This document shows positions 1 to 34,036 of a DNA stretch of 34,036 nt, one piece after another. The translations under genes and the position numbers were made by a program. The notes under the pieces are model-generated. The model was given only the letters and a program-made list of their open reading frames with translations. It was not told where the DNA came from and did not search any database. Source of the DNA: Fimbriimonadaceae bacterium (GTDB lineage: Bacteria > Armatimonadota > Fimbriimonadia > Fimbriimonadales > Fimbriimonadaceae). Within the stretch, counting starts at the first letter, position 1, and the number at the start of each line of letters is the position of its first letter. The stretch spans positions 1-34,036 of the forward strand of contig JAHBTC010000018.1 of NCBI GenBank assembly GCA_019638835.1, read 5' to 3'.

Positions 1-1
1 T

Positions 2-316
2 CCGGTCTCATTGACACCAGAAGATGTCGTTCTGCTGGAAAGCCGATTGCCAAGGCACAATGACGTCGCATTGCGACTTACCGTGACGTCCATCATCGTA
101 AAGGAAACGTCGCGCGACGGCTACCTTCACCTAAGTGAGACCCCTGAGTCCAATCCGAAGCAGCCAACTAAGCCGCCGGTTTCGTCACCCGAAAGTTCAG
201 ACAACTTTATTGGACCGCGACGCTCAAAGGTGCCTCCAGGGGCTAGCCGCTTATTTGAGCCTGCAATTGGGCCAATTGAGCCTGATAACGTTGAACTGCC
301 TGATCCATCGCAGTGA
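2..316 (+). other. Open frame at left edge, possible 3' end of a gene convergent with fliD
   Basis: A plus-strand frame is open from the first bases to a TGA at 314-316, so it would end inside the antisense of the fliD 3' end (74 bp overlap). Its first part (VALRLTVTSIIVKETSRDGYL) reads like ordinary protein and is followed by a Pro/Ser-rich tail. No family is recognised and no start codon with a ribosome-binding site is visible. On the minus strand, positions 1-242 downstream of the fliD stop show only short frames, none resembling FliS. This may be a real C-terminus of a gene lying to the left, or chance. Confidence 0.25.
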
Positions 317-2495
317 ACCGCGCCCGGAGCGTGATTTCGCGCAACTCCAACTGTGCCTGCAGATTCTCAATCGAGCGATCAACGTCGGCAATCTGAGCCG
401 TAATTCCATCGTCGGTTGCTTTGAACAGACCGCTAACCGAGTCCGTGAAGTTGTTCACTTGATTTGCCATCGTGGACGCAAGTCCGGGGCTAAATGAAAC
501 GGTGCCAATGACACCGAGAGTGTTCCCGGTATAGCGGAGTTGAAGGCCATCCGTAGTCGCATTGTTCGCCTTGCCAGTCAATAGGTTTCCACTTCCTGTC
601 GTGGCTTCTCCATTGATGGTTCCCGCGACATCAACACCAGTTTCTTCCGTGCCGCCAGTCGTTCCTAGACCAGAATTGTCGTCGGCCGAGTCGAGGTTGC
701 TTACCGCCGTGAATCGGCCTGGCGAACCAAGAACCTTCGATTCGATGATGAGAGCATCCCCGACGACGGTCGCCGTAATGTAATCGCGGAGGCGCGAATC
801 GCTATTGATTGCATTGGCGAGTTGCGTCCTTGTCATTCCCGAACTCACGTCGAAGAGAATCTCCTTGTTCCCGAAGACCGCGCCGCCAAAAGTGAGTGTT
901 TCGCCACCGGCGTTCACCGCACCGGTACCGGCGGCACCCGTATTCTTGTGAAGCGTGGGAAGTTGAGTGATTTCGACTGAGACTCCACTGAGGTTCTGCG
1001 TCTTGGCACTTCCGGTGATGTAGGTCAAGTCAGGTGTGCTGGTGGAACCTACGTCAGTAAATAACTTGATCACGGCTTGCGGATTGGTTTCGAGGGCCGC
1101 CATCAGTTTGGATTCGTCAAGGGTCAACTTCCCGTCAGTGCTTCGACTAAAGCCGATTTGCGTCAGGTCCGCGTATTCGCCTGTGCCCACATTTGCGCGT
1201 CGCGTAAATAGCATGTCGGCCAACTTATCGGTCACTTGCCGGGCGATCGGGTCACCAAAAAGCGGCCCCGACTGGAATGTCTCGGAGTCGAATTGACTGT
1301 TATCGCGTACGTACTGATCCAGACTGTTGTAGCCCGTAACGAACGCTTTCACCGTATCGAGGATCGTTGCCGTGTCGCGCGCGATCGATATGGTCGTTGT
1401 TTTTGGCGTCGTCGCGTCTGCGTCCTTTAGCGTCATCGTCACGCCCGCAACAACCCCGGTGACGGTGTTGGTGTCGCTGGTCAACGCAATACCATCCACC
1501 GTAAACTCGGCATCCTGGGCGGCGGAGATCTGATTTGTAAAGCCTCGCTGGAGCACACCAAGGGTTTCTAACGCCCCGCCCGAATCGCTGAGCAAAGACT
1601 CCACATTAGTGCCGCTCAGTTCCAGATAGGACTTGGTGCTTCCGTTCTTTGTCTCGGACTTGACCGTTGCACTCACTCCGCCCGCAGCAACGTTGATCTT
1701 CGCCGCCAACGAATCAAGGGTATCCGTGTCCCAATCGAAATTGACTGTATTCCCGCCAACGGAAAAAGATCCGGCACCGGTGCGGCCCGTAAGGGTGTTG
1801 AGCGTTGCGCTTCCATCGGTAAACTTCAAGGACTTCGCAAGATCCGCTCCGGTAGCGTCGCGCAAAGTCGTCCCGCCGCCGATGAGGCCAAGATTCGCCG
1901 CGACCGTTCCGGTGATGTCGGCAAAAGAGATGGAGTTCGACTTACCGGTTGAGGATGCGCTTAGGCTGAGGTATGCCTGCCCGTTCGCGCCATTCACCAC
2001 CGTCGCTGAGACACCCGCACCTTTCGAATTGATCTTTCCGGCGATCGCGGTCAACGAATCGGTCGTTTCGATGGTGATCAATTTCCCATTAACAGATATC
2101 TCACCCGCGTATCCGAGTTCGGCGGTGCCCGAGGATTGAGCCGAGCCGGTCGCTCGGTGTATCTTTGCGAGCTTTGATATCGCTAACTCGAACGAACCTG
2201 GTGTCGCGGAAGCGTCGCTCGAAACAGTCGCGACAGAATCGGATGAAGATGTGGCTTTGACAGGGCTAAACGTGGACGCGTTCCGTAGTGAATTCAGGTT
2301 TGCGCCGACGGCACTGGTTCGCGAGCGTAACTCGCTATAGAGCGATTGTTGATTCTGGAACTGAAGGCGACGAGTTTGGAGTCGCTGCAACGGAATCTGT
2401 TCAATCTGTAGGAGACGCGAGACAATGGATTCGGTGTCAATCCCCGAACCGAGTCCGGAGAAAGAAATCCCCGACAAACTTCCATTGATACTCAT
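243..2495 (-). CDS. fliD: Flagellar hook-associated protein 2 (filament cap, FliD)
   Basis: FliD caps the flagellar filament and inserts flagellin subunits at the growing tip, outside the cell. The N-terminus carries the FliD_N pattern GLGSGIDTESIVSRLLQIE at about residues 15-33, followed by a heptad-rich helix. The C-terminus is a coiled-coil helix (about residues 695-750) typical of FliD_C. At 750 aa it is much longer than the common 450-500 aa form. The middle contains repeated flagellin_IN-like units, for example around residues 130-180 and 240-295, and a related segment near 530-595, so the variable outer domains are expanded. The ATG follows GGAG at about 9 nt. It lies 75 bp downstream of the HDOD gene on the same strand and may share its transcript. 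No fliS or flagellin gene is visible in the 242 bases beyond. Confidence 0.95.
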   Translation of the reverse strand: MSINGSLSGISFSGLGSGIDTESIVSRLLQIEQIPLQRLQTRRLQFQNQQSLYSELRSRTSAVGANLNSLRNASTFSPVKATSSSDSVATVSSDASATPGSFELAISKLAKIHRATGSAQSSGTAELGYAGEISVNGKLITIETTDSLTAIAGKINSKGAGVSATVVNGANGQAYLSLSASSTGKSNSISFADITGTVAANLGLIGGGTTLRDATGADLAKSLKFTDGSATLNTLTGRTGAGSFSVGGNTVNFDWDTDTLDSLAAKINVAAGGVSATVKSETKNGSTKSYLELSGTNVESLLSDSGGALETLGVLQRGFTNQISAAQDAEFTVDGIALTSDTNTVTGVVAGVTMTLKDADATTPKTTTISIARDTATILDTVKAFVTGYNSLDQYVRDNSQFDSETFQSGPLFGDPIARQVTDKLADMLFTRRANVGTGEYADLTQIGFSRSTDGKLTLDESKLMAALETNPQAVIKLFTDVGSTSTPDLTYITGSAKTQNLSGVSVEITQLPTLHKNTGAAGTGAVNAGGETLTFGGAVFGNKEILFDVSSGMTRTQLANAINSDSRLRDYITATVVGDALIIESKVLGSPGRFTAVSNLDSADDNSGLGTTGGTEETGVDVAGTINGEATTGSGNLLTGKANNATTDGLQLRYTGNTLGVIGTVSFSPGLASTMANQVNNFTDSVSGLFKATDDGITAQIADVDRSIENLQAQLELREITLRARFTAMDQAVQRYQAQLAQLQAQISG

Positions 2496-2570
2496 AACTT
2501 AGGTCTCCACTTTTCGTGATTTTCGGCACAGATTGACGCTTTTTCAAACGGCAAACTGACCGGGATTCTG

Positions 2571-3449
2571 TTAGTCTGCGACGTTGACGGCCTTTGCCTT
2601 TTCTATGTCGCCCTTTACTTCTTCCGTAATTTCGTTGAACTGCTCTTCCGTAAGGCCTGACCAACCCACGATGTTCGGATCGAAGGGATACCGTGCGTCA
2701 ATATCGGGCTCATCCGGGTTGACGATACGATTCACGATTCGGTCTGCGAGGTGAACGCAGGCCACCGATGGGGTCAAGTCTTCCGCACCGATCTCGCCAT
2801 CATGGAGACGAATCATGGATACAAGGTCAGCAGGGAAAGACCACCTTTCGCCAAGCGATGCACCAAGTTCTGCATGAGTGGTGCCGAGCACTTGTCGCTC
2901 CACATGATGCAGGGGGAGAGCGAGCCGCCGGCTTCGCGTGATGACTTCGGTGTACGGGATGTTGAACAGAGTGAGAAGGAACAGTTGCCCGATGTCGTGA
3001 AGGAGTCCGCCGACAAGCGCGGTTTCAACGACCGTGTTGCTCAGTCCCTTCGCTTTTGCGATACGGGTTGCGCAACTCGCACTAGCAAAGGATGATTCCC
3101 AAGCGGATTTCTGGATCGCCTGAATGCGAGGAGACGTCGAACTCAATGCGTTCAATACGCCGATGCTTAGGGTCACATTACGCAGTTGATTCATTCCCAG
3201 AATCGTGATTGCCTGAGTAATGCTCGTGACCTGACGGGCCATACCGAAGTACGGGCTATTGACTGTCTTCAAGACTTTGCTGGTGATAGCGGCGTCACCC
3301 GTGATGATGCGCTCAATCTGACTTGCGCTTGCGTCCCCCTCTTCGATGGACTTGACCACCCGCAGAACTGTGGTTGGCATCGCCGGAAGGTCCACCATCG
3401 CCTTCTCAATGTATCGCCGCAATAAGAAATTTTCCGATCGAATCGCCAT
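2571..3449 (-). CDS. HDOD-domain signalling protein
   Basis: This 292-aa protein is an HDOD domain over most of its length. Seen in sequence: the opening MVDLPAMPTTVLRVVKSIEE, the IITGDAAITSKVLKTVNSPY segment, the TQAITILGMNQLRNVTLSIGV segment, and the HD-like core GGLLHDIGQL near residues 147-156. HDOD proteins resemble HD-GYP proteins but usually lack phosphohydrolase activity and act as signalling scaffolds, often in motility or chemotaxis. No receiver, GGDEF or EAL domain is attached. It is upstream of fliD on the same strand with a 75 bp gap, which suggests a motility role by association. The start is an ATG preceded by a weak purine-rich stretch. The function is inferred from family only. 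Confidence 0.88.
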   Translation of the reverse strand: MAIRSENFLLRRYIEKAMVDLPAMPTTVLRVVKSIEEGDASASQIERIITGDAAITSKVLKTVNSPYFGMARQVTSITQAITILGMNQLRNVTLSIGVLNALSSTSPRIQAIQKSAWESSFASASCATRIAKAKGLSNTVVETALVGGLLHDIGQLFLLTLFNIPYTEVITRSRRLALPLHHVERQVLGTTHAELGASLGERWSFPADLVSMIRLHDGEIGAEDLTPSVACVHLADRIVNRIVNPDEPDIDARYPFDPNIVGWSGLTEEQFNEITEEVKGDIEKAKAVNVAD

Positions 3450-3553
3450 CTCGTCGTCCCTAACGATTTGGTCATGAAACCAAGTCGCCCTATCCCGAAG
3501 CCCAAGCCCGGTATCTCAATGTTTGGCTGTTCGTTCCGGAATCCTCACGGTGA

Positions 3554-4387
3554 TTGTCAGGTTTGTCAAACTTCGGTGTGCCTCCCCCGCGACTCATTGC
3601 CGTTGACCTGGACGGAACGCTTCTTACTCCGGACCGGCTACCTCATCCCCGCTCTGTAGAGGCTCTTTTAGAAGCACAAGGCAAGGGAGTCAGCGTAGTG
3701 CTGGCAAGTGGACGGGCCCTTCGCACCATTCAGCCAATCGCAAGTGAGACCGGAATCCACGGACCGATTGTGAGCGCGAACGGAGCCTATGTCGTGGCAT
3801 CGGATGAAACTGTGGTGGTAGATGAATGCCTCTCACCAAGCATCGTGGAGGGTCTTATTGCTCTGGCCCAAAACCAAGGGGTCCATGTGAACGGTTACAC
3901 CGCTTCCGAGGTATTAATGAGCAAGGCCGGCTACTACCACGACCTCTACCGAGAGAGGACTGGCTTGCGTGATTCTCCCGTTGTCGGTTACGAAGGGATG
4001 CAGGCAAGGCCACTGACGAAACTTCTCTACTTTGCGGAGCCCGAAGTGATCGAATCGCTACTCCCAGAACTTTCGAAGATGTCAAAAGGGGGCGCCGAAA
4101 TCGTGCGCAGCGAGGCGGACTACGTAGAGTTCCTCCCGTATGGCATTACGAAAGGCACAGGCCTGACTCGCCTCGCTGACAGTATGGGAATTGTGAGGAC
4201 GGAGGTCGCCGCCATTGGCGACTACTACAACGATTGGGAGATGTTGGAGTGGGCGGGCTACTCGGGCGCGATGGCTGGAGCCCCCGCAGATATACGGGCG
4301 AAGGTTGATTTTGTGGCCCCTAGCAATGTTGACGGGGGCGTCGCTGACTTTGTGGCGTCGGCAATGAACCTAGAGCGGGTGCTATAA
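3554..4387 (+). CDS. HAD-superfamily phosphatase, Cof/sugar-phosphatase type
   Basis: A cytoplasmic HAD hydrolase of the Cof-type IIB group, which dephosphorylates small sugar phosphates or nucleotides. All four HAD motifs are visible: motif I DLDGTLLTPD near residues 18-27 (nucleophile and acid aspartates), motif II in VVLASGRA near 48-55, the motif III lysine in GITKGTGL, and motif IV GDYYND with both acidic residues. The cap domain lies between II and III, as in type II HADs. Length (about 277 aa) is normal. The start is uncertain: TTG at 3554, TTG at 3563 and GTG at 3575 are all in frame and none has a clear ribosome-binding site. It is followed after 26 bp by the secreted Ig-like gene, so it may head that operon. 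The substrate cannot be told from sequence. Confidence 0.88.
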   Translation: MSGLSNFGVPPPRLIAVDLDGTLLTPDRLPHPRSVEALLEAQGKGVSVVLASGRALRTIQPIASETGIHGPIVSANGAYVVASDETVVVDECLSPSIVEGLIALAQNQGVHVNGYTASEVLMSKAGYYHDLYRERTGLRDSPVVGYEGMQARPLTKLLYFAEPEVIESLLPELSKMSKGGAEIVRSEADYVEFLPYGITKGTGLTRLADSMGIVRTEVAAIGDYYNDWEMLEWAGYSGAMAGAPADIRAKVDFVAPSNVDGGVADFVASAMNLERVL

Positions 4388-4413
4388 TCGTCCGACTCTT
4401 GAGAGAGGTACCT

Positions 4414-5394
4414 ATGAGAAGTTTGATCCTGTTGGCAACCATTGGACTGGCCGCCGCCGCACTTCCGGCGACGATCACCGTGACGAAACCGACGGAGGGC
4501 GACTTCTTGGGTCGGAACAACACCGTCCAGTTCAACATCGTGAATTCCAATCGGGAGGCAACTGTTGTTGTGACCGCCACGTTCACGGCGAACCCCGCGA
4601 TCCAAATCCGTCAAGAGCGTAAGTTCACCCCAGACGGCGATGGCAAGATTAGCGGATCGATCCCCCTCAACTTCTCAGAAAGTTCCCCGCAGGGTGCCTA
4701 CACAATCAACGTGGTGGCGACCGAGCCCAACAACTCGTACAACACCGTTCCGCCAATCAATGTGACGGTGGACGTGCGAAACCCGAAGATCGTTGACTTT
4801 AACCCGATCGACGGCGCGTTCGTAAGCGGAATCGTTCCGATTCGCGCAACGTTAGACGAGGACAACATCAAGGAGTGGCGCGTTCGCGTTGCCTCTGCGG
4901 ACATCCCCAACAATAGCGGTACGACGCGCGATGTGGAAGTGATGTGGGATACGTCGGCGATCTTGACTGACGGGCCCCAAAGCATCGAACTTCGAGTCGA
5001 CGACGAGGCGACCAACTCACTCGTCCGATCCGCAACGGTCACAGTGGATCGACGTCCGCCGACAACGACAATTCTCGCGCCCGCGAACAACTCGACGATT
5101 CCGCCGACCGCATCTGTCGCGGTCGTCATGACGATCTCTGATCAGTTCGCAAATAGCGTCGACAGCACCGGAATCGACGTCATCATTCAGACGCTTGATG
5201 GACGATTCTTCGGTCGGGTGAGCCGACGCAGCGCACGACAAGATGGAAGCCGCGTAGTTTGGACAGGGCGACTACGAAGCAACCGAGTTCTGCCCAACCA
5301 ATTCAAAATTGTCGTTCGAACGGTGGACAAAGCGGGTAACACCGGAACCGTCCAGGAAGTTCTGGTGCGCCTTTCGGGCCGGGGTCGTCGGTAA
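4414..5394 (+). CDS. Secreted Ig-like-domain protein
   Basis: A 326-aa exported protein. The ATG at 4414 is preferred over an in-frame TTG at 4399 because GAGAGG lies 5 nt upstream and the product then begins with a clean signal peptide (MRSLILLATIGLAAAALPA). The mature part reads as two or three beta-sandwich modules of Ig/Big type: TITVTKPTEGDFLG near the start, PKIVDFNPIDGAFVSGIVPI in the middle, and PPTTTILAPANNSTIPPTA in the last third, each opening a new domain. The C-terminal domain ends in a basic tail (SGRGRR). There is no catalytic motif. The following two genes encode an outer-membrane barrel and a secreted caspase-fold protein, suggesting one envelope-located assembly. The function is unknown. 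Confidence 0.75.
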   Translation: MRSLILLATIGLAAAALPATITVTKPTEGDFLGRNNTVQFNIVNSNREATVVVTATFTANPAIQIRQERKFTPDGDGKISGSIPLNFSESSPQGAYTINVVATEPNNSYNTVPPINVTVDVRNPKIVDFNPIDGAFVSGIVPIRATLDEDNIKEWRVRVASADIPNNSGTTRDVEVMWDTSAILTDGPQSIELRVDDEATNSLVRSATVTVDRRPPTTTILAPANNSTIPPTASVAVVMTISDQFANSVDSTGIDVIIQTLDGRFFGRVSRRSARQDGSRVVWTGRLRSNRVLPNQFKIVVRTVDKAGNTGTVQEVLVRLSGRGRR

Positions 5395-5398
5395 GACG

Positions 5399-5416
5399 GC
5401 CTCCGGAGAGGCTTTC
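5399..5416 (+). terminator. Weak hairpin with short T-rich tail between operon genes
   Basis: GCCTC (5399-5403) pairs with GAGGC (5408-5412) around a CGGA loop and is followed by TTTCTC. It lies 4 bp after the Ig-like gene stop. The stem is only 5 bp and the U-tract is interrupted, so it could attenuate rather than end transcription before the barrel gene. Confidence 0.35.
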
Positions 5417-5454
5417 TCGGTACAAAATCAGTCAGTTATTCTAAGGAAACAGCA

Positions 5455-6600
5455 ATGGTAACCAATCAAGCACGGATGCGTTGGATCGCTTTGGCGGTAG
5501 CCAGCACCGCATCGACATTTGCGCTGGGTCAGATTCCTGACCTTTTGAACGCGTTGGATGCGGGCGGGCGCGCGATGGGCGTCGGAGGCGCGTTTGGCGT
5601 CACGGACACCGCGACAACTTCGGTGCTTCAGAATCCCGCATCGCTTGGCTTCGTGAACTCCACCCAAGTTGGCCTCAACTTCCGCAACTTACCGACCAGT
5701 TCCCGCATTGTTGGTGGCAACTTCAACAATCCAGTTTCGATTGGTGATAATCAGTTCGGTAAGCGTGCGGTTTCGCACTTCGGATTTGTCACCCCGATGG
5801 CGGGAGGCGCCTTTGGGATCAGTTACACCATCGGCGGGTATATCAACGACACCCGCACCGGAACAAATTTGGACAACGGATTGCTCCGAGTAGACAACTA
5901 CTCAGAATCGCTTCGAGCCCAGACTGACTTCTTTACGTTCTCGTACGGGCGCAATCAGGGTTCGGTCAACTGGGGATTCGGCGTTGTTCTTGCGAACCAA
6001 TACGTTGCGAACGATCGCTCGTTCGTTTTGATTGACCCGCAAAACAACCAACAGGTCGGTTCTTCTCAAACCAACCTCTCCGGAAACGGGACGGGAATCG
6101 GCGCGGTCGCTGGCGTGCAAATCGTCCCGGAAACTAACCCGAACATTTCCTATGCATTGAGCGTGCGAACGCCGATCAATCTCACCGGGAACGCTTCGAC
6201 AAGTTCGTACATTGATCGGGTACCGGGAAGGGCGTCTTTTGGATTCGTTTTGCGCAATGACGCGGCCGGTCAGGACCAGGACTTCTTGGTTTACGGATTT
6301 CAAGCCGACTATTACTTCGGCGGCCAAGACAACAAGGTTCTTTCCCGTAAGAATCACTTGGTGTTTGGCGCCGGGGCTGAATACAACATGCATCGCTGGA
6401 ACGCTCGTTGGCCAATCCGGGTTGGGTTTGCCGCCGTCCCTAGCGGAGGCAACGGATTTGAAGAGCGCAACGCCTTCACATTCGGACTTGGTTACCGGCC
6501 CAACGGTGGACGGTTCGGCATTGACTTGAACTTCGCTTCACCAGGCGGTGGACCGATAGATATGTCACTCGGCCTTAACTACACACTCAAGGGCAACTGA
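5455..6600 (+). CDS. Outer-membrane beta-barrel protein, PorV/FadL-like
   Basis: A 381-aa predicted outer-membrane protein. It has a signal peptide (WIALAVASTASTFALGQ) and then a motif shared by PorV/PorQ and UPF0164/FadL-type barrels: LDAGGRAMGVGGAFGVTDTA followed by the ASLGF turn, near residues 34-65. The rest alternates hydrophobic and polar residues as in beta strands, is rich in Gly/Asn, and has no helices or long hydrophobic runs. The last strand motif (SLGLNYTLKGN) resembles a barrel end. The ATG is preceded by AAGGAAACAG. It is 4 bp upstream of the caspase-fold gene, so the two are probably translated together. Possible roles are transport of hydrophobic compounds or anchoring of secreted partners; the sequence does not decide. 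Confidence 0.78.
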   Translation: MVTNQARMRWIALAVASTASTFALGQIPDLLNALDAGGRAMGVGGAFGVTDTATTSVLQNPASLGFVNSTQVGLNFRNLPTSSRIVGGNFNNPVSIGDNQFGKRAVSHFGFVTPMAGGAFGISYTIGGYINDTRTGTNLDNGLLRVDNYSESLRAQTDFFTFSYGRNQGSVNWGFGVVLANQYVANDRSFVLIDPQNNQQVGSSQTNLSGNGTGIGAVAGVQIVPETNPNISYALSVRTPINLTGNASTSSYIDRVPGRASFGFVLRNDAAGQDQDFLVYGFQADYYFGGQDNKVLSRKNHLVFGAGAEYNMHRWNARWPIRVGFAAVPSGGNGFEERNAFTFGLGYRPNGGRFGIDLNFASPGGGPIDMSLGLNYTLKGN

Positions 6601-6604
6601 TTTC

Positions 6605-7942
6605 ATGAGGATTCTGCGGACAGTTTTCATCGCGGCGGGGTTGCTCACGGCAGCCTTGGGGGCCGCTCAATCTTGGCGAACGGCTTATGAGCAAGCCTTG
6701 ACAGCGGCGACTCAGAACAAGTGGGCCGAAGCGCGAGAAGGGTTTCTCAATGCGGTCGCGATGCGACCCGAAGATGTCAGCGATGCAACGGTCTTGCCCG
6801 GACCTCCGACGCAGCGAGATGTGTGGCGAGGCGGTTCACCCTACAGCCCTAACTTTGGGGCGGCATACTCGGCGTATCGCGCGGCACTCGCCGAATCCGA
6901 TGATGTTCCGCGACAGGGACTCCTCCAGACTGCGGCCATGGAGTTTGGCACCTTGCTCGACAAGGGACAACGATCAGCCGAAACCTTTTACTTCCTTCAT
7001 CAGATCTATGTGATCCTCAACGACGCCGCCATGCAGCGCGAAGTCGAGGAGCGACGCATGAATGCGCAAGTCATTTCCTGGAAAGTAGACACGTCGTTTC
7101 TTTCTCCCGAAGAAAAGTCTGCCCTAGCCCAATTGACAGGAACGGCTCAGCCGACTCAACCGACCCAACCCATCATTCCGGGCGATCCGACGACGACAAA
7201 CGTCAACCCGACCGTGCCGGTGAACGTGGCTGATCGTGTTCCGGTGAAGCCAAACAAGTACGCACTCGTGATCGGAAACAGCGAATCACTGATGACAAAC
7301 CAAGGGATGGAGTTTGCCACGAACGACGCCATGCTCATCCACGATACGCTGGTTCAACACGCTGGCTATGCCGACGACAACGTTATCGTAATCCAGAACG
7401 GTACGGCGGCCGATATCATGGCGCAGGCCACGGCTCTCGCCGAACGAATGGAGCAGGATGGAACGCTCGTCCTCTTCTTTGCCGGCGCTGGATTCAACAT
7501 TGATGGAAAGGATTATCTGGCCGGAGTGGACGCAACTAGCCCAACCGACACGAGCATGATGGTCGGCAAGGTGGACATGATGCGCCCGTTCATCGCGAAA
7601 GGTACGCAGGTGTTCATGTTCTTTGAAGTGCGTCGCCCCAATATGAGCGGTCGCTACTTTGGACAGGAGATTCCGCTCATTGGTTCGTTCTCACAAATGC
7701 AGGCAACGATTCCCGGTGGAGACGTATACGGTCTTGTTCGAAATGGATCGTTGAACGGAATTTTCGCTCGATCGATGGCGAATATCCTCGCCCTCTACCG
7801 AACGAACCAGGTGCCTCTTTCAGAGTACGGTTGGCAAGTCTTCAACGATATGCGGCGAGGTGGGTCGGCAACGACCGCCGCCGGTGGTTCCATGACTCCA
7901 ACTCTGCCCACCATTCGCAACATGGTCAACGGCAAGTTCTAG
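6605..7942 (+). CDS. Secreted TPR plus caspase-like (C14) protein, apparently catalytically dead
   Basis: A 445-aa exported protein: signal peptide (residues 1-21), TPR-like helices (about 24-150), a Pro/Thr-rich linker (about 178-210), then a caspase/metacaspase-like domain from about 216. The caspase fold is supported by KYALVIGNSESL (216-229), the FATNDAMLIHDTL segment, LVLFFAGAG (288-296) and DGKDYLAGVDAT. In active C14 peptidases the third of these reads like YYSGHG with the catalytic His; here that position is Ala295. The DACRS/N site with the catalytic Cys aligns with FFEVRRP (339-345), placing Val342 where Cys should be. It is therefore likely a pseudo-peptidase. It is 4 bp downstream of the barrel gene and ends before a strong hairpin terminator. 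Family identity is inferred from motif spacing; the role is unknown. Confidence 0.75.
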   Translation: MRILRTVFIAAGLLTAALGAAQSWRTAYEQALTAATQNKWAEAREGFLNAVAMRPEDVSDATVLPGPPTQRDVWRGGSPYSPNFGAAYSAYRAALAESDDVPRQGLLQTAAMEFGTLLDKGQRSAETFYFLHQIYVILNDAAMQREVEERRMNAQVISWKVDTSFLSPEEKSALAQLTGTAQPTQPTQPIIPGDPTTTNVNPTVPVNVADRVPVKPNKYALVIGNSESLMTNQGMEFATNDAMLIHDTLVQHAGYADDNVIVIQNGTAADIMAQATALAERMEQDGTLVLFFAGAGFNIDGKDYLAGVDATSPTDTSMMVGKVDMMRPFIAKGTQVFMFFEVRRPNMSGRYFGQEIPLIGSFSQMQATIPGGDVYGLVRNGSLNGIFARSMANILALYRTNQVPLSEYGWQVFNDMRRGGSATTAAGGSMTPTLPTIRNMVNGKF

Positions 7943-7976
7943 TCGAGGATTTCCGCTCAGAACTACTATCAAACGG

Positions 7977-8015
7977 CCCGTGCTACTCCTAAGGGGTGGC
8001 ACGGGTTGATTATTT
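7977..8015 (+). terminator. Intrinsic terminator after the caspase-like operon
   Basis: CCCGTGC (7977-7983) pairs exactly with GCACGGG (7999-8005), with additional CTCC/GGGG pairing possible inside the loop, followed by the T-rich TTGATTATTT. It starts 35 bp after the stop of the caspase-like gene and ends before the helix-hairpin-helix gene, so it probably closes the 3554-7942 transcript. Confidence 0.7.
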
Positions 8016-8041
8016 GCGGTAGAAACTACCGGGAGAGAGAG

Positions 8042-8917
8042 ATGGGTCAGGGATTCGATGACATTGAACTGACGCCGGAGGATCGTAAGATCCTTCGCTA
8101 TCTCGCGCTTCACTACGGCGCAGAATTCGCGCGACGCCGAGTTGTCGCACCGCAAATTCGCATTCTTCAACTCGATGAGGAGTCCAAACTTCGCGAGGAC
8201 CTGCTGCTCGCTCGACCATCGCTCAAAGTCTTTTTCTCGCAATACGCGTTTGGGCGTCGCGGAAAGGAGCGTGACAGCCTCGTCCCCTGCATGATGCGGA
8301 CGATTGACCAGTTCGACGTGGAATCCGCGCGGTCACAGCGATCCGGCGAGCCTCTTTGGGAAGCCTTCCTTGCGATGGCCGAAGAGCGCAACGTCCGGCC
8401 GAATGAGAACCAGAACCGGGGCGTCATTCAGGGAATGCTTGAGTTGGTGCAAGAGATCTACCGGATTGACGGTGTTGGCAGTATCGCCGGATGGGTGGTC
8501 AATGGTGTCCTCAAGACAGGGCAGTTAGAGCCTCAGTTTATGCGTCTCGTAGATATCCGTGGCTTGGGGCCTAAGAACACGAGCACTTACTTGAGGGATC
8601 TCTCTTACCTCTTTGAATTGAATGACCTAATTCGGCCCGCCCACCGTATCCACGCGCTTACCGTAGATCGGTGGCTCCGGGGATTGGCACCCTATATCTT
8701 CCCCGAGGAAGGTCTCGAAAAGGCGGTGGACTGGGTTCTCGCCGGAAAGGCTCAGAAGTACGCCCGTCGCGCGGGGGTCATCCCTTCCCTCCTCACCATG
8801 GGCGTGACAGGATTTGGGCAATCACAGATTCGACATGGGGAACGGTACGAACATATGAGCGAGATTCTTAGATCCGAAGCGCTCGCTCCCAAGCCAATCG
8901 CAGTCCCTCAAGAGTGA
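8042..8917 (+). CDS. Helix-hairpin-helix DNA-glycosylase-like protein
   Basis: A 291-aa soluble protein. The ATG at 8042 is chosen over upstream in-frame starts because GGGAGAGAGAG directly precedes it and the upstream codons lie in a terminator hairpin. The clearest feature is a helix-hairpin-helix motif, VDIRGLGPKNTSTYLRDL (residues 170-187), similar to the HhH-GPD fold of base-excision glycosylases. Where endonuclease III and relatives have the VDTHV segment with the catalytic Asp, this protein reads RPAHRIHAL (198-206) with no Asp at the expected position, and there is no C-terminal Fe-S cysteine cluster. It may bind DNA without glycosylase activity or belong to a diverged branch. Its last 50 bp overlap the end of coaX on the opposite strand. 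Confidence 0.55.
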   Translation: MGQGFDDIELTPEDRKILRYLALHYGAEFARRRVVAPQIRILQLDEESKLREDLLLARPSLKVFFSQYAFGRRGKERDSLVPCMMRTIDQFDVESARSQRSGEPLWEAFLAMAEERNVRPNENQNRGVIQGMLELVQEIYRIDGVGSIAGWVVNGVLKTGQLEPQFMRLVDIRGLGPKNTSTYLRDLSYLFELNDLIRPAHRIHALTVDRWLRGLAPYIFPEEGLEKAVDWVLAGKAQKYARRAGVIPSLLTMGVTGFGQSQIRHGERYEHMSEILRSEALAPKPIAVPQE

Positions 8918-9635
8918 GAAGCGGGTCGTGAACTTCCACCTCTTCGCATAGAGAGAGGAACAAGTTGCCTAGTCCACCTGTGGACACCACCTTGACTGGC
9001 CCCGTAAGCTCAGATCGAATTCGTTTGGCGATGGCATCAATCGCCCCCGCGTATCCGTACATAAATCCGCTCTGCAGGCTCGAAACGGTGTCCTTGCCTA
9101 TGGCATGTGGCGGAGTTTCAAGGGCAAAGAGGGGAAGCTTTGCGGTGCGTCCGGCAAGGCTTTCGAGTGCCACCATAGGGCCGGGATGGATCGCGCCGCC
9201 GACATAGTGTCCTCGGTGGTCCACTGTGTCGAATGTTGTCGCCGTTCCGAAGTCAACCACGACGCATGCCGACCTAAACTGTTCCCAGGCTGCGAGTGCA
9301 TTGGCGATTCGATCCGCCCCTACCGCGTGGGGCGGATTGTAATCCACTTCCACCCCAACTTGGGCACCCGTGCGAAGGAAACGGGCGGCAACACTGAGTC
9401 CACGGGCCGCGAACCGCTCCCACACGATGTCGGTGCTCGGTACGACACTGCAGACCACGAATCCGTCCGCCACGAAAGCGAGTCCGGCATGGTCGCAAAG
9501 CGTACGCAAGGTGGCAATCAGTTCGTCTTCGGTGCGCTCGCGATCCGTCTGTACGCGCCACGTCGCACGCCACCGGTCGCCGTCGTAGATGCCGACGACC
9601 GTTTGCGTGTTGCCGACGTCAATCGCCCAGAGCAT
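8868..9635 (-). CDS. coaX: Type III pantothenate kinase
   Basis: CoaX phosphorylates pantothenate to 4'-phosphopantothenate, the first step of coenzyme A synthesis, in the cytoplasm. The 255-aa product has the ASKHA-fold signatures of the family: phosphate-binding IDVGNTQTVVGIYDG at residues 5-19, PHAVGADRIANALAAWE in the middle with the conserved Gly-Ala-Asp-Arg, ACVVVDFGTATTFD (the second Asp-Phe-Gly-Thr loop), GGAIHPGPMVALESLA, and VVSTGGLG near the end. Length matches the family. It is the last gene of der-grpE-glmM-coaX; its ATG lies 17 bp inside the glmM end, implying translational coupling. Its 3' end overlaps the convergent helix-hairpin-helix gene by 50 bp. Confidence 0.96.
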   Translation of the reverse strand: MLWAIDVGNTQTVVGIYDGDRWRATWRVQTDRERTEDELIATLRTLCDHAGLAFVADGFVVCSVVPSTDIVWERFAARGLSVAARFLRTGAQVGVEVDYNPPHAVGADRIANALAAWEQFRSACVVVDFGTATTFDTVDHRGHYVGGAIHPGPMVALESLAGRTAKLPLFALETPPHAIGKDTVSSLQSGFMYGYAGAIDAIAKRIRSELTGPVKVVSTGGLGNLFLSLCEEVEVHDPLLTLEGLRLAWERALRI

Positions 9636-10998
9636 CGGTGAGGTCTACCCGACCAGCGACTTCCCCGCCTCGGGATGCGATGAGTACCGCCGCCAGGTGG
9701 TCGGCCGTTTGCTCGGCCAAGGGACGGTCCTCGGCTTCTACCATTACGCGGATCATCGGCTGAGTGCCACTGGGCCGCACGTTCAGCCTTCCCTTTGCCG
9801 CTTTCAGGGCTACCTCGGCTTCTGTGAGGGCGTCACGCACCGATTCATCACTGTCCCACCCATCGCGACGCTCGACTTCGACATTGACAAGAATTTGGGG
9901 ATAGTTCGCGAATGCACCTGAAAAATCGCTCGCTGGCTTCCCGGTTCGCCGCAAGACGCGTAAGAATTCGAGAGCGGTCACGAGGCCGTCACCGGTCGGG
10001 CCATGACTCGAAAAAATGATATGGCCGCTTTGCTCGCCCCCGATTCTCGCGCCGGTTTCGTGCATCAGTCGGCTTACATACTTGTCACCGACATTCGCTC
10101 GGTAGAGCGTGATTCCCTGCTCTTCCAAAAATGTCGCAAACCCGCCATTGCTCATCACTGTGCCGACAACCGTGGGAGGACTGAGCGCGCCATCATCCGA
10201 CCAATGCGCTGCCCAGGCTGCCATCGTGCGGTCACCATTGATAAGGTTGCCGTTTTCGTCGCTGAACACGGCGCGATCGGCGTCGCCATCAAAGCTTACG
10301 GCCACCGATGACTCTTTCTTGGCTCGATCCTGCGCAATGTGCGGCTTGGTGGCACCACCTCGCGAGTTGATATTGTCTCCATTCGGTTCTTGGTTTAGGA
10401 TTGTGAGATCCGCCCCTAAGGCGGCGAACACTCTCGGAGCGACTTCGAATGCTGCCCCGTCTGCGCAATCCATCACGATCTTCATGCCGTCAAGTCGTTC
10501 AGGCACCAAGCCGACCAGCCAACTCTCGTACTCTTCGAGCGGAGTCGGGCCGGTTGAGAGAAATCCAACGCCGTCTCCAGGCTGAAGGTCGACCTCGTCA
10601 TCCAGATGGGCCATGATCCACGATTCGGATTCGGCCGACGCCTTTGATCCGTTGCCTTGGAAGAACTTGATGCCGTTATCGGGGGCCGGATTGTGGCTTG
10701 CCGAGATCACTACGCCAAACGCATCCCCGCGATGCCGCGTTAGCCAAGAAATCGCTCCCGTCGGCGCGATGCCCACGCTATGCACCTGAACCCCAACGCT
10801 ACAGGCTCCAGCCGCGAATGACGCGCCGAGCATGGCTCCACTTCGCCGAGTGTCGCGACCCATGATAATGCTTCGGGGCAAACCATGTTCGACGATGTAT
10901 CGTCCCGTCGCACGACCCAACTTGAGCGCGAAATCTGGTGAGAGGTCTCGGTTCGCTACACCACGAATTCCGTCGGTGCCGAACCGCAGTTTGCTCAC
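9619..10998 (-). CDS. glmM: Phosphoglucosamine mutase
   Basis: GlmM converts glucosamine-6-phosphate to glucosamine-1-phosphate, feeding UDP-GlcNAc into peptidoglycan and envelope synthesis. The 459-aa protein begins LRFGTDGIRGVAN as GlmM does, has the phosphoserine loop ISASHNP (Ser101 the likely phosphorylated residue), the metal-binding loop FDGDADR (Asp237, 239, 241), and the C-terminal phosphate-binding loop RPSGTQP, where Gln replaces the more usual Glu. The start is GTG overlapping the grpE stop (GTGA, 4 bp). Downstream it overlaps coaX by 17 bp. MurA, another user of this pathway, lies elsewhere in the window. PgmB/ManB-type mutases are the alternative, but the FGTDGIRG start favours GlmM. 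Confidence 0.95.
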   Translation of the reverse strand: MSKLRFGTDGIRGVANRDLSPDFALKLGRATGRYIVEHGLPRSIIMGRDTRRSGAMLGASFAAGACSVGVQVHSVGIAPTGAISWLTRHRGDAFGVVISASHNPAPDNGIKFFQGNGSKASAESESWIMAHLDDEVDLQPGDGVGFLSTGPTPLEEYESWLVGLVPERLDGMKIVMDCADGAAFEVAPRVFAALGADLTILNQEPNGDNINSRGGATKPHIAQDRAKKESSVAVSFDGDADRAVFSDENGNLINGDRTMAAWAAHWSDDGALSPPTVVGTVMSNGGFATFLEEQGITLYRANVGDKYVSRLMHETGARIGGEQSGHIIFSSHGPTGDGLVTALEFLRVLRRTGKPASDFSGAFANYPQILVNVEVERRDGWDSDESVRDALTEAEVALKAAKGRLNVRPSGTQPMIRVMVEAEDRPLAEQTADHLAAVLIASRGGEVAGRVDLTDALGD

Positions 10999-11582
10999 GG
11001 CTTCACCGTGACCCGAACCTTAGCCGGGCGAAGAACACGATCGTGCAGTTGATAGCCCGGCTCTAACACGGTCGTGATGGACTCTTCGGGCATCTCTTCG
11101 TTAGGCTCCGTGGCGATCGCCTCGTGCAGTTCGGGGTTGAGTTGCATCCCCTCGGTAGGAACAAGGCTTAGGCCAGCGTTTTCGAGCGCACGTCGCAACA
11201 TTTTCTCGATGCTGACAATTCCTTCCCGCACCTTATCAGGGTTCGCCCCTTTTTCCAGTGAGCCAAGACTTCGCTCGAAGTTGTCAAGCACCGGGAGCAA
11301 GTCTTCAATCAGCGAACGGGACGCATACTTCCGCTCTTCATCAAACTGAGAGCGCTGTCGGCGAATCACGGTTTGGGCTTCGGCTTGCGCACGGAGTACG
11401 TCTTGCTGGGCTTCCCGTAGCGCCGATTCCAGTTGCTTGATGCGGGCCATGAGAAGTTCGGAAGGGTCCGGTTGAGTGGCTTCGGGCTCGCTCTCCGGAG
11501 TCTCTTCGGTTAGCGTTTCCTGCGGTTCGTCAGACGACCAAGTCACTTGTTGAATGTACCCAGCGTCAGTCGAAATCGCCAT
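10995..11582 (-). CDS. grpE: Nucleotide exchange factor GrpE
   Basis: GrpE is the cochaperone that releases ADP from DnaK in the heat-shock folding cycle. The 195-aa product has an acidic, low-complexity N-terminal region (Glu/Pro-rich, about residues 15-42), a long coiled coil (about 43-90), the conserved LIEDLLPVLDNFERSL segment (about 90-105), and the C-terminal beta domain with NPELHEAIAT and LEPGYQLHDRVLRPAKVRV. Length is typical. No dnaK or dnaJ is present in the window; instead it sits between der (17 bp overlap) and glmM (4 bp overlap). Confidence 0.96.
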   Translation of the reverse strand: MAISTDAGYIQQVTWSSDEPQETLTEETPESEPEATQPDPSELLMARIKQLESALREAQQDVLRAQAEAQTVIRRQRSQFDEERKYASRSLIEDLLPVLDNFERSLGSLEKGANPDKVREGIVSIEKMLRRALENAGLSLVPTEGMQLNPELHEAIATEPNEEMPEESITTVLEPGYQLHDRVLRPAKVRVTVKP

Positions 11583-12924
11583 CCCGACGGCTTGTGCTCC
11601 GGGCCAAGAGACGGATGGGAGTCCCTTCCAACGAGAAGGTCTCCCGAATCTTATTTTCGATGTATCGCTGATAACTAAAGTGCATCAGGTCCGCATCGTT
11701 GCAGAACAATATGATCGTAGGTGGGCAGATACTTGGTTGGGTGGCGTACTTGATGCGGAAGGGCTTCCCTTTCCGCGTTAGCGGGCGATCGAAGGTTGCG
11801 TCTTGAATGAGGCGATTGAGTGGCCCCGTGGGGATACGATTATGCCAATTCGCAACGCTCGCGTTCACCGCATTCATGATCCCATCCATCCCCCGTGACT
11901 CCTTCGCACTCGTGAACCGGACCGGCGCGTAGCCACTCTCGGGGAGGTGATTCCGAATCTCCTTGAGCATCTCCTTCTTCTCTGGGCTGCTCCGACCTAG
12001 GTTGCCGTCCGGCGGTTCCACGAGATCCCACTTGTTCACCGCGATGACCAACGGTTTGCCCAGTTCGTGGGCGGCATGAGCCACCCGCTTGTCGCCGTCG
12101 GTCAGTCCCTCGTCACCGTCGATCACGAGAAGGGCACACTCGGCGCGCTCCAACGCGCGACTCGCCCGGAGCACCATGTAGTATTCGATGCTGCCCTGAA
12201 TCTTGCCCCGGCGGCGAATTCCAGCGGTGTCGATCAACCTGACGCTTTGCCCCTTCCAAGAAACCAGGCTATCAATGGCGTCGCGCGTGGTACCTGGGAT
12301 ATCGCTGACGATCACCCGTTGTTCGCCGGTGAAAGCGTTCAACATGGACGACTTCCCAACGTTTGGTCGCCCAAGGATCGCGAGCCGAAGTTCGTCCTCG
12401 GGTTCTTCTCCCACTTTGACGGCTGGGAAATCTTGCGTCAAGAAGTCGAGTCCGTCTTCAATGCCGGTGCCGTGGAGGGCGCTCACCGCAAACACTTCTC
12501 CTACACCCAATCGGAAGAATTCGGCGGCTTGAGGTTCTCGCTGGGGGCCATCTACCTTGTTGGCGAAGACGGCAATCGGAATCTTCTGGCGACGAAGGAG
12601 TGCGGCGAGGTCTTCGTCACCCCCAATGACACCTTGATCGGCATCGGTCAAGAAAATGATTGCGTCGGCTTCCGCCATCGCTACTTCGGCTTGCACCTTG
12701 ATCTGCTCAACGAGGGGATCATCGTCACCGAAGAGAATGCCTCCCGTATCCACCAGTCGCATGCGGCGACCCTTGTGGATGAACTCACCGTACAAGCGAT
12801 CGCGGGTTACGCCTGGCTCGTCCTGAACGACGGCAATTCGCTCGCCAATGATGCGGTTGAACAGCGTGGACTTGCCCACATTGGGCCGCCCAACGATTAC
12901 GATGGTGGGGAGTTTTGCGGCCAT
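11566..12924 (-). CDS. der: Ribosome-assembly GTPase Der (EngA)
   Basis: Der is an essential double GTPase acting in late 50S subunit assembly. Two GTPase domains are plain: G1 motifs GRPNVGKST near the N-terminus and GRPNVGKSS in the second domain, G3 motifs DTGG and DTAG, and G4 motifs NKVD and NKWD. The KH-like C-terminal domain follows (about the last 90 residues, including GKPFRIKYATQ). The ATG at 12924 gives MAAKLPTIVIVGRPNVGKST and a 452-aa protein of normal size; an in-frame TTG at 12972 would add 16 residues not expected in the family. No clear ribosome-binding site precedes either. It heads the der-grpE-glmM-coaX operon. A long open frame on the opposite strand here is a composition shadow. 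Confidence 0.95.
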   Translation of the reverse strand: MAAKLPTIVIVGRPNVGKSTLFNRIIGERIAVVQDEPGVTRDRLYGEFIHKGRRMRLVDTGGILFGDDDPLVEQIKVQAEVAMAEADAIIFLTDADQGVIGGDEDLAALLRRQKIPIAVFANKVDGPQREPQAAEFFRLGVGEVFAVSALHGTGIEDGLDFLTQDFPAVKVGEEPEDELRLAILGRPNVGKSSMLNAFTGEQRVIVSDIPGTTRDAIDSLVSWKGQSVRLIDTAGIRRRGKIQGSIEYYMVLRASRALERAECALLVIDGDEGLTDGDKRVAHAAHELGKPLVIAVNKWDLVEPPDGNLGRSSPEKKEMLKEIRNHLPESGYAPVRFTSAKESRGMDGIMNAVNASVANWHNRIPTGPLNRLIQDATFDRPLTRKGKPFRIKYATQPSICPPTIILFCNDADLMHFSYQRYIENKIRETFSLEGTPIRLLARSTSRRDGDFD

Positions 12925-13088
12925 AGGGGGAGAAAAGGTACCCGTTGCCCTCCGACTGGAATCGGGCGGCAACGGCAGTTAGTCCGGGTTCGCCGACGTT
13001 CGATCCTCCGGTACGAGCCATCCCGGCAAAATTGCCTTGAGAATTGTGCGGGTGATCACGGCACAAATGCATGGGAGATACCGAATCG

Positions 13089-13829
13089 ATGCTTCAAATT
13101 GCGCTTGCCCTCATCCTTACTCCGCCGACCCACGGCAACCCACTGGACACGAGCGTCCCGGTGCCTGCCGTATATGAACCAAGCGCCGCTTTCGATCGAC
13201 TGAAGGAGGGGAACGCCCGATTCGCAAATGACCACGCCGCACACCCCCACCAAGACGCCAACCGCCGAAGCACGGTCGCAGGTGGACAGCATCCTTACGC
13301 CGTCGTCGTCACCTGCGCAGATTCACGCCTGTCGCCGGAAATCCTGTTTGACGAGGGGCTCGGCGACTTGTTCGTGATCCGCGTCGCGGGCAACGTGGCA
13401 GATCGGTTTGCGCTGGCTTCCATCGAGTATGCCGTCGGACATCTCGACACCAAACTCATTGCCGTAGTCGGTCACAGCAACTGCGGTGCAGTGAAAGCGG
13501 CCGTAGACGCCGGTTCCATCGCAACTCGGGCGAGCAACAATCACGGCCATGCAACGGACGGAGACGACAACATTGCGGCTCTGGTCGCAGAAATCATGCC
13601 CGCCGTCCGCGCCGCCAAAAACCAACCCGGTGATTTGCTGGGGAACGCCGTGCGTACGAACGTTCAGTTCAGCATCCGCCGGATTCTGGAGCAATCCACT
13701 CCGCTCCGGCGTGGCTTGATGGGAAGCGAGATTGAGTTTGTCGGCGGCGTTTACGACCTGAAGTCGGGCCAAGTGAACTGGACAGAGATCCGTCGAGGCG
13801 CAAATCGGGTCGCGCTTTATACGGACTGA
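13089..13829 (+). CDS. Beta-class carbonic anhydrase, first of a tandem pair, probably exported
   Basis: Carbonic anhydrase interconverts CO2 and bicarbonate using zinc. The beta-class ligands are visible: Cys76 and the Asp78/Arg80 dyad in TCADSR, and His129 and Cys132 in GHSNCG (numbering from the ATG at 13089). That ATG has GGGAG about 12 nt upstream; an ATG at 13071 would add 6 residues but has no ribosome-binding site. The first residues (MLQIALALILTPPTHGNP) look like a short signal peptide, so the enzyme may act outside the cytoplasm. It is divergent from der and is followed after 41 bp by a second anhydrase with a similar core (LKEGNARFA here, LREGNERFA there), consistent with duplication. 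Confidence 0.9.
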   Translation: MLQIALALILTPPTHGNPLDTSVPVPAVYEPSAAFDRLKEGNARFANDHAAHPHQDANRRSTVAGGQHPYAVVVTCADSRLSPEILFDEGLGDLFVIRVAGNVADRFALASIEYAVGHLDTKLIAVVGHSNCGAVKAAVDAGSIATRASNNHGHATDGDDNIAALVAEIMPAVRAAKNQPGDLLGNAVRTNVQFSIRRILEQSTPLRRGLMGSEIEFVGGVYDLKSGQVNWTEIRRGANRVALYTD

Positions 13830-13870
13830 TCAAGAACCATAGTCTGGTAACGTCAAATCGCCGGCCCGCT

Positions 13871-14512
13871 TTGAACCACGATAATCCTCCCCCCGTGCCC
13901 TTGGCCCATGCCGCCGACGTCGTCCTTGAACGACTACGAGAAGGCAATGAGCGATTTGCGACCGGCAATGCGGAACACCCGCGTCAGAGCGCAAACCGGC
14001 GGGAGCAGATGGCCGAAACGCAGAGCCCGTTCGCGGTCGTTTTGACGTGCGTGGATTCCAGAGTGGCCCCAGAGATGGTGTTTGACCAAGGGATGGGCGA
14101 TCTCCTCATCGTGCGCGTGCCAGGAAATTACGTGGACGAGAGTGTTTTGGCGGGGGTTGAGTTCGCCGTGAACATCATGAAGGTGCCTTTAGTTGTCGTT
14201 ATGGGGCACAGCAACTGTGGCGCAATGCAACTCACGCTCGCCGACGTAACCCACATGTCCGAGCCTGTACCGGGGTTACGGGAAAGTCGCTCCTTCGGAA
14301 TTGTCTTCCGAAAGTTATCTCCAGCCGTACGCTCAACGGCGCACCCGTCCGATGAAGGGCACCTCCGTCGAGCGACCCAAGCGAACGTGGCGAACAGCCT
14401 TCGCGCGCTCCTTGCGGAGTCATTTTCCTTGGCTGAGGCTGCACGCCGAGGGCAGACAAAGTTCGTGGGCGGATACTTTGATATCGCATCCGGCGTAGTC
14501 GAGTGGCTGTAG
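13871..14512 (+). CDS. Beta-class carbonic anhydrase, second of a tandem pair
   Basis: A 213-aa beta-carbonic anhydrase paralogous to its upstream neighbour. Zinc ligands and dyad: Cys60, Asp62 and Arg64 in TCVDSR, and His113/Cys116 in GHSNCG. The order LREGNERFATGNAEHPRQSANRR, here split as LREGNERFATGN then AEHPRQSANRR, matches the core of the first copy. It lacks the hydrophobic leader of that copy and is probably cytoplasmic. The start is uncertain: TTG at 13871 or GTG at 13895, neither with a good ribosome-binding site. The pair may supply bicarbonate on both sides of the membrane. It converges on the ECF sigma gene, with a hairpin between them. Confidence 0.9.
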   Translation: MNHDNPPPVPLAHAADVVLERLREGNERFATGNAEHPRQSANRREQMAETQSPFAVVLTCVDSRVAPEMVFDQGMGDLLIVRVPGNYVDESVLAGVEFAVNIMKVPLVVVMGHSNCGAMQLTLADVTHMSEPVPGLRESRSFGIVFRKLSPAVRSTAHPSDEGHLRRATQANVANSLRALLAESFSLAEAARRGQTKFVGGYFDIASGVVEWL

Positions 14513-14524
14513 TTGGCCGAGGCA

Positions 14525-14557
14525 GCAAAGAAAAACCCCCAGCATAGACCGGGGGTT
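14525..14557 (-). terminator. Intrinsic terminator of the ECF sigma gene
   Basis: AACCCCC (14534-14540) pairs with GGGGGTT (14551-14557) around a 10-nt loop. Read on the minus strand the stem is followed by TTTTTCTTTG, a good U-tract, so it ends the sigma-factor transcript. On the plus strand the tail is GC-rich, so it is at best a weak terminator for the carbonic anhydrases. Confidence 0.8.
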
Positions 14558-14580
14558 GGCGGGTGTTGGATGAGGAAATC

Positions 14581-15222
14581 CTAACGAACTGAAGTCAATA
14601 AGGTCGCCGAAGCACTGGCCGGATCGGGCCGGAAGGACTCGATCAGCCGCCGCATCTGCTTGTGTGCGCGATGGAGGCGGGAGCGCACCGTGCCCACCGG
14701 GGCACTGATTCGCTCGGCGATCTCCTTATAGGGCAAACCTTCTACATCAGCCATCCAGATGAGTTCGCGTTGCTCCTTGCTGAGTTGCCGGAGCGATGCA
14801 ATCATCTCCTCGCTCAATTCGCCGCGATACAGATGCTCATCGGGGCGCGGCCCTTGGTCGGCCGCCTCGAATGTCACCGTGTCGTCGCTGCCATCCGGGG
14901 TCAAAGGCGCGTCGTACGAAACCGTCTTCACGCGCCTTTCACGGGTGCGGCGCAGGTCAAGATAGAGTCGAGTGACGATACGGAAAATCCAGTTTTCGAA
15001 TGGGCGATCTCCTTCGAACCCTCGATAAGCCCGTAAAGCACGTACGAACGCTTCTTGGGTCAGGTCTTCTGCATCCGCACGGCTTCGACTTAGGCGGTAA
15101 GCCAGGTCGAACACCTTTCGGTATGTCCGCTTCATGTGAACGTCAAACTCGCGTCGCTCGGCGGCACTCAGTTCGGGGGGCGAATTTGCCCCGGTTGCTT
15201 GAATCGGCACAGGAACCTCCAT
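14581..15222 (-). CDS. ECF-type RNA polymerase sigma factor
   Basis: A 213-aa sigma-70 family factor with only regions 2 and 4. Region 2 includes AYRLSRSRADAEDLTQEAFV (about residues 41-60) and the promoter-melting stretch FENWIFRIVTRLYLDLRR (about 75-92). Region 4 has IASLRQLSKEQRELIWMADV and the helix-turn-helix YKEIAERISAPVGTVRSRLH near residues 164-183. The linker between them is acidic and about 35 residues long. No anti-sigma gene is adjacent: downstream there is a terminator and upstream an intergenic region with an inverted repeat. It therefore lacks the usual partner. AGGA lies about 10 nt before the ATG. Targets cannot be read from sequence. Confidence 0.93.
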   Translation of the reverse strand: MEVPVPIQATGANSPPELSAAERREFDVHMKRTYRKVFDLAYRLSRSRADAEDLTQEAFVRALRAYRGFEGDRPFENWIFRIVTRLYLDLRRTRERRVKTVSYDAPLTPDGSDDTVTFEAADQGPRPDEHLYRGELSEEMIASLRQLSKEQRELIWMADVEGLPYKEIAERISAPVGTVRSRLHRAHKQMRRLIESFRPDPASASATLLTSVR

Positions 15223-15563
15223 TGTTTTTATCCTATGCTCCTAGGAACATTTCGGGGGTGGAGGACGTTCCCTGGTATCGGTCTGTCAGCGAAAAACATG
15301 GGACTTTCTCGCCCGTTGATTGCCTTGCCTGCTGATCCTTGCCTGTCACGATGCCCGGTAGATGCGCGGGCGGTTGTATGAATTGTTCCACGGTCGGGAA
15401 AGGGGTCATACAAAAGTAAACGTCAAAACCAGCCCGAAGTCAGCCGGTTGAGGCTGAACGTTTGCTGATTTCTCGTTTTGCCCGAGGTATTTGTCTGGCC
15501 GCCGAACTCAGACCTGTGGGGAGGTCGTTCAGCTTAAGTAAGCTAGGCGCAGCAGATCGCCTC
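15223..15563. other. Intergenic region upstream of the ECF sigma gene
   Basis: 341 bp without a supportable gene; the open frames here are short and show no domain. It must hold the sigma-gene promoter on the minus strand. A GGAAC element (minus strand, near 15386-15390) resembles an ECF -35 box and lies inside an inverted repeat, but no clear -10 was identified. The left part is GC-rich like the chromosome; towards 15560 it grades into the AT-richer Rhs island. Confidence 0.5.
15374..15413. repeat. Inverted repeat TTGTATGA / TCATACAA
   Basis: TTGTATGA (15374-15381) and TCATACAA (15406-15413) are perfect 8-bp inverted arms separated by 24 bp, about 150-190 bp upstream of the sigma gene start. 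The spacing is long for an RNA hairpin but fits a dimeric operator or a pair of half-sites. The spacer holds a GGAAC element on the minus strand. Function unproven. Confidence 0.5.
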
Positions 15564-16215
15564 TTACTTTCTAATGGGAGGTTTCACGCCCATTCGAGCA
15601 CTGTTTCCCATGATGATCCGCGTACTGTCGGGCATTTGATTTTCGCGGGTTCCGCCGAAATCATAGTTGACGAGCATGCCCGCCCTAACAGTGGCAGTCA
15701 AGGAACCATCGAGTCCACGAAACGTATCTGAGTTCCGAAGTTCAGGAAACTTTGCAAACAAGTCCTCCAGCGAGATGGACGTAGATTGACCTGTCGTACG
15801 TCATCGTTTCCTTAGAGCCGTCGGAGTTTGTAACTACATTCAACTGGTTGCGCCGGTTATAGGAGTAGCCCGTGGTGATTCCACCTCGGTTCTCAACCGT
15901 CGTGTTCCCGTTGTCGTCGTAACTGAAAGTGACTCTGGACGGGCCGTCTTGCATTGTGACTTGGCGGCTAGCCGCATCGTATGCCATCGTCACGGGGAGG
16001 CTCCCTTCGTGATGCTTCACCGTTTGGTTGCCGACCTCATCGTAGGCAAACGTTGCCCTTGCGCCAGTTACTTGCTGTCCCGTTAGTCGACTGGCGTTAT
16101 CATAGGTGTAGAGAGTTGTGACCGCATCTACTGTCTGACTGACCTTACGACCGGCGATATCGTATCCGTCAACCACTGTGGAAATTGGCGAGGACGCGTT
16201 GTACCCGACTACTGC
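15564..16215 (-). pseudogene. Broken Rhs YD-repeat fragment with a frameshifted tail
   Basis: The frame from 16215 to 15742 contains Rhs/YD repeats: VVDGYDIAGRKVSQTVD, TLYTYDNASRLTGQQ, TFAYDEVGNQTVKHH, TMAYDAASRQVTMQD, TFSYDDNGNTTVENR, GYSYNRRNQLNVVTN. It has no start of its own: it begins directly after the stop of the HEAT-like gene, in the same frame, in the middle of a repeat. After MTYDRS it runs to a stop at 15742. Shifting frame near 15790 gives a continuous 70-residue tail (ISLEDLFAKFPELRNSDTF onward) to a stop at 15564. The tail is not YD-like and I do not recognise it. Neither the Rhs core (RYRADLSRW-type) nor a tip is present. It is read as a remnant left by recombination in the island. 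Confidence 0.7.
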
Positions 16216-16737
16216 TCAATCGATATGGGATATCATCTCAAGTGCCTTGATAGCAGCTTGAGCCACGGTCAACTCACTCCATCCGATCTCATGGTCGGAC
16301 AACATTTCCTCCAGAATCGCTAGGTCATCACGACTGCCCACCATACCTAGCGACTGACAACTCCAAAACCGGATTTCGGGGTATCTGGACTCTAGCTGGC
16401 TTCGAAGTAGAGGCTTAGTCTGAGACAAGCCAAGGTCACCGACGACTTCTGTGACAGCTGCTCTTACAGGAACTGTCAGCCACTGTTCTGTCAAAAGGTT
16501 TTCAAGTATCAAGCAGCATTTGCGATTGGCGATGATTCGCATTGAAAATATGATTGATAACTGAATATCTTCGCTCTCTTGATTGAACCTTCGAAACAAC
16601 ATATGTGATCGGGCTTTCTTTCCCAGACAGATGAGCGAGTTGAGCGTTCTTACCCTGTCGCCGTCAACGTTACTTGTACAAAATTCGCTTAAAAGGGATT
16701 TGTAATCCATCACCTGTCTTTGTAGCAGGCCGTACAT
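16216..16737 (-). CDS. HEAT-repeat-like protein, candidate orphan immunity protein
   Basis: A 173-aa, mostly helical soluble protein. Several short helix pairs follow one another, for example DRVRTLNSLICLGKKA, DIQLSIIFSMRIIANRK, VPVRAAVTEVVGDLGLSQ, PEIRFWSCQSLGMVGS and VAQAAIKALEMIS, the spacing expected of HEAT or armadillo-like repeats. Such small HEAT proteins are common as immunity proteins in polymorphic-toxin loci, but no toxin tip directly precedes this one: 231 bp with two hairpin repeats separate it from the upstream gene. The ATG at 16737 lies 5 bp after a hairpin repeat; an internal ATG at 16710 is also possible. Its local base composition is low (21 G or C in the 60 bases from 16501), unlike the flanking chromosome. 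Confidence 0.6.
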   Translation of the reverse strand: MYGLLQRQVMDYKSLLSEFCTSNVDGDRVRTLNSLICLGKKARSHMLFRRFNQESEDIQLSIIFSMRIIANRKCCLILENLLTEQWLTVPVRAAVTEVVGDLGLSQTKPLLRSQLESRYPEIRFWSCQSLGMVGSRDDLAILEEMLSDHEIGWSELTVAQAAIKALEMISHID

Positions 16738-16742
16738 TTTAT

Positions 16743-16767
16743 GCCTCAGCCCTCTCAGGGTTGAGGC
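16743..16767 (+). repeat. Island hairpin repeat, copy 1
   Basis: CCTCAGCCC (16744-16752) pairs with GGGTTGAGG (16758-16766) around TCTCA, flanked by ATG on the left and CTAC on the right. The same stem and the same flanks occur at 20180-20204, and an inverted copy at 16887-16911. It sits immediately upstream of the HEAT-like gene. Confidence 0.8.
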
Positions 16768-16886
16768 TACCCCGATGCGTCTCTAAAATTCAATTTCGCA
16801 AGGCGACCCCCGCATTGACACTCGCTTATCCTCATTAATCCTCCGCCCAATATCGTCATCAGTCGGCAAACATCTAGGTAGGCCTC

Positions 16887-16911
16887 GCCTCAACCCTACG
16901 AGGATTGAGGC
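16887..16911 (-). repeat. Island hairpin repeat, copy 2 (inverted)
   Basis: On the minus strand CCTCAATCC pairs with GGGTTGAGG around TCGTA, again preceded by ATG. Substitutions relative to the other copies keep the stem (A-T and T-G pairs replace G-T and C-G), which points to a conserved secondary structure rather than conserved primary sequence. Confidence 0.75.
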
Positions 16912-16968
16912 ATCTAAAGATGGACCACAACTAGTGAAGCACCGAGTTAACGCATAAAAGTTGTATGA

Positions 16969-17502
16969 TTAAGGTCTTTTGAATTCTTTGATGAAAACGA
17001 GTAACTCGTTACTTCGAGCTTCAATGTTCGCAAAGTCGTCCATCCAAGAACACTGTGAGGCTGTTCCGTCAAGTACTCGAAACTGTGCCAACTCGCCCAA
17101 AAGAACCTTCGCTGCATTTATTGACTTCTTATGGGAAGCAAATGCAGATAGCCATCGAAAGCCAGCAAAGCGCCAGACCCAATCGGGACTAGACAACCAT
17201 TCGTCTACGTGAGGCTCAGCGGAGTGCAATTTGCGACCTCCAGCCAAATCCAGTATTCGTATCGTTCTGCTGGCAGAAAAGGGCCAAAACCCTAGCGATT
17301 TAACATGTCGATCAAAAGCTGGAAGCCAGATCGGAAACACGGTTATTGCGACCAGCCACCAAACGCCTGGGGCTTCCTCACGGACAATGGCTTTAACAAG
17401 TTCACTTCCAGTTTCCTCTTCATAACTGTCTCTCAGCGAGACAACTGCTTGAAAACGATCCTGCGCATTATCAGAGTATAATTGGTCAAACTGCGATCCC
17501 AT
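16969..17502 (-). CDS. Unknown protein directly after Rhs tip 2, candidate immunity protein
   Basis: A 177-aa protein from the ATG at 17502 (MGSQFDQLYSDNAQDRFQAV). An in-frame start 54 bp upstream exists, but it would overlap the frame of the tip. The ATG is only 4 bp after the TAG that ends the alternative-frame tip at 17507, the spacing expected of a toxin-immunity pair. The sequence is helical and aromatic-rich (VWWLVAITVFPIWLPAF, PDWVWRFAGFRWLSAF) with repeated helices that could be HEAT-like, and has no signal peptide. No family is recognised. The assignment as immunity protein rests on position only. Confidence 0.6.
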   Translation of the reverse strand: MGSQFDQLYSDNAQDRFQAVVSLRDSYEEETGSELVKAIVREEAPGVWWLVAITVFPIWLPAFDRHVKSLGFWPFSASRTIRILDLAGGRKLHSAEPHVDEWLSSPDWVWRFAGFRWLSAFASHKKSINAAKVLLGELAQFRVLDGTASQCSWMDDFANIEARSNELLVFIKEFKRP

Positions 17503-17506
17503 TTTG

Positions 17507-18348
17507 CTACAAACCCACAGATGCTGCGGCACAACCAGCTTCGTTGTAAAAGGCAAGACAGCTTGTGCATGGATTCTCTTGCCCCCCTCCGCATAGTCTC
17601 ACACAATAATCGTCCAAATATTTGCAACCCCCTTGACGAATCTTGTCACATAACACTTTACACCACTTTCGCTGCGCCTTTACGAAGATCCCGCGACGTC
17701 TTGAGCGCATGCACATGTCTTGACATGCAGCACTGCCAGGATCTGTAAATGATCCAAATGGAAACTCAGGGCTTATTGCGCATAGAGGCGGTATTATAAT
17801 TGGGACCGGAGGCGGCGGTGTGAGGCGCGGTGGGGTAAGATTGCTATCGTCACAAATGATCGTGGAACCAGAGTACGCTTACAGGCCTCACATATTTCTC
17901 TATTTGAAAGTCTGAGGCCCTCTTTATATCGCAAATACATGTAACAATCAAAGAATTTATGAGCTTTGCCTAGCCCCGAGGCATCACCGATAAGCACCGG
18001 CGATTCATTGCAATATCCATATGCAGTTTCTTCAGGCCACAGCGGATCCACTGTCATCCACCTGGACAGATCAGCCCGGTATGTCCTTGCCTGCACAAAT
18101 AACATGGTCAGAGTATCTCGGAAGTAGCCAAGCGTGCCCACGAAGCCCCACGGGCTTGGGTTCGTTCCTGTGCTCGTCCTGACCTCGCCAAACGGCCAGC
18201 ACTTGGTGGTCGAAGTCACGTTGCCGGACGCGTCAGTGGTCTTGATTACGCTTCCAAGCGTGTCAGCGACATAGCGGGTCACGGTGCCACCACGGTTCTC
18301 TTGAACCATTCGTCCGTTCACCGTCGCATATGTCACTGACATCGGCAT
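17507..18348 (-). pseudogene. Rhs core with C-terminal tip 2, apparently frameshifted
   Basis: The first part (18348 to about 17880) opens MPMSVTYATVNGRMVQENRG, carries the WPFG.VRTSTGTNPS segment and the core ARTYRADLSRWMTVDPLW (residues 87-104), and ends in GDASGL, a variant of the DPSGL junction after which Rhs tips begin. The tip starts AHKFFDCYMYLRYKEG and has CEAC at 153-156. In that frame translation runs into arginine-rich sequence and stops at 17794. A shift of -1 in 17800-17880 instead opens a frame through a proline-rich stretch (LTPPRLTPPPPVP) and a Cys-rich region (DMC, WCKVLC, CKYLDDYCVRLC, PCTSC) to TAG at 17507, 4 bp before the next gene. It is either a disrupted toxin or a sequence error. 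Confidence 0.72.
18003..18348 (-). repeat. Rhs-core direct repeat, copy B
   Basis: About 345 bp coding for the Rhs core of module 2. It is closely similar at DNA level to 19221-19566, including long identical runs, and both copies stop abruptly at the ATG CCG ATG start. Similarity ends again just after the DPLWP codons, where tips diverge. Such repeats are natural sites for homologous exchange of tips. Confidence 0.8.
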
Positions 18349-18472
18349 GATTAGCTGTACTCTCCTAGATAATCCGTCTCATCCCAATCCAACGGGAACG
18401 CCGATAAACAGTCTTGAGGGAGGCAGGAATGCTTAATGGAGTACAACGAGTTTTTTGATACGTGGCCACTTG

Positions 18473-18838
18473 TTAAGTTCGTCCTTCGTAAACATAATAG
18501 ATTATACTGGACTCTTCGTACAGCAAGATAAGTGTCGGCATTCTTAAGTACATGTAAACCTTTCCTCGGGCATGCGGGACAGGGTCAGGGTCAAATGAAT
18601 CTTCAATCTTGGCGCGTTCTATAGAATTGAACTCACTGCGAGTCAGGATTCTGGTAGGAGGACCCAAGGTAGAGGAAACCTTGGTTTCAGGTTGATTAAG
18701 TAGACGGGATGCTTGGTCTGTTAAGGATGAAGTGTCCATTAAATGAGACACTACGACCATACACATGCCGCCAACGAGCGACGCTACGATCAGGAGTACA
18801 GCTACTTGATACATCTGGGTGGGGCTAAGTCGTGACAT
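18473..18838 (-). CDS. Small membrane-anchored protein directly after Rhs tip 1, candidate immunity protein
   Basis: A 121-aa protein from the ATG at 18838 (a TTG just upstream at 18841 is the alternative), 5 bp after the TAA of the tip 1 gene, with AGG from that stop region as a possible ribosome-binding site. One transmembrane helix near the N-terminus (VAVLLIVASLVGGMCMVVVS, about residues 12-31) is followed by a soluble domain of about 85 residues ending YMYLRMPTLILLYEESSIIY. The topology, a membrane anchor and a small outer domain, would fit an immunity protein against a membrane-acting tip, and tip 1 does have hydrophobic segments. No family is recognised; SmpA/OmlA-like lipoprotein folds are a distant alternative. 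Confidence 0.6.
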   Translation of the reverse strand: MSRLSPTQMYQVAVLLIVASLVGGMCMVVVSHLMDTSSLTDQASRLLNQPETKVSSTLGPPTRILTRSEFNSIERAKIEDSFDPDPVPHARGKVYMYLRMPTLILLYEESSIIYYVYEGRT

Positions 18839-18843
18839 CAACT

Positions 18844-19566
18844 TTACCTAAGGATGAGAAAGCAGCAACTTTTACAGTATGATTCCGCAAATGGGGGCCA
18901 GAGTTTTACAAAGGTAGGCATAGACAAGCCACAGCCAGTGCCTACTGTATTTGCCCAGATATCTCGCCAGTCACAATCGCTCATCGGAGGGCACTCCGAC
19001 GCCCACGGAGAAAGCAACGCGCACCATGGCAAGTACGCAGTGAGTAAGCATGTGGCCATGCAATGTCCAATGTCATCATTCGGCCAGGGATAGATATCTC
19101 TCGCATATAAGTTGTATAGGTAGTAGGCGGCGGCAGCACAACTCAAAAGTCCAGCGGTGATCAATGCAATTAATGGGAGCAGCCCCAGCAGGCCGGAAGG
19201 ATCAGAGAGAAGTGCAGGCCGATTGGCTACGTACGCGTAAACGCATTCATCCGGCCACAGCGGATCAACCGTCATCCACCTCGACAGATCGGCTCGATAC
19301 GTCCTCGCTCTTACATAGAGCCTCGTCAGCGTGTCCTCGAAGTAACCAAGTGTGCCAACGAAGCCCCAAGAGCTCGGGTTAGTGCCGGTACTCGTTCTGA
19401 CCCCGCCAAACGGCCAATACTTGGTCGTCGAAGTCACGTTGCCTGAAGCATCAAGAGTTTTAATGACACTTCCAAGAGTGTCAGCCACATAATGAGTCAC
19501 GACTCCACCACGGTTCTCTTGAACCATCCGTCCATTCACCGTCGCATACGTCACTGACATCGGCAT
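18844..19566 (-). CDS. Rhs core with C-terminal tip 1 (hydrophobic, Cys-rich)
   Basis: A 240-aa product: Rhs core (residues 1-126) with VTYATVNGRMVQENRGG, YVADTLGSVIKTLDASGNVT, ARTYRADLSRWMTVDPLWPD (87-106) and the junction SDPSGL (121-126), then a 114-residue tip. The tip opens with a hydrophobic segment (LGLLPLIALITAGLLSCAAA) and continues with paired cysteines (CMATC, WC, EC, DC, GC, CKSCC). There is no N-terminal Rhs shell, secretion domain or signal peptide, so as it stands the module is an orphan tip that would need to recombine with a full-length rhs gene elsewhere. It starts 14 bp after the gene at 19581 and is followed within 5 bp by a small membrane protein. Tip activity is unknown. 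Confidence 0.8.
   Translation of the reverse strand: MPMSVTYATVNGRMVQENRGGVVTHYVADTLGSVIKTLDASGNVTSTTKYWPFGGVRTSTGTNPSSWGFVGTLGYFEDTLTRLYVRARTYRADLSRWMTVDPLWPDECVYAYVANRPALLSDPSGLLGLLPLIALITAGLLSCAAAAYYLYNLYARDIYPWPNDDIGHCMATCLLTAYLPWCALLSPWASECPPMSDCDWRDIWANTVGTGCGLSMPTFVKLWPPFAESYCKSCCFLILR
19221..19566 (-). repeat. Rhs-core direct repeat, copy A
   Basis: The partner of 18003-18348 in the same orientation, 1218 bp away. Many differences are at third codon positions, so both copies appear to have been under protein-level selection as parts of working rhs genes before or since duplication. Confidence 0.8.
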
Positions 19567-19580
19567 ATTAACTGTGCTCG

Positions 19581-20111
19581 TTAGCTTCCGGCAGTCTCCT
19601 TGTGAGGCTCTATGGTATTACAGACGTCCTTCCAATAGTGATCCCAGGACGGAATCGCTAAGTCTTCAAAGCATTCCGCGCAGAAAGATACGTATCGACA
19701 AACGACGCCCACCTGACTTGCGCTCCCCGATACTACGACGGACTGTACCAAAGCACCTTGAATTGATCCCAGGGAATAAAGACCACAGCCCTTAACCCCC
19801 CGACCAATCCGCCATCGTGTATCGGTTTCCACGGTCATCAAGAAAGGTAGAAACAACATGCCGAGCGACGGGGAGAAAGTACTCGCAGAGACTCGTCTCA
19901 ACCAATCCATAGGTTCATTATTTGTAACGAGACCGGTGAGCCAATCTAGTTCCTCCTTATACTCCCAAGGTACTCTTTGCGGACCACGCATACGCTCGAT
20001 CTCATCGATTCGACTACTTGCTACCCTTTTGAGGGAGTCTATAGTAGGGAATCCGAAGGCAGCCATTATTTCATGCGAGAGACAGTTGTTGCTACTTACA
20101 TGGTCAGTCAT
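19581..20111 (-). CDS. Unknown protein at the upstream end of the Rhs island
   Basis: A 176-aa protein from the ATG at 20111, with GAGG 8-9 nt upstream. A longer frame to 20213 exists but would run through the hairpin repeat at 20180-20204. No signal peptide. It has a helical N-terminal half (TIDSLKRVASSRIDEIERM, EYKEELDWLTGLV) and a C-terminal half with mixed strands and several cysteines (CRYVSFCAECFEDL). No family is recognised. It ends 14 bp before the tip 1 module and no Rhs tip precedes it. It may be an immunity gene that lost its toxin, or a regulator of the island. Confidence 0.55.
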   Translation of the reverse strand: MTDHVSSNNCLSHEIMAAFGFPTIDSLKRVASSRIDEIERMRGPQRVPWEYKEELDWLTGLVTNNEPMDWLRRVSASTFSPSLGMLFLPFLMTVETDTRWRIGRGVKGCGLYSLGSIQGALVQSVVVSGSASQVGVVCRYVSFCAECFEDLAIPSWDHYWKDVCNTIEPHKETAGS

Positions 20112-20179
20112 TGATCGGTTCCTCGGTAGCACTACTTTCGTATCAAAGTGGGAAAGGAAACGGCATGCCGCACTGTTAT

Positions 20180-20204
20180 GCCTCAGCCCTCTTCGGGTTG
20201 AGGC
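20180..20204 (+). repeat. Island hairpin repeat, copy 3, at the island border
   Basis: CCTCAGCCC (20181-20189) pairs with GGGTTGAGG (20195-20203) around TCTTC, preceded by TTATG and followed by CTAC, as in copy 1. It lies 54 bp from the stop of the response-regulator gene, just where base composition changes, so it marks the right edge of the island. On the minus strand there is no U-tract, so it is not a typical terminator. Confidence 0.8.
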
Positions 20205-20257
20205 TACTTCCACTCAAATTGTAACATCAAATGATCGAAACAGCGACCAAGGATAGA

Positions 20258-21439
20258 TCAAGCCGCCGAGCGCAGGTCCGACGGTAGGTGCCGCACGGTC
20301 AGTTCCTCGTCACCGCGAGAGGCAAGCGCGACCGCGTACTCCATCGCGTTTTCCAGTTCCCGAACGTTGCCGGGCCACGGATAGGCTTCGAGAGCCCGCG
20401 CCGCCTCAGAAGATACTGAAACAAGGACGCGATCATTCGCTTCGCTCGCCCGCGCGAGGAAGTATTCCGCAAGCGGCACGATGTCTTCCGTTCGCTCGCG
20501 CAAGGCAGGCAGTCGAATCTCGATCACCCGCAATCGGTACATCAGGTCTAGGCGGAACTCGCCCGCGTCCACCTGGGCTTGCAGGTTCCGGTTGGTCGCC
20601 GTCACCAGCCGCACGTCCACCTTGGTCGGTGCGGTCGCCCCCAGTCGTTCAAAAGTGCGCTCCTGCAACACGCGCAGAAGTTTGATCTGAGTCAGCATCG
20701 GGATGTCGCCGATCTCATCCAGGAAAAGCGTTCCTCCGTCCGCCATTTCGAACCGACCAGCCTTCGCGTTGTCCGCCCCCGTGAATGCGCCCTTTTCAAA
20801 TCCGAAGAGTTCACTCTCCAGAAGCGTATCCGGTAGTGCGGCACAACTCACCGCCACGAACGGGCCGCTGGCTCGGGGTGACAACTGGTGAATCCGGTTC
20901 GCCACGACTTCCTTTCCTGTGCCACTTTCCCCAGTGATGAGGACGGAGGCGCGGGAGTCGGCGACCTGTTGCACCGTTTCATCAATCTGGGCCATAGCCT
21001 CGCTGCGATAGATGAACCGTCCTTTCGGGTCGGCGGACTTTGCGGCGGCACGGGGTTTGGTGCTCGGCGTCCCCGTTGAATCCATCGCCGCTTGCATCAC
21101 GCGCTTCAAATGGTCCAGATCGAACGGCTTCGTGATATATTCGAAGGCACCCTTTCGGATCGCCGACACTGCCTGGGGGATCGTGCCGAACGCCGTCATG
21201 ATGACGACGGGCAACTCCGGCCACTGACTGCCGATGGTTTCTTGCAACTGATAGCCGCTCATCCCTGGCATCGTGACATCGGTCAAAACGGCACTAAAGC
21301 CTCCCTTCTCCAATGTCGCGAGCGCTTCGTGGGCGTCTTCGGCGGTCACCGCTACCCAGCCTTCACGGTCGAAAGCAACCTGAAGGATGCGGCGGATGTT
21401 CACTTCGTCGTCAACGATGAGGATGCGCTTCTTGCTCAT
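20258..21439 (-). CDS. Sigma-54 activator of NtrC type lacking a DNA-binding domain
   Basis: A response regulator that should drive sigma-54 RNA polymerase. Receiver domain (1-120): acidic pocket DD at 10-11, phospho-acceptor Asp54 in LTDVTMPG, Lys104 in YITKPF. AAA+ domain (about 140-375): Walker A GESGTGKE (170-177), the sigma-54 contact loop GAFTGA (217-222), Walker [11 protein letters not shown] (236-245), and the arginine-containing [11 protein letters not shown]. After [19 protein letters not shown] the protein stops at residue 393 with a short tail ([10 protein letters not shown]); the usual C-terminal Fis-type helix-turn-helix is absent. It overlaps the histidine kinase by 4 bp (ATGA). 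The closest known parallel is FlgR of epsilonproteobacteria, which controls flagellar genes without DNA binding. Confidence 0.94.
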
Positions 21440-22938
21440 GATTCGATGGGGGTTGCGGGCGTGCGAACGAGCCGCACATCAAAAGTGGTTCCTTGGCCGG
21501 GATGCGAAATGACCTCTATTTCGCCGCCGTGGGCGTCTACGATCTTCCGGGCGGTGGATAGGCCAAGCCCGGTGCCGTGAGGTTTGGTGGTGAAGAACGG
21601 TGAGAACAACTGGCCGATCTGGCCCTCATCCATGCCAATTCCCGAATCTTGAACGCTAAATCCGTCCGGCCGTAACGTGAGAACCACCGATGAACCGGGG
21701 CGGCTGGCTTCCCGCGCATTGCGCACGAGATTCAACATCACCTGTTGGATGCGTCCGGCATCCATCGGTTTGGTGGGAAGCGCATCGCTCAGAACAATTG
21801 AAAGGTTCTTGTCTTCTTCGTCGTATGCGGGCTTTTCGAGCCGTTCCACGCGTTGAGCGATGCTGCCCAGATCGCAGGGTTCGAGGTTCAACTCAATCGG
21901 CCGGGCAAACTCGAGGAAGCTCTCGCATAGTCCATTGAGACGGAGCGTTTCGTCTTCGATCACGGCGCCCATTTCGGCGGCCATATCGGGGGACGTGCGG
22001 ATCATCTGTGCGGCGGAACGGATCCCTGTGAGCGGGTTGCGAATCTCATGGGCGATGGCGGCGGTCATTTGCCCGATTTCGGCGAGGCGACGAACCCTGG
22101 CCATCTCTCTCTGGGCGTGGACGTGTTCGCTCACTTCTTGGACTGTGAGCACAACACTACCGTTGCTTAGAGCGACCGCATAGAGCGTCCAGGTGCGGTC
22201 GGATCGAGAATCGAACACCCGTGCCGTCCGGACGCCTCCGGACTGGAGAGTGGCGGTCGCCATCTTGTCCACGACCTCGTTGAAGCCGGGGGCGCGCGAA
22301 ACGGACGAAAGGAGTAGATCGGTCTGCCGGTTGCGGTCGATGATGCGACCTTCACCGTCAATCACCATGACTGCCGCGCCAATCGAATCCATCACGCCGC
22401 GTAAGGTTTCGTTGCGCAGTTCGGCTTTGTCAAGCGCGTTCTGGGCGTCGTTCATCAGGTGCGCGTTGGCAATGGCAAGGGCGATCAACGAGGCAAACGC
22501 TTGGGCCTTCGAGAGGTCGTTGTCATTGAACTCATCTTCGTCAGCGCTGCGGGAGAGATTGAGAACGCCAACGGGTCGGTTTTCCGGATCAATTAGTGGG
22601 ATGACCATCGCGCTGGCGACAGTTCCATCGGGCCCCTGTCCTAATGTGGATTGCCCGACAACGATGCGGGCCTTGCGCTCCGCGAGGGCACGGCCGGCAA
22701 TCCCACTATCGAATTCAATGATGGAATCGGAAGGCATCAAAGCGAGGCGGCCGGTTTTGGCCCGGAGCATGAACAAGTCATCCTCGTTGCGCAAAAAGAC
22801 CGAAGCCCCAGAAGCATGAAAGCCGAGGGCGCACTTCTCCAGCGTGACTTCTAAGAACACTTGAAGTCCGCCTTCTCGCATGGGCGTGAGGTCGAACAGC
22901 CCCCAGAGATTCGTTTCGGTTTGCTCCACCTGCGCCAT
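21436..22938 (-). CDS. Cytoplasmic GAF-PAS sensor histidine kinase
   Basis: The 500-aa partner of the sigma-54 activator. No transmembrane helix or signal peptide, so it senses an internal signal. Order: GAF domain (about 25-165), PAS-like domain (about 178-270, with VMDSIGAAVMVIDGEGRIID), HisKA with H-box AIAHEIRNPLTG and phospho-acceptor His297, then the HATPase_c domain with N-box NLVRNAREAS (Asn407), G1 DSGIGM (431-436), F-box FSPFFTTK and G2 GTGLGL (455-460). The arrangement resembles NtrB and FlgS type kinases. The stop overlaps the regulator start by 4 bp. The start ATG at 22938 faces the divergent cation transporter across 44 bp. The signal is unknown. Confidence 0.94.
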   Translation of the reverse strand: MAQVEQTETNLWGLFDLTPMREGGLQVFLEVTLEKCALGFHASGASVFLRNEDDLFMLRAKTGRLALMPSDSIIEFDSGIAGRALAERKARIVVGQSTLGQGPDGTVASAMVIPLIDPENRPVGVLNLSRSADEDEFNDNDLSKAQAFASLIALAIANAHLMNDAQNALDKAELRNETLRGVMDSIGAAVMVIDGEGRIIDRNRQTDLLLSSVSRAPGFNEVVDKMATATLQSGGVRTARVFDSRSDRTWTLYAVALSNGSVVLTVQEVSEHVHAQREMARVRRLAEIGQMTAAIAHEIRNPLTGIRSAAQMIRTSPDMAAEMGAVIEDETLRLNGLCESFLEFARPIELNLEPCDLGSIAQRVERLEKPAYDEEDKNLSIVLSDALPTKPMDAGRIQQVMLNLVRNAREASRPGSSVVLTLRPDGFSVQDSGIGMDEGQIGQLFSPFFTTKPHGTGLGLSTARKIVDAHGGEIEVISHPGQGTTFDVRLVRTPATPIES

Positions 22939-22982
22939 CCCCGTGGTTTATCTTCGGCAGGTTGGTGCGCCCCGGTTAGGCT

Positions 22983-23990
22983 TTGGCAGACTCATTTTTT
23001 GCGGATAGACTGCCACCTGTGACGCCGGGCGAACCGGAAATTCCGCTAAACCAGTTTGAGGGTCGCTCTGAGGCGTATCGCTCGGCGCGTCGGGAGACGA
23101 GGCGCGGCATTTGGATCAACCTGATGCTGGCCTCCGTGAAGGGCGTAGCGGGCTTTCTTGGCGGAAGCTTCGCTTTGATCGCGGACGCGGCAGAGTCCGC
23201 GCTAGATGTCCTCACATCCTCGCTGGTTTATGTTGGGCTACGGGTCGCTTCGGCCCCGCCTACGCCAAACCACCCGTACGGGAAGGGACGCGCCGAAACC
23301 TTGGCCGGTCTTGTGGTCGCGATCGCCGTGATCGGGGCGGCAATTGCGCTCGGCGTGCAGTCGGTGATTGAGATCATGCACCCGCAGAAGGTTCCGGCAA
23401 CGTGGACGCTTGCGGTCTTGGGGGCCGTGATCGCATTCAAAGAGTATCTGTATCGGCGGTTCCGGGCGAAAGCCAACGAACTCGGGAGCATTTCGCTCCA
23501 GAACGAGGCGTGGCACCACCGGAGCGACGCAATCACTTCCCTCGCGGCTGGGATCGGAATACTGATTGCATTGGTGGGGGGCCCGAGATATGCGGCGGCC
23601 GATGACTGGGCGGCACTCGTGGCTTCACTCGTGATTCTGTACAACGGCTGGAATCTGCTGCAGGCTCCGTTTTCGTCCTTGATGGACGCGCGGGTTGATC
23701 CTGAAGTAGAGCGATTGATCCGGGAGACTGCAATGGGAATCGAGGGAGTGCGGGGGACGCATCATTGCCGAATTCGCAAGCACGGATTTGACTATTTTGT
23801 GGATTTGGACATCCGGGTGGACGGGGCCATGTCGGTGATGAAGAGCCACGACATCGCGCACCTTGTTCAGGATGCCATTCGTGAGCGCATGCCTTTGGTG
23901 CATCGCGTCTTGGTACACGTTGAGCCGGAGGGGATTGCGAAGCCTGCGGATGGTGGAGAGTTGGATGCGGGCGGCCCGACTTCTGGATAG
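22983..23990 (+). CDS. Cation diffusion facilitator family metal efflux protein
   Basis: A CDF transporter that exports divalent metals (typically Zn, Fe, Mn or Co) by proton antiport across the inner membrane. The 335-aa product has about six transmembrane helices starting near residue 40: GGSFALIADAAESALDVLTS contains the TM2 metal-site acids, followed by AETLAGLVVAIAVIGAAIA, the TM5 signature WHHRSDAITSLAAG with the second pair of ligands, and a C-terminal cytoplasmic domain (about 225-320) with GVRGTHHCRIRKHG and MPLVHRVLVHVEP. The start is uncertain: TTG at 22983 lacks a well-placed ribosome-binding site, and GTG at 23020 would still precede the first helix. The C-terminal Gly/Asp tail is not conserved. 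Metal specificity cannot be read. Confidence 0.93.
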   Translation: MADSFFADRLPPVTPGEPEIPLNQFEGRSEAYRSARRETRRGIWINLMLASVKGVAGFLGGSFALIADAAESALDVLTSSLVYVGLRVASAPPTPNHPYGKGRAETLAGLVVAIAVIGAAIALGVQSVIEIMHPQKVPATWTLAVLGAVIAFKEYLYRRFRAKANELGSISLQNEAWHHRSDAITSLAAGIGILIALVGGPRYAAADDWAALVASLVILYNGWNLLQAPFSSLMDARVDPEVERLIRETAMGIEGVRGTHHCRIRKHGFDYFVDLDIRVDGAMSVMKSHDIAHLVQDAIRERMPLVHRVLVHVEPEGIAKPADGGELDAGGPTSG

Positions 23991-24015
23991 ACGACCCCTG
24001 AATAGACGACCCTGA
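23987..24015 (+). repeat. Short tandem repeat at the transporter gene end
   Basis: ATAGACGACCCCTGA (23987-24001) is followed directly by ATAGACGACCCTGA (24002-24015), one base shorter. The first unit contains the stop codon of the transporter gene, and the second would also carry an in-register TAG. It looks like a local duplication. Confidence 0.7.
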
Positions 24016-24218
24016 GTACGAGTTCCTACTGGCTCCACGATTCGTCTGCCAGGAACAAGGGCATTCCTCTCGGTAAATTCTTGAACAGTGTCCGCCCTAC
24101 TCCTTAGTGGAGAACTACCCGTCTAAAGTGCGTCCAGTTCGCTTATAGACTCAGTATTGATAAGTTGAGGCGCATGAAAGAGTTAGGGCCCAACAAATGT
24201 GCGGCTTTTCTTGCGCGG

Positions 24219-24713
24219 CTAGTTTGGCATGGTATCGGGACTGAACTCCGCACTCCATGGATGAGTGAGGTCAGCCAATCGACACAAAAAGAACCCTAAA
24301 CAGTCGCCGTATTCTTCCGGTGTAAGAGTGTCGCCACCGCTCACCATGAGCGGCCCGACCGGGGCGACAAAGCCCCAATCCAAGAGTTCAAACGCATGAT
24401 CGCGACTGGCTTCCGGGAGGTTACATCGCTCAATTGCGTAGTTGCGGAATGGAATGGTCGTCGGACGTCCGCGCAATACGGGACGGAAGTTGAGGAACAT
24501 CTGTCGCAACTCGGCGACCATTTCACTTCGCGTTGCCGGGCCATCACCGTTTCGCTGCGGCCTAGTCGCAACGGGAAGCTTTAACTTCAGCAGCCGTGCG
24601 GGGCCGATTTGCATCCGCTCGGTTGCCTTCACCATTGAATCAAATCGCAACGGTTCCGCAAAGCCTGCGGAGACGAGCAGAAGAGCGGCGGTCAAAACTG
24701 AGAGAGATCTCAT
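24219..24713 (-). CDS. Secreted small protein with a degenerate S-layer-homology-like domain
   Basis: A 164-aa exported protein: signal peptide MRSLSVLTAALLLVSAGFAE, then a mostly helical region. The C-terminal part, ASRDHAFELLDWGFVAPVGP followed by the GDTLTPEEYGDCLGFFL segment, follows the spacing of an SLH domain (DHWAYEAIEYLAEKG... then a P-x-x-x-TR-A-E segment), and SEMVAELRQMF near residues 63-73 resembles the tail of a preceding SLH unit. Two cysteines are near the end. SLH domains bind cell-wall-linked polymers; here the match is weak. The ATG overlaps the mreB stop (ATGA), so it is translated with mreB, which suggests a cell-envelope role. The 228 bp downstream hold no gene. Confidence 0.6.
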   Translation of the reverse strand: MRSLSVLTAALLLVSAGFAEPLRFDSMVKATERMQIGPARLLKLKLPVATRPQRNGDGPATRSEMVAELRQMFLNFRPVLRGRPTTIPFRNYAIERCNLPEASRDHAFELLDWGFVAPVGPLMVSGGDTLTPEEYGDCLGFFLCRLADLTHPWSAEFSPDTMPN

Positions 24714-25723
24714 ACTGTTGCCACCGAATGGGTTCGCTGGATCGCCTCTAGTTCTTCCAGAGCGCGGCCCGTTCCAATCGCCACACTATGCAAGGCATTC
24801 TCCGCGACATGGACCGGAATTTCAGTCACCTTATTCAGCAACTTATCCAATCCATTCAGCAATGCACCACCACCCGTCAAGACAATGCCTCGTTCAATGA
24901 TATCGCTGGCCAGTTCCGGCGGAGTCTCTTCCAAGATATTACAGACTTTCTCCGCAATTTGCCGTACAGGCTCGCCCAACGCCTCTCGAATCTCGTCGCT
25001 CGTCACATCCACCGTGCGTGGCAACCCCGCGATCAAATCGCGACCCCGAATCGTCATACTGACCTCGGGTTCAAGGGGGAACGCGCTACCGATCCGCTTT
25101 TTGATTTCTTCGGCGGTTTGATCACCAATCAGCAGGTTATGAACTTGCTTTACGTGGCGCATGATCGCTTCATCTAGCTTATTGCCACCTACGCGGAGAC
25201 TCTGCGAAAGCACGATGCCCCCCAAACTGATCACGGCGATATCCGTCGTGCCGCCGCCAATATCAATGATCATGTTGCCACCGGGGGTCGCGATGGGTAA
25301 ACCGCATCCGATTGCTGCCGCCATCGGTTCTTCAATCGTCATCGCCTTACCGAAACCGGCTTCCTTGGCCGCTTTGATGACCGCTCGCTTTTCAACGTTT
25401 GTTACTCCACTTGGCACACAGATAAGAGCCGTCGGGGGAATGAACTGATACTTGCCCAGAAGCTTGAGTCGAATGAACTTGAGCATCTCGCGGGTTACGG
25501 TGTAGTCTGCGATCACACCATCTTTCAAGGGGCGAACAGCCGTGATGTTGCCGGGGGTGCGTCCGAGCATCTCGCGAGCGTCGTTTCCGACCGCAAGTAC
25601 GGTCTTCGTCTTGGTGTCAATCGCGACAACGGTTGGCTCGTTCAATACGATGCCTTTGGTTCGCCGGTAGACGAGGAGATTTGCCGTGCCAAGGTCAATG
25701 GCAAGTTCGGATGCGAGTCTCAA
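24710..25723 (-). CDS. mreB: Rod-shape-determining protein MreB
   Basis: MreB is the bacterial actin that guides lateral cell-wall synthesis under the inner membrane. The 337-aa product has the actin-fold phosphate loops: AIDLGTANLLVYRR at the N-terminus, MIIDIGGGTTDIAVISLGG in the middle, and GIVLTGGGALLNGLDKLL near the end, plus EPMAAAIGCGLPI before the second loop. Length is typical. The start is taken as TTG at 25723; no strong ribosome-binding site is seen, but the codons give the expected few residues before DLGTAN. It is 24 bp downstream of murA and overlaps the SLH-like gene. mreC and mreD, common neighbours, are not in the window. Confidence 0.96.
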   Translation of the reverse strand: MRLASELAIDLGTANLLVYRRTKGIVLNEPTVVAIDTKTKTVLAVGNDAREMLGRTPGNITAVRPLKDGVIADYTVTREMLKFIRLKLLGKYQFIPPTALICVPSGVTNVEKRAVIKAAKEAGFGKAMTIEEPMAAAIGCGLPIATPGGNMIIDIGGGTTDIAVISLGGIVLSQSLRVGGNKLDEAIMRHVKQVHNLLIGDQTAEEIKKRIGSAFPLEPEVSMTIRGRDLIAGLPRTVDVTSDEIREALGEPVRQIAEKVCNILEETPPELASDIIERGIVLTGGGALLNGLDKLLNKVTEIPVHVAENALHSVAIGTGRALEELEAIQRTHSVATV

Positions 25724-25747
25724 GGGAGTGACACGAATTGTGACACG

Positions 25748-27040
25748 CTAACCAACGGGAGCCTCGCCAACTAGCCTTTCGACAGAGGCACCAATCCCAT
25801 TCAGTTTGGCTTCGAGATGCTCGTACCCACGGTCAATATAGTGAACATTGTGGATATGGGTCGTTCCCTTCGCAGCAAGACCCGCAAGCACTAAGCAGGC
25901 CCCGGCTCGTAAATCGCTGGCCTCGACGGTGGCGCCGCTTAGTCTCTCTACTCCGAGGAAGGTTGCCGTCCGACCGCTCGTGGAAACTTCGGCCCCCATG
26001 CGATTGAGTTCGCGCACGTGACCAAAGCGATTTTCGTAAATCGTCTCCTCTATCTGTGATGCTCCTTCAGCCAAGGTCAGGAGTGCCGCAAACGGTTGTT
26101 GCATGTCCGTCGCGAAGCCCGGATAAGGCATCGTTCGCACCTTTACGCCTCTCAGCGGCTTCGGTGCGCTGACCGTTACGAAGTTGTGCCCCTCGATTAC
26201 ATCGGCGCCCATCTCTTGGAGCTTGGTGATCATGGCAGTTTGGTAGGCGGGAAGGATATCGCTACAAGTGACTGAGCCGCCCGTGATGGCGCCTGCGAGT
26301 AAGTAGGTGCCGACTTGAATACGGTCTTCCGGAATGCGATAACTGGCCCCGTTCAGTCGCTCGACGCCCGTGATTGTGAGGCGACTCGTGCCCACGCCTT
26401 CGATGCGCGCACCACATGCCTTCAAAAAGTCGGCGAGTTGAATCACTTCCGGCTCAACGGCCGCATTATCAATTGTTGTGACGCCCGGAACCAGGCATGC
26501 AGTCGCCATCATGTGCTGGGTTGCCCCTGCACTTGGAAAGTCAAAGTGGATTTCGTTGCCGCGAAGTTGACTTCCTTCGGCAACATAGAATCCGTTTGCG
26601 AGTTCAACGTCGGCCCCGAATCGAGATAGCCCTTTCATGTGAAAGTCCACGGGACGGTCACCGATGCTGCAACCGCCGGGCATGGGAAGACGGGCTTTAC
26701 CAAACCGAGTCAGGAGTGGGCCGAGCAGATAAAACGATGTTCGGATCCGACGAACGTGCAGTTCATCGGGCTCGAAGTACCGCAAACCCGTCGTGTCCAA
26801 CGTAACTTCTGATCCATTGCGATCAACGGTGATTCCGAAGTCTTCCAGAAGTTGAAGCTTGATGGCCACATCCGAGATATCGGGCATGTTCGTCAAAGTG
26901 ACGACGCCATCAACCAAAGGCACAGACGCAAGCACAGCGAGGCAAGCATTCTTGCTCCCTCCAACGTTGACTGTTCCTACCAGGGGACGCCCCCCTTCAA
27001 TTCGCAAAACTGACCCGGCTTCCGTCCGATCCATTTCCAT
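25748..27040 (-). CDS. murA: UDP-N-acetylglucosamine 1-carboxyvinyltransferase
   Basis: MurA transfers enolpyruvate from PEP to UDP-GlcNAc, the first committed step of peptidoglycan synthesis. Seen: LRIEGGRPLVGTVNVGGSKNA near the start, here LRIEGGRPLVGT then VNVGGSKNA, with the substrate-binding Lys-Asn; RRIRTSFYLLGPLLTRFG; and the catalytic loop PGGCSIGDRPVD, where the Cys that fosfomycin attacks is present; later PYPGFATDMQQPF and the C-terminal RAGACLVLAGLAA. Three close ATGs (27052, 27040, 27034) are possible; 27040 has GGAAG 5 nt upstream and gives 430 aa. The open frame further upstream to 27196 is unlikely to be coding. It leads a murA-mreB-SLH-like run. Confidence 0.95.
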   Translation of the reverse strand: MEMDRTEAGSVLRIEGGRPLVGTVNVGGSKNACLAVLASVPLVDGVVTLTNMPDISDVAIKLQLLEDFGITVDRNGSEVTLDTTGLRYFEPDELHVRRIRTSFYLLGPLLTRFGKARLPMPGGCSIGDRPVDFHMKGLSRFGADVELANGFYVAEGSQLRGNEIHFDFPSAGATQHMMATACLVPGVTTIDNAAVEPEVIQLADFLKACGARIEGVGTSRLTITGVERLNGASYRIPEDRIQVGTYLLAGAITGGSVTCSDILPAYQTAMITKLQEMGADVIEGHNFVTVSAPKPLRGVKVRTMPYPGFATDMQQPFAALLTLAEGASQIEETIYENRFGHVRELNRMGAEVSTSGRTATFLGVERLSGATVEASDLRAGACLVLAGLAAKGTTHIHNVHYIDRGYEHLEAKLNGIGASVERLVGEAPVG

Positions 27041-27159
27041 CACCGCTTCCATCCTTAGAAGCGAATCAGACTCTACCCGATAGGGCAAAACGCACGATTT
27101 CCTGGCAAGATAACCGGGGTGTTGTGATGAAAATGTTAAGGATGCGCCTTTTTGGTGCT

Positions 27160-27326
27160 CTGAACCGTTAGAATGGATGTGATGCACCGCCCACATCAGG
27201 CTGTCCGTCGGAGGATCAGACCCGCCGCGTGGTCCGACTCATTGAGTTGGCCTGTGCGCCCGTCCCTTCCGAAGGCCCGCCGATGTGACATCGGCGGGCC
27301 TTTGTCTATCAACTAGGAGGTGAATC
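27160..27326 (+). promoter_or_regulatory. Structured leader upstream of the HNH gene
   Basis: Between murA and the HNH gene, the plus strand shows a possible arm pair GTCGGA (27207-27212) / TCCGAC (27233-27238), then a strong hairpin (see separate entry), then AGGAGG and the ATG. TAGAAT at about 27169-27174 could be a -10 box, but no convincing -35 was found. The layout resembles an attenuated leader; no known riboswitch class was recognised. Confidence 0.35.
27274..27307 (+). terminator. Strong GC-rich hairpin before the HNH gene
   Basis: GGCCCGCCGATG (27274-27285) pairs perfectly over 12 bp with CATCGGCGGGCC (27289-27300) across a TGA loop, followed by TTTGTCT. Its end is about 20 bp before the HNH ribosome-binding site, so it can act as an attenuator of that gene or end a short upstream transcript. 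Confidence 0.65.
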
Positions 27327-27848
27327 ATGGCTGAAGTTTTATTGTTGAACGCAAACTTTGAACCGCTCAACGTCTGCAACATGCGGCGTGCGATGAGCCT
27401 CGTGTTGCTTGGCAAGGCGGAAGTGCTTCAAGAGTCAGAGTTGCCAGTGCGAACGAGTCAATGTGACTTGCCTGCGCCATCGGTCGTTCGAATGCGCTAT
27501 CAAGTTCGTCGGCCGATGCCAGAACTCCGCCTTTCGCGTCACTCCATTCTCACCCGTGACCAGTACGAGTGTCAGTACTGCAGTTCAAAGCGCGACTTGA
27601 CGTTAGACCACGTCATTCCTCGTTGGCAAGGGGGAGGCAACACCTGGGAGAACTTGGTTACGTGCTGCCGGAGGTGCAACTTGAAGAAGGGGGACAAGAC
27701 CCCAAATCAGGCGCACATGAAACTGAAGCGCCAGCCTCGGCGGCCCCACTATGTGCCGTACCTCTCTTTGCAGAAGTACGTGCGGGCTCGCCAGAACCAT
27801 GATTGGCACTTCTATCTGCCTACGTTTGACGCGTTCGATATCAATTAA
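27327..27848 (+). CDS. HNH endonuclease family protein
   Basis: A 173-aa protein with a compact HNH nuclease fold. Zinc knuckle cysteines are in CQYC (residues 82-85) and CCRRC (113-117); the catalytic motif is [11 protein letters not shown] (about 93-103), with the HNH Asn in TWENLVTCC and a second basic segment NLKKGDKTP. The N-terminal 70 residues ([20 protein letters not shown]) match the stand-alone HNH proteins common in many bacteria, whose role is not settled. The ribosome-binding site AGGAGG is ideal. There is no neighbouring methyltransferase, integrase or intron reverse transcriptase, so it is not part of an evident restriction or mobile system. Its end overlaps the convergent pterin-synthase-like gene by 4 bp. 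Confidence 0.92.
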
Positions 27849-28666
27849 CGAGGTCGCTCAACCGTAAACGCGCTGCGGGCGGTTTCGTACAGTCTCACTC
27901 TTTCCAGACGTGCGGGCAAGTGCCCTTCGAGTTGATCGTAGATCGCCTGAGCTACCACTTCGCTCGTCGTGCATTTGCCCTGAAGTTCGGGCAAGTCAAG
28001 GTCAAGGTTACGGTGGTCGTAGCGCTCAATGACTCGCTCTTCGATCACCTGATCCAGTTCATCAAGGGGACAGATCATTCCGGTTGTCGCATCTGGCTGT
28101 CCGCTCACCGTGACTTCTAAGACGTAGTTGTGACCGTGACCATGGGGGCGGTTACACTTCCCAAACAGCCTTTCGTTCTCGGCAGCGGAGAGGGTGTGAG
28201 CATGGAGACGGTGGCTCGCGGCAAACTCAAACGTACGGGTGAGGGTCAACATTTCGGGGGTCCATTCGCCGTAAAGAAGCGGCGTTTCGTCAAGGCGCAA
28301 ATGAGTCAGTTCGACTGCGCCGGGTAAGTCACGTAAAGACTCGTAGAAGTACATGAGCAGGTTTTCAAGAGTAGGTGAAACGTTCGTGAATGCTTCGACT
28401 TCATCGTTGATACTCTTCTGGTCAAACCGCTGGACAACGCGCTCCTGCAACGTATCGTCAATCCACTTGATATTGACCACCATCCCATTCTCAGGGTCGG
28501 TGGTACCTCGGGTGCTCACCCAAAGGACGTAGTTGTGACCGTGATTGTACGGTGACGCCCAATTGCCGAATCGCACACGGTTTTCTTGCTCAGAAAGGTC
28601 GGCGTCCCAATACCGATGCCCGGCACTGAACGAAACCTTCCTCGTGAGTGTGACCTCAGACATCAT
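27845..28666 (-). CDS. Two-domain 6-pyruvoyltetrahydropterin synthase / QueD-like protein
   Basis: A 273-aa fusion of two PTPS/QueD domains. Family members convert dihydroneopterin triphosphate to 6-pyruvoyltetrahydropterin or, as QueD, to carboxytetrahydropterin for queuosine. C-terminal domain (about 140-273) is complete: Zn ligands His152, His177 and His179, catalytic Cys171 in [14 protein letters not shown], Asp217-His218 in RYDHRNLD, and Glu261 in LYETARS. N-terminal domain (about 1-135) keeps Zn ligands His17, His42 and His44 and Glu127, but Trp36 replaces the Cys and Gln83 the His, so it looks inactive. The start overlaps the permease stop, tying it to the nucleoside importer operon. 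QueD and PTPS cannot be told apart with certainty here. Confidence 0.9.
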
Positions 28667-29529
28667 CCTTCCTTACGATACGGTAATCCAAGCGCCGCTG
28701 GTACCCGTGTCCCACGCCCCATCACGATAAGTACTGCCAAGGCAGCAACGTACGGCAAGGCGACAAGGAATTGGAAGGGGATTCCGCTTCTGCCTTGCAA
28801 GGCGTATTGCAACAGATCAGTCAGCCCGACAAACACCGACGCCGCGTAGACCCACGCAGGCTTCCACCGCCCAAACGTAACCATCGCGATCGCTACGAAT
28901 CCCTTTCCGCTTGTCATCCCTTCGGCAAACGAGCCTGCAACTCCAATCGAAAGATATGCCCCCGCTACGCCTGCCATCGCCCCGCTTGTCAACGCCGCCT
29001 GCCACCGAAGGCGATTCACTGAAAAACCGCCAGACTCGACCGCCGGAGGATATTCGCCTGCGGCCCTCAAAGCGAGTCCCCACTTCGTTTTCTGTAGCCC
29101 GTATCCGGTCGCAACCACCGCGATCAACCCCAAGACAACAACGAAATCAATCGCACCCATCCATAAGGGAATCGTGGGGAGACGTATCAGTTCTCCGCTT
29201 GCGCCAAATTGTTGTCGGAAGAGTGTGTTCGTTATGCCCAGAGCGAGCAAGTTGATGGCCGTCCCGACCACAACTTGGTCATGACCGCCCCGAATCGTGA
29301 ACGCTGCCTGGAGTGCGGCAAGCAGGAGTCCGACGCAAGCCCCTATGAGCAACCCGGCTCCAATACCACCGGGCCCGAGCGCAACGACCGCCGCCGCATA
29401 AGCCGCCGCGAGCATCATGCCTTCCAGGCCGATGTTGATGACGCCTGCACGTTGCCCAATCGTTTCGCCGAGTGCCGCCCAAACGAGCGGTGTGGCATAC
29501 CGAAAAACTGGGAGGTACGCCTCAATCAT
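28663..29529 (-). CDS. ABC transporter permease, nucleoside/simple-sugar (BPD_transp_2) type
   Basis: A 288-aa inner-membrane permease of the BMP-linked nucleoside importer. The ATG at 29529 is preferred because GGAGGTGCGGA precedes it and it overlaps the upstream permease stop (ATGA); an open extension to 29673 lies inside that gene. About eight to ten hydrophobic helices are seen, starting after MIEAYLPVFRYATPLVWAAL, with the family sequence GVINIGLEGMMLAAAYAA in the second helix region. The long cytoplasmic loop with TKWGLALRAAGEYPPAVES (the coupling segment that meets the ATPase) is present. It pairs with the other permease to make the membrane pore. The end overlaps the PTPS-like gene. 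Confidence 0.93.
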   Translation of the reverse strand: MIEAYLPVFRYATPLVWAALGETIGQRAGVINIGLEGMMLAAAYAAAVVALGPGGIGAGLLIGACVGLLLAALQAAFTIRGGHDQVVVGTAINLLALGITNTLFRQQFGASGELIRLPTIPLWMGAIDFVVVLGLIAVVATGYGLQKTKWGLALRAAGEYPPAVESGGFSVNRLRWQAALTSGAMAGVAGAYLSIGVAGSFAEGMTSGKGFVAIAMVTFGRWKPAWVYAASVFVGLTDLLQYALQGRSGIPFQFLVALPYVAALAVLIVMGRGTRVPAALGLPYRKEG

Positions 29530-30554
29530 TCCGCACCTCCTGCGGGCTTGGACTCGGGGCGAGAGGATTGAAGTTGGAGCCGGCCCAATCCAACAACAAC
29601 CAAAACGGCGACGGCCTGAATCACGAAGACCGCAGATGTGCCAACTGAAGTCTCCCGAGCGAGCGCCTCGCAACCCGCGAAGAGCGCCCCAAAGTAAAGA
29701 GCGGCGACAAGGGTGCCAATCGGGTCAAGCCCACCGAGCAAAGCGACCGGGATTGCGAGGAACCCCCAGTTCTCGGTGAACGAAGCATCAAGTCGCCGCG
29801 CCAGTCCTAAGTAAGAAATCGCCGCCGCAAGGCCACATAAGCCGCCCGACCACAGCATTGCGGTGACTTGCAACCGTCCCACTTTCATGCGCTGGGTGTG
29901 GGCAGCGACCGGGTTCGCCCCCACCCACTTGAGTCGGAAACCGGTAGCCGTGAATCGAAGAAAAACGAACACAACGATCACGGCAAGGAAAGCCAATACG
30001 ATGCCGGTGTGAAAGTCCGTTTGCGGATTCGGACGCAAGAACATCACCGCATCGGGCAACGCGGACGACTGCGGACGCGTGCTGCTCGGATCTCTTAGAG
30101 GACCGGCAACCGCCCACTTCAGCAGAGCGAGAGCGATGAAATTGAGGAGGATCGTACTGATGACGACTTGGACTCCCCTTGTCACCTGCAAAACGGCGGC
30201 GAGGCCGGCATAAAGTGCGCCCCCTGCTACCCCAGAAAGTAGAACCACGAGCGTGATGACCGCCGAAGACTGCCCCTGAAATACCATCGCGGCCCAAGCT
30301 CCACATAGACCGCCGACAACGTATTGCCCCTCGCCGCCGATATTGAACATTCCCGCCCGCCATGCGATGAGGATTCCGAGCCCGGTGAGGAGCAAAGGCG
30401 CGGTTCGGGCCAGCGTCCGGGCGATCGATGCCTCCGATCCCAGGCTTCCCCTTGCAATCGTCGAAAGGCTCTCAAAAACTGGGAGTCCAAAGAGTGCGAG
30501 GGTAACAACTAAAGCAAGGGCCAGCGCACCGGCAGTGACGAGAATGCGGGTCAA
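29526..30554 (-). CDS. ABC transporter permease, nucleoside/simple-sugar (BPD_transp_2) type
   Basis: A 342-aa inner-membrane permease, partner of the one downstream. The first helix is ILVTAGALALALVVTLALF; the family signature appears as AWRAGMFNIGGEGQYVVGGL (about residues 64-83), followed by further helices (AVITLVVLLSGVAGGALYAG, VVISTILLNFIALALL). The coupling segment is GFRLKWVGANPVAAHTQRM. The start is TTG at 30554, overlapping the ATPase stop (TTGA). Paired, non-identical permeases of this type are typical of BmpA-linked importers such as YufP/YufQ or NupB/NupC. Confidence 0.93.
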   Translation of the reverse strand: MTRILVTAGALALALVVTLALFGLPVFESLSTIARGSLGSEASIARTLARTAPLLLTGLGILIAWRAGMFNIGGEGQYVVGGLCGAWAAMVFQGQSSAVITLVVLLSGVAGGALYAGLAAVLQVTRGVQVVISTILLNFIALALLKWAVAGPLRDPSSTRPQSSALPDAVMFLRPNPQTDFHTGIVLAFLAVIVVFVFLRFTATGFRLKWVGANPVAAHTQRMKVGRLQVTAMLWSGGLCGLAAAISYLGLARRLDASFTENWGFLAIPVALLGGLDPIGTLVAALYFGALFAGCEALARETSVGTSAVFVIQAVAVLVVVGLGRLQLQSSRPESKPAGGAE

Positions 30555-31966
30555 GCCGTCGCTCCCACCAACGAATCCCTCAACTCACCCCGGCTCAGAT
30601 AGAGAATTCGATGGGCAAGTGCCGCCAACTCATCGGAATCCGTGCTGATCAATAAGACAGCCGCACCTGCCCGCGCCGCATCCAAGATGCGGCGATGGAC
30701 AAACTCGGTTGCGCGGACGTCCAGCCCCCGAGTGGGATTGACCACAACCAGAAGCCCGGGGCTCTCGGATAACTCTCGACCAACAACTACCTTTTGTTGA
30801 TTGCCACCGCTCAGCGATCGCACTGGGTCGGAGAGATTCCCCACTTTGATCTCGTAATCTTGGACAACCCCTCGCGACCAGTTCCAGAGTCGTTTACGGT
30901 TGAGGACCAATCCTTGACGGCGTTGCACGGGCCCTGACCACAGGTTGTCTTCGACCGATAGCGAAAGCGCTAAGCCCGCGCGCTGGCGATCGGGAGGGAT
31001 GAAGGCCACTCCATTTGGAGTCACAATGTCACCGCCTTTCCGGCTGCGAATCCCGGCCACGGCTTCCGCGAGTTCGGTTTGACCGTTCCCGTCCACTCCG
31101 CCAATACCCAGCACCTCCCCACTTCGAATCTCGAAGGAGATGCCGCGAACGGCGGGTTCTCCCCGGTCGCCGGAAACCACAAGATCCTTCACACGGACGG
31201 CTTTCTCACCGAGAGCCTCTTGTAACGGGCTTTGGGGCGCAGGAACATCGCCCACCATCCACTCTGCGATCTGGGCTGCATTGGCTTCCATTTGAGTCGT
31301 TTGAGCGACCACTCGGCCTCGTCGGAGCACGGTGATTCGATCGGCGACGGCCAGAATTTCACTGAGTTTATGAGCGATGAGGATCACAATCCTCCCTTCC
31401 TCGGCAAGGCGGCGAAGCAGGCCAAGCAGTTCTTCTACTTCGCTCGGCACGAGGACTGCCGTCGGCTCGTCGAAAATGATTACGTCGCTTGGTCCCGCGA
31501 GTGCTTTGAGAATCTCGATCCGTTGTTGCGTCCCCACCGGGAGGTCGTCGGTGCGGTCATCTACGTCAATGCTCCATCCCAAAGACTTGGCGCGTTCCAA
31601 AGCAGAGGCGATCAAATCGGGTTGCGCAAGACGGCCTCGCAAATCTTGAAGTGCGTCCAATGCGAGATTCTCGCCCACCGTAAAGTTCGGTACCAACATG
31701 AAATGCTGGTGGACCATCGCGAATCCGCGCTGGCGCATCTCCGCTGCTTGTCCAAGCGGAAGCGCCTCCCCACGGTACGAAACCGTGCCCTCATCTGGCG
31801 TGAGAAAGCCACCCAACACATTCATCAAAGTGGACTTGCCCGCGCCGTTCTCGCCAAGCACGGCATGAACTTCACCGGGGAGGAACTCGACCGATACCGC
31901 GTTGAGCGCGACGACCGAGCCGAAGGCTTTCGTGACACCTTCGACCCGTAACGTCGCCTCGCTCAT
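30551..31966 (-). CDS. ABC transporter ATPase with two nucleotide-binding domains
   Basis: The 471-aa ATPase of the nucleoside importer, with two fused NBDs. NBD1: Walker A GENGAGKST (about 39-47), Q-loop region MVHQHFMLVPNFTVGENL, signature LPVGTQQR, Walker B IIFDEPTAVL. NBD2: Walker A-like GVDGNGQTEL, signature LSGGNQQK, and a Walker B region that reads VVVNPTRGLDV, with Asn in place of the catalytic Glu. This asymmetry is usual for ribose/nucleoside-type double ATPases such as YufO and RbsA, so NBD2 probably binds but hydrolyses poorly. The gene starts 5 bp after bmpA ends and overlaps the permease start. Confidence 0.95.
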   Translation of the reverse strand: MSEATLRVEGVTKAFGSVVALNAVSVEFLPGEVHAVLGENGAGKSTLMNVLGGFLTPDEGTVSYRGEALPLGQAAEMRQRGFAMVHQHFMLVPNFTVGENLALDALQDLRGRLAQPDLIASALERAKSLGWSIDVDDRTDDLPVGTQQRIEILKALAGPSDVIIFDEPTAVLVPSEVEELLGLLRRLAEEGRIVILIAHKLSEILAVADRITVLRRGRVVAQTTQMEANAAQIAEWMVGDVPAPQSPLQEALGEKAVRVKDLVVSGDRGEPAVRGISFEIRSGEVLGIGGVDGNGQTELAEAVAGIRSRKGGDIVTPNGVAFIPPDRQRAGLALSLSVEDNLWSGPVQRRQGLVLNRKRLWNWSRGVVQDYEIKVGNLSDPVRSLSGGNQQKVVVGRELSESPGLLVVVNPTRGLDVRATEFVHRRILDAARAGAAVLLISTDSDELAALAHRILYLSRGELRDSLVGATA

Positions 31967-31971
31967 GCGCG

Positions 31972-33000
31972 TCAGAACTCGTCCTTAGGTACGGTCAGTT
32001 GACCTTCCAGAATCTTTGTGCGCTCTGCTTCAATCTCTCGAACCAGCGTTTCGGGGATTACCGATCGCATCGCCGGGTTCAAAACAAAGTCAATCGCTCC
32101 GTCCGACATCCCAACTAAGACAACTTCTCCTTTGAAGGTTCCGTCCTTTACTGACTTGGCGATCTTGAGGAACGCGGGCTCAGCGTTGATTGTTGCGCTG
32201 GCGATCACGATTCCCGATTCATTGCTGTTCTGGTTGAGGTTTGCGCCGAAGGCATAGACCTTCTTCTCCTTGCATGCTTCAAAGACGCCTTGGGCAGCAG
32301 CGTTTGCCTGGTGGATCACGAAGTCTGCGCCCTCATTGATTGCGGCCGTGGTCGCTTGCTTCGCGGCCGCGACGTCCGACCCGCTCCCCGTGAACTTCTC
32401 GATCACAACGATATCGGCTCGGGCGGCTTTGGCGCCCGCCACAAACCCTTTGAAAGTGGACCGGATCGAAGGTACGTCATCGCCGCCGATCATAGCCACT
32501 TTGCCCGTCTTGGACATCTTGCCTGCCATGTAGCCCGCAAGATAGAAACCTTGTTCTAAATAGAACCGGAAAGCGCCCACATTCGTGCTTGTGCCGCCCC
32601 CGCTACTCGTGATAAAGATCGTATTGGGGAACGCTTTACCGACCTCAACCGCCGGTTCGTTGTATTCGAAACCGTGCCCAAAGACAAGTTGATAGCCGTC
32701 TTGAGCGTAACTTCGCATCGCGTCGGAGATCTTTGGCCCAGCGGCCTCTTGGTTGCTTACTTTTGCCCCGAGGTCGGTCTCAATCGCTTTGAGCCCAGCA
32801 TAAGCCATCGCGTTCCAACCCGAGTCGCTGACCGGGCCGGGGGTAATGAGGGCTACTTTGAGTTCGCCTTCCATCGGCTTCGGCGGCGAAGCGGTCGTGG
32901 AGGTTGGCCCGTTCGCCTCGGGTGCGCTTGACGCGCCGCCCGTACAACCAAGCAGGGTGAATCCGATCAATCCGAGCGCGAGGCCCCAAGACATCCGCAT
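31972..33000 (-). CDS. BMP-family substrate-binding lipoprotein of the nucleoside importer
   Basis: A Bmp/PnrA-type receptor that captures purine nucleosides or related molecules outside the inner membrane. The ATG at 33000 gives a lipoprotein leader MRMSWGLALGLIGFTLLGC with the lipobox LLGC and lipidated Cys19; a GTG at 33027 would add 9 polar residues. A Ser/Thr/Pro/Ala linker (about 20-45) is followed by the periplasmic fold: VALITPGPVSDSGWNAMAYA, FGHGFEYNEPAVEVG and VAMIGGDDVPSIRSTFKGF, with GADFVIHQANAAAQGVFEAC near residue 240. The aromatic and Asp residues in SDSGWN typical of the nucleoside pocket are present. It leads the operon to the ATPase, two permeases and the PTPS/QueD-like gene. 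Confidence 0.94.
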   Translation of the reverse strand: MRMSWGLALGLIGFTLLGCTGGASSAPEANGPTSTTASPPKPMEGELKVALITPGPVSDSGWNAMAYAGLKAIETDLGAKVSNQEAAGPKISDAMRSYAQDGYQLVFGHGFEYNEPAVEVGKAFPNTIFITSSGGGTSTNVGAFRFYLEQGFYLAGYMAGKMSKTGKVAMIGGDDVPSIRSTFKGFVAGAKAARADIVVIEKFTGSGSDVAAAKQATTAAINEGADFVIHQANAAAQGVFEACKEKKVYAFGANLNQNSNESGIVIASATINAEPAFLKIAKSVKDGTFKGEVVLVGMSDGAIDFVLNPAMRSVIPETLVREIEAERTKILEGQLTVPKDEF

Positions 33001-33035
33001 GGGCTTATTATGAATCGCGGAGCGCACGCCGTTGT

Positions 33036-33575
33036 CTACGCAAGCAAATCGCTTTGAATCTGCCGCAATTGGGCAACGCGAAGATGATCCTTTTTTCTTC
33101 TGGGTACCGTGACTGTATTGAGGAGATCGGTCACGTGCACGACATGCACCTCAACTGCGCCAACCGACTTAGTTACCGATCGTCGAATCAAGTCTTCGTA
33201 TTGGCCGGAGATCTCGGGGACAATGTCAAGACTTCCAAGGGTCGTACTAAAGCTCGCGTCGAACGTCAGGGGGTCGTGAGGATCGAACTGCCAGTTCTGA
33301 CAACGCTCTCGCCACTCCTCATTCTCCGGCACAACCATCCACTTCCATTCGCCTTCTTCGTCCCGAAGCCAATGACCGGGCCCGCCCTGATTGACCGCGT
33401 CAAGTCGGGTGAGGAGCGAAGCGAGGCGTGTAAGGTTCTCGGGCGAGGTATCAGGGATGATATCAAGATCGTTCGGGTCCGTTTCGACTCCGTGAAGCAT
33501 CATCGCCGTTGAGCCACCAACGACATATCTGATTTGCGCTTTGTCGAATGCGGCAACGATTTGGGTCCAAGCCAT
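33036..33575 (-). CDS. Nucleotidyltransferase-fold protein
   Basis: A 179-aa soluble protein of the minimal nucleotidyltransferase superfamily. The core is VVGGSTAMMLHG (residues 18-29) followed by DPNDLDII (33-40) with the paired acids Asp36 and Asp38, and a third acid is likely in GSLDIVPE. Such proteins transfer nucleotides to protein, RNA or small molecules and often act in toxin-antitoxin or abortive-infection pairs (AbiEii, MNT types). The C-terminal region (VHVTDLLNTVTVPRRKKDHL) contains basic residues like those of AbiEii-like proteins. The ATG is 3 bp after the stop of a small unknown gene, implying a two-gene unit. There is no HEPN gene nearby. Confidence 0.75.
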   Translation of the reverse strand: MAWTQIVAAFDKAQIRYVVGGSTAMMLHGVETDPNDLDIIPDTSPENLTRLASLLTRLDAVNQGGPGHWLRDEEGEWKWMVVPENEEWRERCQNWQFDPHDPLTFDASFSTTLGSLDIVPEISGQYEDLIRRSVTKSVGAVEVHVVHVTDLLNTVTVPRRKKDHLRVAQLRQIQSDLLA

Positions 33576-33578
33576 AGG

Positions 33579-33887
33579 CTAACTGACCGGCGTCACACTG
33601 ACCGATGCGCCGAGCCGAAGGGCCGCGTCTTGGACTAACGCTTCGATCCGTGGGAAGGCGTTCGCCTGCTCGCTGATCCACGGCATCTGAAGAACATGAC
33701 TGACCTGATCTGGGTGCGGGCCATTCATGTCGCCGAACTCGCAATCCACGGAAACGACAAACTCATCGCTGCGGGCGGCCAATTCTTCGACCAAGGCGGC
33801 GATGTCCCGTCCGGCCTCATCCCAGGAGTTGGCTCCGCTCACCCCGACATACATGTTTCCGAATTGGTCAGTCGCCTCCCAGATCAT
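33579..33887 (-). CDS. Small unknown protein paired with the nucleotidyltransferase
   Basis: A 102-aa soluble protein from the ATG at 33887 (an in-frame GTG at 33917 would add 10 residues; neither has a good ribosome-binding site). The N-terminus MIWEATDQFGNMYVGVSGAN and SWDEAGRDIAALVEELAARS suggest a small alpha/beta fold, strand-strand-helix; the rest includes two short strands (FVVSVDCEF) and a helix (AFPRIEALVQDAALRLG). No helix-turn-helix or catalytic motif. It precedes the nucleotidyltransferase by 3 bp, with a strong terminator upstream, so the two form their own unit. No family is recognised; an antitoxin or accessory role would be a guess from position. Confidence 0.6.
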   Translation of the reverse strand: MIWEATDQFGNMYVGVSGANSWDEAGRDIAALVEELAARSDEFVVSVDCEFGDMNGPHPDQVSHVLQMPWISEQANAFPRIEALVQDAALRLGASVSVTPVS

Positions 33888-33919
33888 GGTTCTATTCTGG
33901 CACTGGATGCTTATCACTA

Positions 33920-33951
33920 AAAAGAAAAGCCCCTGGCCGAAGCCAGGGGCT
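33920..33951 (-). terminator. Intrinsic terminator of the gene at the right edge
   Basis: AGCCCCTGGC (33928-33937) pairs with GCCAGGGGCT (33942-33951) around CGAA. Read on the minus strand it is followed by TTTTCTTTTT, an excellent U-tract, and lies about 30 bp after the stop at 33980. It separates the Gly-rich gene from the small unknown gene. Confidence 0.85.
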
Positions 33952-33979
33952 CATCCACCCAACGAGGAGGGGGTCGAAC

Positions 33980-34036
33980 CTAGTTACCGCCGCCGCCGCG
34001 ACCGCCCATCGGCATCTCTTGGAACTCGAACTTCGC
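33980..34036 (-). CDS. C-terminal end of a Gly-rich protein (partial, runs off the window)
   Basis: Reading the minus strand from the right edge gives an open frame AKFEFQEMPMGGRGGGGN ending in TAG at 33980-33982, directly before a strong terminator. A short Met/Gly/Arg-rich tail like this is common at the C-terminus of several unrelated proteins, so the product cannot be named. Only 18 codons are in the window. Confidence 0.55.
   Translation of the reverse strand, partial: AKFEFQEMPMGGRGGGGN

Follow-up and report, generated by a model that had tools for sequence, protein, structure and literature searches.

The window, i.e., the whole 34,036-nucleotide stretch of DNA analysed here, originates from the Armatimonadota, order Fimbriimonadales. 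Records related to it come from MAGs and genomes of this order of Armatimonadota. This report is concerned with three genes of the window and the features which belong to them:

4414-5394, + strand: gene of an Ig-like exported protein, 326 aa, an open reading frame with a signal-like N-terminus
5455-6600, + strand: gene of a predicted FadL/PorV-superfamily outer-membrane barrel, 381 aa, about 14 strands
6605-7942, + strand: gene of an exported protein with a helical (TPR-like) part and a pseudo-caspase, 445 aa
7487-7489, + strand: codon of Ala295, the catalytic-His column in an alignment of 41 orthologues
7628-7633, + strand: codons of Val342 and Arg343, the two possible registers of the catalytic-Cys column
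7974-8008, + strand: terminator-like hairpin of 16 pairs with a T-rich tail, 3' of the third gene

All three products possess an N-terminal hydrophobic, signal-like segment. The intergenic gaps are 60 bp between the Ig-like and barrel genes and 4 bp between the barrel and caspase genes. Open reading frames, gaps and N-termini agree with the preliminary description of three consecutive, tightly spaced genes for exported products. It also had the operon closed by a terminator. The hairpin with its T-rich tail is present, but a scan of the region finds no more terminator-like sites near the trio than in shuffled sequence, and a transcription terminator behind the third gene is only likely.

Other parts of the window are recorded for their own sake. 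The gene at 8048-8917 (+ strand), which follows the trio in 35 of 51 loci, has no Pfam match; its product contains a GLGPKNTSTYLRDL stretch which resembles a helix-hairpin-helix and is possibly divergent DNA-repair glycosylase-like. At 13071-14512 (+ strand) a tandem pair of beta-carbonic anhydrase genes is located, and at 27845-28666 (- strand) a 6-pyruvoyl tetrahydropterin synthase, in which two stretches of the one protein match PTPS. Tandem open reading frames at 17794-18348 and 18844-19566 (- strand) are almost identical in their N-terminal part, which resembles the end of an Rhs/YD-repeat core. Their C-terminal tips differ, small open reading frames lie between them and neither has a Pfam match; they look like orphan polymorphic-toxin tips.

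The Ig-like protein has sub-threshold matches to Big_13 and Big_7, and its profile finds the Ig-like chain 2yn3 in the PDB at 1.2e-5. The second protein is modeled (mean pLDDT 87) as a barrel whose N-terminal hatch is of the FadL type and has an NPA motif (N60-P61-A62). The best structural matches are the transporters FadL, TodX and TbuX (Z 28-33, with EcFadL at Z 33 over 327 residues); a subunit of the Bacteroidota BAM complex scores Z 28-29 and PorV about 26. Across 39 barrel orthologues NCBIfam assigns PorV_fam (NF033709, the PorV/PorQ family) to all 39, PorVQ2 to 15 and FadL to one. The best orthologue attains E 4.2e-13 against NF033709, whereas the window barrel with 35.1 bits is not over the curated cut-off of 90. 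The model predicts a FadL-superfamily barrel with 14 strands and an N-terminal hatch, and the earlier designation as PorV/FadL-like is borne out by family matches and structure alike. Fold, NPA hatch motif and 14-strand layout are common to the FadL, PorV and PorVQ2 barrels; below the PorV_fam cut-off, the window barrel appears as a separate Armatimonadota branch.

Does the barrel serve the display of proteins at the surface, or is it a channel? The components of type IX secretion bear on this point. For SprA/Sov no match over cut-off was obtained in 41 genomes, with a control set equally silent, so the sensitivity of this search is unproven. Sub-cut-off matches in 40 of the 41 genomes comprise only about 95 residues (positions about 592-690) far below the cut-off, and their identity as SprA was rejected; we take this stretch to be the N-domain of secretins. 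A PorU-type C25 domain was not found in the window's own genome, an absence which rests on sub-cut-off scores as the control set was silent here, too; 3 of 41 relatives have one. A C-terminal sorting domain is absent from the window's own genome and matches over cut-off in 3 of 21 relatives. The GldM/PorM profile matched neither the genomes nor the control. Hence the type IX core (SprA, PorU-type C25) was not found in the window's own genome, with controls likewise silent. Lipobox-like strings are sporadic (2 of 41 caspase, 3 of 39 barrel and 2 of 36 Ig-like sequences). A lipobox, a sorting domain or a known outer-membrane translocon by which the caspase-fold protein would reach the surface was not found, and this protein may stay in the periplasm.

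These data feed a first alternative: the barrel would be a channel of the FadL type through which hydrophobic compounds pass, with the Ig-like protein and the pseudo-caspase as periplasmic partners which would gate it or accept its cargo, without any surface display. The structural ranking of FadL, TodX and TbuX ahead of PorV, the plain N-terminal signals with only sporadic lipobox-like strings and the missing surface-export system all favor it. Yet NCBIfam places the family nearest to PorV_fam and PorVQ2, with FadL assigned only once, and we know of no dedicated Ig-like plus caspase pair for FadL transporters. We consider this alternative somewhat unlikely, though a serious contender.

The third protein passes the Pfam C14 cut-off (E 1.3e-7, 32 bits, cut-off 21.4) and is the sole Pfam C14 protein in the window's own genome. 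Its AlphaFold model (mean pLDDT 90) comprises a helical region at about 22-180, a low-confidence linker at 184-202 and a caspase fold at 213-445. The helical region is modeled as hairpins; TPR matches are weak (E 0.34-0.46) and no family match is significant. The caspase domain model matches the MALT1 paracaspase with Z about 23 over 208 residues at 16% identity.

The catalytic residues are gone. The column of the catalytic His, where the preliminary description had placed Ala295, does hold this Ala and has His in none of 41 aligned orthologues; it is mostly Val or Ala and otherwise varied. For the Cys column the earlier assignment to Val342 agrees with the MALT1 alignment, whereas closer active relatives of the same order point to Arg343: the profile comparison with active Fimbriimonadales caspases (99.5% probability, E 6.6e-23) aligns their DACR with QVNR. 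Position 343 is Asn, Asp, Ser, Arg, His or Pro and never Cys in 41 orthologues. Position 342 is Cys in two of the 41, in which the His column holds Thr and Tyr. Thus, in either register a His-Cys pair is absent from all 41 orthologues, and no alternative conserved His-Cys pair emerges. Because the window protein has Cys neither at 342 nor at 343, the description as a dead caspase stands whichever register is chosen.

Other residues are retained. Asp303, Arg344, Phe352 and Gly353 are invariant in the 41 orthologues, Gln or Glu is conserved at 341, and the S1-type Asp (Asp241) is kept in 35. Further, dN/dS of the third gene is 0.03-0.05 in close pairs (pair G043/G019 left out, as its orientation had been read wrongly), which denotes strong purifying selection. 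Selection and the conserved positions 303, 341, 344, 352 and 353 could be taken to mean that the fold catalyses with other residues as an unconventional active enzyme. This is highly improbable, considering the varied occupancy of 295 and 343 and the lack of any conserved nucleophile at or near the site in the 41 orthologues. Judged by its catalytic residues, the third protein is a caspase-fold member of C14 which is not of the active-peptidase type. From sequence it fits the definition of a pseudo-orthocaspase, i.e., a prokaryotic p20 domain with a substituted dyad.

How firmly are the three genes linked? Genome contigs were searched with an alignment as query; a single-protein query gave no matches. 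Among the Fimbriimonadales genomes tallied, 81 have the caspase gene, 77 the barrel gene and 76 both. The caspase gene, with a single orthologue in each genome that has it, occurs in most of the window's own family and in families f3-f5, and is absent from family f2. By script, the order Ig-like, barrel, caspase on one strand is kept in 48 of 51 inspected caspase loci. The trio is in fact together in 50 of the 51, counting locus L068, where only a start was mis-called, and L046 (genome G007), where an N-run separates barrel and caspase; the notion that the three genes rarely co-occur does not hold. The only true exception is L055 (G021). An 842-aa open reading frame in G007, at first sight a natural barrel-caspase fusion, was rejected as a product of this N-run. 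Median gaps across loci are 25 bp and 5 bp.

The flanks are less constant. The HAD gene upstream is found in 29, the downstream gene in 35 and coaX in 32 of 51 loci. Because flanking genes are so often syntenic, some of the linkage is plain vertical inheritance, and one may argue that three independent envelope proteins merely share an operon and form no complex. The caspase gene does survive alone: in genera g31 (G032, G050) and g20 (G021) barrel and Ig-like genes were not found, and in G032 and G050 it sits between the HAD gene and the usual downstream gene, an arrangement that looks like a trio from which the other two members were deleted. However, genus g5 has an intact trio amid different neighbors with coaX upstream, and family f22 has one with unrelated flanks. 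From the less constant HAD and downstream genes and from the different neighbors around the intact trio of g5 we conclude that the link exceeds general synteny. Further, Fimbriimonadales offer no clear case of a barrel without a caspase; G177, 77% complete, is the sole candidate. Independence of the three proteins is therefore quite improbable in our estimation. Nevertheless, co-transcription and co-inheritance do not prove a complex, and the persistence of the caspase in g31 and g20 shows that it is able to dispense with the barrel and Ig-like genes. Some Fimbriimonadales genomes are devoid of all three genes; thus the unit is not essential to the order.

The best barrel match beyond the order comes from G129 of family f22 (9e-37). 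G129 and G133 of this family, which are distant Armatimonadota, have the same gene order: an Ig-like protein (1168-1241 aa) is followed by a barrel and by a long protein, exported and up to 1377-1519 aa in length, whose C-terminal caspase has an intact His-Cys dyad (FFAGHG with FDACRS, and YFAGHG with YDACRN). The genes around these trios bear no relation to the Fimbriimonadales flanks. G132 has this long protein too, in two pieces on separate contigs. Ig-like proteins of f3 and f4 (718-816 aa) are intermediate in length between those of f22 and those of f1 and f5 (about 330 aa).

Genome G063 of family f4 has a short dead-type locus (L077), its caspase part cut by a contig end, and, elsewhere, a second barrel followed by a long protein with the N-terminal domain common to the dead type (5.4e-7). 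A separate contig carries an intact caspase end with GHG and DCCR, which is probably the C-terminus of this long protein, although there is no join between the two contigs. Where other families of Armatimonadota gave weaker barrel matches, none of the further loci read had an adjoining caspase motif except G063 C294. G094 of family f11 has two Ig-barrel pairs (L160, L167) without an adjoining caspase; a sulfatase gene follows one, and genes for 339-aa and 924-aa proteins without a caspase match follow the other.

In the tree the dead caspases form one clade (support 100/98), and the simplest reading is a single dyad loss on its stem. The caspases of f22 and f4 have long branches, and a placement was not obtained. 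The f22 long caspase was therefore not accepted as the direct ancestor, and we say only that the dead form would descend from, or be paralogous to, the longer exported TPR-caspase with a His-Cys dyad in other Armatimonadota. The dead domain matches the f22 long form weakly (0.0012) and is nearer by profile to separate active caspases of the Fimbriimonadales. Several Fimbriimonadales also encode separate proteins, about 600-1200 aa long, in which the caspase dyad is intact (loci L081-L090).

There is good support for describing the third product as a non-catalytic caspase-fold protein linked to a PorV/FadL-like barrel. The reading which we prefer, and to which we give an even chance, goes further: an outer-membrane complex whose one-time peptidase subunit now serves as a non-catalytic binding or scaffold subunit. 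Here complex, location, ligand binding and the direction of evolution are what we infer. The three genes would encode parts of one complex, and the barrel in the outer membrane would hold the exported caspase-fold and Ig-like proteins. The caspase fold would no longer cut; its kept pocket (Asp241, Gln/Glu341, Arg344, Asp303, Phe352-Gly353) and the helical domain may bind a partner or ligand, which would make the pseudo-caspase an anchoring or scaffold subunit. The peptidase step would have been lost on the branch to the Fimbriimonadales proteins and the assembly kept. For a physical complex of the trio products as such, chances are about even. The early suggestion of a binding or scaffold protein remains the best available idea for a protein that lost its dyad yet is preserved, with the role itself only presumed.

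Known systems offer a precedent for such barrels. In Porphyromonas PorV tethers the caspase-fold PorU (PMC5562754), and PorP-like barrels hold type B cargo (PMC9143113). Retention of exported proteins at the outer membrane is thus a known function of such barrels. As in the trio, PorV-PorU combines a FadL-superfamily outer-membrane barrel with an exported caspase-fold protein. Yet PorU, in which the Cys is active, belongs to the C25 gingipain-type sortases, whereas the fold of the trio is C14/paracaspase-like and, by its residues, dead, and neither a SprA nor a C25 gene was found in the window's genome. Because SprA, C25 and a sorting domain were not found there, the likeness is at most a functional analogy. 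In one respect the distant resemblance first noted has become closer, as another Armatimonadota family has the trio order with an intact caspase. One may envisage a PorV-PorU-like attachment or presentation complex of the outer membrane, with an evolutionary origin apart from type IX secretion and a C14 caspase which was ancestrally proteolytic and is now a non-catalytic receptor in Fimbriimonadales; we deem this unlikely. The comparison bears on whether pairs of an outer-membrane barrel and a caspase-fold protein arose more than once.

The closest solved fold, the MALT1 paracaspase, is a eukaryotic cytoplasmic active protease, and no functional inference is drawn from it. A literature search within one library found no paper joining Fimbriimonas with a caspase and, among the papers listed, none reporting a PorV plus caspase pair in Armatimonadota, a phylum whose envelope biology is almost unstudied.

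Close in kind are the bacterial pseudo-orthocaspases, which, like the Fimbriimonadales family, have a p20 fold without a His-Cys dyad; TPRs are sometimes attached to them (PMC6426788). Most reports of them concern Cyanobacteria and Rhizobiales, where the sites are Tyr-Ser, Tyr-Asn or Phe-Ser. In Synechococcus and Synechocystis, too, a pseudo-orthocaspase is the only orthocaspase gene; Armatimonadetes or Fimbriimonas are not mentioned (PMC6426788). The Fimbriimonadales family differs in its sites (Val/Ala and Asn/Asp/Ser), its signal-like N-terminus and its N-terminal helical domain. Most descriptions of bacterial pseudo-caspases concern single genes for which a partner is not known. The present one is exported and belongs to a three-gene envelope unit that is fixed across an order, and elsewhere in the phylum counterparts with an intact dyad have the same arrangement. 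Together, dead and intact forms give a natural before-and-after comparison for the question of what becomes of a caspase fold that has ceased to cut. Unlike the reported pseudo-orthocaspases, this family is locked to genes for an Ig-like protein and a barrel.

Follow-up and report, generated by a model that had tools for sequence, protein, structure and literature searches.

We have found, on a contig of a Fimbriimonadaceae bacterium (assembly GCA_019638835.1, JAHBTC010000018.1), five consecutive genes in which an ABC importer with a receptor of the basic membrane protein (BMP) family is joined to a PTPS of two domains. We tentatively read them as a co-translated unit for pterin cofactor supply, in which a biopterin-type tandem PTPS is accompanied by an importer that most likely carries a pterin. 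Our arguments come from the gene row, its conservation, the states of motifs and active sites, the pathway genes and the changed pocket of the receptor, all of them established by sequence. In the scheme that we propose, the FolE2 of this genome would make dihydroneopterin triphosphate, and domain 2 of the PTPS would turn it into 6-pyruvoyl-tetrahydropterin (PTPS-II activity). A reductase would finish the product as cofactor for the biopterin-dependent phenylalanine hydroxylase of the genome. The importer, specialised away from nucleosides, would take up or recapture biopterin, dihydrobiopterin, sepiapterin or a similar pterin, which would place the synthesis of a cofactor and its salvage under joint expression.

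The gene row and its borders

The window, that is, the whole stretch of 34,036 nucleotides that was analysed, contains the following features.

31972..33000, reverse strand: BMP-family receptor lipoprotein (P0002), ATG start with lipobox LLGC; Pfam Bmp, 172.7 bits
30551..31966, reverse strand: ABC transporter ATPase with two nucleotide-binding halves; Pfam ABC_tran, 130.1 bits, 2 stretches
29526..30554, reverse strand: permease 1, TTG start inside the ATPase stop; Pfam BPD_transp_2, 104.7 bits
28663..29529, reverse strand: permease 2; Pfam BPD_transp_2, 99.5 bits
27845..28666, reverse strand: tandem PTPS (P0001, 273 aa), two PF01242 domains; Pfam PTPS, 189.7 bits
27327..27848, forward strand: convergent HNH endonuclease gene, 4-bp overlap with the PTPS end; Pfam HNH_5, 56.1 bits
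33927..33952, reverse strand: terminator-like hairpin, 11-pair stem and T-run, by consensus match only

The first-pass annotation had described the five genes as joined by overlaps or a 5-bp gap, and direct reading of the junctions bears this out. The receptor stop (31972) and the ATPase ATG (31966) leave a gap of 5 bp, while ATPase and permease 1 overlap by 4 bp (TTGA, 30551-30554), as do the two permeases (ATGA, 29526-29529) and permease 2 and the PTPS (ATGA, 28663-28666). Co-translation of the five genes is what we infer. The HNH endonuclease gene is the downstream border and lies outside the system. At the other end, the strong hairpin at 33927..33952, upstream of two small genes preceding the receptor gene, is the probable border of the unit. 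The window gave 0 Rfam families at gathering scores, and a promoter scan of it gave 2 matches against 1.9 in shuffles, no excess. An alternative GTG start of the receptor at 33027 is the mechanical opening of the ORF, and the P0002 numbering counts from there.

A tandem PTPS and its pathway

In PTPS proteins three His residues bind Zn, Cys, Asp and His are catalytic and a Glu anchors the pterin. The presence of two PF01242 domains in P0001 had been overlooked in the first annotation.

28253..28666, reverse strand: PTPS domain 1, degenerate, with Trp36 for Cys and Gln83 for His; Zn histidines 17/42/44 and Glu127 kept
27848..28252, reverse strand: PTPS domain 2, complete active site, with Cys171, Asp217, His218, Glu261 and Zn His152/177/179; motif CNRPHGHGH

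This asymmetry was examined in 106 proteins (P0001 and 105 others; from 120 PTPS loci, 15 were dropped because their ORF was <230 aa). All 33 proteins of families f1 and f2 have lost the catalytic Cys and His of domain 1 and kept its zinc histidines and Glu, and all 33 have the full catalytic triad in domain 2. Among the 73 other proteins, a group that takes in 15 Fimbriimonadaceae-like loci (L170-L183, L246), some of them from genomes already counted, the full triad was found in domain 2 of 56 and in domain 1 of 8.

The motif CxxxxxHGH is that of PTPS-II and CxxxHGH that of QueD, or PTPS-I (PMC5041015); domain 2 fits the former and lacks the latter. The best solved relatives by sequence are animal PTPSs (1b66, E 2.3e-32; 3i2b, 8.6e-31), with QueD 4ntm at 6.7e-9. 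In the predicted structure of P0001 (pLDDT 95.1, pTM 0.90), domain 2 is closest to animal PTPS (3i2b, human, and 1gtq; Z 19.3, 133 aligned, 1.2-1.3 A), with QueD at Z 15.2. In a tree, from which L218 and L238 are missing as they were skipped by the motif splitter, the tandem domains and 1b66 stand apart from the order's single-domain PTPSs with support 100/99. Judged by its sequence, then, the enzyme is a tandem PTPS of the biopterin type and the earlier label "PTPS/QueD-like" does not suit it, although it belongs to COG0720/PF01242 like QueD and passes the cut-off of the QueD model TIGR03367 (109.5 versus 89.25 bits, summed over two domains). Two single-domain PTPSs with the QueD motif fall below that cut-off (77.7 and 70.9 bits). 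The whole tandem model overlays one chain of other bimodular tunnel-fold enzymes, urate oxidase (Z 12.8, 223 aligned, 4.1 A) and GTP cyclohydrolase IB (Z 11.4, 200 aligned, 4.4 A), but identity over these chains is 6-10% and the active site of the tandem is PTPS-type. Domain 1, conserved as a partner, would have no catalytic part and would serve to close the tunnel-fold ring.

A queuosine role, with the PTPS as QueD and the importer bringing a deazapurine or guanosine-like precursor, could draw on the TIGR03367 score and on four genomes (G035, G001, G008 and G002) that have QueC and no PTPS match besides the tandem, which may therefore double as QueD there. It is largely undone by the genome context. 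The first-pass annotation had proposed looking for queC and queE near the unit. In the window genome queC and a queE-like gene lie together on another contig (C143; QueC model passed, QueE models below cut-off), tgt is on C132 and two CxxxHGH PTPSs are on C155 and C24. In 17/17 genomes with a full QueC match, QueC is either remote from the tandem PTPS or placed on a different contig. Single-domain PTPS accompanies QueC in 13/17 genomes versus 0/3 without a full QueC match (Fisher p 0.03, uncorrected for kinship; among the 13, the PTPS match of G007 is weak, 30 bits). Besides, the tandem is kept in G108, G098 and G095, where QueC matched only in partial stretches scoring near the cut-off and a single-domain PTPS gave no match. 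Together with the motif and with a receptor devoid of ribose contacts (see below), these data largely refute the queuosine role, which we regard as very improbable.

The pathway genes fit the biopterin assignment better, and of the pterin/deazapurine connection suggested earlier only the pterin half has found support. A biopterin-dependent hydroxylase is present in 20/20 genomes versus 1/14 controls, and pterin dehydratase in 19/20 versus 7/14. FolE over cut-off or FolE2 was found in 19/20 genomes, neither being found in G072. We detected folE directly downstream of the PTPS in 5/40 loci of the order (4/5 in f2, 1/1 in f4). A neighbouring short-chain dehydrogenase (SDR) gene was counted, as best tblastn match, in 20/40, or in 18/40 under a stricter distance rule that allows an overlap of no more than 30 bp. 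Outside the Fimbriimonadaceae-like group, 65 named loci had FolE or FolE2 at <=900 bp in 49 cases and an SDR at <=2.5 kb in 34. These neighbour SDRs score 148-156 bits with adh_short in two examples, and none of the best 25 NCBIfam models was over cut-off. The likeness to the tetrahydrobiopterin pathway is thus in the motif, the full triad of domain 2, the folE and SDR neighbours of relatives and the hydroxylase in the genome. What differs is the tandem protein with a degenerate domain 1, a gene overlapping those of an ABC importer, and the use of FolE2 in the window genome with no SDR adjoining the PTPS. In the window itself, neither folE nor a sepiapterin-reductase-type SDR clusters with the PTPS. 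The best SDR-profile match of the genome (142 bits) itself resembles FabG and adjoins a gene judged FabF-like by eye; clear orthologues reach 260 bits in G050, adjoining the PTPS, and 287 bits in G035, elsewhere in the genome.

Linkage of importer and PTPS in relatives

For the linkage counts we searched 113 genomes, obtained a match in 101 and chose 40 relatives' loci from these. The DNA is GC-rich and many ORFs of the neighbour table were frame shadows, so neighbours were counted by tblastn. Permease 2 lies <=200 bp from the PTPS in 24/27 loci of family f1 and 3/5 of f2, and in 0/8 of f3/f4. It is upstream of the PTPS in all of these f1 and f2 cases (27/32), which answers the earlier question about conservation of the gene order and rules out a coupling specific to one strain. 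In L061 and L062 the order is receptor, ATPase, two permeases, PTPS, FolE and SDR (permease 2 of L061 by tblastn). On the other hand, G060 and G002 have PTPS and hydroxylase with no BMP match, indicating that the importer is dispensable.

It could be argued that the cargo, for instance vitamin B6, riboflavin or another nutrient, has nothing to do with pterins, and that importer and PTPS came together only through common regulation or an ancient chance event in gene order. The best NCBIfam matches of all four importer proteins are the "putative B6 ABC transporter" models (NF047927-30), far below their cut-offs (114.8/400 bits for the receptor, then 364.3/670, 159.8/400 and 166.8/465; none passed). 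BMP proteins bind varied ligands, riboflavin among them, and the receptor resembles the riboflavin receptor RfuA with Z 31.9 in a comparison by overall fold alone. In f3/f4 genomes, moreover, the pathway runs without a linked importer. Against this, MurA, the other common neighbour, is absent within 6 kb in 17 of the 27 linked loci and present in 10, so that shared synteny is ruled out as the sole reason for the link. Related ATPase and permease genes also adjoin tandem PTPSs in four other loci, L184 and L188 from Planctomycetota as well as L218 and L223, where folE is present too, though a BMP profile search of these four stretches detected no receptor gene (the L218 stretch starts inside the ATPase). 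We consider an unrelated cargo rather unlikely, and pterin salvage is the leading reading.

The receptor pocket and the cargo of the importer

The receptor clearly belongs to the BMP family (PF02608, 172.7 bits versus a gathering score of 24.1, passed). Its predicted structure (pLDDT 86.8) is closest to Lbp, AtzT, BmpD, PnrA and RfuA (Z 32-36), and the top 14 rows of the structure search are BMP-family chains (Z 29-36), the next row dropping to 21.1. Like the nucleoside receptors PnrA, BmpA and BmpD (PMC7093131, PMC13325309), it shares fold, family and the layout receptor, ATPase, permease, permease. The pocket, however, is different. Ribose is bound in BmpA by Asp98, Asp225 and Lys242 (PMC13325309), which have become Ser, Asn and Ile in all 28 distinct operon-type receptors (39 rows, less 11 that duplicated a gene already included). 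Phe27 is replaced by Trp in 28/28 and Phe176 by Gly, Asn, Asp, Pro or Glu in 28/28, so the sandwich of two aromatics is missing, and Gln240 (28/28) and Asn242 (27/28; P0002 numbering) take the place of Ala and Gly. Canonical BMP paralogues have retained the ribose-binding Asp, Asp and Lys and the stacking aromatic in 15/15 (1 of 16 loci failed the length or match filter).

The operon receptor is thus a second BMP paralogue. With types assigned by us from score and place, operon-type receptor and operon-type permease 2 occur in the same 13/20 genomes and canonical receptor and canonical permease in the same 16/20. This tracking (13/13 and 16/16) rules out one permease set serving both receptors. 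The window genome also codes for a canonical BMP receptor and for another pair of permeases; no permease adjoins its canonical receptor gene.

From these sequence states an ordinary nucleoside is an unlikely ligand. Nucleoside salvage with a promiscuous PTPS as hitch-hiker would agree with the family and the fold, but hardly with three ribose-binding residues changed throughout the operon-type receptors and kept in the canonical ones, nor with the conserved active site of the tandem PTPS and the pathway neighbours in relatives, and we give it very little credence. In the same way, the import of a guanosine-like precursor, proposed in the first-pass annotation, is weakened because the ribose-binding residues are gone, and a canonical receptor with a second permease pair exists in the genome.

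A purine base or other non-ribosylated, guanine-like purine that feeds the GTP pool as precursor of a biopterin-type PTPS pathway deserves more attention. The closest solved relative of the receptor by sequence is AtzT (E 2.7e-35), a guanine-binding BMP protein with a Tyr45/Trp194 sandwich and contacts from Glu165, Ser97 and Asn220, which also lacks an equivalent of Lys242 (PMC6834077). Asn220 is kept in 27/28 operon receptors, and the loss of ribose contacts suits a base no less than a pterin. But, while Trp in place of Tyr45 preserves one aromatic, Glu165 has become Ser, Ser97 Gly and Trp194 Gly, Asn, Asp, Pro or Glu, that is, the AtzT-type guanine site is not there, and recognition of a 2-amino-4-oxo ring would then rest on Asn242 and Gln240. 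A nucleoside-type receptor with permeases is already available to this genome, and a supply of purine should not call for linkage to an enzyme that acts second in a minor cofactor pathway. A purine base seems to us distinctly unlikely, and a pterin is our best guess for the ligand.

More tentatively still, the receptor may be a pterin receptor proper and the importer one that serves tetrahydrobiopterin-type cofactors. It would be co-translated with a bimodular PTPS, of which domain 1 would be an old conserved pseudo-enzyme half, and a single operon would both produce the phenylalanine hydroxylase cofactor and take it back up. The papers on biopterin transporters and pterin uptake that our literature search listed deal with trypanosomatids and malaria parasites. 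Our searches gave nothing joining basic membrane protein ABC transporters to pterin, pterin or tetrahydrobiopterin to an ABC substrate-binding protein, or B6 to BMP, and nothing on tetrahydrobiopterin in Armatimonadetes or on tandem tunneling-fold 6-pyruvoyl enzymes. The absence of the sugar-gripping residues and the coupling to PTPS suggest that the importer may be an undescribed bacterial uptake route for tetrahydrobiopterin-like cofactors. If the receptor binds pterin, it would represent a dedicated bacterial ABC route for such cofactors, and Trp71, Ser142, Gln240, Asn242, Asn263 and Ile280 (P0002 numbering) would be a marker set to find others. Since the tandem PTPS passes the standard QueD model, annotation may be missing some biopterin synthesis, both in Fimbriimonadaceae-like bacteria and in those Poribacteria, Bacilli, Chloroflexota, Acidobacteria and Planctomycetota whose records also contain a tandem PTPS.

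The gene row and its conservation

The first-pass annotation had described a PTPS/QueD-like gene coupled to a BMP-type nucleoside importer. The features of this region are:

27845-33000, minus strand: row of five genes, a BMP-family lipoprotein, an ABC ATPase, two BPD_transp_2 permeases and PTPS
33952-33927: terminator-like hairpin, 5' of the two small genes preceding the lipoprotein
3' of the row: convergent HNH gene, overlapping the end of the PTPS gene

The window is one contig (C90) of a 2.74 Mb assembly that is 97.8% complete. The genes of the row are joined by one 5-bp gap and three 4-bp stop/start overlaps, the ATPase has two nucleotide-binding halves, and the lipoprotein most likely starts at the ATG at 33000, as first annotated. 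Ahead of it are two small genes (33036-33575 and 33579-33917, minus strand), possibly a toxin-antitoxin-like pair; the first matched an adenylyltransferase family weakly, below cut-off, and neither was found in the loci of 40 relatives (tblastn, E 1e-5). On the other side, the HNH, MurA-like and MreB genes at 24710-27848 are common neighbours downstream of PTPS.

The coupling is conserved beyond this strain. Of the 27 loci of the family of the window (f1), 24 have the second permease no more than 200 bp upstream of PTPS, as have three of the five of family f2, and all four transporter genes lay within 6 kb in 21/27 and 3/5 respectively. No such permease linkage was found in the seven f3 loci or the single f4 locus. 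Among the f1 exceptions, no importer was found close to PTPS in L042 and L050, in L054 it is ~4 kb off, in L044 and L053 the receptor is missing from the surroundings (that of genome G015 is ~16 kb distant) and L052 stops at a contig edge; the f2 exceptions, L060 and L064, are likewise without an importer in the vicinity. MurA was within 6 kb in 12 of the 27 f1 loci, and was absent within this distance in 17 of the 27 linked loci. In two Planctomycetota loci, and also in L218 and L223, related ATPase and permease genes adjoin a tandem PTPS, with no BMP gene in the stretches examined.

Class and partners of the tandem PTPS

The PTPS of the window (P0001, 273 aa) has two PF01242 domains, the second carrying the motif CxxxxxHGH, which the cited part of the review PMC5041015 assigns to the PTPS-II of tetrahydrobiopterin synthesis, with CxxxHGH for QueD. 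In fold comparison, this second domain gave a Z of 19.3 with animal PTPS vs 15.2 with QueD. The best solved relatives were animal PTPS chains, 1b66 (2.3e-32), the rat enzyme, and 3i2b (8.6e-31), with QueD 4ntm at 6.7e-9. A tree of 60 rows set the tandem domains, together with 1b66, apart from the 11 single-domain PTPSs of the order (100/99). The 24 first domains all fell into one group (100/95), so that domain 1 looks, from these sequences, like one old branch common to the sampled Armatimonadota, Bacillota, Chloroflexota, Poribacteria and Planctomycetota; the 24 second domains formed no single group. The long branches of L193_D1 and L066_D1 call for some caution here. The enzyme half is, with good confidence, of the tetrahydrobiopterin type.

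Domain 1 is degenerate yet not decayed. In the 33 f1 and f2 proteins (P0001 and 32 relatives) it always lacks both the catalytic Cys and the catalytic His and always retains the Glu and all three zinc histidines, and domain 2 is never without its complete triad; in 73 other tandem proteins the full triad was found in domain 2 of 56 and in domain 1 of eight. The model of the whole tandem (pLDDT 95.1, pTM 0.90) overlays urate oxidase (Z 12.8, 223 aligned) and GTP cyclohydrolase IB (Z 11.4, 200 aligned), here two-domain chains, and we infer that domain 1 is a structural half of the ring. Eight loci (L201, L203, L220, L224, L229, L236, L244 and L249), from Acidobacteria records apart from L224, encode the two halves of the tandem in separate, adjacent ORFs, so that each could be tested alone.

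Genes of the biopterin pathway accompany this enzyme. In 40 loci of the order, picked from the 101 of 113 searched genomes that gave a match, folE was downstream of the tandem PTPS in five and a short-chain dehydrogenase (SDR) in 20 (18 by a stricter rule), and genomes G007 and G001 have the order BMP-ATPase-permease-permease-PTPS-FolE-SDR. Among 20 genomes, the four FolE matches over cut-off all lay directly after the tandem PTPS; a fifth (G109), weak and below cut-off, did not lie at it. FolE2 was present in 15/20, including the genome of the window (G000). One genome rated 100% complete (G072) has the importer and the tandem PTPS as well as QueC and the hydroxylase, yet gave no match to FolE or FolE2, which suggests that it has a third kind of cyclohydrolase or else imports its pterin. 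A biopterin-dependent aromatic hydroxylase was found in 20/20 genomes vs 1/14 controls, adjoining the tandem PTPS in G111, and pterin-4a-carbinolamine dehydratase in 19/20 vs 7/14. The hydroxylase of G000 passes the phenylalanine 4-monooxygenase model NF008877 (296.8 vs 247 bits) and falls below the TIGR01267 cut-off (200.3 vs 264.75); for the last reductive step, the best match of this genome to the SDR profile is only a FabG-like one. Outside the order, 65 loci were counted from the best 80 of at least 586 named ones, leaving out the Fimbriimonadaceae-like L170-L183 and L246; FolE or FolE2 was within 900 bp of the tandem PTPS in 49 of them, an SDR within 2.5 kb in 34, and both in 31.

The deazapurine salvage first proposed for the row was not supported, and we have rejected a queuosine role, judged across genomes from QueC and single-domain PTPS matches. 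All 17 genomes with a full match to QueC have it away from the tandem PTPS, and G000 has queC with a queE-like radical SAM gene on contig C143 (the QueC model was passed, the QueE models matched below their cut-offs), tgt on C132, and two distinct single-domain PTPSs bearing the QueD motif (C155:6650-7039 and C24:1603-2049), the C24 type adjoining queC in G048 (grouping by tree). Moreover, G108, G098 and G095 keep the tandem with no full QueC and no single-domain PTPS match. Two results count against a non-queuosine reading: the NCBI QueD model passes on P0001 and not on the two single-domain PTPSs, and in G035, G001, G008 and G002 QueC is present with no second PTPS match, so the tandem possibly doubles as QueD there.

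In Bacilli other partners appear. A ~850-aa HAMP-GGDEF-EAL protein (Pfam) adjoins the tandem PTPS in L189, L194, L197 (7260-11391), L198, L202 and L205, five of the six also having an SDR, possibly a pterin-linked cyclic-di-GMP system; in Agrobacterium, cyclic-di-GMP is under pterin control of a similar kind. In L190, L196, L200 and L216, folE-PTPS-SDR is followed by a HATPase_c_2 gene and an alpha/beta hydrolase (Pfam on L200 only), then, as recognized by eye, by a membrane protein gene and PP2C-like genes, with a STAS-like gene in L200; together they make an Rsb-like signalling row.

The receptor and what the importer may carry

We have found two types of BMP receptor in 11 of the 20 genomes, one in seven and none in two. 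The canonical one (235-277 bits to PF02608) was in 16/20, from all four families, and the operon-type one (144-181 bits) in 13/20, only from f1 and f2. Each type has its permease 2 in exactly the same genomes (16 and 13), the types being assigned by us on score and position. For 28 distinct operon-type receptors and 15 canonical paralogues, the residues of the pocket were located by alignment to BmpA and AtzT, with one offset each placing 7/7 and 9/9 landmark residues on the letters in the cited parts of PMC13325309 and PMC6834077. Unlike BmpA, as described in that part of PMC13325309, all 28 operon-type receptors have Ser, Asn and Ile for the ribose-binding Asp98, Asp225 and Lys242, Trp for the stacking Phe27 and a non-aromatic residue for the stacking Phe176; they also have, in the numbering of the receptor of the window, Gln240 (28/28) for Ala and Asn242 (27/28) for Gly. 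The canonical paralogues keep Asp, Asp, Lys, Phe27 and an aromatic residue (Trp) at 176 in 15/15. The ordinary nucleoside importer first annotated is thus not borne out by the replaced ribose-binding residues, and the importer is very probably of another kind.

The fold alone does not name the ligand: the nearest structures to the receptor model (pLDDT 86.8) are those of Lbp (guanosine), AtzT (guanine), BmpD, PnrA and RfuA (riboflavin), at Z 32-36. Uptake of a pterin would link the enzyme and importer halves most simply, and we propose it tentatively, at somewhat under even chances; import of purine bases, or of unrelated solutes, are live rivals. Genomes G060 and G002 have the pathway and no importer, a pattern more in keeping with salvage or recapture than with an obligatory supply of precursor. 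No description of a coupled BMP importer was found in the literature searched, mostly outside subscription journals. The PTPS-FolE-SDR cluster is a known pathway, here in tandem form, and what is new is the coupled BMP importer, probably one that carries something other than nucleosides.
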